64,000 nt of DNA from Candidatus Binatia bacterium (lineage in GTDB: Bacteria; Desulfobacterota; Binatia; Bin18). The position numbers were made by a program, and so were the translations under genes. A model generated the notes under the pieces. It ran no database searches and had not been told where the DNA came from. It saw only the letters and a program-made list of their open reading frames with translations. Of the stretch, positions 1 to 64,000 are shown piece by piece. Within the stretch, counting starts at the first letter, position 1; every line of letters begins with the position of its first letter. The DNA is taken from the NCBI GenBank assembly GCA_951812575.1, contig OX638322.1, positions 3,414,501 through 3,478,500 on the forward strand, read 5' to 3'.

Positions 1-922
1 GGTCGCCGTTGGTCGATTTGGTGCCGAAGAGGATCACAACATCCACGTCACGTGGAATCGGACGACCGGGCGGCACAAAGGTAAAATCCACGTCCGGCTC
101 AAACCGGAGCGGGTCGGCGTCGTCGAAGTTCGCTAGGCGGGACAACAGGGGCGCCGCAATCCGAATACAATCGGTACGTTCGCTGTGCCCGAGTGAGAGC
201 GATACCGCGTCTTCCGCGGGTAGGCGCGTCGCGGCCGGCATCCACGGGACCACGCCAAAGCACGGCCAGCCCGTGCGCCGCTCAATCGCCGTGACCCCCT
301 GTGTAAACAGGGCTGGGTCGCCCCGAAACTTGTTGACCAGAAAACCCGTAATCAGCGCGCTGTCCTCAGGGTCCAGCACGCTCTGGGTCCCGACTAGGGC
401 GGCAATGACGCCCCCACGGTCAATATCGCCGACCAGGCAGACGGGCACCCCCGCGGTGAGTGCGAACCCCATATTCGCAATATCGCCGGTCCGCAGGTTG
501 ACCTCGGCCGGACTGCCGGCCCCTTCGACGATAACCAGGTCGTGGGCGGCGACGAGACGCTGAAAACTCTGCATGACGGCGGTCATCAGACGGGCACGCC
601 CGGTAGTATAGTCTACGGCGTTCAGCAGGCCGACCGGTTTGCCGTGGACGACGATCTGCGCCCCACGGTCGGTCTGTGGCTTCAACAGTACAGGGTTGAA
701 ATCCGGGTGCGGTTCGAGCCCGGCGGCGCGCGCCTGTACGGCCTGAGCACGGCCAATCTCCCCGCCCGCCGCGCACGCGGCCGCGTTGTTCGACATATTC
801 TGGGGTTTGAACGGAGCGACCCGTAATCCCTGTTGCTTGGCTAGGCGGCACAACCCCGCGACCACGACGGACTTTCCGACGTCGGACCCGGTTCCCTGGA
901 TCATAAGGACCCGTGCGCTCAT
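1..922 (-). CDS. cobQ: Adenosylcobyric acid synthase (glutamine-hydrolysing), C-terminus cut by window edge
   Basis: Reading the minus strand from the ATG at 922 gives an open frame that runs off the window start. The N-terminus has the dethiobiotin-synthetase-like P-loop GTGSDVGKS, the [10 protein letters not shown] motif and a [12 protein letters not shown] segment, all characteristic of CobQ/CbiP. The family amidates the b, d, e and g carboxylates of adenosylcobyrinic a,c-diamide using glutamine and ATP. About 307 residues are visible, so the C-terminal glutamine amidotransferase domain lies outside. It diverges from cbiA, which supplies its substrate, with a Nudix gene between them. The alternative is CbiA itself, but the QNMSNN motif argues for CobQ. 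Confidence 0.93.
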
Positions 923-941
923 GGTGGTTCCGTCTGACGAG

Positions 942-1370
942 CTAGGCGGATAGATGGGCCAGGGCGGCCCGCGCGACCGGGGCAAACGCCTCGCTGACGG
1001 TCTCGACGAGCTGGGCTAGTGGCACCCAACGCCGGCGCCGGTCGGTTTCGTACTCGTCCACCTCGCCCGTCACCTGGGCGGCAAAGAACGAGAAGCGGCG
1101 CCGGCCGTTTTTGTGGGCGAGGTCGAGCGCTTTCAGCAGTGGCCCGGTCCGCACCGTATAACCGCTCTCCTCCATACACTCGCGGGCCGCGGCCTGCTCC
1201 AGCGTCTCGCCCGGATCAACCGTTCCGACCGGAAAGATCCAGGCATCGCGTTGCCGCCGGGCGGTAATGATCAGGATGGCATATGTTCCGTCCGGTTCTT
1301 GCCGATACGCCACAACACCGGCTTTTTGCCTTTCAACCGAGCCTGGGAGAGGGAGGTCTTGCAAAGTCAT
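942..1370 (-). CDS. Nudix hydrolase
   Basis: A 142-residue protein with a complete Nudix box: a glycine, then [18 protein letters not shown], matching G-x5-E-x7-RE-x2-EE-x-G. The EE pair and upstream glutamate coordinate the metal that hydrolyses nucleoside-diphosphate-X or diphosphoinositol-like substrates. The [10 protein letters not shown] context resembles the DIPP/MutT-like branch, but the substrate cannot be read from sequence. It lies 19 bp downstream of the cobQ start region on the same strand. The start is uncertain: the ATG at 1370 gives a normal N-terminus, 1394 is an alternative, and neither has a clear ribosome-binding site. Confidence 0.85.
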
Positions 1371-1442
1371 GGGGAGCCATGATGCCGAGGACATTCGCAG
1401 ATTGCAAGGTAATGGCCTATGCTGGGCGGACAAGGAGGATCT

Positions 1443-2810
1443 GTGCACGGATTCGTTATTGCCGGCACGCAGAGCGGTGTTGGGAAAACCACGCTGACCC
1501 TCGGCTTGCTGGCCGCTTTACGCAAACGCGGCTTGTCCGTCCAGCCTTTCAAGATTGGCCCGGACTTTATTGACCCTGGGCACCATACTACGGTCGCTGG
1601 AGTTCCGTCCAGAAACCTCGATGGCTGGATGTTGTCGCGCGCCTACAACACAGCCGTGTTCAACCGCAGTCTGCGCGGTCACGACGTTGGCGTTGTGGAA
1701 GGGATGATGGGCTTGTTTGATGGCTATGACGGCAAGAGCGAAGCCGGCAGTACGGCAGAAATGGCAAAATGGCTGGGGCTGCCGGTCATCTTGGTGGTTG
1801 ATGCCTCGGCCATGGCGCGCAGTGTTGCGGCCGTCATTCACGGATTTCAGCATTTCGATCCAGAGCTGAATGTCGCCGGCGTGATCTTCAATAAGATAGG
1901 CGGGCCGGGCCATCTGCGCTATCTTGAAGAGGCCGTCCGCGACGTTCCCAATATCACCGTACTCGGCGGACTCCCAGCCGACGAGACCAGCACCCTGCCC
2001 GAACGCCACTTAGGACTGGTCACCAGAGAAGAGCAACAATTATCTGCCGGACAGATCGATCACTTGGCCGGGGTGATAGAAGACCATCTCGACCTGTCAT
2101 CGCTCCTTCGGCTGCGTGCCCTTCCCCAACCCCCACCCCCTAATCCCCAGCCCCACAGGGCCCTGCGACCGGACTCTCCCGTTCGTTTTGGCATCGCCCG
2201 GGACGAAGCCTTCTGTTTTTACTATCCCGACAATCTGGAACTCCTGGAACAAGCAGGTGCCACCCTCGTTTTCTTCAGTCCGCTGCACGACCCGCATCTC
2301 CCCCCGAATCTACACGGCCTCTACCTTGGGGGTGGCTATCCTGAAGTCCACGCCCGGACATTAGCCGCCAACACGAGTATGCGTCAGGAGATGAAAGATT
2401 TTATCCAGGACGGGAAAACGGTCTACGCCGAGTGTGGCGGGTTTATGTATCTGACCCAAGGCATCCAGGACGTGGAGGGACACGACTTCCCTATGGTTGG
2501 CGTCTATCCCACTGTCGTTCGTATGCGGTCGCGCCTGAGCGCGCTGGGATACGCAGAGGTGGCTATTACGCCAACCAATGACCTGTTCTCAGCCTTGCGA
2601 GTCCGCGGCCATGAATTTCACTACTCGGAATTGGTGCCGGACCTTGCCGTCAAGCAGACTCGGACGCTGTATCAGGTCCGCCAGCGTGCAGCGGAGGCGA
2701 CCCGACCCGAAGGCTATGTGTATAAGCGCTGCCTGGCGAGTTATATCCATCTGCACTTCGGCAGTAATCCGACGTTCGCCCGGCAGCTCGTCCGTCTGGC
2801 TTCCGCCTGA
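1443..2810 (+). CDS. cbiA: Cobyrinate a,c-diamide synthase
   Basis: A 455-residue ATP- and glutamine-dependent amidoligase that amidates the a and c side chains of cobyrinic acid in cobalamin synthesis. The N-terminus carries the P-loop GTQSGVGKTT followed by PFKIGPDFIDPGHH. The C-terminal half is a class I glutamine amidotransferase with the nucleophile in YAECGGFMYL and the histidine in IHLHFGSNP. A GTG at 1443 is chosen because an AAGGAGG box sits five bases upstream; the upstream ATG at 1419 lacks one. It diverges from cobQ and is followed by a cobalamin riboswitch that controls the next genes, so synthesis and uptake functions are adjacent. Confidence 0.95.
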   Translation: MHGFVIAGTQSGVGKTTLTLGLLAALRKRGLSVQPFKIGPDFIDPGHHTTVAGVPSRNLDGWMLSRAYNTAVFNRSLRGHDVGVVEGMMGLFDGYDGKSEAGSTAEMAKWLGLPVILVVDASAMARSVAAVIHGFQHFDPELNVAGVIFNKIGGPGHLRYLEEAVRDVPNITVLGGLPADETSTLPERHLGLVTREEQQLSAGQIDHLAGVIEDHLDLSSLLRLRALPQPPPPNPQPHRALRPDSPVRFGIARDEAFCFYYPDNLELLEQAGATLVFFSPLHDPHLPPNLHGLYLGGGYPEVHARTLAANTSMRQEMKDFIQDGKTVYAECGGFMYLTQGIQDVEGHDFPMVGVYPTVVRMRSRLSALGYAEVAITPTNDLFSALRVRGHEFHYSELVPDLAVKQTRTLYQVRQRAAEATRPEGYVYKRCLASYIHLHFGSNPTFARQLVRLASA

Positions 2811-2841
2811 GCCAGCGCCACCGCGTTTGCAGTTGTTGTGC

Positions 2842-2870
2842 TTGACAATACAGTGGGCCTTCGATACCAA
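2842..2870 (+). promoter_or_regulatory. Candidate sigma-70-type promoter ahead of cobalamin riboswitch
   Basis: A perfect -35 hexamer TTGACA at 2842 is followed after 17 bases by a poor -10 (TACCAA, overlapping GATACC). It ends about 10 bases before the riboswitch, which is the right place for the promoter of the B12 uptake operon. The weak -10 keeps confidence low. Confidence 0.35.
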
Positions 2871-2879
2871 CTGACCCGA

Positions 2880-3068
2880 ACCGTGCTTGAGGTGCCCATA
2901 CAGGGTGGAAAAGGGAAGTCGGTGCGAAGCCGACGCGGTCCCGCCACTGTGATGGGGGAGCCTGTCTCGATGATGCCACTGCCGGTGCATACCGGTGGGA
3001 AGGCTGCTGACAGGCGTTGGGGTGTGAACCCCTGAACCCCTAAGCCAGGAAACCTGCCTGAAGCCATG
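2880..3068 (+). promoter_or_regulatory. Cobalamin (AdoCbl) riboswitch
   Basis: The segment contains the conserved landmarks of the cobalamin riboswitch in order: GAGGTGCC at the 5' end, GGTGCGAAGCCGAC, GGTCCCGCCACTGTGAT, GGTGGGAAGGC, and the B12 box AGCCAGGAAACCTGCC near 3042-3057. It lies between cbiA and the TonB-dependent receptor gene. In this family, cobalamin binding represses the downstream genes by hiding the ribosome-binding site or by termination. No T-rich terminator is obvious between the B12 box and the receptor start, which favours translational control (inference). Confidence 0.95.
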
Positions 3069-3216
3069 AACCGGCCTCTCCGCGGAGGGAGAAGGGTTAC
3101 CGCGTGTTCCCGTTCTGGATACGTAGGTTGCTGCTGACCCGCTCTGGGTGGTTTTCAGCAGTTCCCAACACACCCTCTTCTCTACCAGGGGAAGGCTTCC
3201 CCGAGGAGGGAAGAGG

Positions 3217-5202
3217 ATGGACAAGCTTTCGTACCACACCTGCGGTCTGACGATTGCGGTACTCGTCTGGACGGCGAGCGCCGTGCTTGCTCAGCCGTCA
3301 CCCGCCAGACCGCCGGCCGTGCAGGCCGAGCCCGCACCTCTCAGGCTGGACACTATCATTGTCACGGCGTCCAAACTGGAAGAATCGCTCGCACAGTCTA
3401 CCCATGCGGTGACGGTGCTGACGCAGGAAGAGATCGCACACCGCCAGACCACCGAGGTGTTCGAACAGTTGCGCGAGGTGCCGGGGCTGACCTTCGTTCC
3501 GTCAGGCGGGCGCGGCGGCACGACATCACTCTTTACGCGCGGCGGCGAGTCCGACCACAACTTAATTTTGATAGACGGGGTGAAGGTCAATCAGGCTGGC
3601 GGCGCGTTCAATTTCAACGATCTAACGACTCTGGGGGTAGGGCGCATTGAAGTGGTGCGCGGCCCGCAGAGCGCTCTGTACGGCTCTGACGCTATGAGTT
3701 CGGTCATCCAACTCCTGACGCCACGCGGGCAGGGTCTGGCGCGCGCAACGCTGGGCTTCCGTATGGGCAACCCCGACACCTTCGAGGAACGCGCTGGCGT
3801 CTCGGGCGGGACGAGCCTGTACGGCTACAACCTTGCCATCGGACGGGTTGACACTGAGGGGCTCCTGTCGATCAATAATGATTTTAGCAACACCACCCTT
3901 GCGGCACGGTTCGACCTTGACCCCCACGATACCTTGCAACTCATGACGACTGTTCGCCATATCGACAGCCGATTTCATTTTCCGACCAGTTCCGGCGATC
4001 GTATCGACCGGCGTAACAACATGCTGGACCCGCGGGCGTATACCGATAGTCGCCGTCTGATCATTGGCCCGCGCGCGGTCTACCAGCCCGTGGCCTGGTG
4101 GCGACACTCCCTGCAACTCGGACTGTTATACGACTGGCAAACCTATCGTGACCCGCAGGATGAAGGCATAGACTTCGGTGCCTACGTCAGCAGGGATCGC
4201 CAATATCGCTTGTCCGCCGATTATTCCTCAGACTTTTTCCTGCCGGTTCTGTATGACATCTCACCGGTCTTCACGCTCGGTGGCTCGGTCGAAAGTGAAC
4301 ACTACAACCAGCAGACAACCTATGGCGGACTCGTTGCCAGCCGCAATGCGCAGTCATTCTACTCCCAACTCCGTCTGGCGTGGCGTGACACGCTGTTCGT
4401 CACGTCCGGGTTCCGCGTGGACGATGCGTTTACGTACGGGACGCACGTCAACCCACGGATCTCGGCCGCCCTTGTGCTGCCCGGCCTCAACACCAAGCTG
4501 CGCGGCGGTTATAGCCAGGGCCTCAAAGCCGCCAGTTTTTACGAAAACTTCAGCAACTCCGCATTTTCCCGCGGCGACCCCAACCTGAAACCGGAAGAAT
4601 CCAAGAGCTGGGAGTTCGGTGTAGACCAGCCGCTTGCTCTGGCCGGATTGGATGCCGCGTTGAGCCTGACCTGGTTTTCCTCCACGCATAAAAACCTGAT
4701 TGCGTATACCTTTACGGAAGCGCCCGCGCCGACCTTTCTCAACGTCGAGCGCACCCGCAGCCGAGGGCTTGAAGCCGGCGCGCGCGCCTGGCTGCCCTAT
4801 GGCTTCTCCGTGCGCGGCTCGTATACCTACCTGGAGACCAGAGTCCTCAATGGCCCGGCAAGCGGCGCGTACGCAAAAGGCGGCGCGCTGATTCGGCGAC
4901 CCAAGCATGTCGGGTCGTTGACGCTGCACTACGCCGGCGCGCGCCTGAACGCCAACTTCCATCTGTATCTCAAAGGAAATGTGTCCGAGTATAGTTTCGC
5001 CTCGGGCGGCAGCGTTCTGCACGACGGCTATGAGCGGGCGGATATCGCTCTATCCTGGCTGCTGTTCGAAGACCGCTGGGGCATTCGTGCCCTGACCCTG
5101 GAAGGAAAGGCGATGAATCTGTTTGACGCCGACTATGAGGAGGTTGTGAACTTCTCGTCCGCGGAAACGACGTTCCTGACCGGGTTCCGGGCGGAGTTTT
5201 GA
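3217..5202 (+). CDS. btuB: TonB-dependent outer-membrane receptor, BtuB-like (cobalamin)
   Basis: A 661-residue outer-membrane receptor. Residues 1-27 form a signal peptide ending in VLAQ. A TonB box-like DTIIVTAS and a plug domain with the FTRGGESDHNLILIDGVKVN signature follow, then a beta-barrel ending in the terminal aromatic FRAEF needed for BAM insertion. The ATG at 3217 follows GAGGAGGGAAGAGG; an upstream in-frame start at 3148 would add a non-signal extension. The cobalamin riboswitch directly upstream and the importer genes downstream identify the substrate as cobalamin or a corrinoid. Energy would come from a TonB such as the one at 35.0-36.2 kb. Confidence 0.92.
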   Translation: MDKLSYHTCGLTIAVLVWTASAVLAQPSPARPPAVQAEPAPLRLDTIIVTASKLEESLAQSTHAVTVLTQEEIAHRQTTEVFEQLREVPGLTFVPSGGRGGTTSLFTRGGESDHNLILIDGVKVNQAGGAFNFNDLTTLGVGRIEVVRGPQSALYGSDAMSSVIQLLTPRGQGLARATLGFRMGNPDTFEERAGVSGGTSLYGYNLAIGRVDTEGLLSINNDFSNTTLAARFDLDPHDTLQLMTTVRHIDSRFHFPTSSGDRIDRRNNMLDPRAYTDSRRLIIGPRAVYQPVAWWRHSLQLGLLYDWQTYRDPQDEGIDFGAYVSRDRQYRLSADYSSDFFLPVLYDISPVFTLGGSVESEHYNQQTTYGGLVASRNAQSFYSQLRLAWRDTLFVTSGFRVDDAFTYGTHVNPRISAALVLPGLNTKLRGGYSQGLKAASFYENFSNSAFSRGDPNLKPEESKSWEFGVDQPLALAGLDAALSLTWFSSTHKNLIAYTFTEAPAPTFLNVERTRSRGLEAGARAWLPYGFSVRGSYTYLETRVLNGPASGAYAKGGALIRRPKHVGSLTLHYAGARLNANFHLYLKGNVSEYSFASGGSVLHDGYERADIALSWLLFEDRWGIRALTLEGKAMNLFDADYEEVVNFSSAETTFLTGFRAEF

Positions 5203-5235
5203 ACCTGAGGACCGGCGAACACGAATGAGGGAAAC

Positions 5236-6219
5236 GTGCTGCGATCGTCCGTTCGAAACAGGCTGAATGAGCCACTCCGTTTAACCACGCGCCTCACCGT
5301 GTGGCTGGCTGGCGTGTTGCTGCTGACGGCATTCGTCTACCGCGAGCATGTCGTGCACGGCCAAGTCTCGCCTCCGGTATTTCCACCACGACGGGTCGTG
5401 TCGATGACGCTGGCTGGCGACGAGATCCTGCTGGCGCTCATCCCAACCGGACGGATTCTCGGTCTGACCTGGCTGGTGGATGACCCGCGCTATTCTCACA
5501 GCGTGGAGACTGCACGCCAGGTCCGGCACAAGGTCTCCGCCAATGCCGAACAGGTGATTGCCTTACGGCCCGACCTCGTCATCGTCAGCGCCTCGGCCTA
5601 CACCGGGGTGACGGCTCGCGGTCTCCTGCGTGCGAGCGGTATCCCGCTGTGTGAGATCGCCCGGCACGAGTCTTTTGCCGGGGTACAGCGTAACGTTCTG
5701 GCCGTCGGTCGGTCGGTCGGTGCACTGCCGCAAGCCCGACGGCTGATCACCACTATGGACCGCCGCCTGCGCGCCGTGCAGGAGCGCGTGGCCCGTGCGC
5801 CACACCCCCGCACCCTGTACTATTTCCCAGGCGGCTTTACGGCCGGACACGGGACGACGCTGAACGAGATGATTAGCCGTGCCGGCGGTCTGAACGTCGC
5901 AGCCGAGGCCGGTATCCACGGCGTCAAGCAGCTTTCCCGTGAAGCGCTCATCCAGCTCAACCCGGCGGTGATCCTGGTCGGTGGCGAGGCCGACCAGACA
6001 GGCAGCGGCAGTCTGCGCCCCGTACTGCTGGCCGACGCGAGCTTGGCAACGATAGACGCGATTCAACAGCGACGCGTGTATGTCGTCTCCGGTCCGTCGG
6101 TCAGTTCGTTGTCGCACCATATCGTGAACGGAGTCGAGCGCCTGGCACGTCTCCTCCATCCGCAGGCGTTTGCCACGCTGGACTCCGTGGCGTTTCAGCA
6201 GCATGGACAGGCGCACTGA
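5236..6219 (+). CDS. btuF: ABC transporter substrate-binding protein, BtuF-like
   Basis: A 327-residue periplasmic binding protein of the class III helical-backbone type. An N-terminal membrane-spanning or signal segment lies near residues 20-36. The motifs RVVSMTLAGDEILLALIP and ALRPDLVIVSAS are typical of BtuF and FecB/FepB proteins. It would deliver the corrinoid from the periplasm to the permease encoded next. The start is a GTG with GAGGGA upstream; no ATG in frame fits better. It lies 33 bp after the receptor and overlaps the permease gene, so the three are probably one riboswitch-controlled transcript. An iron-siderophore substrate is possible from the sequence alone, but context favours B12. 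Confidence 0.88.
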   Translation: MLRSSVRNRLNEPLRLTTRLTVWLAGVLLLTAFVYREHVVHGQVSPPVFPPRRVVSMTLAGDEILLALIPTGRILGLTWLVDDPRYSHSVETARQVRHKVSANAEQVIALRPDLVIVSASAYTGVTARGLLRASGIPLCEIARHESFAGVQRNVLAVGRSVGALPQARRLITTMDRRLRAVQERVARAPHPRTLYYFPGGFTAGHGTTLNEMISRAGGLNVAAEAGIHGVKQLSREALIQLNPAVILVGGEADQTGSGSLRPVLLADASLATIDAIQQRRVYVVSGPSVSSLSHHIVNGVERLARLLHPQAFATLDSVAFQQHGQAH

Positions 6220-7261
6220 CAGCCCGGGGCGTAGCCGCGGGGCCGGCTGGTCGCTGCCGGTGTGGACCGGCCTTCTTGTCGTGTCGGCGACGGCCGCGGT
6301 TGCCTGGGGACAAGTCTCGATCCCCCTTGAGACCACCGCACGCCTGTTGTGGTGCGTATTATTCGAACTCCCAATCGACGCCCACGAGCGTGCTCAGGCC
6401 ACCATCGTTTACCTGATTCGCCTGCCACGAGTTTTGGCCGCGGCTGTGGTCGGGGCCAGTTTGGCCGTGGCTGGCGCGGCCATGCAGGGGCTGTTCCGCA
6501 ACCCGCTCGCGGACGCCGGCCTGATCGGCGTGTCGAGCGGAGGCGCGCTGGCCGGTGCACTGGCTATCAGTTGCGGGTTGGCCACGGGGGCCACCTTCGT
6601 CCTGCCGCTCGCCACGTTCGCTGGTGCCCTGACCACCGCCTTTGGCGTCTATCTGTTCGCCACGCAACAGGGCCGCACCGGGCTCTCGCAGCTCCTCCTC
6701 GTCGGGGTCGCGGTCAACACGCTGTTTGGGGCGCTGACTACGCTGGTACTGAGCCTGGCTCACTACGAGGTCTCGCGTCAACTCCTGTTCTGGCTCATGG
6801 GTGGGCTGGATGGACGGAGTTGGCCACATTTGCAGATGATGCTGCCGTTCGCGCTCGCCGGCTTCCTCCCCGTGCTGTGCTTCGCGCGTGATCTGAACGT
6901 CCTGACGCTTGGCGAAGAGACCGCGACCACGCTCGGCATGCGGGTAGAGACCGTCAAGCGCTGCTTGCTGGTGTTCTCGGCGTTACTGGCGAGTGCCGCG
7001 GTGGCGGTGAGCGGGACTATTGGGTTCGTTGGACTGGTTATTCCACACGCCATGCGGCTGCTGGTTGGCCCTAACCATCGAACGCTGTTGCCGAACGCTG
7101 CGCTGGGTGGGGCCGTTTTCCTGGTGTGGTGCGACCTGCTGGCGCGTACGCTCGTGGTCAGCGAAGAACTGCGTCTGGGTATTATCACCGCCTGCGTAGG
7201 GGCGCCGCTCTTCTTGCACCTGCTGCTCAGACAGGATAGAGCCCAGCGAAGCCTCGGGTGA
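6203..7261 (+). CDS. btuC: FecCD-family ABC permease, BtuC-like
   Basis: A polytopic inner-membrane permease of about 352 residues with the FecCD family pattern: RLPRVLAAAVVGASLAVAGAAMQG, then FRNPLADAGLIGVSSGG and, near the C-terminus, GTIGFVGLVIPHAMRLLVGPNHR. It forms the channel of the corrinoid importer with the ATPase encoded next. The ATG at 6203 gives a 17-bp overlap with the binding-protein gene; an upstream start at 6170 in the same frame would give a 50-bp overlap and cannot be excluded. Confidence 0.93.
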   Translation: MDRRTDSPGRSRGAGWSLPVWTGLLVVSATAAVAWGQVSIPLETTARLLWCVLFELPIDAHERAQATIVYLIRLPRVLAAAVVGASLAVAGAAMQGLFRNPLADAGLIGVSSGGALAGALAISCGLATGATFVLPLATFAGALTTAFGVYLFATQQGRTGLSQLLLVGVAVNTLFGALTTLVLSLAHYEVSRQLLFWLMGGLDGRSWPHLQMMLPFALAGFLPVLCFARDLNVLTLGEETATTLGMRVETVKRCLLVFSALLASAAVAVSGTIGFVGLVIPHAMRLLVGPNHRTLLPNAALGGAVFLVWCDLLARTLVVSEELRLGIITACVGAPLFLHLLLRQDRAQRSLG

Positions 7262-8070
7262 CGAGTATGCCGATCATGCAAACTTCGGCCTTTGCCCTCC
7301 AACACATTCGCTACACCCCCGACCATACCCTGATTCTGGATAGGATCTCGATCGACCTGTCTCCCGGACAATGGATCGGTATCCTGGGTCCCAACGGTGC
7401 CGGAAAATCAACGCTCTTGCGCATTATGGCAGGGGTGTTACCGGCATCGACAGGAGTGGTGCGCTTCGCCGGGAAAGCGTTGGATGAATGGCCTAACCGA
7501 GCACGTGCCAAACAGCTTGCTTTCCTTCCGCAACGCACGGACTTGTCTTTTCCATTTCACGTTCGAGAAGTCGTCGCCCTGGGTCGCGCTCCCCATCTTG
7601 AGCGTTGGCAAAGTGAGGATGTTGAAGACGAAGAGATCATTCAGCGGGCTATGCAGCTGACTGAAGTCTCTCAGCTCGCCGACCGACAGGTTACTACCCT
7701 GTCCGGTGGTGAGTTCCAGCGGGTGATGCTTGCTCGCGCACTGGCCCAAAATCCGGCCTTTCTCCTGCTTGACGAGCCAACAACGAGTTTGGATATGCGG
7801 CATCAGTTTGCCCTGGCTGATATCCTGACTTCATTAGTCCAGCAGGGAGTCACTGTCGTTAGCGTCCTCCACGACCTCAACTTGGCCGCGGCTGCTTGTG
7901 CTACGGTTGTGCTACTCCATGCTGGGCGGGTCTACGCAGCCGGAACGCCTCGCGCCGTCTTGACTGTTGACGCCATTCGCGCTGTCTATGAGGTTGATAT
8001 CGCGTTAGGGGAGAACCCAGAGACGGGGGCACTCCATATTATCCCCCTTCGTGCTGCCCGGTCCGTCTAG
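7258..8070 (+). CDS. btuD: ABC transporter ATPase, BtuD-like
   Basis: A 270-residue ATPase with Walker A GPNGAGKS, signature LSGGEFQRV, Walker B LLLDEPT and the switch histidine in VVSVLHDLN. The family energises FecCD-type importers; with the neighbours it completes a cobalamin importer. The GTG at 7258 overlaps the permease stop as GTGA, suggesting translational coupling; an ATG at 7267 three codons later is an alternative start. The C-terminal extension after residue 230, with AVYEVDIALGENPETGALHI, is usual for this subfamily. Confidence 0.93.
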   Translation: MTSMPIMQTSAFALQHIRYTPDHTLILDRISIDLSPGQWIGILGPNGAGKSTLLRIMAGVLPASTGVVRFAGKALDEWPNRARAKQLAFLPQRTDLSFPFHVREVVALGRAPHLERWQSEDVEDEEIIQRAMQLTEVSQLADRQVTTLSGGEFQRVMLARALAQNPAFLLLDEPTTSLDMRHQFALADILTSLVQQGVTVVSVLHDLNLAAAACATVVLLHAGRVYAAGTPRAVLTVDAIRAVYEVDIALGENPETGALHIIPLRAARSV

Positions 8071-8148
8071 CGCATCAGGAACCCGCCCCGAATGAGGGCC
8101 ATTCCGAACCTGAATGGGGCACCACGCCGGTGTCAGTGAGGAGGATAC

Positions 8149-8652
8149 ATGCTGGACCCGCTGCCGTCTGACAAACTCGCCCATCCGCCCAAACCGCCCC
8201 CGCAACTGCTCTGGAAGCTCGCATTTCTCGTGGGTCGCTTTCACGGCGATGGGAGCTATGCGAAAGGTGGGCGGCGATTTCACAAGCAGATGGTCGGAGC
8301 GTGGGAGGCGGGTGGTCAATTTCTGTCCCTACGTATGCGCGTGGTCTACCCGCTGAAGGACGGGCGCTTGGACGTACATGACGCCTGTGTGATGCTCGGC
8401 TATCATGCCGCCAGCCAGCAGCTTGAGGCCCGTGCCTATACCGATGGGGGAGGGCTGGTTGACTACCAACTGATCTACGACGGACAGAGTCTCTCTTTTC
8501 CGGACCGCCCACCCGGCCATCAGCCTAAAGCGAAACGCGCGCGCAAGATTCTGAGCCCGCACGAAAGCGGCTTTGCCGAGCGGCTCGAGGTCGATTTTGG
8601 AACGGGGGCGTTTGAGTCGTATTCGCTCATTATGATGCAGAGGCAAGGCTAG
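8149..8652 (+). CDS. Conserved hypothetical protein, DUF1579-like
   Basis: A 167-residue soluble protein with no signal peptide. The pattern LAFLVGRFHGDGSYAKGG, then MVGAWEAGGQFLS and YHAASQQLEARAYTDGG, resembles small lipocalin-like barrel families such as DUF1579, in which a GxW segment opens the barrel. The resemblance is by eye and modest. The start has a strong GAGGAGGATAC box. It lies 78 bp after the importer ATPase and could share its transcript, but nothing ties it to cobalamin. Confidence 0.7.
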   Translation: MLDPLPSDKLAHPPKPPPQLLWKLAFLVGRFHGDGSYAKGGRRFHKQMVGAWEAGGQFLSLRMRVVYPLKDGRLDVHDACVMLGYHAASQQLEARAYTDGGGLVDYQLIYDGQSLSFPDRPPGHQPKAKRARKILSPHESGFAERLEVDFGTGAFESYSLIMMQRQG

Positions 8653-8691
8653 CGCTGTTCAGTGCTGAGGGCCTGCTGTGGGGCCTCGGGG

Positions 8692-8713
8692 GTCTTGCCC
8701 GTCTTGGCAAGAC
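8692..8713. repeat. Perfect intergenic hairpin
   Basis: GTCTTGCC at 8692 pairs perfectly with GGCAAGAC at 8706 around a six-base loop. It lies 40 bp past the previous gene's stop. There is no T-run on the plus strand, so it is at best a weak or Rho-assisted terminator or an mRNA 3' stabiliser. Confidence 0.4.
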
Positions 8714-8806
8714 TGGTAATTGATAGGAGGAAATGAGACGACTCTTTCAGCCTTTGTCCATAGGGCATGAAATAGAGTCTGGAGTATCTGTCGAAAAGGG
8801 GAAGGA

Positions 8807-9313
8807 ATGTCACAGCACCGTTTCACGTCTTTCGTTTGCAGTGTTCTTGTTTTGCTTGTGTGTGCCGCCGGCTGCGCGCCCGCACCGGCGGACGACCCAC
8901 GGGCTCAATTGAAGGCCTGGAACGTGAAATATAGTGAAAAGTCGTTTCGGAGCCGGGCGCGGATGGGCGATCTGAAGCCGGTCCAGCTTATGCTCGAAGC
9001 CGGTATGGACCCGAATGTTGCGGGGGCGCACGGAGAAACCGCCCTCCGCTATGCCGCGTCCGCTGGCAAGACCGACGTTGTTAATACATTGCTCGAAGCC
9101 GGTGCGGATGTCAATGTTGAAGACAAGGACGGCTTCACGCCGCTACGCTATGCGGTATACAACGGCCATAGAGATATCGTTGAGGCCCTCTTGGCCAAAG
9201 GGGCCGATGTACAGGGCGGAAGTGGAGATGGCTGGACGCCTGAAGCAGTCGCGATGGGCAGAGGCTATCCCGAGATTGTCCGGCTCCTCAAAGATGCCCA
9301 GCCGCAAGGGTAA
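8807..9313 (+). CDS. Ankyrin-repeat lipoprotein
   Basis: A 168-residue protein with a lipoprotein signal (about 24 residues ending in the lipobox CAAGC) followed by about three and a half ankyrin repeats from residue 50. The repeats show the family pattern GETALRYAASAGKTDVVNTLLEAGADVN and DGFTPLRYAVYNGHRDIVEALLAKGADV. Ankyrin repeats are protein-interaction scaffolds; the likely location is the periplasmic face of a membrane. The start follows GGGGAAGGA. The partner is unknown. Confidence 0.88.
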   Translation: MSQHRFTSFVCSVLVLLVCAAGCAPAPADDPRAQLKAWNVKYSEKSFRSRARMGDLKPVQLMLEAGMDPNVAGAHGETALRYAASAGKTDVVNTLLEAGADVNVEDKDGFTPLRYAVYNGHRDIVEALLAKGADVQGGSGDGWTPEAVAMGRGYPEIVRLLKDAQPQG

Positions 9314-9405
9314 TACCTGAATAAGTCAGTGGGGAGAGCCCTCGGTCGAGGTTTCGCCCCGCTATCCCCCCACCTCCTTCTCCCTTGCGGGAAAGAGTTT
9401 CCCGT

Positions 9406-10425
9406 ATGGACCCCGCCCAGCACGAACAACGAATTCAAACCATCTGCCTGCTCATTATCAGCACAGTGGCGGTAGCGGCCGCTCTGTACTGGCTGCGACC
9501 CGTTCTGGTTCCTTTTGTCCTGGCCGTGTTTATTGCCTATGGGTTGCTGCCGCTGGTTGAATTCCAGGTCCGTCACCTCCGCCTGCCGCAGTTCGTCGCC
9601 GTGGCTTCGACCCTGGTTGTCGGCGTGCTGATTCTCGGCAGCCTGGGCCTGCTCATCTCAACCTCCGTGAGTCAGCTGCAGGCGAATGCCGCCGCCTATC
9701 AGCAGCAGATTGAGCTGCTCGGGGCAAAAATGTTGGCTCTCCTCCCAGCCGGTACGTTCCGCGCGGAAGGAAGCCCGTTCGCCCAACTGCCCCTCGGCAA
9801 CATCAGCGGTATGCTGCTGCATACGACGAACGCCATAGTCGGCCTGCTCTCGCAGGGCTTGCTGGTGTTGATTTTTGTCCTGTATTTGCTGCTTGGCGGC
9901 GCGCGGCACAACGGGCAATCCGGTGGTGTCTGGGCGGAGGTTGAGAAACAGGTCGAACACTATATCGTGACCAAGGCCCTGATCTCACTGGCCACGGGGG
10001 TCCTGGTTGGCCTCACCCTGACCGTCCTCGGCGTCGATCTGGCGCTGGTCTTTGGCCTGCTCGCCTTCCTGCTCAATTTCATTCCCAGCGTCGGGTCGAT
10101 CATCGCGACCTTGCTTCCCGTGCCTGTTGTTGTCGTCAGCCCGGATATCTCGACTACGACCGCAACCCTGGCCATCCTGCTGCCGGGCCTGGTCCAGATC
10201 ATTATCGGCAATATCATTGAACCCAAGGTCATGGGGGAAGCCCTCGACCTGCACCCGATCGTCATCCTCATGACCTTGATCGTGTGGGGCATGCTGTGGG
10301 GCGTGGTCGGCATGCTGCTGGCCACCCCAATGACCGCCATTCTAAAGATTCTGTTCGAACGGCTTGAACCAATGGCTCCGGTTGCCCAGGTTCTGGCCGG
10401 CCGGCTCGATGCGCTACGCTCGTGA
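9406..10425 (+). CDS. AI-2E family (PerM/UPF0118) membrane transporter
   Basis: A 339-residue inner-membrane protein with two N-terminal helices (near residues 12-55), a periplasmic or cytoplasmic middle stretch rich in Q and A, and a C-terminal helical bundle. The bundle has the family motif FLLNFIPSVGSIIATLLP and the later NIIEPKVMGEALDLHPIVIL. Members export AI-2 in E. coli (TqsA) or act as ion/proton antiporters elsewhere, so the substrate is open. The ATG at 9406 is preferred to an upstream TTG at 9385. The start is preceded by the inverted repeat GGGAAA-GAG-TTTCCC, which could occlude it. Confidence 0.88.
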   Translation: MDPAQHEQRIQTICLLIISTVAVAAALYWLRPVLVPFVLAVFIAYGLLPLVEFQVRHLRLPQFVAVASTLVVGVLILGSLGLLISTSVSQLQANAAAYQQQIELLGAKMLALLPAGTFRAEGSPFAQLPLGNISGMLLHTTNAIVGLLSQGLLVLIFVLYLLLGGARHNGQSGGVWAEVEKQVEHYIVTKALISLATGVLVGLTLTVLGVDLALVFGLLAFLLNFIPSVGSIIATLLPVPVVVVSPDISTTTATLAILLPGLVQIIIGNIIEPKVMGEALDLHPIVILMTLIVWGMLWGVVGMLLATPMTAILKILFERLEPMAPVAQVLAGRLDALRS

Positions 10426-10522
10426 GTGCGGTCTGCACGCGCTGGGCTAGAGCGCTTCACGATAAGATGTAGCCTCACTCAAGGCCAATGACCTAGATTC
10501 AACGAGAAGGAGAGACTCTGGT

Positions 10523-11659
10523 CTAAACTATGGACCGGTCGATCATTGCCGTAATTAGTTCGGACCGCTCAAGTGGTACTCCTTTAAGTATTACTTCGCC
10601 AAAAGTATCGTCTACTACACGCTTTGATCCATCGTGCATGTGTACGTGAATCCCGAACTCTTGTGGACGGCTTGCAGTCCAAACTATCGCCGGAGTAGAA
10701 GCCCAAACCGTGTAGGAACATCCCGGATAGGTGTCTAAGTTTAGAGTTCTCTCAGGAGTCCTAATGTTGCTGTCCGTGGAGACCCTGTCATGCAGTGGCT
10801 TTAGAGGTGTCGATACAATGGGATCTCGACTCCAGGTACTGTCTCGTCCACAGTTCCCACAGAAGTGTTTTCTATGGGGCTTCCTTGCAAAATCTGCCAA
10901 ATCGAGATGTGGATATCCGCACTTTGAACACGAAATACAGCTCATTTCTTGACTAGATTCTAGCGCGTACACAAAATCAAATGCAGCAGGAGGGGTAATG
11001 TTCACACGGGTGATCTCCTCACTGTCGAACATTCCCGAATTTGTGCGATATCTCAACGATACAGCGTTGTAATCCTGATCAACGACTTTTTTTTCATCAT
11101 TCGCGTTTTTGCGGACGTGAACGTGAATTTTTGGGGGCCTCGGCTTTATCTCTACAGTGGAGAGGGCCGCGGGCATCGAGCACCAAATGCCCACTGCGGC
11201 ATAATCATCGAGATCGATGGTCAATGGTTCGACGACATAGTTCATAGGCTGTGCCCAGTTCGCACAGCGCATCTCGCCCTGTTGCTCATAAGACTCAAGA
11301 TCAGCTTTGGTCCCCCAGTGAGTCTGGTGCGTTCTGCACCATAACCGCGCTACCCCGTTCTGAAACTTGCCCGCATCACCGAGGTCGCAGGGTAAAGTCG
11401 CATCACTACCTTCTCGCTCCGGAAAATGTCCTAAAAGAGTGGGCGATTGAACAGCGATATTGCCAAGAGTCCGTCCAGAGGCCCAGCATATTGCCACCTT
11501 TTCTGACAGGGCGTCGTCAGCGTCGTAGCGGATCTGTTGTTCATCGCAAATTTTCTTAAGATAGACCTTCTTAGCAGGACTGCCTTTAGTGTTCTCCCAC
11601 TGGCAACTCCAAAGCTCAATCACGTTATTCGACCGATTGAGGCGTCGTTCAATAAACAT
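10523..11659 (-). CDS. Unrecognised protein with two similar repeats around a zinc ribbon
   Basis: A 378-residue protein that I do not recognise. Two segments, about residues 150-215 and 309-373, align with each other: W-x-S-x-P-A at 159 and 319, IHVH at 178 and 337, K-x-VVD at 192 and 348, and an acidic-E-x-IT motif near the end of each. Between them is a zinc ribbon with C244-x2-C247 and C267-x2-C270. A second Cys/His cluster, CRTHQTHW, lies at about 108. There is no signal peptide or membrane segment. The DNA is visibly richer in A and T than its neighbours, and the gene stands alone on the minus strand, which suggests acquisition by transfer. Function unknown. Confidence 0.65.
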   Translation of the reverse strand: MFIERRLNRSNNVIELWSCQWENTKGSPAKKVYLKKICDEQQIRYDADDALSEKVAICWASGRTLGNIAVQSPTLLGHFPEREGSDATLPCDLGDAGKFQNGVARLWCRTHQTHWGTKADLESYEQQGEMRCANWAQPMNYVVEPLTIDLDDYAAVGIWCSMPAALSTVEIKPRPPKIHVHVRKNANDEKKVVDQDYNAVSLRYRTNSGMFDSEEITRVNITPPAAFDFVYALESSQEMSCISCSKCGYPHLDLADFARKPHRKHFCGNCGRDSTWSRDPIVSTPLKPLHDRVSTDSNIRTPERTLNLDTYPGCSYTVWASTPAIVWTASRPQEFGIHVHMHDGSKRVVDDTFGEVILKGVPLERSELITAMIDRSIV

Positions 11660-11835
11660 CTCCCGAAGTTCTCCTAGCAGCCAAATTTGTGGTCACTCAC
11701 CGGGTCGTATAGAGGCTTATCCCCTTGGTTCGGGGTTTTCACGATATCGGAGTCTAACTACAAGATAAGAAAGCTGCCATAATATACACTGCCCAGCTAG
11801 CCGACCAGCCCCACTCGCGCTAAGACACAGAGGCC

Positions 11836-12426
11836 ATGAAAGTCGAGCTCGATGCAAGGTCTCACCAAAGACTCCAAACGACGGTCCCAGACTCACCTGC
11901 GGTGGTTGAGCTGAAGGGTGGTCGCGAGACCGCCCTGGCCATGCGGGTGGAGGAAGTCTTCTCGTATCGCCGGCCCCTCCAGCCGTTTCTATTGAATTGT
12001 GTTGGCTATCAGGCGAAGGGCGGAGTCTGGGTTGTGACCTTCGCCTTTCAGCTCGGTACGGAATCTGAACGGCACGTTGCCGGCCGAGTATACCTTAACC
12101 CCCTGCAAAACGAGGAGGCTGTTCTCCTGCAACATCTCGCTCTCCAGGAACGTTTTGTTTTTGTCTTTCTGAACTCATCGCTGAGCGGTGGGGTGAGCCA
12201 GGAGCGGGTATGGTCGATGGAAGAGCGGTATCGTGTCCGTCTGCTGCTAAGCCAGACTGGGCGCGCTGTCTCTCAGCGGCCGGCGAATATGCTGGAGTTT
12301 GAACGGGCCAAAGCCGAGTTTGATGCGCGGTTTTCCTTATCCCACCTGCTGGCCACACGGACACCAATAGGCAGAGCGGTGTCGTCATTCTTTCACGGTG
12401 CCGTCCGCGGAGTCGTTTTGGAATAG
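11836..12426 (+). CDS. Hypothetical protein
   Basis: A 196-residue soluble protein that I do not recognise. It has an N-terminal beta-rich part (FLLNCVGYQAKGGVWVVTFAFQ) and a helical C-terminal half. The start follows CACAGAGGCC. It ends 20 bp before the start chosen for the nuclease/helicase gene, so the two are probably co-transcribed and it may act with it. The 176 bp upstream hold AT-rich sequence (CATAATATACACT near 11779) but no convincing -35 box. Confidence 0.6.
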   Translation: MKVELDARSHQRLQTTVPDSPAVVELKGGRETALAMRVEEVFSYRRPLQPFLLNCVGYQAKGGVWVVTFAFQLGTESERHVAGRVYLNPLQNEEAVLLQHLALQERFVFVFLNSSLSGGVSQERVWSMEERYRVRLLLSQTGRAVSQRPANMLEFERAKAEFDARFSLSHLLATRTPIGRAVSSFFHGAVRGVVLE

Positions 12427-12446
12427 CGGTGGGGAAGGGCCGCTGT

Positions 12447-15400
12447 ATGCAGAAGGACAACGGACGGTATTATTACAGCCCGAGCGACCTGCATGAATTT
12501 CTTGCCTCGCCGTTTGCGACGTGGATGTCGCGCTACGCACTGGACTCTCCCGACCTGGCTCAGCCCGACCCCGAACCGCTCTCACTGACCACGATCACCG
12601 AACGGGGACGAAAACATGAACAGGCGTGTCTGACCCAACTTCGACAAGAGGGACGGGAGGTTTATACGCCACCTGCGGACGCCGACCGGGTTGAGGCGAC
12701 CATAACGGCAATGCAGACCGGCCACGAAGTCATCTACCAAGGCTGGCTACAAAACGGCGCGGTCCAAGACCTTCGACCCGAGTATTTTCTCGGCCGGCCC
12801 GACTTTCTGGTGCGGACTGCTGGGCCGTCCGCTCTGGGCAACTATGGCTACGAGGCGTGGGATGCCACCCTCGCCACGCAGCCGAGTCCGGCACGTCTGA
12901 TTCAACTCTGCTGCTCCGCCGACCTGCTCCGGACCGTTCAGGAGCACCGGCCGGATTCGATGCTGCTCTGGCTCGGCTCCGGTGAACGCCGCCGCTTTCG
13001 GACCGCCGACTTCATCTACTACTATCTCGCTCTGAAACGGGCCTTTTTGGCTTATATGCGGCACTTTGATCCAGCGGTACAGCCCAGTCCGGAGCTTGGC
13101 GGGGACTACGGCCGCTGGACTGCGCAGGCGACCCGGATACTTGAGACAGCCGACCATCTGAGCCGTGTGGCCAATATCAGCGTGAGCCAGATTCAGAAAC
13201 TCAACGCAGCCGGCATCCCTACGCTGACCTCCCTGGCAGAGTCCACGCTGACGCATGTCCCAAGAATCGAGGACGCGGTGTTTGCCCGGCTCAAGGAGCA
13301 GGCGCAGTTGCAAGCCGCCTCGGTCGGGGCCGACCGGCCAGCCTATCGGATTCTTCTCTCTGACCCGCCGGCTGACCCACCGGCCCAGCGGCGGGGTTTA
13401 GCCCTGCTGCCTCCGGCCTCTCCGGGGGACATCTTTTTTGATATGGAGGGCTATCCGCTGGTGAAAGGCGGACTGGAATATCTCTTTGGCGCGCTGACGC
13501 CTGATGACGGTCAGCGCGTGTTCCACGACTGGTGGGCGCATGACATCGATCAGGAACGGCGGGCCTTTTGTGATTTTATCGATTGGGTCTACGCCGGCTG
13601 GCAGGCCGACCCCACGCTACATATTTATCACTACGCCAATTACGAGGTGGCCGCGCTGCGGCGGCTGATGGGTCGGCACGGCAGCCGAGAAGCCGAAGTT
13701 GACGCACTCCTGCGCCACGAGGTCTTTGTTGATTTGTATGCCGTCGTCCGGCACGGCGTGCGGGTCGGCGAGCCACACTATTCGATTAAAAACCTCGAAC
13801 GTTTATACCGGCCCGCACGGGCCGGGGAGGTAACGAGCGCGGTTGACTCCATTGCGGTCTACGAACGCTGGCTGGCGAGTGGCGAGTCCCAAGACTGGAC
13901 CGCCTCTCCGCTGCTCCAGGCGATTCGCGCCTATAACCGAGACGACTGTGAATCAACCTGGCAGTTGACCTGTTGGCTTCGGGAGCGTCAGCAGGAAGCC
14001 GGGATTGAGTTCATTGAGTCTGTTGAGTCTGTTGAGTCTGTTGGGTCGGACCCAAAGGACCCAACCGACCCAAAGGACCCAACCGACCCAAAGGACCCAA
14101 CCGACCCGACCGGCCTCTCCCGGCTGCTGGGACACACGGTTGAATTTCATCGTCGGGAGGCGAAACCAGTGTGGTGGGCGATGTTTGACCGTCACGCCAT
14201 GACCGAAGAAGAGCTGGTGCAGGATATGCACTGCTTAGGCGGTTTAAGGCGGCTCTCACAGCCACCGGAACCCATCAAACGCTCTTCCGGCTTCTGGTAT
14301 CGTTTCGACCCCAACCAGGAGACCAGGCTGAATGTTGGAGACAGGTGCTATTTTGCCCATGATCTTGAGGTGAAAATACCCATTCAGGCCGTGGACCAAG
14401 AGCGGGGACGTATTTGTCTCAAGTTCAGTCCACAGCGGCTGAAGCAGCTTCCGAATGGCCTACCGCCGGACTCGCTTTCACTGATTCCGGATGAATACGT
14501 CTCCGCCCAGGTGATTGAAAATGCCGTCAGGGATGTCGCCCAAACCTGGCAGGAAGAAAACCGACTCCCGGCCGCGCTGCACGACTTTCTTCTGCGGCGG
14601 CCCCCGCGGGTTGGGTCAGTTGAGTCGATTGGGTCAGTTGAGTCGATTGGGTCAGTTGAGTCGATTGGGTCAGTTGAGTCGATTGGGTCAGTTGAGTCGA
14701 TTGGGTCAGTTGAGTCGATTGGGTCCTTTGAGTCGATTGGGTCCTTTGAGTCCGACCCAACAGACCCCAAAGACTCCACAGACTCAACAGACCTCTCCCA
14801 CGCCGTTCTTCGGCTGGTCGAGTCGCTTGACCACTCAACCTTGTGTCTGCAAGGTCCGCCGGGCAGCGGCAAGACCACGCTGGGCGCCCGGACGATTCTG
14901 GCCCTGCTGGACCGAGGCAAGCGCGTGGGTATTACCGCCAACAGCCATGCCGCCATTCTCAACCTCATGCGCAAATGCAAGGAACTGCGGCAGGGGCAAC
15001 TGGAATGCCTCAAAATAGGCGGTCCGGCTGAGGAGCGGTTTTTTGAGCTATGTCCCGAGGCGAGCTATGTCCCGCGTGTGCGGGATGCGATTCCACGCCT
15101 GGAGCAGTTTCGGCTGCTTGGAGGAACGGCTTGGGCGTTGAGCGACCCTGGGCTGCGGGGCAAGCTTGACTATCTCTTTGTGGACGAGGCCGGTCAGGTG
15201 TCGGTGGCCAACCTCATGGGTATGGCCGCGGCTACGGATAACATCGTCCTGTGCGGCGATCAGATGCAGTTGGGTCAACCGGTCCAGGGCGCGCATCCCG
15301 GAGAGAGCGGTCTGTCCATTCTCGAATACTTGCTCCAAGGGAAGGCGACCATCCCGCCCGATATGGGTGTGTTCTTAGCGACGACGTGGCGGCTGCATCC

Positions 15401-15998
15401 TGAGATCTGTCATTTTTTATCTGATGCAGTGTACGAAGGGCGCCTCCACGCCGCGCCTCAAACGGCCCAGCGGCGCGTATGCCTGCCCCAAACAGGGAGC
15501 GGAATCATTACCCAGGAAGCCGGTCTGGTTTTTGTCCCCGTGTCGCACGAAGGCAATACGCAGGCGAGTGACGAGGAGGTACAGGCGGTCCGCGAGGTAG
15601 TTGGCGAACTGCTTGGCCGGGACATCACGGATACGACCGGACAGCGGCTGCGGCCGTTGCAACTGTCCGACATTCTGTGTGTTGCCCCGTACAATCTGCA
15701 GGTGCGCAAACTCCAGGCGGCTTTGGGGCCGGAGGCCAGGGTCGGTACGGTCGATAAATTTCAGGGTCAGGAAGCGCCGGTCGTCATTCTGTCCATGTGC
15801 GCCAGTCAGGGCGATACGTCTCCACGCGGGATCGACTTTCTGTTTCACAAGAATCGACTCAACGTGGCCCTCTCACGCGCCCAGAGTCTGGCCATCGTGG
15901 TGGCCAGCCCGGCCCTGGCCCGGACCCGCTGCCAGTCCCTGGCCCATATGGAACAAGTGAATCTGTTTTGTCGTATGATGGAGGAGGGAAAACAGTAA
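12447..15998 (+). CDS. TM0106-type RecB-like nuclease fused to superfamily 1 helicase
   Basis: A protein of about 1183 residues. The N-terminus (YYYSPSDLHEFLASPFATW) and the central FDMEGYPL, GLEYLFG and YNRDDCE motifs match the TM0106 family: a RecB-like and RNase H-like nuclease region. The C-terminal third is a UvrD/Dna2/NAM7-type helicase with Walker A QGPPGSGKTT, VDEAGQVS, DKFQGQEAPVVILSM and NVALSRAQS. It is likely to act in nucleic-acid processing or repair. Two low-complexity linkers, around residues 520-556 and 722-783, are encoded by 9-bp tandem arrays and separate the nuclease, middle and helicase parts. The ATG at 12447 follows GGGGAAGGG; a GTG at 12429 is possible. Confidence 0.85.
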   Translation: MQKDNGRYYYSPSDLHEFLASPFATWMSRYALDSPDLAQPDPEPLSLTTITERGRKHEQACLTQLRQEGREVYTPPADADRVEATITAMQTGHEVIYQGWLQNGAVQDLRPEYFLGRPDFLVRTAGPSALGNYGYEAWDATLATQPSPARLIQLCCSADLLRTVQEHRPDSMLLWLGSGERRRFRTADFIYYYLALKRAFLAYMRHFDPAVQPSPELGGDYGRWTAQATRILETADHLSRVANISVSQIQKLNAAGIPTLTSLAESTLTHVPRIEDAVFARLKEQAQLQAASVGADRPAYRILLSDPPADPPAQRRGLALLPPASPGDIFFDMEGYPLVKGGLEYLFGALTPDDGQRVFHDWWAHDIDQERRAFCDFIDWVYAGWQADPTLHIYHYANYEVAALRRLMGRHGSREAEVDALLRHEVFVDLYAVVRHGVRVGEPHYSIKNLERLYRPARAGEVTSAVDSIAVYERWLASGESQDWTASPLLQAIRAYNRDDCESTWQLTCWLRERQQEAGIEFIESVESVESVGSDPKDPTDPKDPTDPKDPTDPTGLSRLLGHTVEFHRREAKPVWWAMFDRHAMTEEELVQDMHCLGGLRRLSQPPEPIKRSSGFWYRFDPNQETRLNVGDRCYFAHDLEVKIPIQAVDQERGRICLKFSPQRLKQLPNGLPPDSLSLIPDEYVSAQVIENAVRDVAQTWQEENRLPAALHDFLLRRPPRVGSVESIGSVESIGSVESIGSVESIGSVESIGSVESIGSFESIGSFESDPTDPKDSTDSTDLSHAVLRLVESLDHSTLCLQGPPGSGKTTLGARTILALLDRGKRVGITANSHAAILNLMRKCKELRQGQLECLKIGGPAEERFFELCPEASYVPRVRDAIPRLEQFRLLGGTAWALSDPGLRGKLDYLFVDEAGQVSVANLMGMAAATDNIVLCGDQMQLGQPVQGAHPGESGLSILEYLLQGKATIPPDMGVFLATTWRLHPEICHFLSDAVYEGRLHAAPQTAQRRVCLPQTGSGIITQEAGLVFVPVSHEGNTQASDEEVQAVREVVGELLGRDITDTTGQRLRPLQLSDILCVAPYNLQVRKLQAALGPEARVGTVDKFQGQEAPVVILSMCASQGDTSPRGIDFLFHKNRLNVALSRAQSLAIVVASPALARTRCQSLAHMEQVNLFCRMMEEGKQ
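14004..14112 (+). repeat. Mirror-image 9-bp tandem array 1 inside helicase gene
   Basis: Units of 9 bp of the form GAGTCTGTT run forward about four times. After GGGTCGGACCC the array flips to the reverse-complement form, alternating AAAGGACCC and AACCGACCC. The two halves can pair into one long hairpin. In the reading frame the array encodes ESVESVESVGS and then DPKDPTD repeats, with every unit being three codons. Confidence 0.9.
14611..14792 (+). repeat. Mirror-image 9-bp tandem array 2 inside helicase gene
   Basis: An 18-bp double unit made of GGGTCAGTT and GAGTCGATT is repeated six times. Variants with GGGTCCTTT follow, then after GAGTCCGACCC the reverse-complement units (AACAGACCC, CAAAGACTC, CACAGACTC, AACAGACC). 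It encodes GSVESI repeats ending in DPTDPKDSTDSTD. The unit consensus GRGTCnnTT is the same as in array 1. Confidence 0.92.
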
Positions 15999-16031
15999 CG
16001 GCAAAACGGAGAGGACTCTGTTCTCTCCGCG

Positions 16032-16205
16032 TTAGTCATCAGGATCGCCCAAGGGCTTCTCCCAGGCCATTTTCGCCAAGTACAGAAACACCCCGCCAAT
16101 GCCCAACAAGACTAGGCCCTTGAGGTCGCTCTGCCGCAGATAATCAACGCTCTGCAGAAAGCACAGAAAACTGCCGACCACGAGTCCGATGGCTGTCCCC
16201 TTCAT
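16032..16205 (-). CDS. Small two-helix membrane protein
   Basis: A 57-residue protein with two hydrophobic helices (about residues 4-20 and 27-44) and a charged C-terminal tail PLGDPDD. The ATG at 16205 is chosen because GGAGGGACGCT precedes it; an upstream in-frame start would add 13 non-hydrophobic residues. It converges on the helicase gene. Function unknown. Confidence 0.65.
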   Translation of the reverse strand: MKGTAIGLVVGSFLCFLQSVDYLRQSDLKGLVLLGIGGVFLYLAKMAWEKPLGDPDD

Positions 16206-16348
16206 AGCGTCCCTCCTTCCAGTCCATACCTGTCCTCCTCTCATACGAAAGGAGACGACGTCAAGCCGGGGTCAATTCCAGGTCAGGGGTGCGACCTGCT
16301 GAAGCGAGGTGAGGGGTTGACGCGAAGCCGCGTTCTCAGAGACCATAC

Positions 16349-17791
16349 CTACGCGTTTGACACCGCTTGGCACGCCGCCCGAATATCTTCCAGACACATC
16401 TCCAGGCGATCCTGGTGAGTCCGAAAACATAACGCACAGATACGGATAGCAAATCGGTCACCCAGCATCGTACCGGTCAGCAGGACCCGTTTGCGGGCAT
16501 TGATGGCTTGAAGCCAGGTATGATTCAGTGCGTTGAGAGCGGGCGTATCCAATCCGGGTCGGTTCAGCCGAAAGGCGACAATGGATAATTGCGGCTCGGC
16601 AACAATTTCAGTCTCCGGGATTTTTTTGAGCTCGGCGGTGGCCCAGGCGGCTAGATCGAGTTTTTCCTCCAGGGCCTGCCGAAAGGGCTGAATGCCGTGC
16701 ATCTTGAGGGGCAGCCAGACGCGCAGACCGCGAAAGTCGCGCGAGAGTTCGGGCGAGATCTGGCAAAAATCTACGCAATCGGGATCATCCTGCATGGTCG
16801 GCAGATAGGCGGCTGCCTCACCTTGATGCGCCCGCTTGAGGGCCTCACGCTCCCGCACGAGAAGAGACCCGGTGCCAAAAGGAAGAAAGAGGCCCTTATG
16901 CGGGTCAAGGGTGATCGAATCCGCCCGCTCAATTCCGCCTAATCGAGCCCGACCACGCTGGGTCAGCATAAAGAAGCCACCGTAGGCCGCGTCAACATGC
17001 AGCCAGAGCCCGTGTTGGTGGGCAATATCGGCCAGGGCAGTGAGATCGTCTACTGCGCCCGTATTCGTCGTCCCTGCGTTTCCGAGAATGAGAAATGGAG
17101 TAAGACCCGCCTGCCGGTCCGCCTCGATGTGCTGCTGTAAGGCATCGAGCCGGATGCGGAACTGTTCGTCGGTTGGAATCTCCCGAACGTTGTGAGCAGG
17201 AAATCCGGCCAGCAAGGCTGCCTTCTGAACCGAATGGTGGGTCTGGCTTGAGGTGTAGAGCGTACCGGCCAGAAAATCCTCGGGCAGGCGCTCCCGGCGG
17301 GCGGTAAAAATGGCCGAGAAATTTGCCAGCGAACCCCCGGTAGTCAGAAACCCACCGGCAGAGGGTGGATAGCCGGTAATATCGCAGAACCAGCGCACCA
17401 CATTGGCTTCAAGCTGGGCCAGGCCGGGGGATGCGGCCCAGACACCGACGTACCGATTCACCGCGTCACTAATCAGGTCAGCCACCGCGGCATGAAAGAT
17501 ACCGCCGCCGGGCACGTAGGCCAGATAGCCCGGTCCGGCGCAGTTGAAACTGCGAGGAATGGCGGTCTGGAACAGAATCTGCAAAAGCTCGGAGTATGCC
17601 TGTCCCTGCTCGGGCAGGGGCTCTCGCAGGCTGCGGGCGAGTTCGGCTCCGCCTTCGGTGTTGGCTGCCGGCTGGTCCGGTAAGGACTCAATATGGGCAG
17701 TAATATACTGCATCGCCTGGTCAACTAGGTGACGCATTTCGTCAGCCGAGGGCTCAAGCGGGAAAGACTCCGCTACGCTGTCGCTAGGCAT
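16349..17791 (-). CDS. PLP-dependent decarboxylase (group II, aromatic amino-acid/glutamate type)
   Basis: A 480-residue enzyme of the DDC/GAD family. Visible features are the GFLTTGGSLANFSAI segment that holds the PLP phosphate, HVDAAYGGF with the PLP-ring aspartate, and the Schiff-base lysine in TLDPHKGLFLPFGTG. The expected reaction is amino-acid decarboxylation to an amine and CO2; which amino acid cannot be read. It begins inside the last codons of the UGSC selenoprotein gene (8-bp overlap), so the two are probably translationally coupled. The long upstream extension of the open frame is not coding-like, and 17791 matches family N-termini. Confidence 0.9.
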   Translation of the reverse strand: MPSDSVAESFPLEPSADEMRHLVDQAMQYITAHIESLPDQPAANTEGGAELARSLREPLPEQGQAYSELLQILFQTAIPRSFNCAGPGYLAYVPGGGIFHAAVADLISDAVNRYVGVWAASPGLAQLEANVVRWFCDITGYPPSAGGFLTTGGSLANFSAIFTARRERLPEDFLAGTLYTSSQTHHSVQKAALLAGFPAHNVREIPTDEQFRIRLDALQQHIEADRQAGLTPFLILGNAGTTNTGAVDDLTALADIAHQHGLWLHVDAAYGGFFMLTQRGRARLGGIERADSITLDPHKGLFLPFGTGSLLVREREALKRAHQGEAAAYLPTMQDDPDCVDFCQISPELSRDFRGLRVWLPLKMHGIQPFRQALEEKLDLAAWATAELKKIPETEIVAEPQLSIVAFRLNRPGLDTPALNALNHTWLQAINARKRVLLTGTMLGDRFAIRICALCFRTHQDRLEMCLEDIRAACQAVSNA

Positions 17792-18326
17792 CGGCCTGTG
17801 TCTCGCCTTGCAACAGAATCTCGACGCATTGTCGTACGGCATCCACTGCCTTTTCGCGCAGGGTCTGCTCGGTATTGCTGGCAATGGGGTGGGGGATAAC
17901 GGCAAAAGGGTAGTCGGACATACCCTGGACCGTAGCCATGGCCTTAGCCGTTGGGACAAAACGATCGGTGATAATGGCGGTGGCCGCTACACCGGCCTTT
18001 TCGGCAGTCAGGGCATCGTGCAAACTGCACGATGAACAGCTGCCTCAATCACCGACCGCGGAAATGACCGCGTCACACGCTGCGAACCCTTTTGCGACAT
18101 CTTCAGGAACTGGACGGCTGGCATCCGGTTTGTGTAGGCGGATGACGGTACTGACGCCGTGTTGTGAACGCAGGAGTGTTTCGACGTGATTGAGCAAGAT
18201 GTCTACATTGAGCTTGCCGTTGTCGAGCAGGCCGACCGTCCGTCCGGCCAGAGAGGACAGGCGGGAGACGGTCGCCTGGGTCGCCTGGCCACCGTCAAAA
18301 GTTGGATCGAGAACGCGTAGTGTCAT
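17784..18326 (-). CDS. UGSC-family selenoprotein (in-frame UGA = selenocysteine)
   Basis: Two open frames that look like separate genes are one 180-residue protein if the UGA at 18047-18045 is read as selenocysteine. The product then reads AVGD-U-GSCSSCS, giving the U-G-S-C signature at residues 94-97 that names the UGSC (seleno)protein family. The downstream part has no ATG, only a TTG eight codons after the UGA. The ATG at 18326 has AAAGGAGTC upstream. A 9-bp hairpin starts 10 bases after the UGA. The family is thought to be a thiol/selenol redox protein; its substrate is unknown. It sits 12 bp after the gene for its usual larger partner and overlaps the decarboxylase. A nonsense mutation is the alternative. 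Confidence 0.85.
18014..18034 (-). promoter_or_regulatory. Candidate bacterial SECIS hairpin
   Basis: On the coding (minus) strand, 10 bases after the UGA, the arms CATCGTGCA and TGCACGATG form a perfect 9-bp stem around the loop GTT. The loop lies about 20 bases past the UGA. Bacterial SECIS elements recognised by SelB sit just after the UGA inside the gene, with an apical loop about 16-25 bases downstream that contains G and U. The hairpin is seen directly; its role is inference. Confidence 0.7.
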
Positions 18327-18338
18327 AGTATGACTCCT

Positions 18339-19379
18339 TTACGGGGTTTCGACGATCTGCGTGACAGCCTGCGACCGGGAACCCAACCACGGCGGCACAA
18401 TCGCCCCAAACCCACCTGCCGGACCACCGGCGGCAACCACCAGTAAATCGTCCGGTGAGCGTAAGGCGCTGAAGCGTTGGTCGGCTCCCTTGCCCAGGTT
18501 GACGACCTGCTTTTTTCCCACCGTAGCCCAGTCGCGGCGCACAACCTGGGCGGAACGGTAGATATATTCCTGGATATCACGCTTTTGCCACCCCGCGGCC
18601 GTAATGAGATCGCGTAGTTGTTTGGGAACGATCAGGGCATAATTCCCGGCCCAGATCGAATAGGTCAGCATATTGTGACGTATCTCCGCGGCAAAGGTCT
18701 CGGCGATTTCTTCCGGGTCGCGGGTCCACTCGTTCATGGTTTGGTGCGGGGACTCTCCCGCCATAACGGTGACCGCAGACGTACCGGCAGGAATGCCACG
18801 CTGTTGCGCGAGAGGTGTCCAGGGGCTGTCTTCTTCGTCTTCGGCAATACAGAAGCTGAATTTGCCCGGATGACCCAGGGTGGAGCGGTCGAGCTGTCCG
18901 GGCAGACAGCCCAGCACATTAATGAGTATGAGACGGATGGCACGGCCAATACAGGCATTGGCCCGGCTGTGATTAGCCAGGACATTATGGGTGGCGTTCA
19001 GCCCGATACGCTGTCGAATGGGGCCGTTGACCACAATAAACTGGGCACTGCCACCGGTGCTCGCCGTACTGCCGTGCAGATTGAACTCCGGCTGGCACAT
19101 GGCTTTGATTACGGCGACGACCACGGGCATATAGGCTGGCAGACAGCCCGCCATCACCGCATTGATGGCGACCTTCTCCCCGGTAATCGGACGTTGGCGG
19201 ACGGACTCGACGCCAATAACCGCGCTCGGTGCCAGGCCAGCCGCATCGAGACAGTCCTGAACCAGTTCCTCGGTAGGGGGAAGAATGGGCAGGCCGTCCG
19301 TCCAGCCGCGTTGGTGATACAGATCATTGACGGCGACGATATCGGCCAGGTCGTAGCTTGGGGACCGTAATTGCGTCAC
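18339..19379 (-). CDS. Conserved protein paired with UGSC selenoproteins
   Basis: A 346-residue soluble protein with DGLPILPPTEE near the N-terminus, EKVAINAVMAGCLPAYMPVVVA, and later HPGKFSFCIAEDEEDSPW. I recognise this as a widespread uncharacterised family often found next to or fused with UGSC proteins; no reaction is established to my knowledge. Conserved cysteines in AGC and SFC could be redox or metal ligands (inference). The start is GTG with AAAGG upstream. It follows the MFS gene by 3 bp and precedes the selenoprotein by 12 bp, so the cluster is an operon. Confidence 0.75.
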   Translation of the reverse strand: MTQLRSPSYDLADIVAVNDLYHQRGWTDGLPILPPTEELVQDCLDAAGLAPSAVIGVESVRQRPITGEKVAINAVMAGCLPAYMPVVVAVIKAMCQPEFNLHGSTASTGGSAQFIVVNGPIRQRIGLNATHNVLANHSRANACIGRAIRLILINVLGCLPGQLDRSTLGHPGKFSFCIAEDEEDSPWTPLAQQRGIPAGTSAVTVMAGESPHQTMNEWTRDPEEIAETFAAEIRHNMLTYSIWAGNYALIVPKQLRDLITAAGWQKRDIQEYIYRSAQVVRRDWATVGKKQVVNLGKGADQRFSALRSPDDLLVVAAGGPAGGFGAIVPPWLGSRSQAVTQIVETP

Positions 19380-19382
19380 TGG

Positions 19383-20654
19383 CTATACCTTTCGTGGATG
19401 CGGATGGCGTAAAAGATAGGGAACAAGCGGCACCATAACCAGCAGGGGAAGACTGACCAGGACCGCGGCCCAGAGCACATTGAGGTGCTCGGTGATATAG
19501 CCTCCTGACCAGGGTCCTAACACGATGCCAAGACTGAAGGCCATATTATAAAACCCGAAGGCTCTGCCAGACTGCCCGTCGGTGAGATAGTCCGCCATCA
19601 GGGGTAGGGTGGGGACAAGGGCTGCCGACAAGGCAAAAATTGTTCCCAGGGCGAGGGGGAACAGCCAGATCGAATCAAGAGCGGAAAACAGGCTGGGCGT
19701 GAGGACCGCCGCGGCGAGCAGGCCGAATTGGATGGGTTCCCGTCGCCCGCGCCGATCCGACCACCAACCGATGAGGGGCTGGATAATCAGCATAGCCAGA
19801 CCCCAGCCCGAAAAGAACAGACCGATGTGCTGGCGCGTCCAGCCCAGCCGGGAGAACTGGAGCGGAAGCAGTATCTCAATGGCCCCCAGCGTGGCACAGG
19901 TGACGAGAATCACCAAGCAGGCGCACACAAGCTCACGCCGCAATCCATCTCGGAAAAAAGATGGAGCGACCGAGTCGGCAACGACATGAGCGGAGGGTGG
20001 CGCATGGCGCGGCAGCAGGGCAAAGGCGCAGATGGCCAGGCCAAACGGCACCCCGGCAAAATACAGGAAGGGGTCACGCACCTGACCCAGACTGCCGAGG
20101 GCCGGCCCGGCAACCACGCCGATACTGAAGGCCATCATCAGGACGCTCATTTCCACGCCACGCCGCTCTGTGGTCGCCAGCCGGGCCGCAAGGGGAAGGG
20201 CCGCAGCCCAGGTTGCGGACGCGGCGATTCCTTGCGTGACGCGGCAGCCGAGCAGGGTCCAGAATCCGCTGGCCTGCCAGAATCCGAGCGAGGCAACTCC
20301 CAGGGTCAGCATACCCACCGTCAGCCACCGCCGTTCGCCCCAGCGATCCACCAGCAGACCGAAGGGGAGATACAGCAGCAGAGAAATCAAACCGTATGAG
20401 GCGTATAGCGTACCCGCGCGGGTTTCTCCCAAGCCCAATTCCGCCATAAAGCTTGGCAGCGCCGGGATGATAACCGTATAGCCCACGGCATCGGTAAAAA
20501 TAATGGCCACCGCCAGGCCGAGTAACAGCCAGCGTGGCCGCGACGTCCGAACGAGAGTGGGGGCTACCGCTGAGTGGGAAGCGGATAACGTAACCGCGGA
20601 TTGAGAAAGGGTGGCAAGGGGAGGGCGCGCCTGGGGGGGATCAGACTGCTTCAT
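19383..20654 (-). CDS. Major facilitator superfamily transporter
   Basis: A 12-helix permease of about 423 residues. The first helices (LLLGLAVAIIFTDAVGYTVIIPALPSF) and the loop 2-3 motif LLVDRWGERRWL, a variant of the MFS G-x3-D-R-x-G-R motif, place it in the drug/metabolite exporter branch. A second such loop, GWWSDRRGRREP, lies between helices 8 and 9. The N-terminal 40 residues are unusually rich in Ser, Ala and Pro. The chosen ATG at 20654 overlaps the upstream gene by 14 bp. As first transporter of the UGSC cluster it may move that pathway's substrate (inference). Confidence 0.85.
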   Translation of the reverse strand: MKQSDPPQARPPLATLSQSAVTLSASHSAVAPTLVRTSRPRWLLLGLAVAIIFTDAVGYTVIIPALPSFMAELGLGETRAGTLYASYGLISLLLYLPFGLLVDRWGERRWLTVGMLTLGVASLGFWQASGFWTLLGCRVTQGIAASATWAAALPLAARLATTERRGVEMSVLMMAFSIGVVAGPALGSLGQVRDPFLYFAGVPFGLAICAFALLPRHAPPSAHVVADSVAPSFFRDGLRRELVCACLVILVTCATLGAIEILLPLQFSRLGWTRQHIGLFFSGWGLAMLIIQPLIGWWSDRRGRREPIQFGLLAAAVLTPSLFSALDSIWLFPLALGTIFALSAALVPTLPLMADYLTDGQSGRAFGFYNMAFSLGIVLGPWSGGYITEHLNVLWAAVLVSLPLLVMVPLVPYLLRHPHPRKV

Positions 20655-21147
20655 CGTTTTTGGCCGTGACCGGCTTGGTGGTTTGAGAGGAGAAGAGATC
20701 CGGATGTTGGGCAACAAAGACGCTGGGGTCGCCCCGCCCCAGCGCTCGCAGATAGGCTTGATTATGGTCCTGCAACCACTGTTTTTCAGGGATGGGGTCA
20801 GGCGCTCGCTCGTCCGTGGGCTCGGCCTGGAGGCTCATTTCCTGTTTGAGCTGTAAGAGGCGCTCGACGATCACCAGCGGGTTCTGACCGGCGTTCTGTT
20901 CCGCTGTTTCCAGCAGCAGCTCAGACGTCCGTCTGTTCAGATAATCCAGCATCATGGTCCGCTGACGAGGGGTAGCAATCTTGCCGGCGGCCCGGGCCGC
21001 GACTTTGGCGTCCTCTTCCCCAAGCAAGGCGTAGACTTTGACCGCATTGAAGAAATAGGACGGGACGCTATGAGTCTGTTCGCGTCCTCGGGACCAGACG
21101 TAGAAGAGGAACAGGATGGCCAATAGTGTGACGAGCAGGACGACCAT
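20641..21147 (-). CDS. Hypothetical single-helix membrane protein
   Basis: A 168-residue protein with one N-terminal transmembrane helix (VVLLVTLLAILFLFYVW) and a helical, charged cytoplasmic or periplasmic part; I do not recognise it. It ends overlapping the MFS gene start and is the first gene of the minus-strand UGSC cluster. A weak TAAGG lies nine bases before the ATG. Confidence 0.6.
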   Translation of the reverse strand: MVVLLVTLLAILFLFYVWSRGREQTHSVPSYFFNAVKVYALLGEEDAKVAARAAGKIATPRQRTMMLDYLNRRTSELLLETAEQNAGQNPLVIVERLLQLKQEMSLQAEPTDERAPDPIPEKQWLQDHNQAYLRALGRGDPSVFVAQHPDLFSSQTTKPVTAKNDEAV

Positions 21148-21218
21148 AATCGGAGCCTTACCCCTCGGGTCTCTTCCGGCCAGACTCTAACACCAACGCG
21201 CCTTCGGGCAACAGTGGC

Positions 21219-21836
21219 CTAGGCTGCCAGGCGCTCGCGCACGCGGACCAGGCGCTCAGCGCCCCAGAACAGCTCGCCGTTGACCACATAGCTCGGGACA
21301 CCGAATACGCCCACCTTTTCGGCCTCGGCTTGTATGCGCTCCAACTCGCGGCGACCGTCGCCGTTCAGGTAATCGAGAAACCCCTGAGTATCGATACCGA
21401 CTTCTTCCAGCACGTGCTTTAGCACTTGGGGGTCCTCAATAGCCAGTTCGCGTTTCCAAAAGCGTTCATACACGAGTTGGTGGTAGGGCCGAAAATCCCC
21501 CTGCTGTTTGGCGTACAACATGCCGATATGGCTCAGCGAGGAGTCGAAAATATGGCGGGGTCCCCGAATCGTCAGACCGCGTCGCGTGGCCTCCCGCCGA
21601 CAGTCCATATAGCTGTATTTCACCCGCCGCCACTGATGGGCATTCCGCTCCTCAGCCATGACTTTGCCAGCGTTATCGACCTCGGCAGAACCCAGAAATT
21701 TAGGAATGTCCAGTGTCAACGGCAGAAAGTTTACTGTCACATCAAACTCGTTTTCGAGCTGAAAGGTTTCCTCTTGGGCAAGGTAGGCATACGGGCTCTT
21801 ATAATCAAAATAGTGGGTGATGGTGGTAATCGCCAT
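21219..21836 (-). CDS. DsbA-family protein, 2-hydroxychromene-2-carboxylate isomerase type
   Basis: A 205-residue thioredoxin-fold protein of the kappa-GST/HCCA isomerase branch. The N-terminus THYFDYKSPYAYLA has the SPYAY motif in place of a CxxC. The C-terminus has GVFGVPSYVVNGELFWGAER, the conserved cis-proline and GAER motif. Members isomerise hydroxychromene carboxylate in aromatic degradation or act as glutathione-dependent enzymes. The ATG at 21836 starts the fold exactly; the long upstream extension of the open frame is not coding. It diverges from the flavoprotein gene, with a REP-like hairpin between. Confidence 0.85.
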   Translation of the reverse strand: MAITTITHYFDYKSPYAYLAQEETFQLENEFDVTVNFLPLTLDIPKFLGSAEVDNAGKVMAEERNAHQWRRVKYSYMDCRREATRRGLTIRGPRHIFDSSLSHIGMLYAKQQGDFRPYHQLVYERFWKRELAIEDPQVLKHVLEEVGIDTQGFLDYLNGDGRRELERIQAEAEKVGVFGVPSYVVNGELFWGAERLVRVRERLAA

Positions 21837-21913
21837 ACGGGTGCTCCTGTCTTCGTGGTTGCGGCTCGAACCTAGCCTATCCGCCAGCCCTCCTGCAAGG
21901 GAGGACCATGTAG

Positions 21914-21935
21914 GGGCAACCCCCTGTGGTTGCCC
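21914..21935. repeat. REP-like intergenic hairpin
   Basis: GGGCAACC at 21914 and GGTTGCCC at 21928 form a perfect 8-bp stem with a CCCTGT loop. It lies between divergent genes. Similar GGGGCAACC-type palindromes are common dispersed intergenic repeats in many bacterial genomes. Confidence 0.5.
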
Positions 21936-21976
21936 GGCCCGTGCTCCAGTGCAATACACAAAACGAGGAGGACAGC

Positions 21977-23209
21977 ATGAGCAAGCGTATATCCACGGCG
22001 AAAATGGAACCACGCCGCAGGCGCTATCCCCGGGTTGGCTCACACGAGGAACTCGTCCGCCGGGCTCGGGCGCTGGCACCAATTCTCCGCCAACGCGCAC
22101 CGCATACCGATGATATCCGACACCTGCCCGATGAAACCCGCCAGGAACTGCGGGCGGCCGGTCTCGCCCGGATTCTCCAGCCGGCGCGCTATGGGGGGTG
22201 TGAGGCCCACCTGTCCGGTATGGTCGATATTCTGACGACGGTCGGCAGCGGCTGTGGTTCAACCGCCTGGTGTCTGGCCCAATACATCGGCCATAACTTC
22301 ATGGTTGCGCAGTGGCCGGAGCGTGCCCAGGAAACGGTCTGGGGGACGAGTCCGCAAAATCTGTTGAGCGGCATTCTCATCCCCCTTTTAGGCAAAGCCC
22401 GAAAGGTCCGGGGCGGGTATGAGCTGTCCGGGCAGTTTCCGTTTGTGAGTGGGGTCACGAGCTGTGACTGGTGCCTGTTTGCGGCCATGGTGGAAAACGG
22501 ACCGGGCGGCAAGCCTGAAGAGCGCTATTTCATCCTGCCCCAGGGCGCCTTTGAGATTCTCGATACCTGGGACGCCATCGGACTGCGGGGCTCGGCCAGC
22601 CACGATGTCAAAGCCGACCGCGTGTTTATCCCGACCCATATGACGCTACCGCTACGGCATCTGAAAGGCGGTGAGACGAGTCCGGGGCGCAAGGTCAATC
22701 GTGCGCCGCTCTACCGCTCACCCAGCTATATGACGTTCGGCATTCTCATCTCCAGCGCGTCGGTCGGAATCGCCGAGGGCATTGTGCGCGACTATGTTGA
22801 GCAGGTTAAAAGCCGGGTCACGCTCATGTCCGGCCAGGGCCTGCACGAGCAGGTGTTGCAACACACGAAAATTTCGGAAGCGACGCTGGCGGTCGAGGCC
22901 GCCAAAGCCCTACTGTACAGAAACTGCGACGAGATTATGCAGATCATCGAAGTGGGCGACCTGCCATCGCCCGAGCAGCGAACAAAATATCGTGCCGCGG
23001 GCGCTTACGCTGGCAAGCTGGCCTTCCAAGCAGCAAACCTGATCTGGGATGCTGGCGGCGGTCGCGGAGTGTATATGAATAACCCCATTGCGCGCGCCTA
23101 TCGCGATATCTGTACGGCAACCCGTCATTTTACCCATATGTGGGACGTAAACGGCGCGACCCACGGACGGGTCAGGGTCGGGCTACCTTTAGATAATCCC
23201 GCGCTGTGA
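21977..23209 (+). CDS. Acyl-CoA dehydrogenase-fold flavoprotein monooxygenase (group D, HsaA/HpaB-like)
   Basis: A 410-residue flavin protein of the acyl-CoA dehydrogenase fold. LPDETRQELRAAGLARILQP and GSGCGSTAWCLAQYIGHNF are the N-terminal helical-domain motifs of the oxygenase component of two-component flavin monooxygenases. The middle has SCDWCLFAAMV and WDAIGLRGSASHDV for flavin binding, and the C-terminus ends in the helical GAYAGKLAFQAANLIWDAGGG. These enzymes hydroxylate aromatic or steroid-derived substrates using reduced flavin from a separate reductase, not seen adjacent here. The ATG at 21977 follows AAACGAGGAGGACAGC. An acyl-CoA dehydrogenase role is the alternative. Confidence 0.82.
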   Translation: MSKRISTAKMEPRRRRYPRVGSHEELVRRARALAPILRQRAPHTDDIRHLPDETRQELRAAGLARILQPARYGGCEAHLSGMVDILTTVGSGCGSTAWCLAQYIGHNFMVAQWPERAQETVWGTSPQNLLSGILIPLLGKARKVRGGYELSGQFPFVSGVTSCDWCLFAAMVENGPGGKPEERYFILPQGAFEILDTWDAIGLRGSASHDVKADRVFIPTHMTLPLRHLKGGETSPGRKVNRAPLYRSPSYMTFGILISSASVGIAEGIVRDYVEQVKSRVTLMSGQGLHEQVLQHTKISEATLAVEAAKALLYRNCDEIMQIIEVGDLPSPEQRTKYRAAGAYAGKLAFQAANLIWDAGGGRGVYMNNPIARAYRDICTATRHFTHMWDVNGATHGRVRVGLPLDNPAL

Positions 23210-23224
23210 GTCTCGGAACACCGC

Positions 23225-23869
23225 TTAGGGTCTGTCCGGCCTCCCGAGCCGCCACAGGAGCAGCATTGACCCCAAGACCAGCAGGTCCAGACAGAGATGC
23301 GTGGCAGCCAGCAACTCTCGGGGAAGGGGTTGGATTGTGGCCGCCAGAGGGACAAGAAAGTCTGGCGCGGAAGCCTCGTCTGCCGCATGCTGGACCAGCC
23401 GTGTCAGGAGCTGGTGCTGCTGCTGAACCGAGTCCAGGGCGGTCCAGTGCAGATAGGCGAACACGCTGAAGGCCAGCGCCCAGGACACCAGGAGAGCGGT
23501 GGTGGTTCGGGACCGATCAATGAGCCGGACGAGGACCGCAGAAAAAATCAGCAACCCCAGTCCAACTCCGGCAAAGATGAACCAGAGTTGTCGGGCGGCT
23601 GCCGACTGCTGAAACACTAATCCGAGGATGTTGTGGGCGGTAACGATAGCCGTTGGGTCGAGGCCGACTTGGGGCGGGTCGATATGCGGGTCTATACTCA
23701 GATCGGTCGTGGAATTGCCGCCCTCGTCTACGAGGCGAAAGTTCTCCTGGCCGGGTGTTGGCGGCTCGTCTGACTCAGCGGTAGCGCCGGGACTGCTACA
23801 GAGTGCCACACCAATAACAAGGGTAAAAAACAGGGTCCGCAATCGACTGCTGTCCGGTCTGTGAGTCAC
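23225..23869 (-). CDS. Hypothetical membrane protein with signal peptide
   Basis: A 214-residue protein with a signal peptide (to about ATAE, residue 32), a polar periplasmic stretch, and about three hydrophobic helices (near 94-115, 124-142 and 188-208). I do not recognise it. It converges on the flavoprotein gene. No ribosome-binding site is obvious at the start. Confidence 0.55.
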   Translation of the reverse strand: MTHRPDSSRLRTLFFTLVIGVALCSSPGATAESDEPPTPGQENFRLVDEGGNSTTDLSIDPHIDPPQVGLDPTAIVTAHNILGLVFQQSAAARQLWFIFAGVGLGLLIFSAVLVRLIDRSRTTTALLVSWALAFSVFAYLHWTALDSVQQQHQLLTRLVQHAADEASAPDFLVPLAATIQPLPRELLAATHLCLDLLVLGSMLLLWRLGRPDRP

Positions 23870-24045
23870 GTGCCTGAATCCGCTCTGATATTTTGCTCTT
23901 CTTTATTGCCAGGAACGACAGCGACGTGCCAGCGGGGGTGGGTCTGCAGAACGTCTCACACGGGTCGCCACCGGTCAGATGAATGCTTGTCTGGGTATCT
24001 GAGGTTTGCTATCCGTCCCTTCAATTCTTTCAAAAGGAGGCGGAC

Positions 24046-25038
24046 ATGGCTCAGACGCTTACAGAACTCTTAAAAGATGCGCCCCAAAACTGGGGACGCT
24101 GGGGTACGGACGATGAACTCGGCTCTCTGAATTTTCTAACCCAAGCGGAAGTCTTGCGCGGGGTGCGGGCGGTACAGAACGGCAAGGTCTTTACGCTCCA
24201 GGTACGCATGTGCCATCCCGACGGCGACCCTGGCTATAAGGGGCGCAGCCAGCCGAGCCGGATGATGGTCATGGACAAGGGCCATTATCTGAGCGGGAAA
24301 GCCCAGCCGTTTCCGGGCGGGATCGAGTATGCCGATGACGTCATGATGACCAATCTTCAGGCTACGACGCAGTATGATGCATTGGGTCACGTCTGGTTCG
24401 ACGACAAACTCTATAATGGTTATGACGCTAGAACGACCATGGGTGGCGGACTCAGTAAAGACAGCATTCTGCCCATAGCGGAACGCGGCGTGGTCGGCCG
24501 CGGCGTATTGCTCGATGTGGCTCGCTACAAAAATCTGCCCTACCTGCCTGCCGGGTATGGCATCAGTCTGGACGAGTTGCAGCAGACGGCCGAACATCAA
24601 AAGTTGACCATAGAAAAACATGATATTCTCCTGATTCGGACCGGCTGGCTGAACCGCTTTTTTGCCGAAGGGCCGGCGGCCTATTACGGCGAAGACGCAA
24701 CGGACGACTCGCCTGATACGGCTGTCCAGGCTATGAGCGAACCGGGGATTGCGTACAGTCCCGAGTTGGTGAACTGGTTCCACGAAATGGAAATTCCCAG
24801 CCTGGGCAGCGATACCCTGGCCAGCGAACAAACGTCTCACCCCGAGTCCGGTTGCTTTGTGCCGCTCCACGGGGCGCTCATGCGCAATCTCGGCGTCCTG
24901 TTCAGCGAAATCAACTGGCTCGAAGACCTGGCCACCGATTGTGCGCAAGACGGCCAGTATGCTTTCCTGTATGCCTGTACGCCGCTCAAGATTGTCGGCG
25001 CTGCCGGCTCGCCGATTAACCCGATTGTTGTGAAGTGA
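24046..25038 (+). CDS. Cyclase family protein (kynurenine formamidase-like)
   Basis: A 330-residue metal-dependent hydrolase of the cyclase family. QYDALGHVWFDDKLYNGY corresponds to the HxGTHxD metal site in its HVWxDD variant. DILLIRTGWLNRFF and PSLGSDTLASEQTSHPESG are other family motifs. Members hydrolyse N-formylkynurenine or close/open amide and lactone rings; the substrate is undetermined. The ATG at 24046 is preceded by AAAGGAGGCGGAC; the longer open frame start at 23983 lacks one. Confidence 0.85.
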   Translation: MAQTLTELLKDAPQNWGRWGTDDELGSLNFLTQAEVLRGVRAVQNGKVFTLQVRMCHPDGDPGYKGRSQPSRMMVMDKGHYLSGKAQPFPGGIEYADDVMMTNLQATTQYDALGHVWFDDKLYNGYDARTTMGGGLSKDSILPIAERGVVGRGVLLDVARYKNLPYLPAGYGISLDELQQTAEHQKLTIEKHDILLIRTGWLNRFFAEGPAAYYGEDATDDSPDTAVQAMSEPGIAYSPELVNWFHEMEIPSLGSDTLASEQTSHPESGCFVPLHGALMRNLGVLFSEINWLEDLATDCAQDGQYAFLYACTPLKIVGAAGSPINPIVVK

Positions 25039-25060
25039 AGGTGGTGAAGTGAAGCCGGAC

Positions 25061-25077
25061 GCGGGCGAGATGCCCGC
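25061..25077. repeat. REP-like hairpin after cyclase gene
   Basis: GCGGGC and GCCCGC pair around GAGAT, inside GACGCGGGCGAGATGCCCGC, a motif I know as a widespread intergenic palindrome. The short direct repeat GTGAAGTGAAG lies just upstream. It sits between convergent genes and may act as a bidirectional terminator. Confidence 0.5.
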
Positions 25078-25093
25078 GCTCCCGGAGCAGACC

Positions 25094-25987
25094 TTAGAGT
25101 CCCTGCAGAATTTTCGCCCGTTTGTCCGCGTACTCGGTGTCGGTCAAGTAGCCGCGCTCGTGCAGGCGTTCAATCTCCTGCAGGCGTTCTTCGGTCGCGA
25201 CATACTGCACCGCCAGCCCTGATGCAAACGCGCTGCCGTCCGTGCGGGCTTTGTAGCGGGCTTTAATAATCGCATCGACCTGACTGCCGTATTTGCGTAT
25301 CGCATTGGCGCTGAGTTTGTTGAACAGACGGGTCTTGCTGGTGCTCTCCTCGTCGGCGTCTCGAATAAGAGACAGCGGCGCATCCCAGATTTTCTGGGAG
25401 AGCGTTTTTTCGTTACGCTGTACGCTTGATCGGACCTTCCCCAGTTTCCGGTATGGCCGCATTGGCGTCCCGGCCGTGACTACTACATCGGCCGCAGACT
25501 TTCTATCGGAATAGTCTCGCTCCCCCGTCACCGCCAGTGTCTGCGCCACCTGCTTGGGTGGCTCATAATAGGTCGTCACGTTGGCTTTGAGCGGTGTCAG
25601 TAAGCGTTCGGGTAGCGACGCCATGCCGGAGCCAATCCGAATGATGCTGCCACTATCGGAATTGCTTTCGATAAAGACGTTCTGCTCTGACTTGCCGAGC
25701 GGTTTGTCCGGGTCGCGAATGGTCACCACCCAGCGCTCATCGTTTTCAACCGCCTTTTGCTTGGGTGCCCAACCCTCATCCTTGGCCGTCTTGATTAACA
25801 GGGCTGCCAGTTGTTGCGGCGGCACTGAAAAGTGGGCGGTCTGAGAGTCCGCATCGATTTTGCCCTCTTCTGCGAGTGGGGCGGTTGAAGCCGATTTGTC
25901 GGGACCTGAGAGTTTTGGAATAAGACTCTTGCTGCATGCCGGCAGGCTCAAAAGGAGCAGCGAGAGACACACATAAAGCACAGCCAT
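25094..25987 (-). CDS. Lipoprotein with C-terminal SHOCT domain
   Basis: A protein of about 297 residues. The N-terminus is a lipoprotein signal with lipobox LPAC. The middle part is not recognised. The C-terminus RLQEIERLHERGYLTDTEYADKRAKIL is a SHOCT (short C-terminal) domain, a small oligomerisation module. The ATG at 25987 is chosen since the GAAAGG box is properly spaced from it; ATGs at 25993 and 25996 are too close to it. Confidence 0.8.
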   Translation of the reverse strand: MAVLYVCLSLLLLSLPACSKSLIPKLSGPDKSASTAPLAEEGKIDADSQTAHFSVPPQQLAALLIKTAKDEGWAPKQKAVENDERWVVTIRDPDKPLGKSEQNVFIESNSDSGSIIRIGSGMASLPERLLTPLKANVTTYYEPPKQVAQTLAVTGERDYSDRKSAADVVVTAGTPMRPYRKLGKVRSSVQRNEKTLSQKIWDAPLSLIRDADEESTSKTRLFNKLSANAIRKYGSQVDAIIKARYKARTDGSAFASGLAVQYVATEERLQEIERLHERGYLTDTEYADKRAKILQGL

Positions 25988-26232
25988 GCGCATCATCCTT
26001 TCTCGTTTTTGTTTGCAGTCGGTTTTCGCTCCATGTTTCCACTCCTCCGTCTCGTGGGGTGGTGGAGGCGCAGTCTCGATTGTAAGCCAAGTCGAGCAGA
26101 GGGACAACTCGGTCTAGTGACGGGGTGGCTGGTGGGCACCCTTGGGCTCTCGTCGGCCCGTCATAGCCGGATGTATGGACGCAATGCTATAAAGTCTTGC
26201 ATGAAGACGACGAGTTCGGAAGGAGACTATTC

Positions 26233-27270
26233 GTGAGCCAGCATATCAATCGACAGTGGCATTTGGCCTGCCGTCCGCAGGGCATGGTCAAGGAATCGGA
26301 CTTTGCGTATCACGAAGCCGAGATACCGCAGCTTGAAGACGGACAGTTTCTGGTCCGTAATCTCTACCTCGCCTTTGAGCCGGCGATGCGTGGCTGGATC
26401 GAGGATCGCAAGAGCTATATCCCGCCGGTCCAGATTGGTGAGGTCATGCGGGCCCTGAGCGTGGGCCAGGTGGTTGAGTCGCGCCATCCGAATTTTCGGC
26501 CGGGCGAGTGCGTACAGGGCGGCTTCGGCTGGCAGGAGTATGCGGCCGCCAGTGAACGGGGTGGTCTGATGCCGCCAACAAAGATTCCGGCTGACACCCC
26601 ATTAACCTGGCCGTTGGGTGTCCTGGGAGTGACGGGTCTGACCGCGTATTTCGGTATTTTGGACATCGGACAGCCCAAAGCTGGCGAGACCTGTGTGGTA
26701 TCGGGCGCGGCCGGGGCAACCGGCTCGATTGCCGGACAGGTTGCCAAGATCAAGGGCTGCCGGGTCATCGGGATTGCTGGCGGACCGGAAAAATGTCGCT
26801 GGCTGACTGAAGAGGCCCACTATGACGCGGCCATCGATTACAAGGCCGAAGATGTGGAAGCGCGGCTCGGCGCGTTATGCCCGGACGGCATCTATCTGTA
26901 TTTCGATAATGTTGGGGGGGACATCCTGGACGCGGCGCTGGCGCATATTGCGCTCAACGCACGGGTGGTGCTGTGTGGCGGAATTTCGCGCTACAACGAG
27001 GCAACACCACCGCCCGGACCGAAAAACTATATGAATCTGGTGATCCAACGGGCACGGATGGAGGGCTTTATTGTCATCGACTATACTGCCCGGTTCGGTC
27101 AGGCGGCCCGAGAGCTGACGGAATGGATTACCAGCGACCAGTTGACCTTTCAGGAGGACATTCAAGAGGGATTTGAAAACGCGCCACGCACGTTCTTGCG
27201 GCTTTTTGAAGGCAAGAATCAGGGCAAACAATTATTGAAAATTGCCGAGCCGTCATTGGACCGCTTGTAA
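26233..27270 (+). CDS. NADP-dependent oxidoreductase, zinc-independent MDR family (CurA/YncB-like)
   Basis: A 345-residue medium-chain dehydrogenase/reductase. The N-terminal half has LYLAFEPAMRGWIEDRKSY, with no catalytic zinc cysteines. The Rossmann motif SGAAGATGSIAGQVAKIKG and the NADP-contact EKCRWL follow. The family reduces activated C=C bonds of enones such as prostaglandin or leukotriene-like compounds. The GTG at 26233 is preceded by GGAAGGAG. The 235 bp between it and the lipoprotein gene hold nothing that I recognise. Confidence 0.88.
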   Translation: MSQHINRQWHLACRPQGMVKESDFAYHEAEIPQLEDGQFLVRNLYLAFEPAMRGWIEDRKSYIPPVQIGEVMRALSVGQVVESRHPNFRPGECVQGGFGWQEYAAASERGGLMPPTKIPADTPLTWPLGVLGVTGLTAYFGILDIGQPKAGETCVVSGAAGATGSIAGQVAKIKGCRVIGIAGGPEKCRWLTEEAHYDAAIDYKAEDVEARLGALCPDGIYLYFDNVGGDILDAALAHIALNARVVLCGGISRYNEATPPPGPKNYMNLVIQRARMEGFIVIDYTARFGQAARELTEWITSDQLTFQEDIQEGFENAPRTFLRLFEGKNQGKQLLKIAEPSLDRL

Positions 27271-27285
27271 ACTCAGCCGAGGGTT

Positions 27286-28239
27286 TCAGGCGGCCAACAC
27301 CCGCTCCGGGCCGGCAGGGATAATGCCGCTCGGATTCACTCTCCGAATGGTATAATATGTTCGTTTGATGTGCTCAAAATTTACCGTCTCGGCCACACCG
27401 GGCACGTCATACAGCCGTTTGAGATAGGCCGATAGATTAGGGTAGTCGATAATGCGGCGGATATTGCACTTGAAGAGGCCGTGATAGGCAATATCAAAAC
27501 GAATCAGGGTCACAAACGCCCGCCAATCCGTCTCGGTGAGCCGCTCGCCAAGGAGATAGGACTGTCCCTCTAGCCGTTGTTCCAATTCGTCCAGGCAGGT
27601 GAATACATCATTCACGGCCGCCTCATACGCCGCTTGGCTCACGGCAAATCCAGTCCGGTAGACGCCGTTGTTGAGGCCCTCGTATATCCGCTCGTTCAGG
27701 GCGTCGATCTCGGGTCGCAAATCCGCAGGATAAAAATCGACTGTGGCGTCTCCATAGGCGTCAAAGGCGGTATTGAACATGCGGATGATGTCGGCCGACT
27801 CATTATTGACCATCGTGCTCCGCTGCTTATCCCACAGCACCGGCACGGTCGGGCGGCCGGTAAAATGGGGGTCGGCGCGGGTATAGAGTTCGTGGACGTA
27901 GCGGATATTGAACAGCGGATCGGGAACGGATCCAGGATATTCACCAAAGCTATAGCCCTGGTCGGTGAATTCTGGGATAGCGATCGAAACCGAGATGGCG
28001 TCCTCCAGTTTTTTCAGCTTGCGGTAGAGCAGCGCTCGGCAGGCCCAGGGGCAATTGTAGGCAATATACAGGTGATAGCGCCCCGGCTCGGCCTGAAAGC
28101 CGCCGTCTCCGGTCGGGCCGGGCGAGCCGTCCGGGGTGATCCAATGCCGAAACGTCGATTCCTGACGGACAAAGCGGCCCTGGGCGTCCGTGCGTTTTTT
28201 CATCTGCCAGTCGTCTTCCCATTTCCCGTCTACGAGCAT
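27286..28239 (-). CDS. Xi-class glutathione transferase (glutathionyl-hydroquinone reductase, YqjG/ECM4-like)
   Basis: A 317-residue protein. The N-terminal thioredoxin-like domain carries AYNCPWACRALLYRKLK, with the catalytic cysteine of the NCPWA motif characteristic of xi-class enzymes. The all-alpha C-terminal half has ERLTETDWRAFVTLIRFD. The class reduces glutathionyl-hydroquinones. GGAAGGAGGACTCC precedes the ATG. It lies 29 bp after the MOSC gene, on the same strand, downstream of it. Confidence 0.9.
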   Translation of the reverse strand: MLVDGKWEDDWQMKKRTDAQGRFVRQESTFRHWITPDGSPGPTGDGGFQAEPGRYHLYIAYNCPWACRALLYRKLKKLEDAISVSIAIPEFTDQGYSFGEYPGSVPDPLFNIRYVHELYTRADPHFTGRPTVPVLWDKQRSTMVNNESADIIRMFNTAFDAYGDATVDFYPADLRPEIDALNERIYEGLNNGVYRTGFAVSQAAYEAAVNDVFTCLDELEQRLEGQSYLLGERLTETDWRAFVTLIRFDIAYHGLFKCNIRRIIDYPNLSAYLKRLYDVPGVAETVNFEHIKRTYYTIRRVNPSGIIPAGPERVLAA

Positions 28240-28268
28240 GGAGTCCTCCTTCCGATTGGTCTATCCAC

Positions 28269-29081
28269 TCACGAACGTGACTGTTCTCTTAACACAACCT
28301 CGACCGGCTCCCCCACGGTAAGAGTGCCTGCCGTCCGATGAATAATGTTCTGTCCAAAATAGACTTTCGTGCCGACCCGCCGATAGGTCGCCAGAGTACG
28401 CAGCGGCTCGACGCCGCGTTCGCCCGTCGCCTGGTCGGTGGTGGTGACTGTACATCGCTCACACGGCTTGGCGACATCAAAGGTGAGGGTGTTGATCTGC
28501 ACCTGTTGCCAGCCGTCCTCGGCATACCGGTCGCAGCCGGTGACCACCAGATTGGGGCGGAAACGGTTCATGGGTAGCGGTGTGTCGAGTCGCGCGTTGA
28601 GGTCGTCCAGGGACGCCTCCGAAACGAGCAGCAGCGGATAGCCATCGGAGAAGCCGGTGAATGCCAGGGCTTTTGCATAGCGCGGGTCAACTCGGCGCTC
28701 GAAGGAGTCGGCCATTTTGACCAACCGGACGGATTCCCCCAACCAGTCGGAAAAGAACTGGGCTACGGCGTCGCCCTGATCGACTGCCTCACACCAATCA
28801 CGCCACACCCGCACGCGGCGCGTTGGTCCGACGACACCCGTTGTTGGGATCGAGACCGCCTGTCCCTCGGGTGTTGTAAGGCGTAGCGTGTCAGCCTCAA
28901 GCTGGGGGGTAATCAAGGCCAGGCGAGGATGTTCGCGCTGGGTCACGAACTCGTCGTGCCCGTCAACGATCATCCAGCCACGGTCGTACCGGAGGCCACG
29001 CGCGTCGAGGGTGGCCTGCGCGCGGCGGACCCCCGCGCACGATTTCACGGGATAGATATAGAGCGCGGCCACCGTAATCAT
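28269..29081 (-). CDS. MOSC domain protein (YcbX-like)
   Basis: A 270-residue protein with an N-terminal MOSC beta-barrel domain (ITVAALYIYPVKSCAGV and GLRYDRGWMIVD) and a C-terminal MOSC domain. The latter has MNRFRPNLVVTGC, then CERCTVTTTDQATG, holding the conserved cysteine that binds molybdenum cofactor. YcbX homologues reduce N-hydroxylated compounds with reductase partners, and this protein lacks the C-terminal ferredoxin domain of E. coli YcbX. The ATG at 29081 is chosen, leaving a 7-bp gap after the amidase gene; it has no strong ribosome-binding site. Confidence 0.88.
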   Translation of the reverse strand: MITVAALYIYPVKSCAGVRRAQATLDARGLRYDRGWMIVDGHDEFVTQREHPRLALITPQLEADTLRLTTPEGQAVSIPTTGVVGPTRRVRVWRDWCEAVDQGDAVAQFFSDWLGESVRLVKMADSFERRVDPRYAKALAFTGFSDGYPLLLVSEASLDDLNARLDTPLPMNRFRPNLVVTGCDRYAEDGWQQVQINTLTFDVAKPCERCTVTTTDQATGERGVEPLRTLATYRRVGTKVYFGQNIIHRTAGTLTVGEPVEVVLREQSRS

Positions 29082-29088
29082 GTCGCCT

Positions 29089-30621
29089 CTATGCCTGCGG
29101 CGGGGTGGGTGCGGCAAACACGTTTTTCTCGAATGCGTCCGCGGCGCGTAAGACGGTGGCGTCATCCCCGTGCCGGCCAATCAGCATCATGCCCACCGGT
29201 AAGCCTTCCGAGACCGCGCAGGGAGCTGTCAGCGCGGGATGGCCGGTCACGTCGAACGGACAGGTGTTGTGCAGCATTTCGAGGGCACGCTGCACGTACT
29301 CTTCGCGACTGGCGTCCGGTCCGGGGATTTTGGTGGCTTTCATCGGCAGGGTCGGCATGAGCAATAGATCATACTCTTGCAGGGCGGCATCGTAGGCCGC
29401 TCCCAGAGCACGGGCCATGTTCTGGGCCTTGGCATAATAATGGCCGTGATAGTGCTCCTGCATATAGCGGCCGAGCAGAATGACCATTTTGACGGTTTCC
29501 GACAGGTCGTTTGGACGGGTGAGCCGTCCACGCGCCGCGGCATCAAGCAGGCTGGTGGTATAATGCCCCTTCCAATTCGTCCCCATGCCGCCGCCTTCGA
29601 CCATCAGCAGGGTCGGACCTTCGGTGGCAATACTGTTCCAGACATGCCGGCCATCGCGGTGCCAGGGTAAGGACACGGGTGTGACCGTCGCCCCGAGTTT
29701 CTCAAATGCCTGGGCCGCTTCCCTGACGCTGTCGTCGACGTCCGGTTCTGATACGTCCCAGCCAAAGCCTTCTTCGACAACGCCAATCCGTAGCCCGCCA
29801 ATATCTCCGCTGAGGGTCTGGGTGTAGGCCTGGCCTTGGAGCCCGGCCTGCTGGCGCGGGTCCAGGCCGTCCGGACCGGCCAACACTTCAAGCAGCAGGG
29901 CCGCATCGTGGACGTTGCGCGTCATCGGCCCGGTATGATCCAGCGTGATTTCAATCGGCATGATGCCGGTATACGGAACCAGGCCGTAGGTTGGTTTATG
30001 CCCGTAGATACCACACCATGAGGCCGGCATACGAATCGAACCGCCCTGGTCGCCACCAATCGCCATATCGACCATGCCCGCCGCGACCAGCGCCCCGCTG
30101 CCGCACGAAGAGCCCCCGGTGGTGCGGCTGTGGTTGTGCGGGTTGAGCACCGGACCGGTAGCATTGGTATGACTGCCGCCGGAGAAACACAGATTCTCAC
30201 ACACAGCCTTGCCCACAATGTGACCGCCAGCATCAAGAATACGGGTCACAATAGTGGCGTCGATTTCCGGGGTGTAGCCTTCGAGAATACTGCTGCCGTT
30301 CATCATGGGGACGCCGGCGACACAGACGTTATCCTTGATGGCCAGGGTTTTCCCCGCCAGCAGTCCTGAGGACGCGCCTTTGAGGTCCGTCCGCCAGTAC
30401 CAGGCCCCGAGCGGGTTGTCTTCCGGCTGGGGCCGGTAGCCCGGCGTCCGCGGATAGGAGACAGGCAGGCTCGGCTCGGTAAGCTCATCCAGTCGGGCGT
30501 AGGATTCCAGAACCCCACCCATAAGCCCCTGAAACGACTCCAGGTCGTCATCGGTCAGTTCCAGGCCGTAGCCAGCTGCAATATCGGCGAGGTCATCAGT
30601 GGTCGGGTGTTTGACTGCCAT
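29089..30621 (-). CDS. Amidase signature family hydrolase
   Basis: A 510-residue enzyme with the complete Ser-cisSer-Lys machinery: the lysine in LAIKDNVC, the glycine/serine loop TGGSSCGSGALVAAG, and the nucleophile segment GGDQGGSIRMPASWCGIYG. It hydrolyses amides or esters; a GatA role is unlikely because no gatB or gatC is nearby and the length is that of stand-alone amidases. GGAGACCTCACT precedes the ATG. It is the first gene of the amidase-MOSC-glutathione transferase run on the minus strand. Confidence 0.9.
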   Translation of the reverse strand: MAVKHPTTDDLADIAAGYGLELTDDDLESFQGLMGGVLESYARLDELTEPSLPVSYPRTPGYRPQPEDNPLGAWYWRTDLKGASSGLLAGKTLAIKDNVCVAGVPMMNGSSILEGYTPEIDATIVTRILDAGGHIVGKAVCENLCFSGGSHTNATGPVLNPHNHSRTTGGSSCGSGALVAAGMVDMAIGGDQGGSIRMPASWCGIYGHKPTYGLVPYTGIMPIEITLDHTGPMTRNVHDAALLLEVLAGPDGLDPRQQAGLQGQAYTQTLSGDIGGLRIGVVEEGFGWDVSEPDVDDSVREAAQAFEKLGATVTPVSLPWHRDGRHVWNSIATEGPTLLMVEGGGMGTNWKGHYTTSLLDAAARGRLTRPNDLSETVKMVILLGRYMQEHYHGHYYAKAQNMARALGAAYDAALQEYDLLLMPTLPMKATKIPGPDASREEYVQRALEMLHNTCPFDVTGHPALTAPCAVSEGLPVGMMLIGRHGDDATVLRAADAFEKNVFAAPTPPQA

Positions 30622-30783
30622 AGTGAGGTCTCCTTATCTCTACTTGGTTTCGATATATCCCTCCATAGCATAGGGCCTACAGCCTGGAGAAGATGGAGTG
30701 GTGTTCTCGTTCCGGTCCAGCGTGCTATGTAAGATGACACGAGGCAGGAAGAACGGCCTGAGAACGGTTCCGATCCACAGCGT

Positions 30784-31242
30784 ATGGCAGCCTTTATTCT
30801 TGATATTGGAGACCACGTGGCTCTTCGTGAAGGGTCCATTCTGGATTTAGGCGGAGGATTTCGGGTTGAGGGGCCGGACGCGGGCGAGGTGATTGATATC
30901 TCGGTCGGGATGGACGTGGTGGCCGTTCAATGGGAGCGGGCCCAGTTCCGTGGCTGGTATGACGTTGAAACGCTGTCGCGCCTGGTCCACGTTGATACGC
31001 CCACGGAGGCGTTGTTGCGCCTGTCCCAGGCCGAGATGCTGCACTTTGCCTCAATTCAGGACTTGCTCACCCGGTTGGGATTTGAGGAAGATCAGAAGCA
31101 CGCCTGTCTGCGGCAGGCCCAGCACGGCCATGTGATTGAATTCGACCGCATTACGGGCCAATCGGTTCCCAGCTTTGTCTCCCAGGGAATTCGGGACGGT
31201 TGGTTGCGTACCTACCTGCAAGAAGCCCCTCCATCCTCTTAA
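30784..31242 (+). CDS. Hypothetical protein
   Basis: A 152-residue soluble, acidic protein that I do not recognise, without signal or membrane segments. It contains VVAVQWERAQFRGWYDVETLSRLVHV. It stands alone between two minus-strand groups. The start ATG has no clear ribosome-binding site. Confidence 0.5.
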   Translation: MAAFILDIGDHVALREGSILDLGGGFRVEGPDAGEVIDISVGMDVVAVQWERAQFRGWYDVETLSRLVHVDTPTEALLRLSQAEMLHFASIQDLLTRLGFEEDQKHACLRQAQHGHVIEFDRITGQSVPSFVSQGIRDGWLRTYLQEAPPSS

Positions 31243-31355
31243 TGACGCCTCTCTTCGCGTGCGTCCGCCCAATCCGAAAGAGATGGTTCACTCCTTACAG
31301 GGAAAGGCTTGAGGGTCTATCCATTCTTCCATTGCCTGCTCACCCCGTGTTTCTG

Positions 31356-31496
31356 CTACGTCTTACCTTTCGCCACGGGCTGCAGGGCATGGCTGTAGCG
31401 GTCTTGCTTCGACCTCACCTTGGCCGCGTTTCTCGCCTTGGCGGTTTTCTTCTGCTTCTGGCTACGTTGTTTTGACTTCGGTGACTTGTCGCCCAT
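31356..31496 (-). CDS. Tiny basic Lys/Gln-rich protein
   Basis: A 46-residue open frame that begins MGDKSPKSKQRSQKQKKTAK and ends VAKGKT. This highly basic N-terminus (MGDKSPKSK) is one that I recognise from short conserved hypothetical proteins in several proteobacterial and related genomes. It is easy to miss because of its length. It lies about 50 bp downstream of hflC on the same strand. The basic composition suggests nucleic-acid or ribosome binding (inference). Confidence 0.7.
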   Translation of the reverse strand: MGDKSPKSKQRSQKQKKTAKARNAAKVRSKQDRYSHALQPVAKGKT

Positions 31497-31544
31497 CAAT
31501 GCCCCCGTTCGATTTCCTGTGTTGCGATTTTCTGTGTTGATTAT

Positions 31545-32414
31545 CTATTGGCTGCTCCCTCGTGCCGTGCCCGGACTTTGCAAATATTCCAGCAGCTCTG
31601 AGTCGGAATTGAGGACTAAGGTTGTATCGCTACTCAGGATCTTCTCATACGCCTGGAGCCGACGGGTGAAGGCATAGAATTCCGCATCTTTGCCAAAAGC
31701 GTTAGCATAAATCCCGGTCGCCTCAGCATCGCCTCCCCCTTTGAGTTTTTCACTCGTCTCATACGCCGTGGCAAGGATCACTTCCCGCTCCCGGTCCGCT
31801 ACCGCTCGCAGCTGTTGAGCTTGCTCCTCCCCCTCCGCCCGGTATCGCTTGGCAATGCGTTCCCGCTCCGCCCGCATCCTGGCGAACACGCTGGCCTGCA
31901 CTTCGTCGGGCAGGTCGAGTCGTTTGATGCGAACATCGTTTACCTCAATCCCAAAAGTCTTGGCTGTCTCACGCGTAGCCTTGGTCACGGTTGCCATAAT
32001 CTCTTCACGTTTCTCGCGAATCAGATCGAGGAAATTGTGCGTCGCTATTTCTTGCCGAAGTCGGGCGGCAATAATGTCATCCAAGCGCGCCACTGCTCGT
32101 ATCTGATCTCGTACGCTGCGATAGTATTGGAGGGGGTCTTGAATACGCCAGCGTGAGACATGATCGACGAGGACGCGTTTCTTATCAAGCGTAATGTATT
32201 CGGCCGCACGCGCATCGGTTGTGAGTACGCGCTTCTCAAAACGTACCAGATTCTGGATACCGGGTAGCTTAAAATAGAGTCCCGGCTCTTGGATGATACG
32301 TTTGGGATTGCCAAACTGGACAACCATGCCTCGCTCCCACTCGCCAATGGTGAAGACGGTCTGCGCAGCAACAACGACAAAGACTAATCCCAATCCAACC
32401 AGTAATCGTGTCAT
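31545..32414 (-). CDS. hflC: HflC-type SPFH/band 7 membrane protein
   Basis: A 289-residue protein with one N-terminal transmembrane helix (LLVGLGLVFVVVAAQTVF), then the SPFH domain with GLYFKLPGIQNLVRFEKRVL and DARAAEYITLDKK. The coiled-coil RMRAERERIAKRYRAEGEE follows, then the C-terminal ATGIYANAFGKDAEFYAFTRRLQAYEK, all typical of HflC. With HflK it forms the cage that modulates FtsH. No hflK lies next to it, which is unusual because the two are normally adjacent. GGAGATAGAGG precedes the ATG. A structured repeat element lies 126 bp upstream. Confidence 0.9.
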   Translation of the reverse strand: MTRLLVGLGLVFVVVAAQTVFTIGEWERGMVVQFGNPKRIIQEPGLYFKLPGIQNLVRFEKRVLTTDARAAEYITLDKKRVLVDHVSRWRIQDPLQYYRSVRDQIRAVARLDDIIAARLRQEIATHNFLDLIREKREEIMATVTKATRETAKTFGIEVNDVRIKRLDLPDEVQASVFARMRAERERIAKRYRAEGEEQAQQLRAVADREREVILATAYETSEKLKGGGDAEATGIYANAFGKDAEFYAFTRRLQAYEKILSSDTTLVLNSDSELLEYLQSPGTARGSSQ

Positions 32415-32539
32415 CCTCTATCTCCATCTGATGGGGTGCCCCCTAGGGGATTACCCCCAATGCTCAGGAGGCCGGCGCGTTCTTTCAACAAGAGGGTCGT
32501 TTCGGACAGGTCAGTGACGGACCTCCGCGTTGGGGGAGA

Positions 32540-32706
32540 CGACCCCTCCACGCGGTGAGGCGTCATAAACCGGTCAACGATGGAGGACAGCGACTTAGTG
32601 CGGTGGATAAAGCGTTAAGCGGAGATCGCCCAGGGTTGGCTCATTCACCTTCCTCCTGTGTTGGAGTGCTGTCAAGAGGAGAGTCGACGGACGTCGACGG
32701 ATACGA
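32540..32706 (-). promoter_or_regulatory. Structured noncoding element, copy A (upstream of hflC)
   Basis: This stretch aligns over about 165 bp, with few gaps, to 34264-34430. Both contain an outer CCTCCA/TGGAGG pair enclosing an inner (C)CGGT/ACCG(G) pair, a CTTA/TAAG pair, then the invariant ATCGCCCAGGGTTGGCT, and end with TGTCAAG. Loop and stem positions vary while pairing is kept, so a structured RNA or DNA is likely. On the minus strand it lies 126 bp before hflC. Coding strand and role are not known. Confidence 0.6.
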
Positions 32707-32989
32707 TTTCTATCAGATGCCGGTAGTCTTTCCTTCTCCCTCCTGGCAATGGGAGGAAGATTTATGACCTTCCGAAAAGTCCGGCAAGGGACAGGGTGTC
32801 GAAGGGCCGTCCAGAGGAAGGTCCAATTCTTCGGGTGGAGTAGGGAGGGGACAGCAGACGGGTTTGACCCTGCCTCACAAGGTGAGACAGGGGGACTCTT
32901 ATCTAATCATCGTCCTCGTCGCCATCCCTCTCTTCAAAAGCGACAAGCACGCTCTTACGGAAACGGCTGGACAGCTCCGCCTACCTACC
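32707..32989. other. Noncoding stretch with a near-perfect hairpin
   Basis: No gene is seen between element A and the RRM gene's 3' end. CCCTGCCTCAC at 32868 pairs with GTGAGACAGGG ending at 32892 (one mismatch, AAG loop). There is no T-run on either side, so it may stabilise or terminate the RRM transcript with help. A second small stem, CCTCC/GGGAGG, lies near 32740-32757. Confidence 0.4.
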
Positions 32990-33292
32990 CTACCAACGCC
33001 GCTCGCGACCGCCACCGGACGAGCGATTCCCTCCTGAGCGTGGCTCGCGAGGTTTTGCCTCGTTGACCTTCAAGGCTCGGCCTTGGAACTCATAGCCATC
33101 GAACTGCTTGATGGCCGCTTGGGCTTCGCTTGCGCTCCCCATCTCGACAAACCCAAACCCACGCGAGCGACCCGTGTCTCTATCCATAATGATATTGGCG
33201 GACGTGACGGTCCCGGCCTGACCAAACAAGGTCTCGAGGTCAGGAGTCGTCGTCTCAAAGGAGAGATTACCGATATACAAATTCGTTGCCAT
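32990..33292 (-). CDS. RRM-type RNA-binding protein
   Basis: A 100-residue protein with one RNA-recognition motif: RNP2 NLYIGNLSF and RNP1 RGFGFVEM, followed by a Gly/Arg/Ser-rich tail (SGGNRSSGGGRERRW). This matches the small bacterial Rbp proteins that are often cold-induced RNA chaperones. The ATG at 33292 gives the family start MATNLYIGNL. A terminator-like hairpin sits only about 20 bp upstream, inside the leader, which suggests regulation by attenuation or that it follows an independent small RNA. Confidence 0.9.
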   Translation of the reverse strand: MATNLYIGNLSFETTTPDLETLFGQAGTVTSANIIMDRDTGRSRGFGFVEMGSASEAQAAIKQFDGYEFQGRALKVNEAKPREPRSGGNRSSGGGRERRW

Positions 33293-33312
33293 ACAAACCT
33301 CTATATGAATAC

Positions 33313-33353
33313 AAAAAGGCCCCAAGAGCTACGAGTGCAGTTCCAGGGGCCTT
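33313..33353 (-). terminator. Rho-independent terminator in RRM gene leader
   Basis: On the minus strand AAGGCCCC (33353-33346) pairs perfectly with GGGGCCTT (33323-33316), and a T-run follows at 33317-33313. It lies 20 bp before the RRM start codon. It either ends a transcript made from 33354-33619 or the gene at 33620-34240, or works as an attenuator. Confidence 0.75.
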
Positions 33354-33619
33354 AGCAATCTCGAACTAAACTCAGCGAACAAACAAGGTCGACTACAAGC
33401 TTACCATTAGCAGACTCTTCGTCTGGACACAAGCCACGCAGGAGCCTGGCTCAGCCATGACAATCCGGTCCACGCTGGCGTCCTGATTGGTAGCAGCTCC
33501 TCGGGCCGGTCAAAGTGATTCATCTTCGTTCTTGAGGGATGTACGATAAGGTTGGGGGCAATTCTTACCAGCGTTTCCTTTTCTCTATGCAGCCTCGACG
33601 TGACCGTGGGGGTTCTTGC
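33354..33619 (-). other. 266-bp noncoding stretch, candidate leader or small RNA
   Basis: No convincing open frame lies on either strand. On the minus strand the stretch ends at the terminator above, as expected for a long 5' leader of a cold-shock-type RRM gene or a separate small RNA. It contains the small palindrome GAGCCAGGCTC near 33450. No promoter is clear. Confidence 0.35.
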
Positions 33620-34240
33620 TTAGACGCCCCAGACGAACGAGGTTGCCTCAGCGGGCAGAGGTTGTTCCTTTCGTCTCGTTCCTACAGGAAACGTGGACGA
33701 AGTAGACTGGGCGTATACACGCGGCAGGCCGGTACGGATAAAATTTGGATCAAGATCGAGATACGCGCAGATACTCTCAAAGGCGTATAAGTGGTCCGTA
33801 TCCCGTGCCCAAATCCACTCTTGGACCTCGCCGAACAACCGTTGCTCCCGCCGCGTGTGGGCCTGGCAATATCTGTGGTAGGTATGGACTGCTTCCTTGA
33901 GGACTGCCAGTAACAGGCGCCGCTCTCCGGTCCACGCCGCCAGCGATTCCCGAGCCGGGCGAGCAAACTGGTCTGGTGTTAAGATGTCCTGCTCCCATGG
34001 GGAGCGCTTCAAGCTCCTCGCACTTGGAGAACCCGTGGAACCTTGGTCAGAGGGTGGACTAGAGACAAACGTGCTGTTTGGGACGAGTTTGATTGTATCG
34101 GTAGCCGCGGCAAGAGTCGGCTCCTCGTCGATGTTGTATCCCTGCGGCGGCTTTCCTTCGTTGCCGTCCACGTCTGGAGGAATAGTGGAGCCGGATTCTT
34201 TCAGTAATATATCCACTTTGGGCAGAGAGTCTTCTGACAC
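33620..34240 (-). CDS. Conserved hypothetical protein
   Basis: A 206-residue protein. The first about 90 residues are Ser/Pro/Thr-rich and look disordered. The C-terminal part from about 95 has LLLAVLKEAVHTYHRYCQ, RLFGEVQEWIWARD and FESICAYLDLDPNFIRTGL, a pattern that I associate with an uncharacterised family found in deltaproteobacterial and metagenomic genomes. The start is GTG preceded by AAGGAGCTCC. Element B lies 24 bp upstream. Confidence 0.65.
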   Translation of the reverse strand: MSEDSLPKVDILLKESGSTIPPDVDGNEGKPPQGYNIDEEPTLAAATDTIKLVPNSTFVSSPPSDQGSTGSPSARSLKRSPWEQDILTPDQFARPARESLAAWTGERRLLLAVLKEAVHTYHRYCQAHTRREQRLFGEVQEWIWARDTDHLYAFESICAYLDLDPNFIRTGLPRVYAQSTSSTFPVGTRRKEQPLPAEATSFVWGV

Positions 34241-34263
34241 AACCGGAGCTCCTTGTCGAGAAA

Positions 34264-34430
34264 AGGGACACCTCCACCCGGTGAGGGGTCAAAAACCGGT
34301 CAACAATGGAGGATGGCTGCTTAGTGTGACGGGAAAATAAGCCGGGATCGCCCAGGGTTGGCTTACCCACTCTCCGCCTATGCCGGAGTGGTGTCAAGGG
34401 TAGGGCTGGCGAAGGCTGACGGATAGGAAC
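34264..34430 (-). promoter_or_regulatory. Structured noncoding element, copy B
   Basis: The second copy of the element at 32540-32706, in the same orientation. CCTCCA at 34271 pairs with TGGAGG at 34307, with CCGGT/ACCGG inside. GCTTA/TAAGC forms a second stem, ATCGCCCAGGGTTGGCT is invariant, and CCACTC/GAGTGG forms a third. On the minus strand it ends 24 bp before the GTG of the 206-residue protein, within its 5' leader. Confidence 0.6.
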
Positions 34431-34476
34431 AGGTTAAGAGATCGGGGCTATGCCAGCAGCAAATCTGTGGCGCAAT

Positions 34477-34800
34477 TCATTCGTTACCCCCTAGAGCATG
34501 AAATCTCTCTACATGTTGCTGAAGATTCTCTGCCCGCGTGATTTCATACTCTCCTAACCAGAGCGTCGAGATAAACCAGGGATTACCGGGAACATCCTGC
34601 GGAACGTCATGCGCCCGTTGATACTGGTCATTCTGATAGCGCGCGACCCCCCGATTGGAGTATGCGACAAGAGATTTCGCCGGATGGCCTCGACCGTCTT
34701 AACGACCCGGGCATCCCTCGGAGGTAACACACCGAAAGTCACCAGTCCGAGCAGGCTGAGTCTTCTGGGGCGTATTGGCCTCTTAGGGGAAGCAGGCCAG
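34477..34800 (-). pseudogene. Glycoside hydrolase family 15 C-terminal remnant, frameshifted
   Basis: The minus strand encodes the end of a GH15 (glucoamylase-type) enzyme in two frames. SLLGLVTFGVLPPRDARVVKTVEAIRRN and TPIGG are in one frame. VARYQNDQYQRAHDVPQDVPG and NPWFISTLWLGEYEIT are in the next, ending at the TGA near 34477. The switch is at a run of six G (34648-34653 region). A seventh G would restore the family motif IGGVARYQND. The rest of the several-hundred-residue enzyme is missing, since tRNA-Ala begins just upstream. It is therefore a truncated, disabled remnant; the frameshift alone could be a sequencing error. Confidence 0.75.
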
Positions 34801-34826
34801 AAGCGTCCACTGTTTGAGAAGAAAAG

Positions 34827-34899
<73 letters not shown>

Positions 34900-34982
34900 A
34901 CAGGAAAGATATCTGGCAGGTCGGATGGGTAGGGGGCTGCCAGAAGGATTCTAAACAGGCTAGCAGTCGCTTTTAGGCTTTG

Positions 34983-35005
34983 CAAGGGTGAACAAAGTAC
35001 CCTTG
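34983..35005. repeat. Perfect inverted repeat between tonB and tRNA-Ala
   Basis: CAAGGGT and ACCCTTG form a 7-bp stem with a nine-base loop. It lies 35 bp past the tonB stop, so it may be a weak terminator for that gene; there is no T-run. Confidence 0.4.
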
Positions 35006-35039
35006 GAAGTGGAATTTGAGGGCGCTTTTGGAAGAAAGG

Positions 35040-36248
35040 TTAGACCAGGCCAACTTCCAGGAAGGTGAGGATCCCACGCAGGCCGGTGGCGTCGAAACGG
35101 GCGTTGATGCGGGAGCGGAAAATAAAGTGATAAAACCCGTCTTCGGATTTTGCTTCCGGCGGCGGATTTTCGTCCCAGGCGCCCTGCTGGCAGGCGTCCA
35201 ACAGGCTCTCGTCAACCGCATAGCTTCCCGAGCGGGTATGCAGGGTCACGCCACGGAGAACACCCTTGTCATCCAGCTTGGCCTGGAGTTGCACGTAGTT
35301 GCGGGCGGCCACGACGTCGTCAACCTGGAGATTGCGGCGCTGCCGAATCAAGAGATGCTGAAACACGCGCTGGGCAACCCGGCGGACAAACGGCGCAAAG
35401 CGACTCGCCTTGGTATTGAGAAAGGTGAGGTTGCCCTTACGCACGTCGGGTAGAAAGTCGAGGGTGCCGCGCGGTCCCGGCATGGTGAGAAAATTTTCGC
35501 GGGCCGGCGGCGGAGCCATGGCCAGGAGTTCATTGCCCGAGGGCGGGGTGCGCTGGGCTTCTTCTTCATCTTCGGCTTCGCCGTCTGTTGACAGCCAGCC
35601 TTTTGCCAATACGTCATCCGGTCGGGCAAAGAGTTGGGGTTTGGCTCTCCGCGCCTTGGGATCCCCTTGCAGTGGCGACCGCTTGTGTTTGGTGTCCTTC
35701 AGCGCTTCTTCCAAGGGATTGTCAACCGGTGGTTTGCGACTGCGGCCTGGGGTGTTGAGGGCGAGTTGGGTCGGCTCTTTCTGGGTGACTGCGTCGGCCT
35801 TGTCCGGCGTTGGCTGATTTTTTTCTTCGGGCGGCTTGGTCAGCGGTGTTCCGACTGCGACAGTCTGCTCTTTGACCGCAGTATTCTGGTCGCTGAGAAA
35901 ACGGGTCTTATCCGGAACTTGATCGTTGACCTCATCCGGTACACTGACGATCTGTTGCTCCGGGACGGCCGGAGGTGGCTGTTGTTCCTCCTTGGGTGGT
36001 TCCTCGGCTGGCTCCGGTTCCTGGACCTGAGGCGGCACCTGCGCGACCTGGGGCGGGGTGAACGCCTCCGGCGGCAACAGCTCAACCGCCGTCAATTGTT
36101 CTTGCGGCGGGGCTGTGGCGCGTTTGAATTGGGGCCACAACAGGAGCAGAAGCAGATGCAGGAGGAGGGAGAATAGGAGGAAGCGCGCGAGTGGGTCACG
36201 CTGTGCGGGAGGGACAGGGGTTAAGACCGCGGCCGACATTTGAGGCAT
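35040..36248 (-). CDS. tonB: TonB-family energy transducer
   Basis: A protein of about 402 residues. One N-terminal transmembrane helix (FLLFSLLLHLLLLLLWP) has the histidine typical of TonB/TolA helices. A long Pro/Glu/Gln-rich periplasmic spacer follows (PPQVQEPEPAEEPPKEEQQP and similar). A C-terminal domain has NYVQLQAKLDDKGVLRGVTL and ESLLDACQQGAWDENPPP, resembling the TonB/TolA C-terminal fold. It would couple ExbB/ExbD to receptors such as BtuB at 3.2 kb. No exbB or exbD is nearby. The start is uncertain among 36275, 36248 and 36239. TolA is an alternative. Confidence 0.75.
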   Translation of the reverse strand: MPQMSAAVLTPVPPAQRDPLARFLLFSLLLHLLLLLLWPQFKRATAPPQEQLTAVELLPPEAFTPPQVAQVPPQVQEPEPAEEPPKEEQQPPPAVPEQQIVSVPDEVNDQVPDKTRFLSDQNTAVKEQTVAVGTPLTKPPEEKNQPTPDKADAVTQKEPTQLALNTPGRSRKPPVDNPLEEALKDTKHKRSPLQGDPKARRAKPQLFARPDDVLAKGWLSTDGEAEDEEEAQRTPPSGNELLAMAPPPARENFLTMPGPRGTLDFLPDVRKGNLTFLNTKASRFAPFVRRVAQRVFQHLLIRQRRNLQVDDVVAARNYVQLQAKLDDKGVLRGVTLHTRSGSYAVDESLLDACQQGAWDENPPPEAKSEDGFYHFIFRSRINARFDATGLRGILTFLEVGLV

Positions 36249-36328
36249 TCTAGCTGTCTCGGCCACGGGCCGCAAGGAAACGCGTGTGCCTTGCCCGGCG
36301 GCGCGGGCCGGCTTATAGTGGGAGCACC

Positions 36329-36526
36329 ATGTTTGGTCTCGGTGTTGGCGAACTCGCTATTATTCTCATTATCGTCCTCATTATATTTGGGGCAGGGAAA
36401 TTGCCGGAGATCGGTGAGGGACTCGGCAAAGGCATACGTAGCTTTCGAAAAGCCGTGAAAACCTCAGACGAGATCGATGTCACGCCCGAGCAGGGATCGG
36501 GCAAAGGAACCGACGAGCAGTCTTAA
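36329..36526 (+). CDS. tatA: Twin-arginine translocase subunit TatA/TatE
   Basis: A 65-residue protein. A short N-terminal helix ([22 protein letters not shown]) is followed by the amphipathic helix [12 protein letters not shown] and an acidic tail, the classic TatA layout. It forms the protein-conducting assembly of the Tat pathway with TatC, which is not in this window. The ATG at 36329 gives the canonical MFGLGVGEL start with GGGAGC upstream. Its stop overlaps the end of the convergent DUF3426 gene by 4 bp. Confidence 0.95.
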
Positions 36527-37593
36527 GAAGACCGCCCGAATTGGGCCGCGACAACACGGCTGCTGAATTCGACGACCCGGTCGGGCGGGTCGGTAAACGC
36601 AATCAGAAAATCAACACTTTCTCCGGCCGCGACCCAGAACTGCTTGGGCGGCATGAGGCTCTGCAAGATATGCACCTGCCGGCGGGAGAGACTTTCGAGC
36701 ACTTCTGGGGCGGTCTCGGTTCCGCAGAAGATGAGCCGCTGGCCTAACACCTGACCACTATCGCCGAGCAGCGTTCCCTCGATTTGAATGCGCTGTGCAG
36801 GTGCCGTGGCTTGGTTCTCCGCCCTGCCGGCAATAGCAAAGACTTGGTGCCCGTCTTTTGTGTGCCAAAAGCCTCCGCGCATTTTTGTGAGGGCAATATG
36901 CCGCGCGGACGGGCGTTCGGCGTCGAGTAAGGAGCCGAGGACCGGAAGGTGCGAGAACACTGCTGCAGTCTGCTCTATGTAGGAGGAGGCGATGAAGGTC
37001 AAGCTGGCATATCCGGCGACGATCAGGCCAAGGAGCAGGATGGGTAACCGGGATGAAAGAACCGTCCCGTGTGAGGTCGGAGTTGGGCGGGCAGGCTGCT
37101 CAACCCGGTCTCCGTCAGAGTGGTCCTTGTGAGAGAAAGAGTCCGTGGCTGACGGAAGGGTATCAAGCGCTCGCGACGCGACCGGGGTGAACTGAGCGGG
37201 TGCGACGTGGCCCGTCCTCGGTTTTGCAGACCTGACGGAGCTGGTTGAATCTGCGGCTTCTGATTCTCCATCCGGGGCCAAATCAGGGGATGGGCTATCC
37301 GACCAGTCTTGATCTGTGGGCAAATCAGCATTAGAGAGCTGTGTCGAAAGCGTGTCGGAAGAGGACAAGTCGCCAGAAGACGTAAAGGCCGGGTCGGCGG
37401 CGGGGGTCTCGGATGGTGCGACTTCCGGATCAACGTCTGGTTCTGGAAGGTGGTCTATTTGGACGAGCGGCGGGGCAAACTGGAAAACATGTCCGCAGTC
37501 TGGCCGCGAACATTCAAAAAACGTTGTCTCATCAACCACCCCTGCCACGTCGGTCCGATAACGAGTATGGCAGGAAGGGCATTCCACAATCAC
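36523..37593 (-). CDS. Zinc-ribbon DUF3426 membrane protein (MJ0042-type)
   Basis: A 356-residue protein. The N-terminus is an MJ0042-type zinc ribbon ([10 protein letters not shown], then [11 protein letters not shown]). A Ser/Pro/Asp-rich linker follows. A transmembrane helix ([19 protein letters not shown]) is near residue 190. The C-terminal DUF3426 domain has [16 protein letters not shown]. The start GTG at 37593 is preceded by AGGAGGTGGCGT. The function of this family is not established; the ribbon suggests nucleic-acid or protein contact in the cytoplasm. Confidence 0.88.
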
Positions 37594-37719
37594 ACGCCAC
37601 CTCCTGCGAGCCACTGCGATTGTATGCCCAGGTGGAGAAAAATCAACTGCGTTGACGGCCAGTTGGAGAAGAAACTATAATAAGAATACGATGAGGGAGC
37701 GGGTAAAGAGGAGCGGTCT

Positions 37720-38544
37720 TTGATCATTCTTGCCACACTACGCATGGCATTTATTGTCCTGCATACCGTGTTCTGGGGCGGTCCAGTCTATTTCCTCTCT
37801 TTTTTCGATCCGTATGCCGAGCGCGCGGCCCGTCTTATCCGGTTCTGGGCAAAAGGAAATCTATGGGCGTGTGGCGTGTCTGTCCGTGTGCAGGGTCTGA
37901 GTCAGTTGAATCCCCACTCGGCCTATCTTTTTATGTCTAATCATCAGAGCCAGTTTGACATCTTGGCGCTCATGGCTGCCCTCGAAGATTTCCCCTTGCG
38001 TTGGGTGGCAAAGCACGAGCTGCGTAAAATGCCCATTTTGGGCGCGTGTATATATCGGACCCATCAAGTATTAGTCGATCGGGGCAGCCGAACCCAGGCT
38101 GTTGCCACCTTGCGTAAAGTCAAGGAACTCCTTGGCGCGCATATCTCCGTTCTGTTTTTCCCTGAAGGGACGCGTGGGGAAGACGGTCGTCTCTTGCCGT
38201 TTAAGCCCGGAGGTTTTATGGCCGCAGTGGAAGCGGGGGTGCCGGTCATTCCCATCACGATTAACGGCAGCCGGTCAATCCTCCCCCCTGGAGACTGGAA
38301 GGTCCGTTCTGGAGAAATTGAGATTATCTTTGGGGTACCGATTCCGATTCGTCGAGACGGCTCCAGAAAGGCAGCCCGCAGCGCCCTGCTGACGCAGGTT
38401 GAGGCGGCGATTGCCGCTCGGTTGAAAACCGCCGAATCCTCACTGCCGTCTGCCGAGCATGCTCCATCTTCTCCGCCATCTGGACAACCGGAACGTCTGG
38501 GTGAACAAGACGGTCGTGAGACCGCATATAGGGCCACACCATGA
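37720..38544 (+). CDS. plsC: 1-acylglycerol-3-phosphate O-acyltransferase
   Basis: A 274-residue inner-membrane acyltransferase. The catalytic NHQSQFD (HX4D) motif is near residue 68 and the substrate-binding FPEGTRGEDG near residue 148, with an N-terminal hydrophobic segment. It makes phosphatidic acid from lysophosphatidic acid. The start is TTG at 37720, supported by AGAGGAG six bases upstream; an ATG at 37744 lacks one. The last about 45 residues are a low-complexity Ser/Pro tail. It overlaps rnj by 4 bp (ATGA). Confidence 0.92.
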   Translation: MIILATLRMAFIVLHTVFWGGPVYFLSFFDPYAERAARLIRFWAKGNLWACGVSVRVQGLSQLNPHSAYLFMSNHQSQFDILALMAALEDFPLRWVAKHELRKMPILGACIYRTHQVLVDRGSRTQAVATLRKVKELLGAHISVLFFPEGTRGEDGRLLPFKPGGFMAAVEAGVPVIPITINGSRSILPPGDWKVRSGEIEIIFGVPIPIRRDGSRKAARSALLTQVEAAIAARLKTAESSLPSAEHAPSSPPSGQPERLGEQDGRETAYRATP

Positions 38545-40208
38545 GTGACGGTCGCCTGCGTATCGTGCCACTCGGCGGCCTGGGCGAGATTGGGCTTAAT
38601 CTGATGGTGATTGAGTACAGCCCGGCCAGCTCTGCGGAAACCGTCGCGATCGTCATAGACTGTGGGCTGATGTTTCCCGAACAGGAGATGTTGGGGATAG
38701 ATATCGTCATCCCCGACCTGAGCTATCTGCGCGAGCAGCACCATTTGCAGGCAGTGGTGCTGACACACGGCCACGAGGATCATATTGGCGCCCTGCCGCA
38801 TCTGCTCAAAGAATTTCAGGTGCCGGTCTATGGAACGCCGTTCACCCTCGGCCTGGTGCGTGACAAACTGCAGGAGCATCACCTTGACGATGAGGTGCAA
38901 CTGCACGAGTTCCGGCCTCGGGAAGCCTGGGAGATCGGTCCTTTTCGTCTTGAAGGGATGCATGTCACGCACAGTATTGTCGACGCCTCGGCACTGGCCA
39001 TTACCACGCCACTCGGGACGATCATTCATACTGGAGATTTTCGATTCGATCAGACGCCGATAGACGGGCAGCGGTCCGACCTGAGTCGTTTTGCCGAATG
39101 GGGAGAGCAAGGGGTGCTGCTCTTGATGTCCGACTCGACCAATGTTGAGCGCGCCGGCGCTACCCCGTCCGAACGCACGATCACCCGACCGATTGAGGAT
39201 ATTATTGCCCACGCCCAGGGCAAAGTCCTGGTGGCAACCTTTGCCTCGCATATTCACCGTATACGCCAAGTTGTTGACCTGTCGGTCAAACAGGGCCGCC
39301 AGGTTGGCGTTGTGGGCAAACGGCTGGTGAGCAATATTGACATTGCTGAGGAGACTGGACACTTGCCGCTGCCCCAAGAGGCGCTGATCGATATTGCGCG
39401 TGTACCGGACCTCGCTCCGCATACCGTGACCTTGCTCACCACCGGATCACAAGGCGAGCCTCTGTCGGCCTTATCCCGGATTGCGGTCGGAGATCACAAG
39501 CGGATACAGCTGGAGGCTGGGGATACCGTTATCCTCTCATCACGGGTTATTCCAGGCAATGAGCGGACCATAGCGCGGCTGATTGATCATCTCTCCCGAC
39601 GAGGAGCCGAAGTGTATTATGAGGCCATTGCCTGCGTGCATGTGTCCGGTCATGCGGCTCAGGACGAATTGCGCTTGATGCTCAACCTGGTGCGCCCCCA
39701 GTACTTTGTGCCCATACACGGAGAATATCGTTTCCTGGCGCGGCACTGTGGGTTGGCCCGAGAGGTGGGCGTTGATCCCAATAATGTCTTTCTGCTCGAA
39801 GATGGACAGGTATTGGAGATACAGGCCGGGGAGGCGCGTCTGACCGGGTCGGTTCCCGCCGGTCGGGTGTTTGTTGACGGGCTGGCCGGGATCGAAGAAG
39901 AAGTCCTGCGTGACCGCCGACACGTGGCCGAGGACGGCCTGGTGGTCGCCATCATCGGGCTAGAACAACAGACCGGCGAGCTCTTGAGCGGACCCGATCT
40001 GCTCTCGCGCGGCTTTCTTCCATCAACGAACGGAGACGGATATGCCGCCGCCAAAGAGGCGGTCCGTGCCATGCTTGATGAGCTGCCGGCCGAGTCTCGG
40101 ACTGATAGTGGTGTCGTGAAGGAGCAGGTTCGGCTGACCTTGCGGCGTTATTTTCGCAAGACACTAGGGCGCCGGCCTGTGGTCTTGCCGTTTGTCATGG
40201 AGATGTAG
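38541..40208 (+). CDS. rnj: Ribonuclease J
   Basis: A 555-residue metallo-beta-lactamase/beta-CASP ribonuclease. The zinc site HGHEDHIG is at residues 76-83, GTIIHTGDFRFDQ follows, and the beta-CASP motifs are HIHRIRQVVD, TTGSQGEPLSALSRIA and VSGHA. Family members act as 5' exonuclease and endonuclease in mRNA decay and rRNA maturation. The start overlaps plsC as ATGA. A long antisense frame over 38064-39422 is a composition shadow. Confidence 0.95.
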   Translation: MSDGRLRIVPLGGLGEIGLNLMVIEYSPASSAETVAIVIDCGLMFPEQEMLGIDIVIPDLSYLREQHHLQAVVLTHGHEDHIGALPHLLKEFQVPVYGTPFTLGLVRDKLQEHHLDDEVQLHEFRPREAWEIGPFRLEGMHVTHSIVDASALAITTPLGTIIHTGDFRFDQTPIDGQRSDLSRFAEWGEQGVLLLMSDSTNVERAGATPSERTITRPIEDIIAHAQGKVLVATFASHIHRIRQVVDLSVKQGRQVGVVGKRLVSNIDIAEETGHLPLPQEALIDIARVPDLAPHTVTLLTTGSQGEPLSALSRIAVGDHKRIQLEAGDTVILSSRVIPGNERTIARLIDHLSRRGAEVYYEAIACVHVSGHAAQDELRLMLNLVRPQYFVPIHGEYRFLARHCGLAREVGVDPNNVFLLEDGQVLEIQAGEARLTGSVPAGRVFVDGLAGIEEEVLRDRRHVAEDGLVVAIIGLEQQTGELLSGPDLLSRGFLPSTNGDGYAAAKEAVRAMLDELPAESRTDSGVVKEQVRLTLRRYFRKTLGRRPVVLPFVMEM

Positions 40209-40224
40209 ATGTGGGGAGGGTGGA

Positions 40225-42705
40225 ATGGCAGTCAGGAAAAACTTACGCCGGCAAGACAAAGATGCCGAGCAAGAACACAGTACTGTTCAAGAACGTTCCG
40301 TTTCCCAGGAACGTTCCGCCTTGGGCGAGGGGATTGGTGTCCTGTGCGTGACGCTCACCATCTTTCTGGGACTCGCCTTTTTTTCGTATCAGCCTGACGC
40401 TGCGGACAGTAATCAGGTCGGCCGGGCCGGATATTTGGTCGCCCACGTTTTGTGCCGGGCATTTGGCCTGACGGTGTATCTACTCCCGGCTATCTTGCTG
40501 TACGCTATGGCCCTCCGCTTTCACTGGCTGCGGTGCGCTGCCCCATTCTTCCAGGGCATCTCGTTTGTTGTCTTTACCCTGGCGGCTTCAGCCTTTCTGG
40601 CCCTCTGGTTCGATGGACGGCCAGTCTTCCAGGCCGGAGGTTGGATCGGGAGCTTCCTGGCCCTCCATCTGCGCCAAGCCGGGAACCTTGTCGGTGCCTA
40701 CTTACTCTTGTTTCCTGTTTTGCTGGTATCGTTTATGGGCACAACTCAGCTCTCCCTGGTGAAACTGGGGAGTGGGCTGGCTACAGGCGGACGCGCGTTC
40801 GGGCGGTTCGGCTGGTCTCGACTGCGGGCCCTCTCCGGTCTGGTCGCGGGTCAGCTCTCAGGCGGGCTAGAACAACTGGCGACGCGTTGGACGGCCCGGC
40901 GGACGGAGCGACAAACACCGCCGTCTGAACCGCTATTTTGTGGAGAGGGTGACGCCGAAGTCTATACACTCAAGAAAGAGTCACCGCCGTCCCGTCCGCT
41001 GCCAAAGAAGAAAACGCGCCAACCGGCGCCTGAATCTGAGCGGCCAGACGCTTTTGATGAGCCAGAAGGGAGTAAGCCGCCTATTATTATCAGTCGGCCA
41101 CCCGCGGCGACGGACGAGGACAAGCCCGCCCCTCCGGCGCAGCCTCCCAGCCCGACCGGTGGCGCGGACAATAGACCGTATGTCTTACCCACCCTGGCCC
41201 TGCTCGACCCGCCCGTCCGTTTAGCGGTGAAGGTTGATGAAGAAGCGCTGCACGCCAGCTCTCAGATATTGGAAAACAAGCTGGGTGATTTTGGTGTCTC
41301 CGGCAGTGTGGTCGCCGTGCGGCCTGGCCCGGTTATTACGACCTATGAGTTTGAGCCGGCGCCGGGAGTCAAGGTCAATCGCGTCGTGTCATTAGCCGAT
41401 GATCTGCAAATGGCCTTACGCGCCGTGTCCGTCCGCATCCTGGCTCCCATTCCGGGCAAAGCCGTCGTGGGCATCGAGGTCTCCAATCCCAAGCGTGAGA
41501 AGGTCTGTCTGCGCGAGATTCTGGACAGTGGCGCCTGCCACCAGACCGAGTCGCCCCTGGCGCTGGCCTTAGGCAAGGATACGGTTGGCAACCCTGTGGT
41601 GACTGATCTGGCGCGGATGCCCCACCTGCTGGTGGCGGGGGCAACCGGGACCGGAAAGTCAGTCTCGCTCAATGTGATGATTATGAGCATTCTGGCCCGG
41701 GCGACGCCGCGCGACGTGCGCTTTATTATGATTGATCCGAAAATGCTGGAACTCTCGTTATACGAGGGCCTGCCGCACCAATTGTCGCATGTCATTACCA
41801 ATCCCAAGGAGGCCGGCGTCGCCCTCCAGGAAGTCGTGCGGCGCATGGAGTACCGCTATAAGCTGCTCAAGGATAAAGGCGTCCGAAATATTGCGGCTTA
41901 TAACCGCGCCCTCGAAACCGGGGAAACGGACACCGACGGGGTTATCAAGCTGACCGAGGTTGTCCACGACGACGAAGACGAGTTGACTTCCGTGCAATCG
42001 CAGTCCAAGCCCCAGCTTGAACTCAACCATCAACGCTTACCCTATCTGATTGTTCTGGTTGATGAACTGGCCGATCTGATGTTGACGGTCGGTCGGGAAA
42101 TCGAGGAGCCGATTACCCGGCTGGCTCAGATGGGGCGCGCGGCCGGCATTCATCTGATTCTGGCAACCCAGCGACCGTCTGTGGATGTGATCACGGGATT
42201 GATTAAAGCGAACTTTCCGGCCCGGGTTTCCTTTCAGGTCTCCTCTCGTATCGACTCCCGGACGATCCTGGACGCCGTTGGTGCCGAGCGTCTGTTGGGC
42301 GATGGCGATATGCTGTTCCTACCGCCGGGCAGCGCCAAACCCCAGCGTATCCATGGCGCCTTTGTCTCGGAACCCGAGATCAGAAAGTTCGCCGTGGCGA
42401 TTAAGAAGCAGGGCAAGCCGGTTTTCGATGAGGAGTTGGTCACTGCGCTCGAATCGGCACGAACGCAGAAGGGGGCTGGTCCGCACGAGGAAGAGGATTA
42501 CGATGAAATGTATGAGCAGGCGCGTGACCTGGTGATGGAAAGTCGCCAGGCCTCCATCTCCTGGCTGCAACGCCGCTTGCGCGTCGGCTATAACCGGGCG
42601 GCGCGCATGATTGAACGGATGGAGCGCGAAGGTCTCATCGCGCCTGCCGGCGAAGCCGGGAAGCCGCGCGAGGTTCTGGTGCCGGCCCAGGCCGAGGCCG
42701 AGTAG
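40225..42705 (+). CDS. ftsK: DNA translocase FtsK/SpoIIIE
   Basis: An 826-residue protein. Four N-terminal transmembrane helices lie between about residues 45 and 185. A proline-rich linker (near 260-330) follows, then the RecA-like motor with Walker A AGATGTGKSV and Walker B YLIVLVDELADLM. The C-terminal winged-helix gamma domain has DLVMESRQASISWLQRRLRVG and GYNRAARMIERME. It pumps chromosomal DNA through the closing septum and activates dimer resolution. GGGGAGGG precedes the ATG at 40225. It is followed by lolA, a frequent arrangement. Confidence 0.95.
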   Translation: MAVRKNLRRQDKDAEQEHSTVQERSVSQERSALGEGIGVLCVTLTIFLGLAFFSYQPDAADSNQVGRAGYLVAHVLCRAFGLTVYLLPAILLYAMALRFHWLRCAAPFFQGISFVVFTLAASAFLALWFDGRPVFQAGGWIGSFLALHLRQAGNLVGAYLLLFPVLLVSFMGTTQLSLVKLGSGLATGGRAFGRFGWSRLRALSGLVAGQLSGGLEQLATRWTARRTERQTPPSEPLFCGEGDAEVYTLKKESPPSRPLPKKKTRQPAPESERPDAFDEPEGSKPPIIISRPPAATDEDKPAPPAQPPSPTGGADNRPYVLPTLALLDPPVRLAVKVDEEALHASSQILENKLGDFGVSGSVVAVRPGPVITTYEFEPAPGVKVNRVVSLADDLQMALRAVSVRILAPIPGKAVVGIEVSNPKREKVCLREILDSGACHQTESPLALALGKDTVGNPVVTDLARMPHLLVAGATGTGKSVSLNVMIMSILARATPRDVRFIMIDPKMLELSLYEGLPHQLSHVITNPKEAGVALQEVVRRMEYRYKLLKDKGVRNIAAYNRALETGETDTDGVIKLTEVVHDDEDELTSVQSQSKPQLELNHQRLPYLIVLVDELADLMLTVGREIEEPITRLAQMGRAAGIHLILATQRPSVDVITGLIKANFPARVSFQVSSRIDSRTILDAVGAERLLGDGDMLFLPPGSAKPQRIHGAFVSEPEIRKFAVAIKKQGKPVFDEELVTALESARTQKGAGPHEEEDYDEMYEQARDLVMESRQASISWLQRRLRVGYNRAARMIERMEREGLIAPAGEAGKPREVLVPAQAEAE

Positions 42706-42756
42706 GCCGGGACTCACCCCTCCGTGCTTTATTCTTACTCTGCGCGAAGATGGTCC

Positions 42757-43467
42757 ATGCGTTTTTTTAGGACCAGCCTGCTCTTCCTCCTGCTCGTCTT
42801 GCCTGAGGGCTCTTTTTTTGCCGCTCCTGCGGCCGAGGAGGCCCAGGGACAATCTGCTGGTACGAAAGCGCCGAGCGAGACGGCCGCAAGCGCAACGATT
42901 GTGGCCCGTCTCCAAGCGCGTTACGACGAAACAGAGGGCTTCCGAGCCGACTTTGTCCAGGAGGTCACCTCGGCCACACTAGGACATACGCTCAGCTCTC
43001 GCGGACAGGTGTTCTTCAAGAAACCGGGCCGGATGCGTTGGGAATTTACGGACCCGCGGCAGCTCGTGGTCGCCGATGGCAGCGCCCTCTGGCTGTATCA
43101 ACCCTCGGAGCGGCAAGTGATAAAGACACCTTTTCAATACGCCTTCAGCTCGCAGACGCCGATCTCGTTTCTCACCGGAGTCGGACGCTTGGAAGAGGAC
43201 TTCTCCGTCCTCCTTCAAGGGGAGACCCGCAGCGTGCACCGGCTGCGTCTCACGCCCAAGCAAGCGGCTGAGGCTGTAGGCCTGTTGGATATCGAGGTGA
43301 GTAAAGCAACGTTCGATATCCTCCAAGCTGTAGTTACTGACCCGCTGGGCAATACCACGCGGGTATCCTTTACGAATATCGACCGTGAGACGGCGCTGGG
43401 CGACACTCTCTTCAGGTTCGAGTTGCCACCGGGGATTGATCTGGTTGAACCCCTACTTGGTCCGTGA
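42757..43467 (+). CDS. lolA: Outer-membrane lipoprotein carrier LolA
   Basis: A 236-residue periplasmic protein with a signal peptide (RFFRTSLLFLLLVLPEGSFF, cut near AAPA). The LolA fold is marked by GFRADFVQEVTS, GQVFFKKPGRMRWEF and DGSALWLYQPSERQV. It ferries lipoproteins from LolCDE to the outer membrane. The start at 42757 is preferred because it gives a proper signal peptide; a GTG at 42724 would add 11 residues. Confidence 0.92.
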   Translation: MRFFRTSLLFLLLVLPEGSFFAAPAAEEAQGQSAGTKAPSETAASATIVARLQARYDETEGFRADFVQEVTSATLGHTLSSRGQVFFKKPGRMRWEFTDPRQLVVADGSALWLYQPSERQVIKTPFQYAFSSQTPISFLTGVGRLEEDFSVLLQGETRSVHRLRLTPKQAAEAVGLLDIEVSKATFDILQAVVTDPLGNTTRVSFTNIDRETALGDTLFRFELPPGIDLVEPLLGP

Positions 43468-43561
43468 ACGCCGCGCTACGGCCCGCCCGGTGCCTTGCGT
43501 GTGGGCCGAGATGATGCCAAGAACAGAGAATCGCTAAAACACAGGCATACGGAGGAGAGCT

Positions 43562-44731
43562 ATGGAATCGCTCCGAGGAAAAGTCGCTATTGTAGGGGCG
43601 GCCGATACTGAGATTGGTGTTGTGCCCCAGCTGAGCGCCACCCAACTCTACGTCAACGCAGCCAAACGAGCGCTGGAAGACGCGGGCATAACCAAGGCTG
43701 AGGTCGATGGGTTGATTACCTGCAATTCGTTTGTCGAGCCCTATATGTATCATGCGGAGATGATCGCCGAGTATATGCAGATCTTCCCGCGCTACTGTCT
43801 CAACGTGGCCACGGGTGGCGGGACGACCCTGGCGATTCTGCATCATGCCGCCGCGGCGATTGCCAGTGGCATGTGTCACACGGTACTCATCACTATGGCG
43901 GACAACATGCTGTCCGGCCTCTCGCGGGATCGGGCGATTGAAGCCATGTCAACGGCCGGACACGCCCAGTTTGAACGACCCTACGGTCCCCCCATCCCGG
44001 CGTTTTACGCGCTGATCGCCCAGGCGCATATGCACGCCTATGGAACCACTAGCGAACAATTGGCCGCGGTGGCGGTGGCCTGTCGGCGGCACGCCTCGAT
44101 GAATCCGGCCGCGCAGATGCGCGACCCGATTACGGTTGACGATGTCGTCAACTCAAGGATGATTGCCTCGCCCTTGCACCTGCTGGACTGCTCGCTGGTG
44201 TCCGACGGTGGAGCGGCTCTTATTCTTACCTCGGCCGAACGGGCCAGGGATTTCCCCCATCCTCCCGTCTACATGCTGGGGGTCGGGGAGGGGCATTCGC
44301 ACGAACACATCAGTCAAGCCCGCAGCCTCACGACCTCGGCGGCAAAAGAGGCAGGTGAACGTGCCTATGCCATGGCCGGGCTGGGGCCCAAGGATATTGA
44401 CGTAGCTGAGTTGTACGACTGCTTTACCCCGGTCGTGGTCATTGAGCTGGAAGACTTGGGGTTTTGTCCCAAGGGGGAAGGGGGGCGATTTGTTGAGGGC
44501 GGCCGGATTGAGTTAGGAGGTGAACTCCCGGTGAATACGCATGGTGGGATGATGTCGCACTGTCACCCTGGGCATCCTGGCTCGATGTTTTCGGTAACGG
44601 AGGCGGTCTTCCAACTGCGCGGTGCATGCGGACCACGTCAGGTCAAAGATGCCAACATCGCTTTTGTCCATGCGCAGGGGGGCATTATGTCCACGCACTG
44701 CTCCATGATTCTTGGGAAGGAGGTTGGATGA
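43562..44731 (+). CDS. Thiolase-like lipid-transfer/aldolase protein (Ltp2-like)
   Basis: A 389-residue thiolase-fold protein of the SCP-x/nonspecific lipid-transfer branch. The usual nucleophilic cysteine position reads LNVATGGGTTLA, so the Cys is replaced by Val. The C-terminal NTHGGMMSHCHPGHPGS and AQGGIMSTH segments are intact. Loss of the Cys together with an adjacent DUF35 gene is the layout of Ltp2-ChsH2-type retro-aldolases of steroid side-chain degradation; activity on a CoA ester is therefore plausible (inference). GAGGAGAGCT precedes the ATG. Confidence 0.85.
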   Translation: MESLRGKVAIVGAADTEIGVVPQLSATQLYVNAAKRALEDAGITKAEVDGLITCNSFVEPYMYHAEMIAEYMQIFPRYCLNVATGGGTTLAILHHAAAAIASGMCHTVLITMADNMLSGLSRDRAIEAMSTAGHAQFERPYGPPIPAFYALIAQAHMHAYGTTSEQLAAVAVACRRHASMNPAAQMRDPITVDDVVNSRMIASPLHLLDCSLVSDGGAALILTSAERARDFPHPPVYMLGVGEGHSHEHISQARSLTTSAAKEAGERAYAMAGLGPKDIDVAELYDCFTPVVVIELEDLGFCPKGEGGRFVEGGRIELGGELPVNTHGGMMSHCHPGHPGSMFSVTEAVFQLRGACGPRQVKDANIAFVHAQGGIMSTHCSMILGKEVG

Positions 44732-45147
44732 TGACAACGGCAATAGCAAAGGCCCTGCCTGTTCCGACCGGCGAAACGCAACCGTTCTGGGAAGGCTGTC
44801 GGAATCATGAGTTGCGCATACAGCAGTGTGGCGCCTGTGGCCACTACCAATTTTATCCGCGTCTCTATTGTACGGCCTGCATGAGCGAGCAAGTCGAATG
44901 GGTGCGGGCGTCCGGCCGCGGAACGGTATTATCGTTTACCGTTGTCTATCGTCCGGTGACCAAAGCGTTTACCGAGGATGTGCCCTATGTCGTGGCGCTT
45001 GTCACCCTGGAGGAAGGGCCACAACTGATGAGTAATATTATCGAGTGTGACCCTGAGCAAGTGGCGATTGGTATGCCGGTCGAGAGCGTTTTTGAGGACT
45101 GGTCAGAGGACATCGCGGTGCTGAAGTTCCGGCCGGTTCTGGCATAA
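44728..45147 (+). CDS. Zn-ribbon OB-fold protein (DUF35)
   Basis: A protein of about 139 residues. The zinc ribbon QQCGACGHYQFYPRLYCTAC holds two CxxC pairs, followed by the OB-fold GRGTVLSFTVVYRPVT and PYVVALVTLEEGPQL. DUF35 proteins partner with thiolase-like enzymes in acyl-CoA and steroid metabolism. ATGs at 44728 and 44731 are both possible behind AAGGAGG; the first overlaps the thiolase stop (ATGA), implying coupling. Confidence 0.93.
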   Translation: MMTTAIAKALPVPTGETQPFWEGCRNHELRIQQCGACGHYQFYPRLYCTACMSEQVEWVRASGRGTVLSFTVVYRPVTKAFTEDVPYVVALVTLEEGPQLMSNIIECDPEQVAIGMPVESVFEDWSEDIAVLKFRPVLA

Positions 45148-45162
45148 GTGTAGAGGTTACGC

Positions 45163-46653
45163 ATGCACTACGACATCGTTATTCGGAACGGAACGATTAT
45201 CGATGGCACTGGTCAACTCGGTGTGCAGGCAGATATTGGGGTCCGGGGCGATCGGATCGTCGCTGTTGGCAGCCTGAGTGGTGATGCGGGCCAGTCGATT
45301 GACGCAACGGGTCGTGTGGTTACCCCTGGTTTTATCGATGTCCACTCCCACGATGACTTTGCTCTGCTTGATCGTCCGCTGTGCGATTTCAAGATTCTGC
45401 AGGGCGTCACGACTGAGGTCATAGGCAACTGCGGCTTTGGGGCCGCTCCGGCAAATGATGCCTATCGCAACTTTTTACGGAGTTTTGGGCCGCTCTTGTT
45501 CGGTCCGCTGGGCGACTTTTCGTGGGAGACCACGGCTGAGTTTTATCATGCGCTCGAATCCCGACCAGCCGCCGTCAATGTGGCCTGTCTCATTCCTCAC
45601 GCAGCCGTTCGGTACGGAGCGTTATCTGATGAAAAGCGGGAGCCTGACGCTCAGGATGTTGGGCGCATGCAGGCTCTTGTCCAAGAAGGGATGGAAGCCG
45701 GGGCGGCTGGCATGTCAACCGGCCTATTCTACGCGCCTGGCCGTTATGCTCAGACAGAAGAAGTGATCGCCTTGGCAAAGGTCGTGGCCGCATACCATGG
45801 TGTCTATGCGACGCATATGCGCGATGAAGCCGATCATCTGCTCGACTCCATTCAGGAAACGATCCGCATTGGTGAAGAGTCCGGCGCGGGGGTCCAGATT
45901 TCCCATCACAAAGCGATGGGTCGAAAGAATTGGGGCAAAGTGCGAGACTCTTTGGCCCTGGTGGAGCAAGCGCGGGCGCGCGGTCTCGATATTTCTTCTG
46001 ACGCCTACCCGTATACCGCAGGCAGTACGACGCTGGCGGCGCTCGTCCAGGGTGGTGTGATTGAACGCGCCGCTCCGAGCGATGTCTTGATTGCCTCAAC
46101 GCCCGTCAAGCATGAGTATGAAGGCAAGACCTTGGAAGACATCTGCCAACTGACGGGAAAGTCCCTCCAGCAAACTGTGGCTGAGCTTATTGCCGGAGAA
46201 GGAGAAAGTACGGTCGCTGTTATTTTTGGGATGGATGAGGCAGATGTCCGTCGCGTTTTAGCGCACCCTACAACCATGATCGGCTCTGATGGTATTCCGT
46301 CTGTTGCGGGTAAGCCGCATCCTCGTCTGTACGGCACGTTTGCCTGTGTCCTGGGGAAATACGTCCGGGACACACAACTACTGACGCTAGAAGAAGCGGT
46401 TCATCGGATGACTGGCTTCCCCGCACAAAAATTCTGCCTTCGAGACCGTGGTCTCATTTGTGACGGTTCCTATGCAGACCTTGTCATCTTTGATCCCCAG
46501 ACGGTTGCCGATGTTGGGACCTATCAAGAACCGCGCCGTCATCCTCCCGGTATTCACTCGGTTATTGTGAACGGGATAGTCACCATAGAGCAGGGTCGTC
46601 ACCGCGGGACCCGCAACGGACGCCTCCTCCGGCATGATGCTGCCGGAGTTTGA
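45163..46653 (+). CDS. N-acyl-D-amino-acid deacylase family amidohydrolase
   Basis: A 496-residue amidohydrolase. It has VTPGFIDVHSHDDFALLDRP, in which HSHDD provides metal ligands, EVIGNCGFGAAP with the conserved Cys, the later YATHMRDEADHLLDSI and ISHHKAMGRKNWGKV, and the C-terminal DLVIFDP. These match D-aminoacylase or N-acyl-D-glutamate deacylase. The substrate is not readable. It lies 15 bp after the DUF35 gene and likely shares its transcript. Confidence 0.9.
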   Translation: MHYDIVIRNGTIIDGTGQLGVQADIGVRGDRIVAVGSLSGDAGQSIDATGRVVTPGFIDVHSHDDFALLDRPLCDFKILQGVTTEVIGNCGFGAAPANDAYRNFLRSFGPLLFGPLGDFSWETTAEFYHALESRPAAVNVACLIPHAAVRYGALSDEKREPDAQDVGRMQALVQEGMEAGAAGMSTGLFYAPGRYAQTEEVIALAKVVAAYHGVYATHMRDEADHLLDSIQETIRIGEESGAGVQISHHKAMGRKNWGKVRDSLALVEQARARGLDISSDAYPYTAGSTTLAALVQGGVIERAAPSDVLIASTPVKHEYEGKTLEDICQLTGKSLQQTVAELIAGEGESTVAVIFGMDEADVRRVLAHPTTMIGSDGIPSVAGKPHPRLYGTFACVLGKYVRDTQLLTLEEAVHRMTGFPAQKFCLRDRGLICDGSYADLVIFDPQTVADVGTYQEPRRHPPGIHSVIVNGIVTIEQGRHRGTRNGRLLRHDAAGV

Positions 46654-46680
46654 AAACGAAAGTGTAGAACCAGGGTGTCT

Positions 46681-47166
46681 TTAGATCATGTCCTCTGCCA
46701 CCGGCCGAAATCCTTCCAGTTCGGCCAGGCGGCCCTGTCGCAAGACCTGCACCACCCACTGATGCCCTTCTCGTGCCTCCTGGCGTTCCTTCCATTGCAG
46801 CCCGTATACGGCCTGGGCTTCCTCGGCCACTTCCTGGTCCGCTGCGTGTACGGCATACACGGCGGTTCCAAACTGCATGCCGCCCTGCTTCTTTGCCTGG
46901 CGAACGAGATAGGGTGGGTAGCGCTGCGTTGACACCACATAATGATGATCGTCGTGGGTGACCTGCTCTTCCCATCCAGCCGGCTGCCACAGGGGACTAA
47001 AACCGTAATACCAGCCTGACAGGCCGCTGGCGAACAGGAGCACGAGGCTGCCGAGAACCATGACCGCCCCAAACGGGGAGTTATACATCCAGGCGAGGCC
47101 GCCGAAAAACAAACCTGCGAGTCCGGTGACAACACCGGTATGAGCAAGAATGGTAATGAGTCGCAC
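46681..47166 (-). CDS. Hypothetical membrane protein
   Basis: A protein of about 161 residues with two N-terminal transmembrane helices (ILAHTGVVTGLAGLFFGGLAW and FGAVMVLGSLVLLFASGLSG). The soluble part has HYVVSTQRYPPYLVRQ. I do not recognise it. A GTG at 47166, preceded by AAAGGA, is chosen over the longer frame start at 47250. The 230 bp from there to yebC hold no gene that I can support. Confidence 0.5.
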   Translation of the reverse strand: MRLITILAHTGVVTGLAGLFFGGLAWMYNSPFGAVMVLGSLVLLFASGLSGWYYGFSPLWQPAGWEEQVTHDDHHYVVSTQRYPPYLVRQAKKQGGMQFGTAVYAVHAADQEVAEEAQAVYGLQWKERQEAREGHQWVVQVLRQGRLAELEGFRPVAEDMI

Positions 47167-47399
47167 TCGGAATGTCCTTTCCCCAAGGGGAGCGAGTCTC
47201 CGCGAGGCTCGGGTGTATCGTGTTTTTTCGTCCCCGGCCACTCCCCTCATGGAGTCCGGCTACACTGGGAGGAGCTGAAAGTCTAATTATTGCGGGGCTT
47301 TACTGTATCAGAGCGGAGACATCAATAGGGCGCTCGTGCGTTTACTCTCCCCCAGAAGTATGTTACCCATAACCGCAAGTCTGACGCGAGGAGACGGTC

Positions 47400-48152
47400 A
47401 TGTCCGGCCATTCCAAATGGAGCACCATTAAGCATAAGAAGGCAGTCAAGGATGCCCGTCGGGGCAAGATGTTCACAAAATTGATTAAAGACCTCTCGAT
47501 CGCGGCCCGGATGGGTGGGAGCGATCCATCCGCAAACCCACGCCTGCGCACAGCCATAGCCGCGGCAAAGGCGGCCAGTATGCCAGGCGATACCATAGAC
47601 CGGGCGGTGAAAAAAGGCGCTGGAGAGCTTGAGGGCGTCAGCTATGAAGAGGTGACCTACGAGGGGCATGCGCCAGGCGGAGCGGCCATTATGCTGCAGA
47701 CGCTGACGGACAATAAAAATCGAACAGTTTCCGAAGTGCGCCATCTGTTCACCAAAAGTGGAGGGAGCTTGGGCCAGCCTAACTCCGTTGCCTGGATGTT
47801 CACCCACAAGGGCATTATTACCATAGAAAAAGACCAGGCTGAGGAAGATCAACTCATGGAGATTGCCCTTGACGCCGGGGCGGAAGATGTCACAACGGGC
47901 GATGAGATGTTTGAGATTGTGACCGCTCCTGATGACCTCGAAGACGTGCGGCAGGCGCTCGAAAACGCCAATATTGGGACGGTGTCCGTTGAAGCAACGA
48001 TGGTACCCCAAAACACGGTCAGCCTCTCCGGTAAGGAGGCTGAACAAACCTTACGTCTGCTCGACGCCCTCCAGGAGCTTGACGATGTCCAAACCGTTTC
48101 CGCGAATGTCGAAATTGCTGAAGAGGAGATGGAACGACTCAGTGCGGCCTAA
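47400..48152 (+). CDS. yebC: YebC/PmpR (TACO1) family protein
   Basis: A 250-residue protein with the near-invariant N-terminus SGHSKWSTIKHKKAVKDARRG, then GGSDPSANPRLR and EGHAPGGAAIMLQTLTDN. The family is annotated as DNA-binding regulators, and recent work points to a role in relieving ribosome stalling. GAGGAGACGGTC precedes the ATG. It leads the ruvCAB genes, a conserved arrangement. Confidence 0.96.
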   Translation: MSGHSKWSTIKHKKAVKDARRGKMFTKLIKDLSIAARMGGSDPSANPRLRTAIAAAKAASMPGDTIDRAVKKGAGELEGVSYEEVTYEGHAPGGAAIMLQTLTDNKNRTVSEVRHLFTKSGGSLGQPNSVAWMFTHKGIITIEKDQAEEDQLMEIALDAGAEDVTTGDEMFEIVTAPDDLEDVRQALENANIGTVSVEATMVPQNTVSLSGKEAEQTLRLLDALQELDDVQTVSANVEIAEEEMERLSAA

Positions 48153-48200
48153 GGAAGGAAGGAAAAGGCTATCGACTCTCGCAACGCTCAGACTCCACTG

Positions 48201-48815
48201 CGCGTGTTGGGGATAGACCCTGGCACGCTGCGGACCGGATGGGGTGTCATTGAGAAGACGCGCCGGACGCTGATCTTTTGTGCCGGCGATGTCGTCTCTG
48301 TCAAAGGCTTCCGCTCCCTGCCCGAACGCCTGCGTCTCATCTATGAAGCGCTTGTGACGGTGATTGACCGCTGGACTCCCCACGTCTTGAGTCTTGAAAA
48401 AGCCTTTGTGGCCCATAACGTCCAGAGCGCTCTGCGCCTCGGCGAGGCGCGGGGCGTCGTACTCCTGGCCGCGGCCCAAGCCGGTCTGCGGATTGCCGAG
48501 TATAATCCCACGGAAATTAAGACGGCGGTGACCGGGTATGGCCGGGCCGGGAAAATACAGGTCCAAAAAGCGGTCTTTTCCCAATTGCGCCATCCAGACG
48601 GAGAGGCGGGGGTCTTTCCGTCAAGCCAGGATGCGACGGATGCGCTCGCGGCGGCCATTTGTTACTGTAGCGCTGCCCGCATGCCCGATATGCTCCGCCA
48701 GGCTGGTGCTCAGCCACGGCGGTCTGGGGGCAGGAAGGCTCGCTCTTTGCGCGACGTCTTTACTGAACAGACGGTCGCTCAGATGCTCGCCGCAGACCCG
48801 AAAAAGCATCGGTAA
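48201..48815 (+). CDS. ruvC: Holliday junction resolvase RuvC
   Basis: A protein of about 205 residues with the four catalytic acids in LGIDPGT, LEKAFV and the DATDALA segment (two Asp). RuvC cuts Holliday junctions held by RuvAB. The start is unclear: a strong AAGGAAGGAAGG box at 48151 precedes only an ATC at 48171, in frame, while the nearest ordinary starts are GTG 48201 and TTG 48204. The family often begins a few residues before RVLGIDPG, so initiation at 48171 is possible. The tail after residue 165 is basic and longer than in E. coli. Confidence 0.9.
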   Translation, partial: RVLGIDPGTLRTGWGVIEKTRRTLIFCAGDVVSVKGFRSLPERLRLIYEALVTVIDRWTPHVLSLEKAFVAHNVQSALRLGEARGVVLLAAAQAGLRIAEYNPTEIKTAVTGYGRAGKIQVQKAVFSQLRHPDGEAGVFPSSQDATDALAAAICYCSAARMPDMLRQAGAQPRRSGGRKARSLRDVFTEQTVAQMLAADPKKHR

Positions 48816-48836
48816 CAGCTCGCACGGCAACAGCTT

Positions 48837-49424
48837 ATGATTGCGCGCCTCCACGGAGTGCTCCACGAAAAGACCCCTGAGCAGCTCATTGTCGACGTTG
48901 GCGGGGTCGGCTATCAGGTATTGGTGTCGTTACAAACCTTCTATCATCTACCAGGAGTCGGGGAACCGGTCAGCTTGCTCATCCATACCCATGCGCGGGA
49001 AGACGCCCTCCAACTGTTCGGCTTTCTGGAAGAAAAAGAGAAGTCGTATTTTCTGCTGCTGCGCGGCGTGAGCGGCATCGGCCCGCGCCTGGCCCTGAAT
49101 ATTCTGTCGGGTATTCCGGTTGATGAGCTGGAGAATGCGCTGCATACGCGCGATGTGACACGCTTGGTTGCGACTCCAGGCGTTGGAAAAAAGACGGCGG
49201 AACGTCTGGTTGTCGAACTCCAGGAGAAAGTTGGCGCCAGTGAAGTACAGAATGGGACTCCGATGGCAACGCCCAGTCCACTCTCGACCGAAGCGACCTC
49301 TGCTCTGGTGAATCTAGGCTATCGGCAGGCACAAGCCGAGAAGACCGTGCGTGCGGTTGTCCGGGATGGACACACGATTATTGCCGATGTGATCCGAGAA
49401 TCGTTACGGAGGCTCAGCACATGA
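48837..49424 (+). CDS. ruvA: Holliday junction branch-migration protein RuvA
   Basis: A 195-residue protein. The N-terminal OB-fold ([27 protein letters not shown]) and the tandem helix-hairpin-helix motifs ([17 protein letters not shown] and [19 protein letters not shown]) are intact. A C-terminal domain contacts RuvB ([19 protein letters not shown]). RuvA tetramers bind the junction and load RuvB. The stop overlaps the ruvB start by 4 bp. Confidence 0.97.
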
Positions 49425-50533
49425 GCCGCACCGCGAAAGACATGCCGAAAGAGACGCACGGCAATGCGGATGGTCCGGGGCGTGACGTGCTGAATCCCCA
49501 TATGTCGTCGCTGGACGCTCTGTCGGACGGCGAGACTGCCTGGCCTGATGAGCCACGTGTCGAGGGCTCGCTCCGCCCACGCAGTCTTGAAGAATACATC
49601 GGACAGGAAGGCACGAAGCAGAATCTTGCAATCGCCATTGAGGCGGCCAAGCAACGGGCTGACGTTCTTGACCACCTGCTCTTCTGTGGTCCGCCCGGAT
49701 TAGGAAAAACATCCCTGGCGCATATTATCGCGCGTGAAATGGATGTCACGATTCGGGCCACTACCGGCCCGGTGATTGAGCGACCCGGCGACTTGGCCGC
49801 TATTCTGACCAACCTGGAAGAGGGCGACGTACTCTTCATTGACGAGATCCATCGACTCAATCACGTGGTTGAGGAGTTTTTGTATCCGGCAATGGAGGAC
49901 TTTGAACTGGACCTCGTTGTTGGCCAGGGACCGTCAGCCCGAACGGTCAAGTTGCCCCTGAAGCACTTCACCTTAGTTGGTGCCACCACCCGTGCCGGAC
50001 TCTTGACCTCACCGCTCCGAGACCGTTTCGGGTCAACCTTTCGCCTGGATTTTTACCAGGTGGCCGAGTTGGAACAGATCATTCGTCGATCAGCCTCAAT
50101 TCTTGAGATTGAGGTCGACCCGGGCGGAACCGCAGCAATCGCGCGTCGCTCACGGGGAACCCCTCGCATTGCCAACCGCTTACTCCGACGGGTACGCGAC
50201 TATGCCCAAGTGAAGAAAGAGCCGGTTGTGACGCAAGCAGTGGCCCATGCCGCCCTGACGCTAGTTGAAGTGGATGAGGCCGGATTTGACAAAATGGACC
50301 TGGCGATTCTGCGAACGATTATCGAGAAATTTAACGGTGGACCGGTCGGTGTCGAGACCATAGCCGCGGCCATTGGTGAAGAGAAGAGCACCATCGAAGA
50401 CGTGTACGAGCCCTATCTCTTGCAGGAGGGGTTTTTGCAGCGTACACCGCGGGGACGGCTGGCTACCCTCAATGCCTACCAGCATTTGCATATTGACCCA
50501 CCCGGGAAAAAAGAACAGGGCGATTTGTTCTAG
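49421..50533 (+). CDS. ruvB: Holliday junction helicase RuvB
   Basis: A 370-residue AAA+ motor. It has [25 protein letters not shown], Walker [14 protein letters not shown], Walker [27 protein letters not shown] and the winged-helix [15 protein letters not shown]. It drives branch migration with RuvA. The first about 45 residues are an extension of low similarity. It is translationally coupled to ruvA (ATGA). Confidence 0.97.
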
Positions 50534-50624
50534 CGCCAGCGGCCCAAACGGAGAATGGTAGAACTCTGATGATGATGGTATATCTTCATTGTTTTTATCG
50601 CTGACATGAGCAGGGCGAGAGAGC

Positions 50625-52904
50625 ATGGAAGCCCCGGTCCACGAAAATCGCTTGGAGGAGCATAAACGTCGCCAGTTCTGGGAGATCGCTGTCATCATCG
50701 CGGCAGCACTGGGCGTCTTTTTGTTTGCCTTTCTCCAGAGCCGCTCGCCACAACTCAGCGACGGCGAAAGTCTGATCAGCAATATTATTTTTATTCTGCT
50801 GATCAATCTCAATATCATCCTCCTCGTTTTGCTGGTTTTCCTGGTTGGTCGGAACCTGCTGAAGCTGTTCTACGAGCGCCGTCGGAAGCTGCCCGGCGCA
50901 CACCTCCGCTCTCGACTCGTTCTGGCTTTTTTAGGTATTTCTCTTTTCCCGGCAGTACTCTTGTTCCTTATCGGAATCGGTTTTCTGACGAAATCGATCG
51001 AGAATTGGTTTGCCCTGCGTGTTGAGCGCTCGTTAAGCAGCTCGCTTGAGGTCGTTGACGGCGTCTATGCACGTCTTGCTGATGAGACCCTGACGCACGC
51101 GCGGACAATCGCTCGGACGATTATCGCCCAAGACCTCCTTGAGCCGACGCACTATGAGAGGTTGCAATCCCGCATGAACAGCGAGCAGCACGAACGTGGC
51201 CTGACCCAACTCGTCGTGTACTCCGCCGCGCTCACCCTTGTGGCCAATGCGCCGGAGACGAGCGGGGCGCTGACGGCTCCCCAACTCGACGAACCCCTCT
51301 TGGAACGGGTCCGGTCTGAGACCGAAGAGGTCCGGCAAATCGTGACGCTGGAGCAGGCCGAGTTGGTGTACGGAGGTGTTCCTGTCATCATTGGAGAACA
51401 CCTGGTCGGTGTTGTTGTGGCCGGCACCCAGGTTCCTGCGAACATCGTTAGACAAGGGCTGCAGGTGGTCGAAGCGTTGGGCGAGTATCGCCAACTCAGG
51501 ATATTGAAGCAGCCAATCAAGAACAATTATGTGATTACGATGGTCCTGGTCACTCTGGTTGTCATCTTCTCGGCGATCTGGGTGGGTGTCTATCTGGCGA
51601 AAAAAATTACCGTTCCCCTCCAGCAATTATCGGCCGCCACCCGGGAGGTCGCTCAGGGTCACTGGGCGCATCGGATTGAGGGAGAGGGAGAGGATGAGAT
51701 CGGAACGCTCGTTTCCGCCTTCAATCGGATGACCGTCGACCTCCAGCAGAGTCACCAGGAACTTGAGGCCCGGCGTCGCTATATGGAGATCCTGCTCGGG
51801 AATATCAACGCCGGCGTCGTCTCGTTCGATCGGGATGGTCGGCTCTCCACCCTGAATCGGGCGGCGGAACAGTTGCTGGGTTTGCACGCCGAGAGCGTTA
51901 TTGGGCAGGCCTATCGTGATATTTTCTCCGCAAGTGAGTTCCGGGAAGTGCAGCGCATTGTTCATGAACTCCTTCTTGGGCAAAACGGCACCGGGAACGA
52001 TGCCGGTCAAGAACAGCAAGGCCAGCTCCGTTTGGATCGCGATGGACACGTCCACTCCCTCTTAATAACGGGCACCTCTCTGCCTGACGACCGTGGTCAT
52101 GCGCTCGGGGTGTTATGCTTTTTTGAGGATGTCACGCAGATCGTCCAAGTCGAACGGATGGAAGCTTGGCGTGAAGTTGCCCGTCGGATTGCACATGAAA
52201 TCAAAAATCCGCTGACACCGATTCAGCTTGCGGCGCAGCGCCTCCAGCGCCGGTTTGGTCCCCAGATTACGGACGGGAACGAAGTGTTTGACGAGTGTGT
52301 GCAGAGCATTGCGCATGAAGTCGACGCGATTAAAAAACTTGTCAACGAATTTTCCACGTTTGCCCGTCTGTCGGCTGGAAAGCAGAGTCTGCATGACCTG
52401 AACGCCTTGGCACAGGAGACCATTGTTCTGATCGCCGAAGCCTACCGCGAGCTGGACGTTGTCTTTATGCCGGACCACTCCCTCCCGTTGTTCGAGCTTG
52501 ACCGCGAGGGGATGCGCCGCGTCCTGCGTAATCTGTTGGACAATGCCGTTGTCGCCTGCCGAGAAGGGACGGCTGGGCCTCCGGGCCGTATCGAAGTCAC
52601 AACGAGCTATTTACGCCCGCTCGGCATTGCGCGTATCGAAGTCGCTGATAATGGCTGTGGGATCCCGCCGGACATAAAGGAGCGATTGTTTGAGCCGTAT
52701 TTTTCAACCAAAAAGGACGGGACCGGGCTCGGGCTGGCCATTGTTGCCACCGTGGTGGCGGACCATCAGGCCTTTATCCGAGTACGAGACAATCCGCCAC
52801 GAGGCAGTCGGTTCGTTATTGAGATGCCTGTGCGCGGGAGTGCTCGTCGGACAGAGATGCTGCGCGAGAAGCCCTCGTCACCGTCCATTGAAGACGCAGC
52901 GTGA
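50625..52904 (+). CDS. NtrY-like sensor histidine kinase
   Basis: A 759-residue membrane kinase. Three hydrophobic helices lie in the first 118 residues and a fourth near 300-323, bracketing a periplasmic sensor. A HAMP domain (about 320-375, VPLQQLSAATREVAQGHW), a PAS domain (about 390-500), a HisKA site with the phospho-histidine in ARRIAHEIKNPLTPIQLAAQ, and an ATPase with VADNGCGIPPDIKERLFEPYF and GTGLGLAI follow. This matches NtrY. In place of an NtrX gene the next gene, 18 bp away, encodes a receiver fused to LpxC. GAGCAGGGCGAGAGAGC precedes the ATG. Confidence 0.92.
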   Translation: MEAPVHENRLEEHKRRQFWEIAVIIAAALGVFLFAFLQSRSPQLSDGESLISNIIFILLINLNIILLVLLVFLVGRNLLKLFYERRRKLPGAHLRSRLVLAFLGISLFPAVLLFLIGIGFLTKSIENWFALRVERSLSSSLEVVDGVYARLADETLTHARTIARTIIAQDLLEPTHYERLQSRMNSEQHERGLTQLVVYSAALTLVANAPETSGALTAPQLDEPLLERVRSETEEVRQIVTLEQAELVYGGVPVIIGEHLVGVVVAGTQVPANIVRQGLQVVEALGEYRQLRILKQPIKNNYVITMVLVTLVVIFSAIWVGVYLAKKITVPLQQLSAATREVAQGHWAHRIEGEGEDEIGTLVSAFNRMTVDLQQSHQELEARRRYMEILLGNINAGVVSFDRDGRLSTLNRAAEQLLGLHAESVIGQAYRDIFSASEFREVQRIVHELLLGQNGTGNDAGQEQQGQLRLDRDGHVHSLLITGTSLPDDRGHALGVLCFFEDVTQIVQVERMEAWREVARRIAHEIKNPLTPIQLAAQRLQRRFGPQITDGNEVFDECVQSIAHEVDAIKKLVNEFSTFARLSAGKQSLHDLNALAQETIVLIAEAYRELDVVFMPDHSLPLFELDREGMRRVLRNLLDNAVVACREGTAGPPGRIEVTTSYLRPLGIARIEVADNGCGIPPDIKERLFEPYFSTKKDGTGLGLAIVATVVADHQAFIRVRDNPPRGSRFVIEMPVRGSARRTEMLREKPSSPSIEDAA

Positions 52905-52922
52905 GGCAGGGGAGGGACGTCT

Positions 52923-54233
52923 ATGGAAGCGCCGATCCTAATCGTGGATGACGAAGAAAAAATCCGGACGATGTTACGTGGAGTTTTGCAAGATGAGGGG
53001 TTCCGTACGCTTGAGGCGGACTCGGGTGAAAACGTTCTTGACTTAGTCGCTACGTGGCAGCCGTGTCTGGTCCTCCTCGATATCTGGATGCCGCACGTTG
53101 ATGGGATCGCTCTGCTCGAACAACTCCAGTCTCGGGAGCCTGAACTGCCGATCATTGTGATCTCCGGTCATGGAACGATCGAAACAGCCGTCCGCGCCAC
53201 AAAACTTGGAGCAGCAGATTTCCTCGAAAAGCCCTTCTCGCTGGATACCTTACTCCGTTCGGTCTACCGTGCCCTGGGAACAGAGCCGAATCAGCCTGCC
53301 GCTACCCAGATAGCCGTCACTGCGACTGATACGGACTTCCCCGCCGCGCACACGACGCGAAAAATCCCGGCCCGGACCATTCGTCAGAGTGTGGTCGTGC
53401 ATGGCCGGGGGCTCCACTCGGGGGTGCGCACGGGGATTATTTTCCATCCCTTGCCGCCGGGTAGCGGCATTGTTTTCGGGCCCTTGTCCTCAGACGTCCT
53501 GATTCCGGCCACGGTCGAGTATGTCCAGTCGACCGGCTATGCAACCAGCCTGTATCGGGAGGGAGCGGGGGTGAAAACGGTTGAACATCTGCTCTCGGCC
53601 CTGCACGGCTATGGCATCACCAATCTGCTCATCAAAATGCAGGGTGAGGTTCCTATTCTCGACGGGTCGGCGCTGGAATTCTGTCAATTGCTCGACAGTG
53701 CCGGCATTGTTGAACAAGACGAAAATGTAGAGGCCTTGAGCGTAGACCGGACCTATCAGGTCGGTGACCACAGCGCGGGGAAATTCCTCCGCATTGAGCC
53801 CTCGGAGCAGCTTGAGATCGGCTACTGTCTGGAATATCCAGAGCCAGTTGGGAGACAGGAGTTTCACTACGTTCAGCGTGATGCCGACAGCTATCGTGAG
53901 ACGATCGCGCCGGCGCGGACCTTCGGTTTTCTTAAGGAGATTGAAGCGCTTGAAGAGATGGGTCTTGCCAATGGTGGCCGGCTGAATAACTGCCTCGTGA
54001 TTGGCGAGCAAGGAATCATCAATCCGCCGCTTCGCTTCGAGGATGAGCTTGTCCGCCACAAAATTCTTGATCTGCTCGGCGATCTCTACCTCTTAGGACA
54101 ACCTATCCGTGGCAAAGTGACTGCCTACCGGACGGGACACAGCGACAATATTGCCCTGCTGAGGGCAATCCGAGAAGAGCAGGCTCCGCGCGTGCCAGAG
54201 CCGGCGTCAAAGACCGCCTCGGCTCTCCAGTGA
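52923..54233 (+). CDS. lpxC: Response-regulator receiver fused to LpxC deacetylase
   Basis: A 436-residue fusion. Residues 1-120 form a CheY-type receiver with the acid pair D9/D10, phospho-acceptor D53 in LLDIWMP, and K103. From about 149 follows a complete LpxC: RQSVVVHGRGLHSG, E221/H222 in KTVEHLLSAL, ARTFGFLKEIE, H379 and D383 in HKILDLLGD, and H406 in GHSDN. LpxC is the committed zinc-dependent deacetylase of lipid A synthesis. The receiver replaces the sigma-54 AAA+ and DNA-binding parts of NtrX. The linker (about 121-148) is Ala/Thr-rich. Next to the NtrY-like kinase, it suggests phosphorylation-controlled lipid A synthesis (inference). Confidence 0.95.
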   Translation: MEAPILIVDDEEKIRTMLRGVLQDEGFRTLEADSGENVLDLVATWQPCLVLLDIWMPHVDGIALLEQLQSREPELPIIVISGHGTIETAVRATKLGAADFLEKPFSLDTLLRSVYRALGTEPNQPAATQIAVTATDTDFPAAHTTRKIPARTIRQSVVVHGRGLHSGVRTGIIFHPLPPGSGIVFGPLSSDVLIPATVEYVQSTGYATSLYREGAGVKTVEHLLSALHGYGITNLLIKMQGEVPILDGSALEFCQLLDSAGIVEQDENVEALSVDRTYQVGDHSAGKFLRIEPSEQLEIGYCLEYPEPVGRQEFHYVQRDADSYRETIAPARTFGFLKEIEALEEMGLANGGRLNNCLVIGEQGIINPPLRFEDELVRHKILDLLGDLYLLGQPIRGKVTAYRTGHSDNIALLRAIREEQAPRVPEPASKTASALQ

Positions 54234-54237
54234 TCCG

Positions 54238-55533
54238 TTAGGGTGTCACTCGCTCTAACATTCTGGGAAATGGAATTGATTCTCGGACGTGGTGCAGACC
54301 GCATAGCCAGGTGACTATACGCTCAATGCCCATGCCAAAACCTGCATGGGGAACGGAGCCGTAGCGTCTCAGGTCAAGATACCAAGAGAAGGCTTCTTCA
54401 GACAGGTCATGCGCCTCCAGTTTTCCCTGTAAGGCGGCGAGGTCGTCCTCACGCTGACCGCCCCCGATGATCTCGCCATAGCCTTCTGGCGCGAGGACGT
54501 CCATGCAGAGGGCAACGGTGGCATCCTGTGGGTCGGTCTTCATATAAAAGGCCTTGTTGTCTATCGGGTAGCGATGGATGATAACCGGACGGTCAAATTG
54601 TTCGGATAGGATGGTTTCGTCATCACCGCCAAAGTCGTCCCCCCATTGAATGTCGACGCCCTTGGCTTGCAGGCGTTCGATCGCTTCGCTGTAGCTGATA
54701 CGCGGAAACGGCTTCTTCACCTGGGCGAGTTTGGCGATATCACGCTCAAGCGTCTGGAGTTCCGCCTGTCGGTTGGTCAGGACGCGCTGGACAACGGTCT
54801 CCAGAAAATCTTCGGCGAGCTCCATGTCGCCATCCAGATCGCAGTAGGCCACTTCGGGCTCAATCATCCAAAATTCAGTGAGATGGCGCCGCGTTTTGGA
54901 TTTCTCGGCACGAAAGGTCGGACCGCAGCAGTAGACTTTGCCGAACGCCATGGCGCCGGCTTCCATATAGAGCTGACCGCTCTGGGTGAGATAGACCGTG
55001 TCATCGAAATAGTCGACCGGGAAAAGGGTGGTTGTCCCTTCACAGGCGGCCGGGGTGAAGATCGGAGCATCGAGCAGGGTAAAGCCACGCGCATCGAAGT
55101 AGTCTCGACACGCTTTGATGACTTCACTGCGAATACGCAGGAGAGCCTGCTGGCGTGAGGAGCGAAGCCACAGGTGGCGGTGGTCGAGCAGAAAGGCAAC
55201 TCCGTGTTCTTTGGGGGTAATCGGGTAGGCGTGGGCCTGCTGGGTGAGGTGTAAGCCGCTGACGCCGAGTTCAAATCCAATCGGTGAGCGCGTATCCGCC
55301 CGGACCGTACCTTGGACAATAACGGACGACTCCTGGGTGAGGTCCTGCCCTAGGGCAAAGGTCTCGGTCGAGACGTCGCCCCTGAATACCACACACTGGA
55401 TCGTGCCGGTGCCGTCGCGCACTTGAAGAAAGTGGAGCTTTCCGCTGGAGCGCTTGTTGTACAACCAGCCGCGGATCTCGACTTCTTGCCCTTCGTATTG
55501 GGCAATATCCTTGACATAAACCCACTCAGGCAT
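54238..55533 (-). CDS. asnS: Asparaginyl-tRNA synthetase
   Basis: A 431-residue class IIb synthetase. The N-terminal OB-fold ([21 protein letters not shown]) and the class II motifs are clear: motif 2 [21 protein letters not shown] and motif 3 [16 protein letters not shown]. It charges tRNA-Asn. AsnS rather than AspS is favoured by length and by the absence of the bacterial AspS insertion. Of two close ATGs, 55533 is properly spaced from AGGAAGGA. Converges on the lpxC fusion with a 4-bp gap. Confidence 0.94.
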
Positions 55534-55643
55534 ACGCATTTCCTTCCTGGATTGCCGAACGTTTTTTAGAAGAGCACTATAGCACAAAGGAAGAGGAAGA
55601 CATGAGGCCGAGTCGGATGTCCAAGAGTCTTGGGCAATGACTG

Positions 55644-56240
55644 CTAGCGTTCCGGCTGAGTCTGCCCCTGACTTGGGAGGAATTCCTGTACCAGAGAGGA
55701 TAAGGATTGGGACGGCTTCTGAGCCGCCTGCGAGGGTTGTGTCGTTGGGGACATTAAGCGGTGAAAGAGGCTGGACTCGCGCTGAAAGAACCCCTCAGTA
55801 TGATAGGATTCCCGGAAGTGGAAGTAGGTATAGTCTAAATGATGGCAGACCTCATGTAACAGGGTTCTCAGAAAGGTTCGGAAGGCCACGGTTTGTTTTC
55901 GTTTTGCGGTTCGCATCCAGACCTGGATCGAATCATTTTTACTGCCTCCGCTGTATTGCGTGTAGAGCCCGTGGAGTTCCCCCTGTTGGTTCGACGGGCG
56001 GGTGCCGTGTACGCGCACCTGGACCGTGCGGACCCTGAGCTTCCGGCAGATGTGATTGACAATGGTTTGGGAGAGCGCTGCGACACGGGCTTGCTCTTCT
56101 GCCTCGAGAGCGGCGGGCAGGGCTTTGACCGCCGCTCGAAGTTGTGAGGTTGGATCAAATTCAATCGTTGTGACCGCAGTGCTCCGGTCAAAGATTCGCT
56201 GCTGAAAAGGGGTCAGTTTTGCACGCCAGTGTCGCCGCAT
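55644..56240 (-). CDS. Putative zinc metallopeptidase (SprT-like)
   Basis: A 198-residue protein. The zinc motif HEVCHHLDY is at about 130 with a further H in [13 protein letters not shown], giving HExxH and a third ligand. The upstream segment [17 protein letters not shown] fits small SprT-like or WLM-type minigluzincins. It is a soluble protein without a signal. The substrate is unknown. The C-terminus is Ser/Gln-rich. Confidence 0.75.
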
Positions 56241-56382
56241 TACACACCCTCCTGCCCATCCTCACTTATTGTGGCCTGAAAGGAGCGGGACGGCAAGAGA
56301 GCGGCAAGGGCCGCAATCCTTTTCTTTTGTCGGGGAATTACATAGACTGCGGACGGTAAGCTTCTGGCAAGAGGAGAAGACG

Positions 56383-56913
56383 ATGCAGGTATGTCGCTCG
56401 TCGACGCTCTGGCTCCCTCTCTTCATTGGAACGGCATTCTTCTACTCCAGCGCGGAGGCGCGGGCCGATGCATTTGTCCGCTTTTTTGCAAACCAAAAAG
56501 TCGGACAAGAGATCACGGTGACAGGCGGCTTCCGACGTTTCCCTGATCGAGACAAACAACGCTATTTTATACGAGATAGGCAGACGGGTGAGGTTGAGTA
56601 CGTGGAATACTATGGGATAACGATGCTGCCGACCCTGGTTGTCGGTAATGGTGCCGTTTCCATGAAGGCGAGTATCATGGACCGGATACTCCTGTTCTAT
56701 GCGGACCGGGCTCTTGTGAAAGATATCCCCCTCAAGGGTGAGTCGTACTGGTTTACCGGGACGTTGATCGGCTATCAGTACGGAACGATGGGTATTACGC
56801 GGGGAATGGGTATTGGTGGCGATCCGTATATTTTACTCAGGAGCGTCTCAGCCTCCCCCCCGGAGACGCCCGCCCTGCCACCCCAAAGGAAAGAAAAAGA
56901 AGACGCCAACTGA
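56383..56913 (+). CDS. Secreted hypothetical protein
   Basis: A 176-residue protein with a signal peptide (cleaved near SAEARA). The rest is beta-rich with VTGGFRRFPDRDKQRYFIRD and SYWFTGTLIGYQYGTMGITRG. I do not recognise a family. The ATG at 56383 has GAGGAGAAGACG upstream; an upstream in-frame start at 56269 is not credible. Confidence 0.6.
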   Translation: MQVCRSSTLWLPLFIGTAFFYSSAEARADAFVRFFANQKVGQEITVTGGFRRFPDRDKQRYFIRDRQTGEVEYVEYYGITMLPTLVVGNGAVSMKASIMDRILLFYADRALVKDIPLKGESYWFTGTLIGYQYGTMGITRGMGIGGDPYILLRSVSASPPETPALPPQRKEKEDAN

Positions 56914-57000
56914 AAAGGCTCGGCGCGTTTGCCATGGGCGTTGACCTCTTCAGCGGAGCCGTCTTCAGCGCCGGCTCGTTCGACCGTCAGGGCGGGCGAT

Positions 57001-57255
57001 ATGTCGAATGTCGCGCTCGTCTTTCCCCTCGCCCGTGAGGCCGTGCTCCAGTCTGGGGTTGATGCCAAACCGCTTGTGATTGCCGTAACTGCCGCCGCGT
57101 CGTCGAGCTTGACCTCTCCACTTGGGTCCCAAACCAGCCTTATGGTCTATGGAGCGGGTGGATATCGTTTCCTGGATTTCGCCAAGGTCGGTATTTTGCT
57201 CAAAGTCCTGCTGTTCATTGTGTCAATGATTTGCATTTCGTATGCGTGGCTCTTC
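57001..57255 (+). pseudogene. SLC13/DASS permease C-terminal remnant
   Basis: The frame encodes about 85 residues with MSNVALVFPLAREAVLQ, AASSSLTSPLGSQTSLMVYG and GGYRFLDFAKVGILLKVLLF. These match the C-terminal helices of SLC13/DASS or related permeases, including the PLGSQTSLMVYGAGGYRF motif. Everything upstream (several hundred residues) is missing, and after 57255 the frame runs into unrelated, non-hydrophobic sequence. I read it as a 5'-truncated remnant. Confidence 0.65.
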
Positions 57256-57397
57256 TCAAGCGCCACACGACCATTCTTGAATGGATCACCTGGGCTTGAT
57301 AAGGAAGACTTTACAGGTCTACATTTACCCGTATTTCGCCGTCGCCAATGTAGTAAGGAGAAATCGGCAGCAGATTTGATGCTGAGGAGAGGGCCGA

Positions 57398-58486
57398 GTG
57401 GACGAACACAACACCCCTGACATCCACACTCGTATCACTGAACGTCTCAGGCAGATTCAATATCCAGGCTCACAGCGAGATATTGTGACTCTAGGACTTG
57501 TTGGCAAGGTCCAGGTCCAGGCAGACAGTGCGGTGGTGCAGATCCGGGCAAGCAGTATCAAAGAAGATGTCCTCCGCCACTTGCGCGGACGCATCACGCA
57601 AGAATTGACGACCTTGCCCGAGATCGTGCATGTCCATATCCACGCGTTTGCCGCTCAAGCTGGGGAACCGCACCAGGGCGGCAACGCGGGCAACCAAGCC
57701 GTACGAGAGCGCGCGGATATTCCTGGGGTTCGGCGCATTCTGGCAGTGGCCAGTGGGAAAGGCGGAGTCGGGAAATCTACGGTTGCGGTCAACCTCGCCC
57801 TGGCTCTAGGGTCGTTGGGACATAAGGTTGGGCTGCTTGATGCCGACATTTATGGGCCCAGCGTGCCGCTGATGATGGGGACCGAGGCCACGCCACGGGC
57901 GGGGCAGGACAAAAAGATCTACCCGGTTGAAAAGTATGGGGTGAGTCTCATCTCAATGGGATTTTTTCTGGATGACCAGTCTCCGGTGATCTGGCGAGGT
58001 CCCATTGTAATGAGCATTGTCCGCCAGTTCCTGCGTGACGTTATCTGGAGTGAGCTGGATTACTTGGTTGTGGACCTACCGCCCGGTACCGGAGATATTG
58101 CCCTCACCCTGGCTCAGGAAGTTCCCCTGCACGGGGGTGTTGTTGTGACGACACCACAAGATGTGGCCCTGCTTGACGTTCAGCGCGGGATCAGCATGTT
58201 CAAACAGGTCAACGTCCCGCTTCTCGGGATAATCGAGAATATGAGTTTTTACGAGTGTCCGGTCTGTCACGAAAAAGAAGAAATCTTTGGCCATGGCGGC
58301 GCCCAGAAAACGGGCCTGAAGGTGCTGGGTGAGGTACCCCTGGTTGAAGAGGTACGAGTTGGTGCCGACGCGGGCAAGCCGGTGGTTGTCTCGGCTCCTG
58401 ACCATCCTGTGGCCCAGGAGTTTTTCGGGATCGCCCGGCAGGTTGTCGCGGCAGAGGAAATGCAGTTGCCCCAGTCGGTCCACTAG
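57398..58486 (+). CDS. Mrp/ApbC-type Fe-S carrier ATPase, copy 1
   Basis: A 362-residue P-loop ATPase. The N-terminal MIP18/DUF59 domain (ERLRQIQYPGSQRDIVTLG) is followed by the deviant Walker A GKGGVGKSTVAVN, DADIYGPS and VVDLPPGTGD, and the cluster-binding YECPVCHEK (CxxC). It delivers iron-sulphur clusters to apo-proteins such as complex I subunits. The GTG start is preceded by GAGGAGAGGGCC. DUF971 and a second Mrp gene follow directly. Confidence 0.94.
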   Translation: MDEHNTPDIHTRITERLRQIQYPGSQRDIVTLGLVGKVQVQADSAVVQIRASSIKEDVLRHLRGRITQELTTLPEIVHVHIHAFAAQAGEPHQGGNAGNQAVRERADIPGVRRILAVASGKGGVGKSTVAVNLALALGSLGHKVGLLDADIYGPSVPLMMGTEATPRAGQDKKIYPVEKYGVSLISMGFFLDDQSPVIWRGPIVMSIVRQFLRDVIWSELDYLVVDLPPGTGDIALTLAQEVPLHGGVVVTTPQDVALLDVQRGISMFKQVNVPLLGIIENMSFYECPVCHEKEEIFGHGGAQKTGLKVLGEVPLVEEVRVGADAGKPVVVSAPDHPVAQEFFGIARQVVAAEEMQLPQSVH

Positions 58487-58506
58487 GGCTGAATAACGAG
58501 GATGCT

Positions 58507-58833
58507 ATGCCGACTCCCCTTCTCCTCACGCCCATTATGGAAGACCAGCTCCTGCGTGTGCTGTGGGATGACGATACCCTGAATGACTATCCCTTCGCCT
58601 ATCTGCGGGGCTGGTGTCCGTGCGCGGTCTGCCAGGGTCATGGTGGCGAACGCCACTTTATTGAGGTGGAAAATCCTCAGCTTGTGAGCATCGATATGGT
58701 TGGCAATTATGCCGTGAATCCGACCTGGGATGACGGCCACGAAACGGGCATTTACACCTATGCCTACCTGCGGAGTTTAGGCGAGAGCCAAGATCATCAG
58801 CATAGCCAGGATGATCCCGAAGGGACACATTAA
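58507..58833 (+). CDS. DUF971 protein (gamma-butyrobetaine hydroxylase-like N-terminal domain)
   Basis: A 108-residue protein. LRVLWDDDTLNDYPFAYLRGWCPCAVCQGHGG and VGNYAVNPTWDDGHETGIYTYAYLRSL are the DUF971 motifs. The cysteine cluster CPCAVC could bind metal or Fe-S. DUF971 proteins often neighbour or fuse to Mrp, hinting at a Fe-S role. It begins 20 bp after mrp copy 1 and ends 10 bp before copy 2. Confidence 0.9.
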   Translation: MPTPLLLTPIMEDQLLRVLWDDDTLNDYPFAYLRGWCPCAVCQGHGGERHFIEVENPQLVSIDMVGNYAVNPTWDDGHETGIYTYAYLRSLGESQDHQHSQDDPEGTH

Positions 58834-58843
58834 AGGCGCATCT

Positions 58844-59911
58844 ATGCCAACACCACCAACACCCCAGGAATTATTAGAAGCGCTCAAACAGGTCAAATAT
58901 CCCGGCTTTAGCCGAGATATTGTCGCCTTCGGCGTGGTCAAGGATATTGCTGTCGGCGGCGCGGCGGTGACGGTAGAACTCGCCCCTTCAACCGGCAATG
59001 CGGAGGTCATCGCAAACATTCGGCAGCGGGTGATTGAAACGCTGCGCCCGCTCGTCCACCTGCCCGTAGAGATTTCCATCCAGCAGCCGGACGCCCCAAA
59101 ACCCACACCTCAGTCCAAGCCTGAGATTCCAGGGGTGCGGCATGTGGTCGCGGTGGCCAGCGGCAAGGGTGGGGTAGGAAAATCAACGGTCTCGGTGAAC
59201 CTGGCAACCGCGCTGGCTCGAACGGGCCAGCGGGTTGGGGTGATGGATGCCGATGTCTATGGACCGAGTATCCCCCTCATGTTGGGTATTACCGAGAAGC
59301 CCAAGAGTACGGAAGATAAACGCTTGATCCCAGTGACCAAATACGACATGCGGGTCATGTCCATGGGCTTTCTGATTCCAGACAGCCACGCCGTCATTTG
59401 GCGCGGGCCGATGATCGATAAGCTGCTGACCGAGTTTATTACCAAGGTCGAGTGGGGAGAATTGGATGTGCTCGTCGTGGACCTGCCGCCTGGCACCGGC
59501 GACGCGCAACTGACCTTGGTGCAAAAGGTCCCGCTCTCCGGCGGGGTCATTGTAACGACGCCTCAGGATGTGGCGCTGCTTGATGCGCGGCGGGGCATCA
59601 AGATGTTTGAGGAAGTCGACGTTCCGGTCTTGGGCGTTATTGAAAATATGAGTTACCTGATCTGTCGTTCCTGCGGGCACGAAGCGCATATTTTTTCCCA
59701 TGGCAACGGAGCAAAAATGGCCGAGCAATTTAATCTGCCGTTCCTCGGCCAGGTGCCCCTCGTCCATGAGATTGTCGCCGGAGGGGATGCGGGCCTCCCG
59801 CTTGTTATCGCCCAGCCTGACCACCCGCAGAGTCAGACCTTTCTTGAGATTGCCCAGCAAGTCCTGAAGCAGGTCGAAACACCGCTGGTCAGCCCCGGGA
59901 CTCTCCAATAG
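58844..59911 (+). CDS. Mrp/ApbC-type Fe-S carrier ATPase, copy 2
   Basis: A 355-residue paralogue of the first Mrp with the same order: DUF59 (EALKQVKYPGFSRDIVAFG), SGKGGVGKSTVSVN, DADVYGPS, VVDLPPGTGD and CxxC in LICRSCGHEA. Differences are spread throughout, so this is an old duplication and not a recent tandem copy. The ATG at 58844 is chosen for the family N-terminus; a longer frame begins at 58811 inside the DUF971 gene. Confidence 0.93.
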   Translation: MPTPPTPQELLEALKQVKYPGFSRDIVAFGVVKDIAVGGAAVTVELAPSTGNAEVIANIRQRVIETLRPLVHLPVEISIQQPDAPKPTPQSKPEIPGVRHVVAVASGKGGVGKSTVSVNLATALARTGQRVGVMDADVYGPSIPLMLGITEKPKSTEDKRLIPVTKYDMRVMSMGFLIPDSHAVIWRGPMIDKLLTEFITKVEWGELDVLVVDLPPGTGDAQLTLVQKVPLSGGVIVTTPQDVALLDARRGIKMFEEVDVPVLGVIENMSYLICRSCGHEAHIFSHGNGAKMAEQFNLPFLGQVPLVHEIVAGGDAGLPLVIAQPDHPQSQTFLEIAQQVLKQVETPLVSPGTLQ

Positions 59912-59931
59912 GGCAATCTCCGTCCATCGGT

Positions 59932-60285
59932 ATGGCAAAATTATACGTCTCGTTTGAAAACGGGAGTCCTGAACAGGTGATTGAATTTGATCCCTCCCAG
60001 GCTCCGTTTCACCATGACGGGGAACCGGGTTCCATCCTCGACATCTTACTTGGCCATGGCGTTGAGCTCGAACACGCTTGCGGCGGCAATTGTGCCTGTA
60101 CGACCTGCCACGTGATTGTCACCCAGGGCATGGTGCATTTGACCGAGAACGAAGAGGAAGAAGACGATATGCTCGACAAGGCCCCTGGTTTGGTGTCAAC
60201 GTCGCGGCTGGGTTGTCAAGCGGTTATGGCTGAAGGGGAAGTGAAAATCCGTATTCCTCGCTACACCATTAACCAACAGGTCTAG
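59932..60285 (+). CDS. fdx: 2Fe-2S ferredoxin, ISC adrenodoxin type
   Basis: A 117-residue ferredoxin. HACGGNCACTTCHVIV carries three cluster cysteines and SRLGCQAVM the fourth, the pattern of the adrenodoxin-like ISC ferredoxins. It would supply electrons for cluster assembly, in line with the adjacent Mrp and IscU genes. It lies 20 bp after mrp copy 2. Confidence 0.94.
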   Translation: MAKLYVSFENGSPEQVIEFDPSQAPFHHDGEPGSILDILLGHGVELEHACGGNCACTTCHVIVTQGMVHLTENEEEEDDMLDKAPGLVSTSRLGCQAVMAEGEVKIRIPRYTINQQV

Positions 60286-60304
60286 ATGGAGAGCAACTGC
60301 GCGC

Positions 60305-61024
60305 ATGTCTTCCTCGCCGACCTTTACCGCAGCTATCGAAAAGATTGTTGAACGAACTCCGGAGACCCGCTCTTTTTTTCTCCGGGTGGCGAATGGCCGG
60401 AAGCTCTCTTTTGTGCCGGGCCAATTCCTCTCGTTTTTGCTCCCGATAGGTGGACAGACGCTTACCCGGGCATACACGATTGCCTCCTTGCCCGAAGAAG
60501 AGGAATGTTTTGAGATTTGTTTGAATCAGGTTGATGGTGGTCCTGGTTCCTCATATCTCTTTAGCCTGCAAGAAGGCGCTGTCCTGTGCTTTAGCGGCCC
60601 GTGGGGAAGCTTTGTCCTCGACCAGCTACTGGACACCGAATACATTTTTATTGCCGACCGAGTTGGTGTCGTGCCTTTTCGTCCTATGATTGCCCGCCTC
60701 CTGACTGCGAGCGGACATCACACCGCCCGGTTGCTGTATGCTGCGCCACAGGCAGGGGACTTGCTGTACGCTGCCGAGTGGCAAAGGTGGGAGGGCCAGT
60801 GCGCTCATTTTTCCTTTCAACCGTTGACCGATCAGTGTGAGCCGGAGAAATATTCAATAGAGAAGGTACTTTTACCCTATATTGAACAGCATTTTGTGAA
60901 AGAGGCGAGACAGCCTAGCCGGCAGTTTTATATCTGCGGGATAGGGAGGCCCGTTCTGTTATTGAGAGACCTCCTGCGTGGAGCCGGATACGAGCGTCAG
61001 GCGGTGAAATATGAAAAATGGTAG
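60305..61024 (+). CDS. FAD/NAD-binding ferredoxin reductase-type oxidoreductase
   Basis: A 239-residue protein of the ferredoxin-NADP reductase fold. The FAD motif is LTRAYTIAS (a variant of RxYS/T) and GPGSSYLFSLQEG follows. The NAD part is IFIADRVGVVPFRPMIARLL, which differs from the usual GGTGIAP glycine loop. The variant DRVGVVPFRP may change nucleotide binding. It follows the ferredoxin gene by 19 bp, so it probably reduces it. Confidence 0.83.
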   Translation: MSSSPTFTAAIEKIVERTPETRSFFLRVANGRKLSFVPGQFLSFLLPIGGQTLTRAYTIASLPEEEECFEICLNQVDGGPGSSYLFSLQEGAVLCFSGPWGSFVLDQLLDTEYIFIADRVGVVPFRPMIARLLTASGHHTARLLYAAPQAGDLLYAAEWQRWEGQCAHFSFQPLTDQCEPEKYSIEKVLLPYIEQHFVKEARQPSRQFYICGIGRPVLLLRDLLRGAGYERQAVKYEKW

Positions 61025-61087
61025 CGCTATAATGTTGGACAACCGTCAGAAAAGGATCTGTCCGGTGCTTCTTCCACAGCGGAACGG

Positions 61088-61117
61088 TTGACAAGTTGGA
61101 CTTTAGAACTCTATCAT
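61088..61117 (+). promoter_or_regulatory. Predicted promoter of iscU
   Basis: TTGACA (61088) and TATCAT (61112) are separated by 18 bases, matching five or six of six consensus bases in each box. The -10 lies about 59 bp before the iscU start, giving a leader that ends in ATAAGGAGAAACCG. It marks iscU as transcribed separately from the ferredoxin operon. Confidence 0.55.
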
Positions 61118-61175
61118 CAGGTCAATCAATGAGTGAGAGATTTCCTGCATAACAGCTTTTTATAAGGAGAAACCG

Positions 61176-61577
61176 ATGGCATACACTGAGCGAGTCATAG
61201 AGCATTACGAGCGGCCGCGGAACGTGGGGAGTTTTGAGGCCGAGGAAATGAATGTGGGCACCGGCGTGGTGGGCGCCCCGGAGTGCGGGGACGTGATGAA
61301 GTTACAGCTCAAGATCAACCCGCAGACCGAAGTGATTGAAGATGCGAAGTTCAAGACCTTTGGGTGTGGGTCGGCCATTGCGTCGTCGAGTTATGTGACG
61401 GAGTTGGTGAAGGGCAAGACGGTGGCCGAGGCGGGGGAGATCAAGAACACCCAGATCGTAGAGGAGTTGGCGTTACCGCCGGTGAAGATTCACTGTTCGG
61501 TCTTAGCGGAGGATGCGATCAAGGCGGCGGTAGCGGACTGGCGGGGACAGGGCTCAACCAAGAAGGATGCCGCCTAG
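61176..61577 (+). CDS. iscU: Iron-sulphur cluster scaffold IscU/NifU-N
   Basis: A 133-residue scaffold with the three cluster cysteines in GAPECGDVMKLQ (with the conserved Asp), FGCGSAIASSSYVTE and IHCSVLAEDA. Clusters assembled here go to carriers such as the Mrp proteins. An IscS desulfurase is not seen in the window. AAGGAG precedes the ATG. It is 39 bp ahead of the first nuoB. Confidence 0.96.
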   Translation: MAYTERVIEHYERPRNVGSFEAEEMNVGTGVVGAPECGDVMKLQLKINPQTEVIEDAKFKTFGCGSAIASSSYVTELVKGKTVAEAGEIKNTQIVEELALPPVKIHCSVLAEDAIKAAVADWRGQGSTKKDAA

Positions 61578-61616
61578 ATAAGGGCGCAACGCGAGCGGGA
61601 CCGAGACGGGGAAGAT

Positions 61617-62147
61617 ATGGAAAACAACGCCACGCAAGTAACGGCCACACGGCTACAGGGCGGAGAAGAAGCCTTGCTGGGTGATGCGGTCGTTCTGACC
61701 CAATTGGATAAAGCCATTGGCTGGGCCCGGAAGTATTCGATTTTTCCTTACCCATTTGCAACCGCGTGCTGTGCCATGGAATATATGGCGCTGTCTATGA
61801 CGCCGTATGACATCGACCGTTTTGGGGCCTTACTGCCCCGATTTAGCCCCAGACAAGCTGATTTGCTGATGGTGATTGGAACGGTGACGTGTCGCCAGGC
61901 TCCCATCCTGAAACGTGTATACGAGCAAATGGCAGAGCCGAACTGGGTGATGGCTTTTGGGGCTTGTGCTTCAACCGGCGGGTTTTATGATAACTACACC
62001 ACCGTCGCTGGTATCGACCATATTGTCCCTGTTGACGTCTATGTGCCTGGCTGTCCACCCCGTCCTGAGAATGTTTTAGATGCCCTTATGGCATTGCAGC
62101 GCAAAATTCAAAGCCAAAAGCAAAAATTCCGTGGAGCTGAGTTGTAG
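61617..62147 (+). CDS. nuoB: NADH-quinone oxidoreductase subunit B, copy 1
   Basis: A 176-residue complex I subunit. The N2-cluster ligands are visible: the tandem cysteines in ATACCAMEYMA, the Cys in VIGTVTCRQAPIL, and PGCPPRPE. It differs strongly from the second NuoB (63254), for example with a longer N-terminus and GACASTGGFYDNY. The isolated position, before an Rrf2 regulator and after iscU, suggests an alternative isoform. Confidence 0.94.
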   Translation: MENNATQVTATRLQGGEEALLGDAVVLTQLDKAIGWARKYSIFPYPFATACCAMEYMALSMTPYDIDRFGALLPRFSPRQADLLMVIGTVTCRQAPILKRVYEQMAEPNWVMAFGACASTGGFYDNYTTVAGIDHIVPVDVYVPGCPPRPENVLDALMALQRKIQSQKQKFRGAEL

Positions 62148-62200
62148 GGAGCAGAAACGCACGTCAATGGGCCTCAACCAAGGCACGCAAAAGTGAGGCT

Positions 62201-62734
62201 ATGAGTATCGGAGCATCCTCAAAATCAACCGAGCGTAGCTCTCTGATGAACATCGGAAGGCGGGTAGACTACGCGGTTCGGGCGTTGACGTATCTTGCTG
62301 CTCAGCCTCAGGATAGGGTTGTTCCAAGGCGAGAGATCCAGACAAAACAAGATATTCCCGCGCACTTCCTGTCGAAGATTATGAAACAGCTTGCGACTGG
62401 GGGATTGGTTGAGTCCCATATGGGGGCGCGTGGCGGGTTTACGCTCAAGAAGCCTGCGTCTGATATCAGCTTGCGGGCGGTGTATGAGTGTTTAGAAGGG
62501 CGGCTATTGCTGATGGAATGTCTCGACGAGGACGGGAATGCCTGCTGCTATCATCCGGTGTGTAATCAGATCTCTGTATGGGGGGAGGCTCAACGCTTGT
62601 TGGGATCGTATCTGGCTAATGTCTCCATCGGACAGATTGCACACAGGGTGGGGTTGCGAGAGGAGCTTGCCCATCGTGGGCAGGGAGAGTATACAGAATC
62701 TGCTCGTCACCACAGTGCTGAGCCACCGCTCTGA
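62201..62734 (+). CDS. Rrf2-family transcriptional regulator
   Basis: A 177-residue regulator. MNIGRRVDYAVRALTYLA and PRREIQTKQDIPAHFLSKIMKQL form the Rrf2 winged helix. LRAVYECLEG and the cysteines in ECLDEDGNACCYHPVC form the Fe-S sensing region. It probably senses iron-sulphur or redox status and controls the neighbouring isc/nuo genes (inference). The start at 62201 has GTGAGG; a start at 62246 with no box is the family-length alternative. Confidence 0.9.
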   Translation: MSIGASSKSTERSSLMNIGRRVDYAVRALTYLAAQPQDRVVPRREIQTKQDIPAHFLSKIMKQLATGGLVESHMGARGGFTLKKPASDISLRAVYECLEGRLLLMECLDEDGNACCYHPVCNQISVWGEAQRLLGSYLANVSIGQIAHRVGLREELAHRGQGEYTESARHHSAEPPL

Positions 62735-62803
62735 AGGTGGATCACTGTCCAAATGGGAGAATGGAGGCTGGGAGAGCCCTGTTGAATAGAAGGAGCTTGT
62801 ACG

Positions 62804-63244
62804 GTGCTGTTTAATCTCGGGAATGTTCTCGTCTTTTCCATCCTTGCCATTGCGTTCTGTGCCGTGCACCTCGCGCTGGGAAAGCTCCTGCGTCCGCACA
62901 ATCCAGAGGCAAAGAAGCTGACCACGTATGAGTGCGGAGAGCCACCGACCGGGGGTGCCTGGATCAATTTCAATATTCGTTTCTACCTGATCGCCCTCGT
63001 GTTTGTGATATTCGAAATCGAGGTTGCCTTTATTTTTCCGGTTGCCGTGGCCTTTCGCGACTGGTTGCTCAATGGGCAAGGGCTCTTTGCCCTCACTGAA
63101 ATCCTGATCTTTCTGGGCATTCTTGTTGTGGGGCTGGTCTATGTCTGGGCCAAGCGTGACCTTGAATGGCTCAAGCGACTCCAACCAACCGCCGCCGAAG
63201 CTCAGACCTCCGCGAAAGAATCCGAATTGCCGAAAGCCGCCTGA
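62804..63244 (+). CDS. nuoA: NADH-quinone oxidoreductase subunit A
   Basis: A 146-residue membrane subunit. Three helices and the diagnostic loop TTYECGEPPTGGAWINFNIRF with the conserved Cys, followed by FEIEVAFIFPVAVA. The start is GTG behind AAGGAGCTTGTACG. It leads the canonical nuoABC order and is separated from nuoB copy 1 by the Rrf2 gene. Confidence 0.96.
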   Translation: MLFNLGNVLVFSILAIAFCAVHLALGKLLRPHNPEAKKLTTYECGEPPTGGAWINFNIRFYLIALVFVIFEIEVAFIFPVAVAFRDWLLNGQGLFALTEILIFLGILVVGLVYVWAKRDLEWLKRLQPTAAEAQTSAKESELPKAA

Positions 63245-63253
63245 GGAGGAAGC

Positions 63254-63754
63254 ATGTCCCTGATCAATAGTATTCCAGAGATGGTGATCACAACCAAGCT
63301 TGATGAGGTGCTCAATTGGACCCGGAAATCATCGGTGTGGTATATGCTCTTCGGCCTTGCGTGCTGTGCGATTGAGCTCATGCAAACCGGCGGTCCCCGA
63401 GCGGACTTGGAGCGTTTCGGGGCGGCCCCACGGGCGACCCCGCGTCAGTCCGATATGATGATTATTGCTGGGACGCTCACATTGAAGATGGCACTCCGGA
63501 CTAAAGTCCTTTACGATCAAATGCCCGACCCTAAATATGTGATTTCTATGGGGAGTTGTTCAAATTGCGGAGGGCTGTTTCAGTTAGCGTACTCGGTCTG
63601 CGATGGTGTCGATAAGGTGATTCCCGTTGATGTATACGTTCCCGGCTGTCCGCCCCGTCCTGAAGCCCTGACAGAGGGCTTGCTCAAACTCCAAGAAAAG
63701 ATGATGCAGGAGCGCTGGTTGGTGAAGGGCTCCTCTGCGCAAGCCGCGGCATAA
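63254..63754 (+). CDS. nuoB: NADH-quinone oxidoreductase subunit B, copy 2
   Basis: A 166-residue NuoB with [11 protein letters not shown], where the tandem Cys ligate N2, then [10 protein letters not shown], and PGCPPRPE. The segment AGTLTLKMA lacks the cysteine that copy 1 has at the corresponding VIGTVTCRQA position; the cysteine in GSCSNCG is the ligand in NuoB. It lies in the canonical position between nuoA and nuoC, with GAGGAGGAAGC upstream, and so is probably the main complex I subunit. Confidence 0.95.
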
Positions 63755-63806
63755 AGAATATTGACGACAAGCGGCGCATCAGGAAGGGCACGGTAGTGTG
63801 TGAACT

Positions 63807-64000
63807 ATGAGTCCCACCGAGATACACCAAAGATTACAAGACCAGCACAACGACGCCATTACAGCTTTTGAGGCTGACGCCCTTGATCCCTTTATCCTTG
63901 TCAAGTCAGACGCTATCGTGGAGATGTGTCAATTTCTTCACGACGACCCGGATTTGGCCTTTGACTGTCTAACGAATATGTCCGGTGTTGACTTCTTAAA
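63807..64000 (+). CDS. nuoC: NADH-quinone oxidoreductase subunit C, 3' part cut by window end
   Basis: The ATG at 63807 opens a frame to the window end with about 64 residues, including FILVKSDAIVEMCQFLHDDPDL and CLTNMSGVDFL, matching the start of NuoC. It continues the nuoABC operon. Confidence 0.9.
   Translation, partial: MSPTEIHQRLQDQHNDAITAFEADALDPFILVKSDAIVEMCQFLHDDPDLAFDCLTNMSGVDFL

Follow-up and report, generated by a model that had tools for sequence, protein, structure and literature searches.

The locus described here lies on the (-) strand of a window of 64,000 nucleotides (the whole stretch of DNA that was analysed), within a genome consisting of one contig of 5.18 Mb. Three genes follow each other closely, and in the order of transcription the features are as follows.

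18339..19379, (-): partner gene, 346 residues, no Pfam or NCBIfam family; considered a partner from adjacency, fusions and mirror-tree comparison
18334..18339, (-): AAGGAG, Shine-Dalgarno sequence of the UGSC gene, which overlaps the partner's stop codon (sequence)
17784..18326, (-): UGSC family gene, almost certainly encoding a selenoprotein of 180 residues via one UGA (sequence, profile matches, purifying selection before and behind the UGA)
18045..18047, (-): UGA, putative selenocysteine codon, Sec94 of U94-G-S-C97-S-S-C100 (sequence)
18003..18044, (-): predicted bacterial SECIS hairpin immediately following the UGA; core of the apical stem 18031-18017, GUU loop 18025-18023
16349..17791, (-): PLP-dependent decarboxylase (PF00282), start codon overlapping the end of the UGSC gene, same operon

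One reading frame through a single UGA

The UGSC gene starts with the ATG at 18326-18324, preceded by AAGGAG at 18339-18334, and ends with the TAG at 17786-17784. Between them the frame is open with the exception of a single TGA, codon 94. It had been proposed in the original prediction that two open frames are joined here without shift through this one UGA, and direct reading confirms a continuous frame, the 180-residue product of which contains AVGDUGSCSSCSLHD. The ORF finder (table 11) reports the first 93 codons alone. The stop codon of the partner is located upstream at 18341-18339, and the decarboxylase begins, again as predicted, inside the last codons of the UGSC gene (ATG at 17791-17789, an 8-base overlap that includes the stop). 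Thus, the partner, UGSC and decarboxylase genes look like a tightly coupled operon.

Comparison of the joined product with the UGSC (seleno)protein family places it above the cut-offs of both curated models. It scores 142.3 bits with NF041046 (UGSC_fam; cut-off 125, residues 28-171) in a match that runs through the UGA, and 180.3 bits with PF24696 (cut-off 25, residues 5-172), which bears out the earlier identification of AVGD-U-GSCSSCS as the family signature. The U/C-G-S-C motif is present as U94-G-S-C97. Positions U/C94 and C97 are invariant in 117/117 sequences covering those columns; the third cysteine (C100 column) is not conserved (72/118). The UGSC family itself was already known by 2008, and PMC2398784 lists it among the most abundant selenoproteins of aquatic metagenomes. 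With the family as defined by NF041046, PF24696 and that paper, the protein shares the U-G-S-C motif, the size and the UGA with its SECIS, and it does not differ in kind; there are eight copies in this genome.

Relative to the closest orthologue dN/dS is 0.15 before the UGA and 0.12 behind it, and in more distant orthologues the half behind the UGA is the better conserved one. Judged from these sequences, the part of the gene behind the UGA is under purifying selection. Hence, we consider it almost certain that 17784-18326 constitutes a single, functional gene for a UGSC family selenoprotein. That it is a pseudogene, or two separate genes divided by an ordinary stop codon, as the table-11 call ending at codon 93 might suggest, is hardly credible given this strong selection, the UGA at the same codon in eight copies of the own genome and 75 loci elsewhere, the covariation of the SECIS hairpin and the complete selenocysteine machinery of the genome.

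Predicted selenocysteine insertion and the distribution of the family

The genome search for selA, selB, selC and selD, which had been put forward as a check, found all four components: SelA (525 bits), SelB (388.5 bits, cut-off 242), SelD (312 bits) and, beside selA, tRNA-Sec with the anticodon TCA (UCA; 70.7 bits, cut-off 47). The observation named as damaging to the prediction, a genome devoid of this machinery together with homologues lacking Cys or Sec, was not made; the homologues carry Sec and occasionally Cys, and the exceptions are few divergent fused paralogues, described below.

The hairpin behind the UGA folds with -22.4 kcal/mol (z -4.4). In an ungapped comparison of 107 distinct relatives, with positions counted from the UGA, 92-99% of the sequences form the core pairs 17-31 to 21-27, and about 92% have an apical loop that starts with GU. 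Across eight pairs the paired fraction amounts to 0.87; slid versions reach 0.13-0.54, and none of 200 shuffles exceeds 0.80. The eight copies of the genome show compensatory changes among themselves, namely C21-G27 to G21-C27 and U19-A29 to A19-U29 or G19-U29. The fused copy L009 does not form the stem in this register, and its stem appears shifted. Both the closing pair and the GU loop are lost in the Cys-form copies L051 and L110, too few (n=2) to count. An Rfam search of the region gave no SECIS-type match. In E. coli fdhF, too, SelB makes its contacts with G23 and U24 in the apical loop. We suggest that the hairpin following the UGA would direct the insertion of selenocysteine there by SelB and tRNA-Sec(UCA); the sequence strongly supports this step.

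A PF24696 search of this genome yields eight UGSC genes, seven besides that of the window, each with one TGA and no other stop within the match. Between 6 and 9 copies are present in genomes of the same genus, where each match listed likewise contains one TGA, and the family occurs in 30/297 genomes of the phylum sample. In named genomes 75/77 UGSC genes adjoining the partner have the UGA. The nearest named relative of the locus (L059) belongs to a Candidatus Binatia assembly and its partner is 95% identical. Such genes and their copies are lost where annotation stops at the UGA.

Two canonical copies have Cys in place of Sec. One (L051, motif CGSC) is in G092, the one UGSC-bearing genome that has no SelA match at all, and the other (L110, motif CAGC) is in a Geodermatophilaceae assembly. 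Comparing the occurrence of SelA with that of UGSC is hardly informative in this phylum, since 274/297 genomes have a SelA match. Neither Sec nor Cys is found in the fused paralogues L204-L209 with a UGSC domain (e.g. VYAVGDSGQGAW), which are divergent, have long frames and come from genomes (G033, G048, G208, G252) that hold many Sec-bearing copies; perhaps they are non-catalytic or have changed their chemistry. G198 has at least 11 UGSC genes (L033 and others), nearly all with the UGA, together with a weak SelA match (E 5e-4) and no tRNA-Sec above the cut-off, in an assembly rated 100% complete. The missing machinery is perhaps an assembly gap.

The partner gene

Starting from UGSC, the partner gene is found beside it in 36/37 loci; starting from the partner, UGSC is found within 6 kb in 77/80 loci of many phyla. 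Two of the three loci without UGSC are at contig ends, and L103 is the one real exception. Both gene orders occur. In 15 loci, including L009 of the own genome, the two are fused in one frame, always with UGSC first. Pairwise distances of the two proteins correlate with a mirror-tree r of 0.87 (permutation maximum 0.09), to which shared host ancestry contributes. The model of a natural fusion has a mean pLDDT of 91 and a pTM of 0.91. Conserved residues of the partner include E180, R146 and the VMAGC79 stretch, and the pair also occurs in Sheuella amnicola (L062), a cultivable relative.

The partner has no match in Pfam, NCBIfam or the PDB sequences and no detectable relation to either GrdE or GrdB, and in the structure search with the fused model the matches cover only the UGSC part. 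A fusion of UGSC with an unknown domain, ‘Unknown_1’, was reported already in 2008 (PMC2398784), and the 346-residue partner is probably this domain. What the present loci add is the 346-residue gene as a near-constant partner of UGSC. In view of this near-constant adjacency and the frequent fusions, we regard it as very likely that UGSC supplies the catalytic Sec subunit of a two-component enzyme, with the upstream 346-residue protein as its second component; this follows from comparison, and the two would accordingly be expected to bind physically.

The third gene of the operon is less general. Only L059 and L227, the two closest relatives, have the PLP-dependent decarboxylase next to UGSC, and no conserved third gene was found around the UGSC loci, where other neighbours recur in a minority of cases.

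Relation to glycine and proline reductases and a proposed function

The Pfam model of GrdB (PF07355) ends just before the selenocysteine; in related genomes the GrdB genes read through their own UGA into a tail, AVILTSTUGT[CS]TR[CS]GA...E+AGIP...IPHP, that is much like UGSC. Thus, (D/Q)AVILTSTUGTCTRCGAT...E+AGIP...IPHP of GrdB compares with DAVISAVGDUGSCSSCSLHD...EKAGVA...IPHP of UGSC. In hhalign the two Sec modules are related over ~95 residues with a probability of 96 and P 4.5e-9, Sec being aligned on Sec, whereas seven decoys (reversed, column-shuffled) give P 0.045 or more. TIGR01917 (GrdB) matches 10/21 UGSC members (best 7e-5), GrdF 7 and PrdB 4; for the window protein itself the TIGR01917 match has E 0.011. 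The UxxCxxC motif of the window protein is that given for GrdB in PMC13188914. These comparisons indicate that UGSC is distantly related to the C-terminal module that carries Sec in GrdB, with homology to that of GrdB, GrdF and GrdH (TIGR01917, NF040794, NF040795, PF07355), and, more weakly, to PrdB. To PrdB (TIGR04483) and the PrdB-like selenoproteins of the genome (VPVUPVC) the relation is distant, with Sec in the same place; the direct hhalign match is weak (P 0.009), the motif is UPVC rather than UGSC and the partners are different.

We rejected the possibility that the window protein is itself a GrdB: it reaches 14.6 bits against a full-length cut-off of 602, a search of this genome for GrdE (PF09338) found none, and the partner is unrelated to both GrdE and GrdB. 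UGSC is without the N-terminal part of GrdB, and the unrelated 346-residue partner takes the place of the pyruvoyl subunit GrdE. With such a partner and no GrdE in the genome, substrate activation must differ from that in glycine reductase. In the openly accessible passages of papers mentioning both, the link between UGSC and glycine reductase is not drawn, and priority is uncertain. The original prediction did not include the partner gene, the hairpin, the relation to GrdB or the seven further copies.

Three short PF07355 matches were also seen elsewhere in the genome (G000:C1:3365413-3365832, 2694302-2694754 and 2703469-2703783). The first of them (L146) reads on as VPVUPVCHQ with an in-frame UGA, and by sequence the genome likely encodes at least one further selenoprotein of the GrdB/PrdB-like superfamily.

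In the model of UGSC (pLDDT 92) strands and helices strictly alternate, and Sec94 immediately precedes the helix behind strand 3. The matches in structure searches are alpha/beta proteins of flavodoxin-like and Rossmann-like type, none of them specific, and no thioredoxin-fold entry stands among the 50 matches listed by either search. Hence, a flavodoxin-like alternating alpha/beta fold is predicted for the UGSC domain, in which Sec opens the helix behind strand 3. In the 2008 (PMC2398784) and 2026 papers UGSC is termed thioredoxin-like and is assumed to be a thiol/selenol oxidoreductase serving as a general redox partner. Its UxxC motif would suit such a role; the confident alternating model, the absence of thioredoxin folds from those matches, next best NCBIfam families of the GrdB type and not of the thioredoxin type, and the near-constant pairing with the 346-residue protein make it improbable, and the label itself gets no support from the model and profile comparisons.

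By analogy with GrdB, we tentatively propose that UGSC and its partner together make up a Sec enzyme of two subunits for the reductive cleavage of a carbon-heteroatom bond. The reaction may proceed as follows.

Step 1: The substrate would be held and activated by the partner, and the Sec94 selenolate would attack it, as analogy with GrdB suggests.

Step 2: A C-N, C-O or similar bond of the substrate would then be cleaved reductively, again by analogy.

Step 3: The resulting Sec94-Cys97 selenenylsulfide would be reduced by a cellular thiol system.

We also suggest that the different copies of a genome, lying among catabolic genes, may handle different substrates. The genes that recur near UGSC are mostly catabolic-looking by sequence (CoA-transferase, luciferase-like oxidoreductase, amidohydrolase, SDR), and none is constant. 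Such neighbours, together with the absence of any metal-binding family match above cut-off, speak against UGSC being a detoxification selenoprotein that handles metals, metalloids or reactive compounds with the partner as a binding or carrier protein. This alternative draws on the transporters near some copies, including the MFS transporter upstream in the window, and on a 2026 review in which part of the selenoprotein families are predicted to bind metals; we consider it unlikely.

Taken as a whole, the reading of a UGSC selenoprotein that works as one of two components with its partner, has a flavodoxin-like fold, is related to GrdB and would by analogy share its type of chemistry appears to us well founded, the chemistry being its most tentative part. 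The near-constant partner and the GrdB relation turn a ‘thioredoxin-like protein’ into a testable two-subunit reductase with Sec94 as the presumed nucleophile and Cys97 as the presumed resolving residue. More speculatively, UGSC and the partner could represent a widespread, so far unrecognised class of Se-dependent reductive bond-cleaving enzymes, combining the Sec module of glycine and proline reductases with a new substrate-activating partner and no pyruvoyl subunit, and occurring in soil, freshwater and marine bacteria as numerous copies, each specific for its substrate.

Two further observations concern other parts of the window. Upstream of the MFS transporter, 21219-22262 (-) encodes a DsbA-family protein (PF01323) with a weak match, far below cut-off, to the Rcas_1661 thioredoxin-like (seleno)lipoprotein family. 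Within an ORF of 1189 residues at 12429-15998 there are 18-base in-frame tandem repeats at 14005-14112 and 14611-14752 (GACCCAAAGGACCCAACC; TTGGGTCAGTTGAGTCGA, 7.9 copies, 98% match), which encode runs of SVESIG and DPKDPT.
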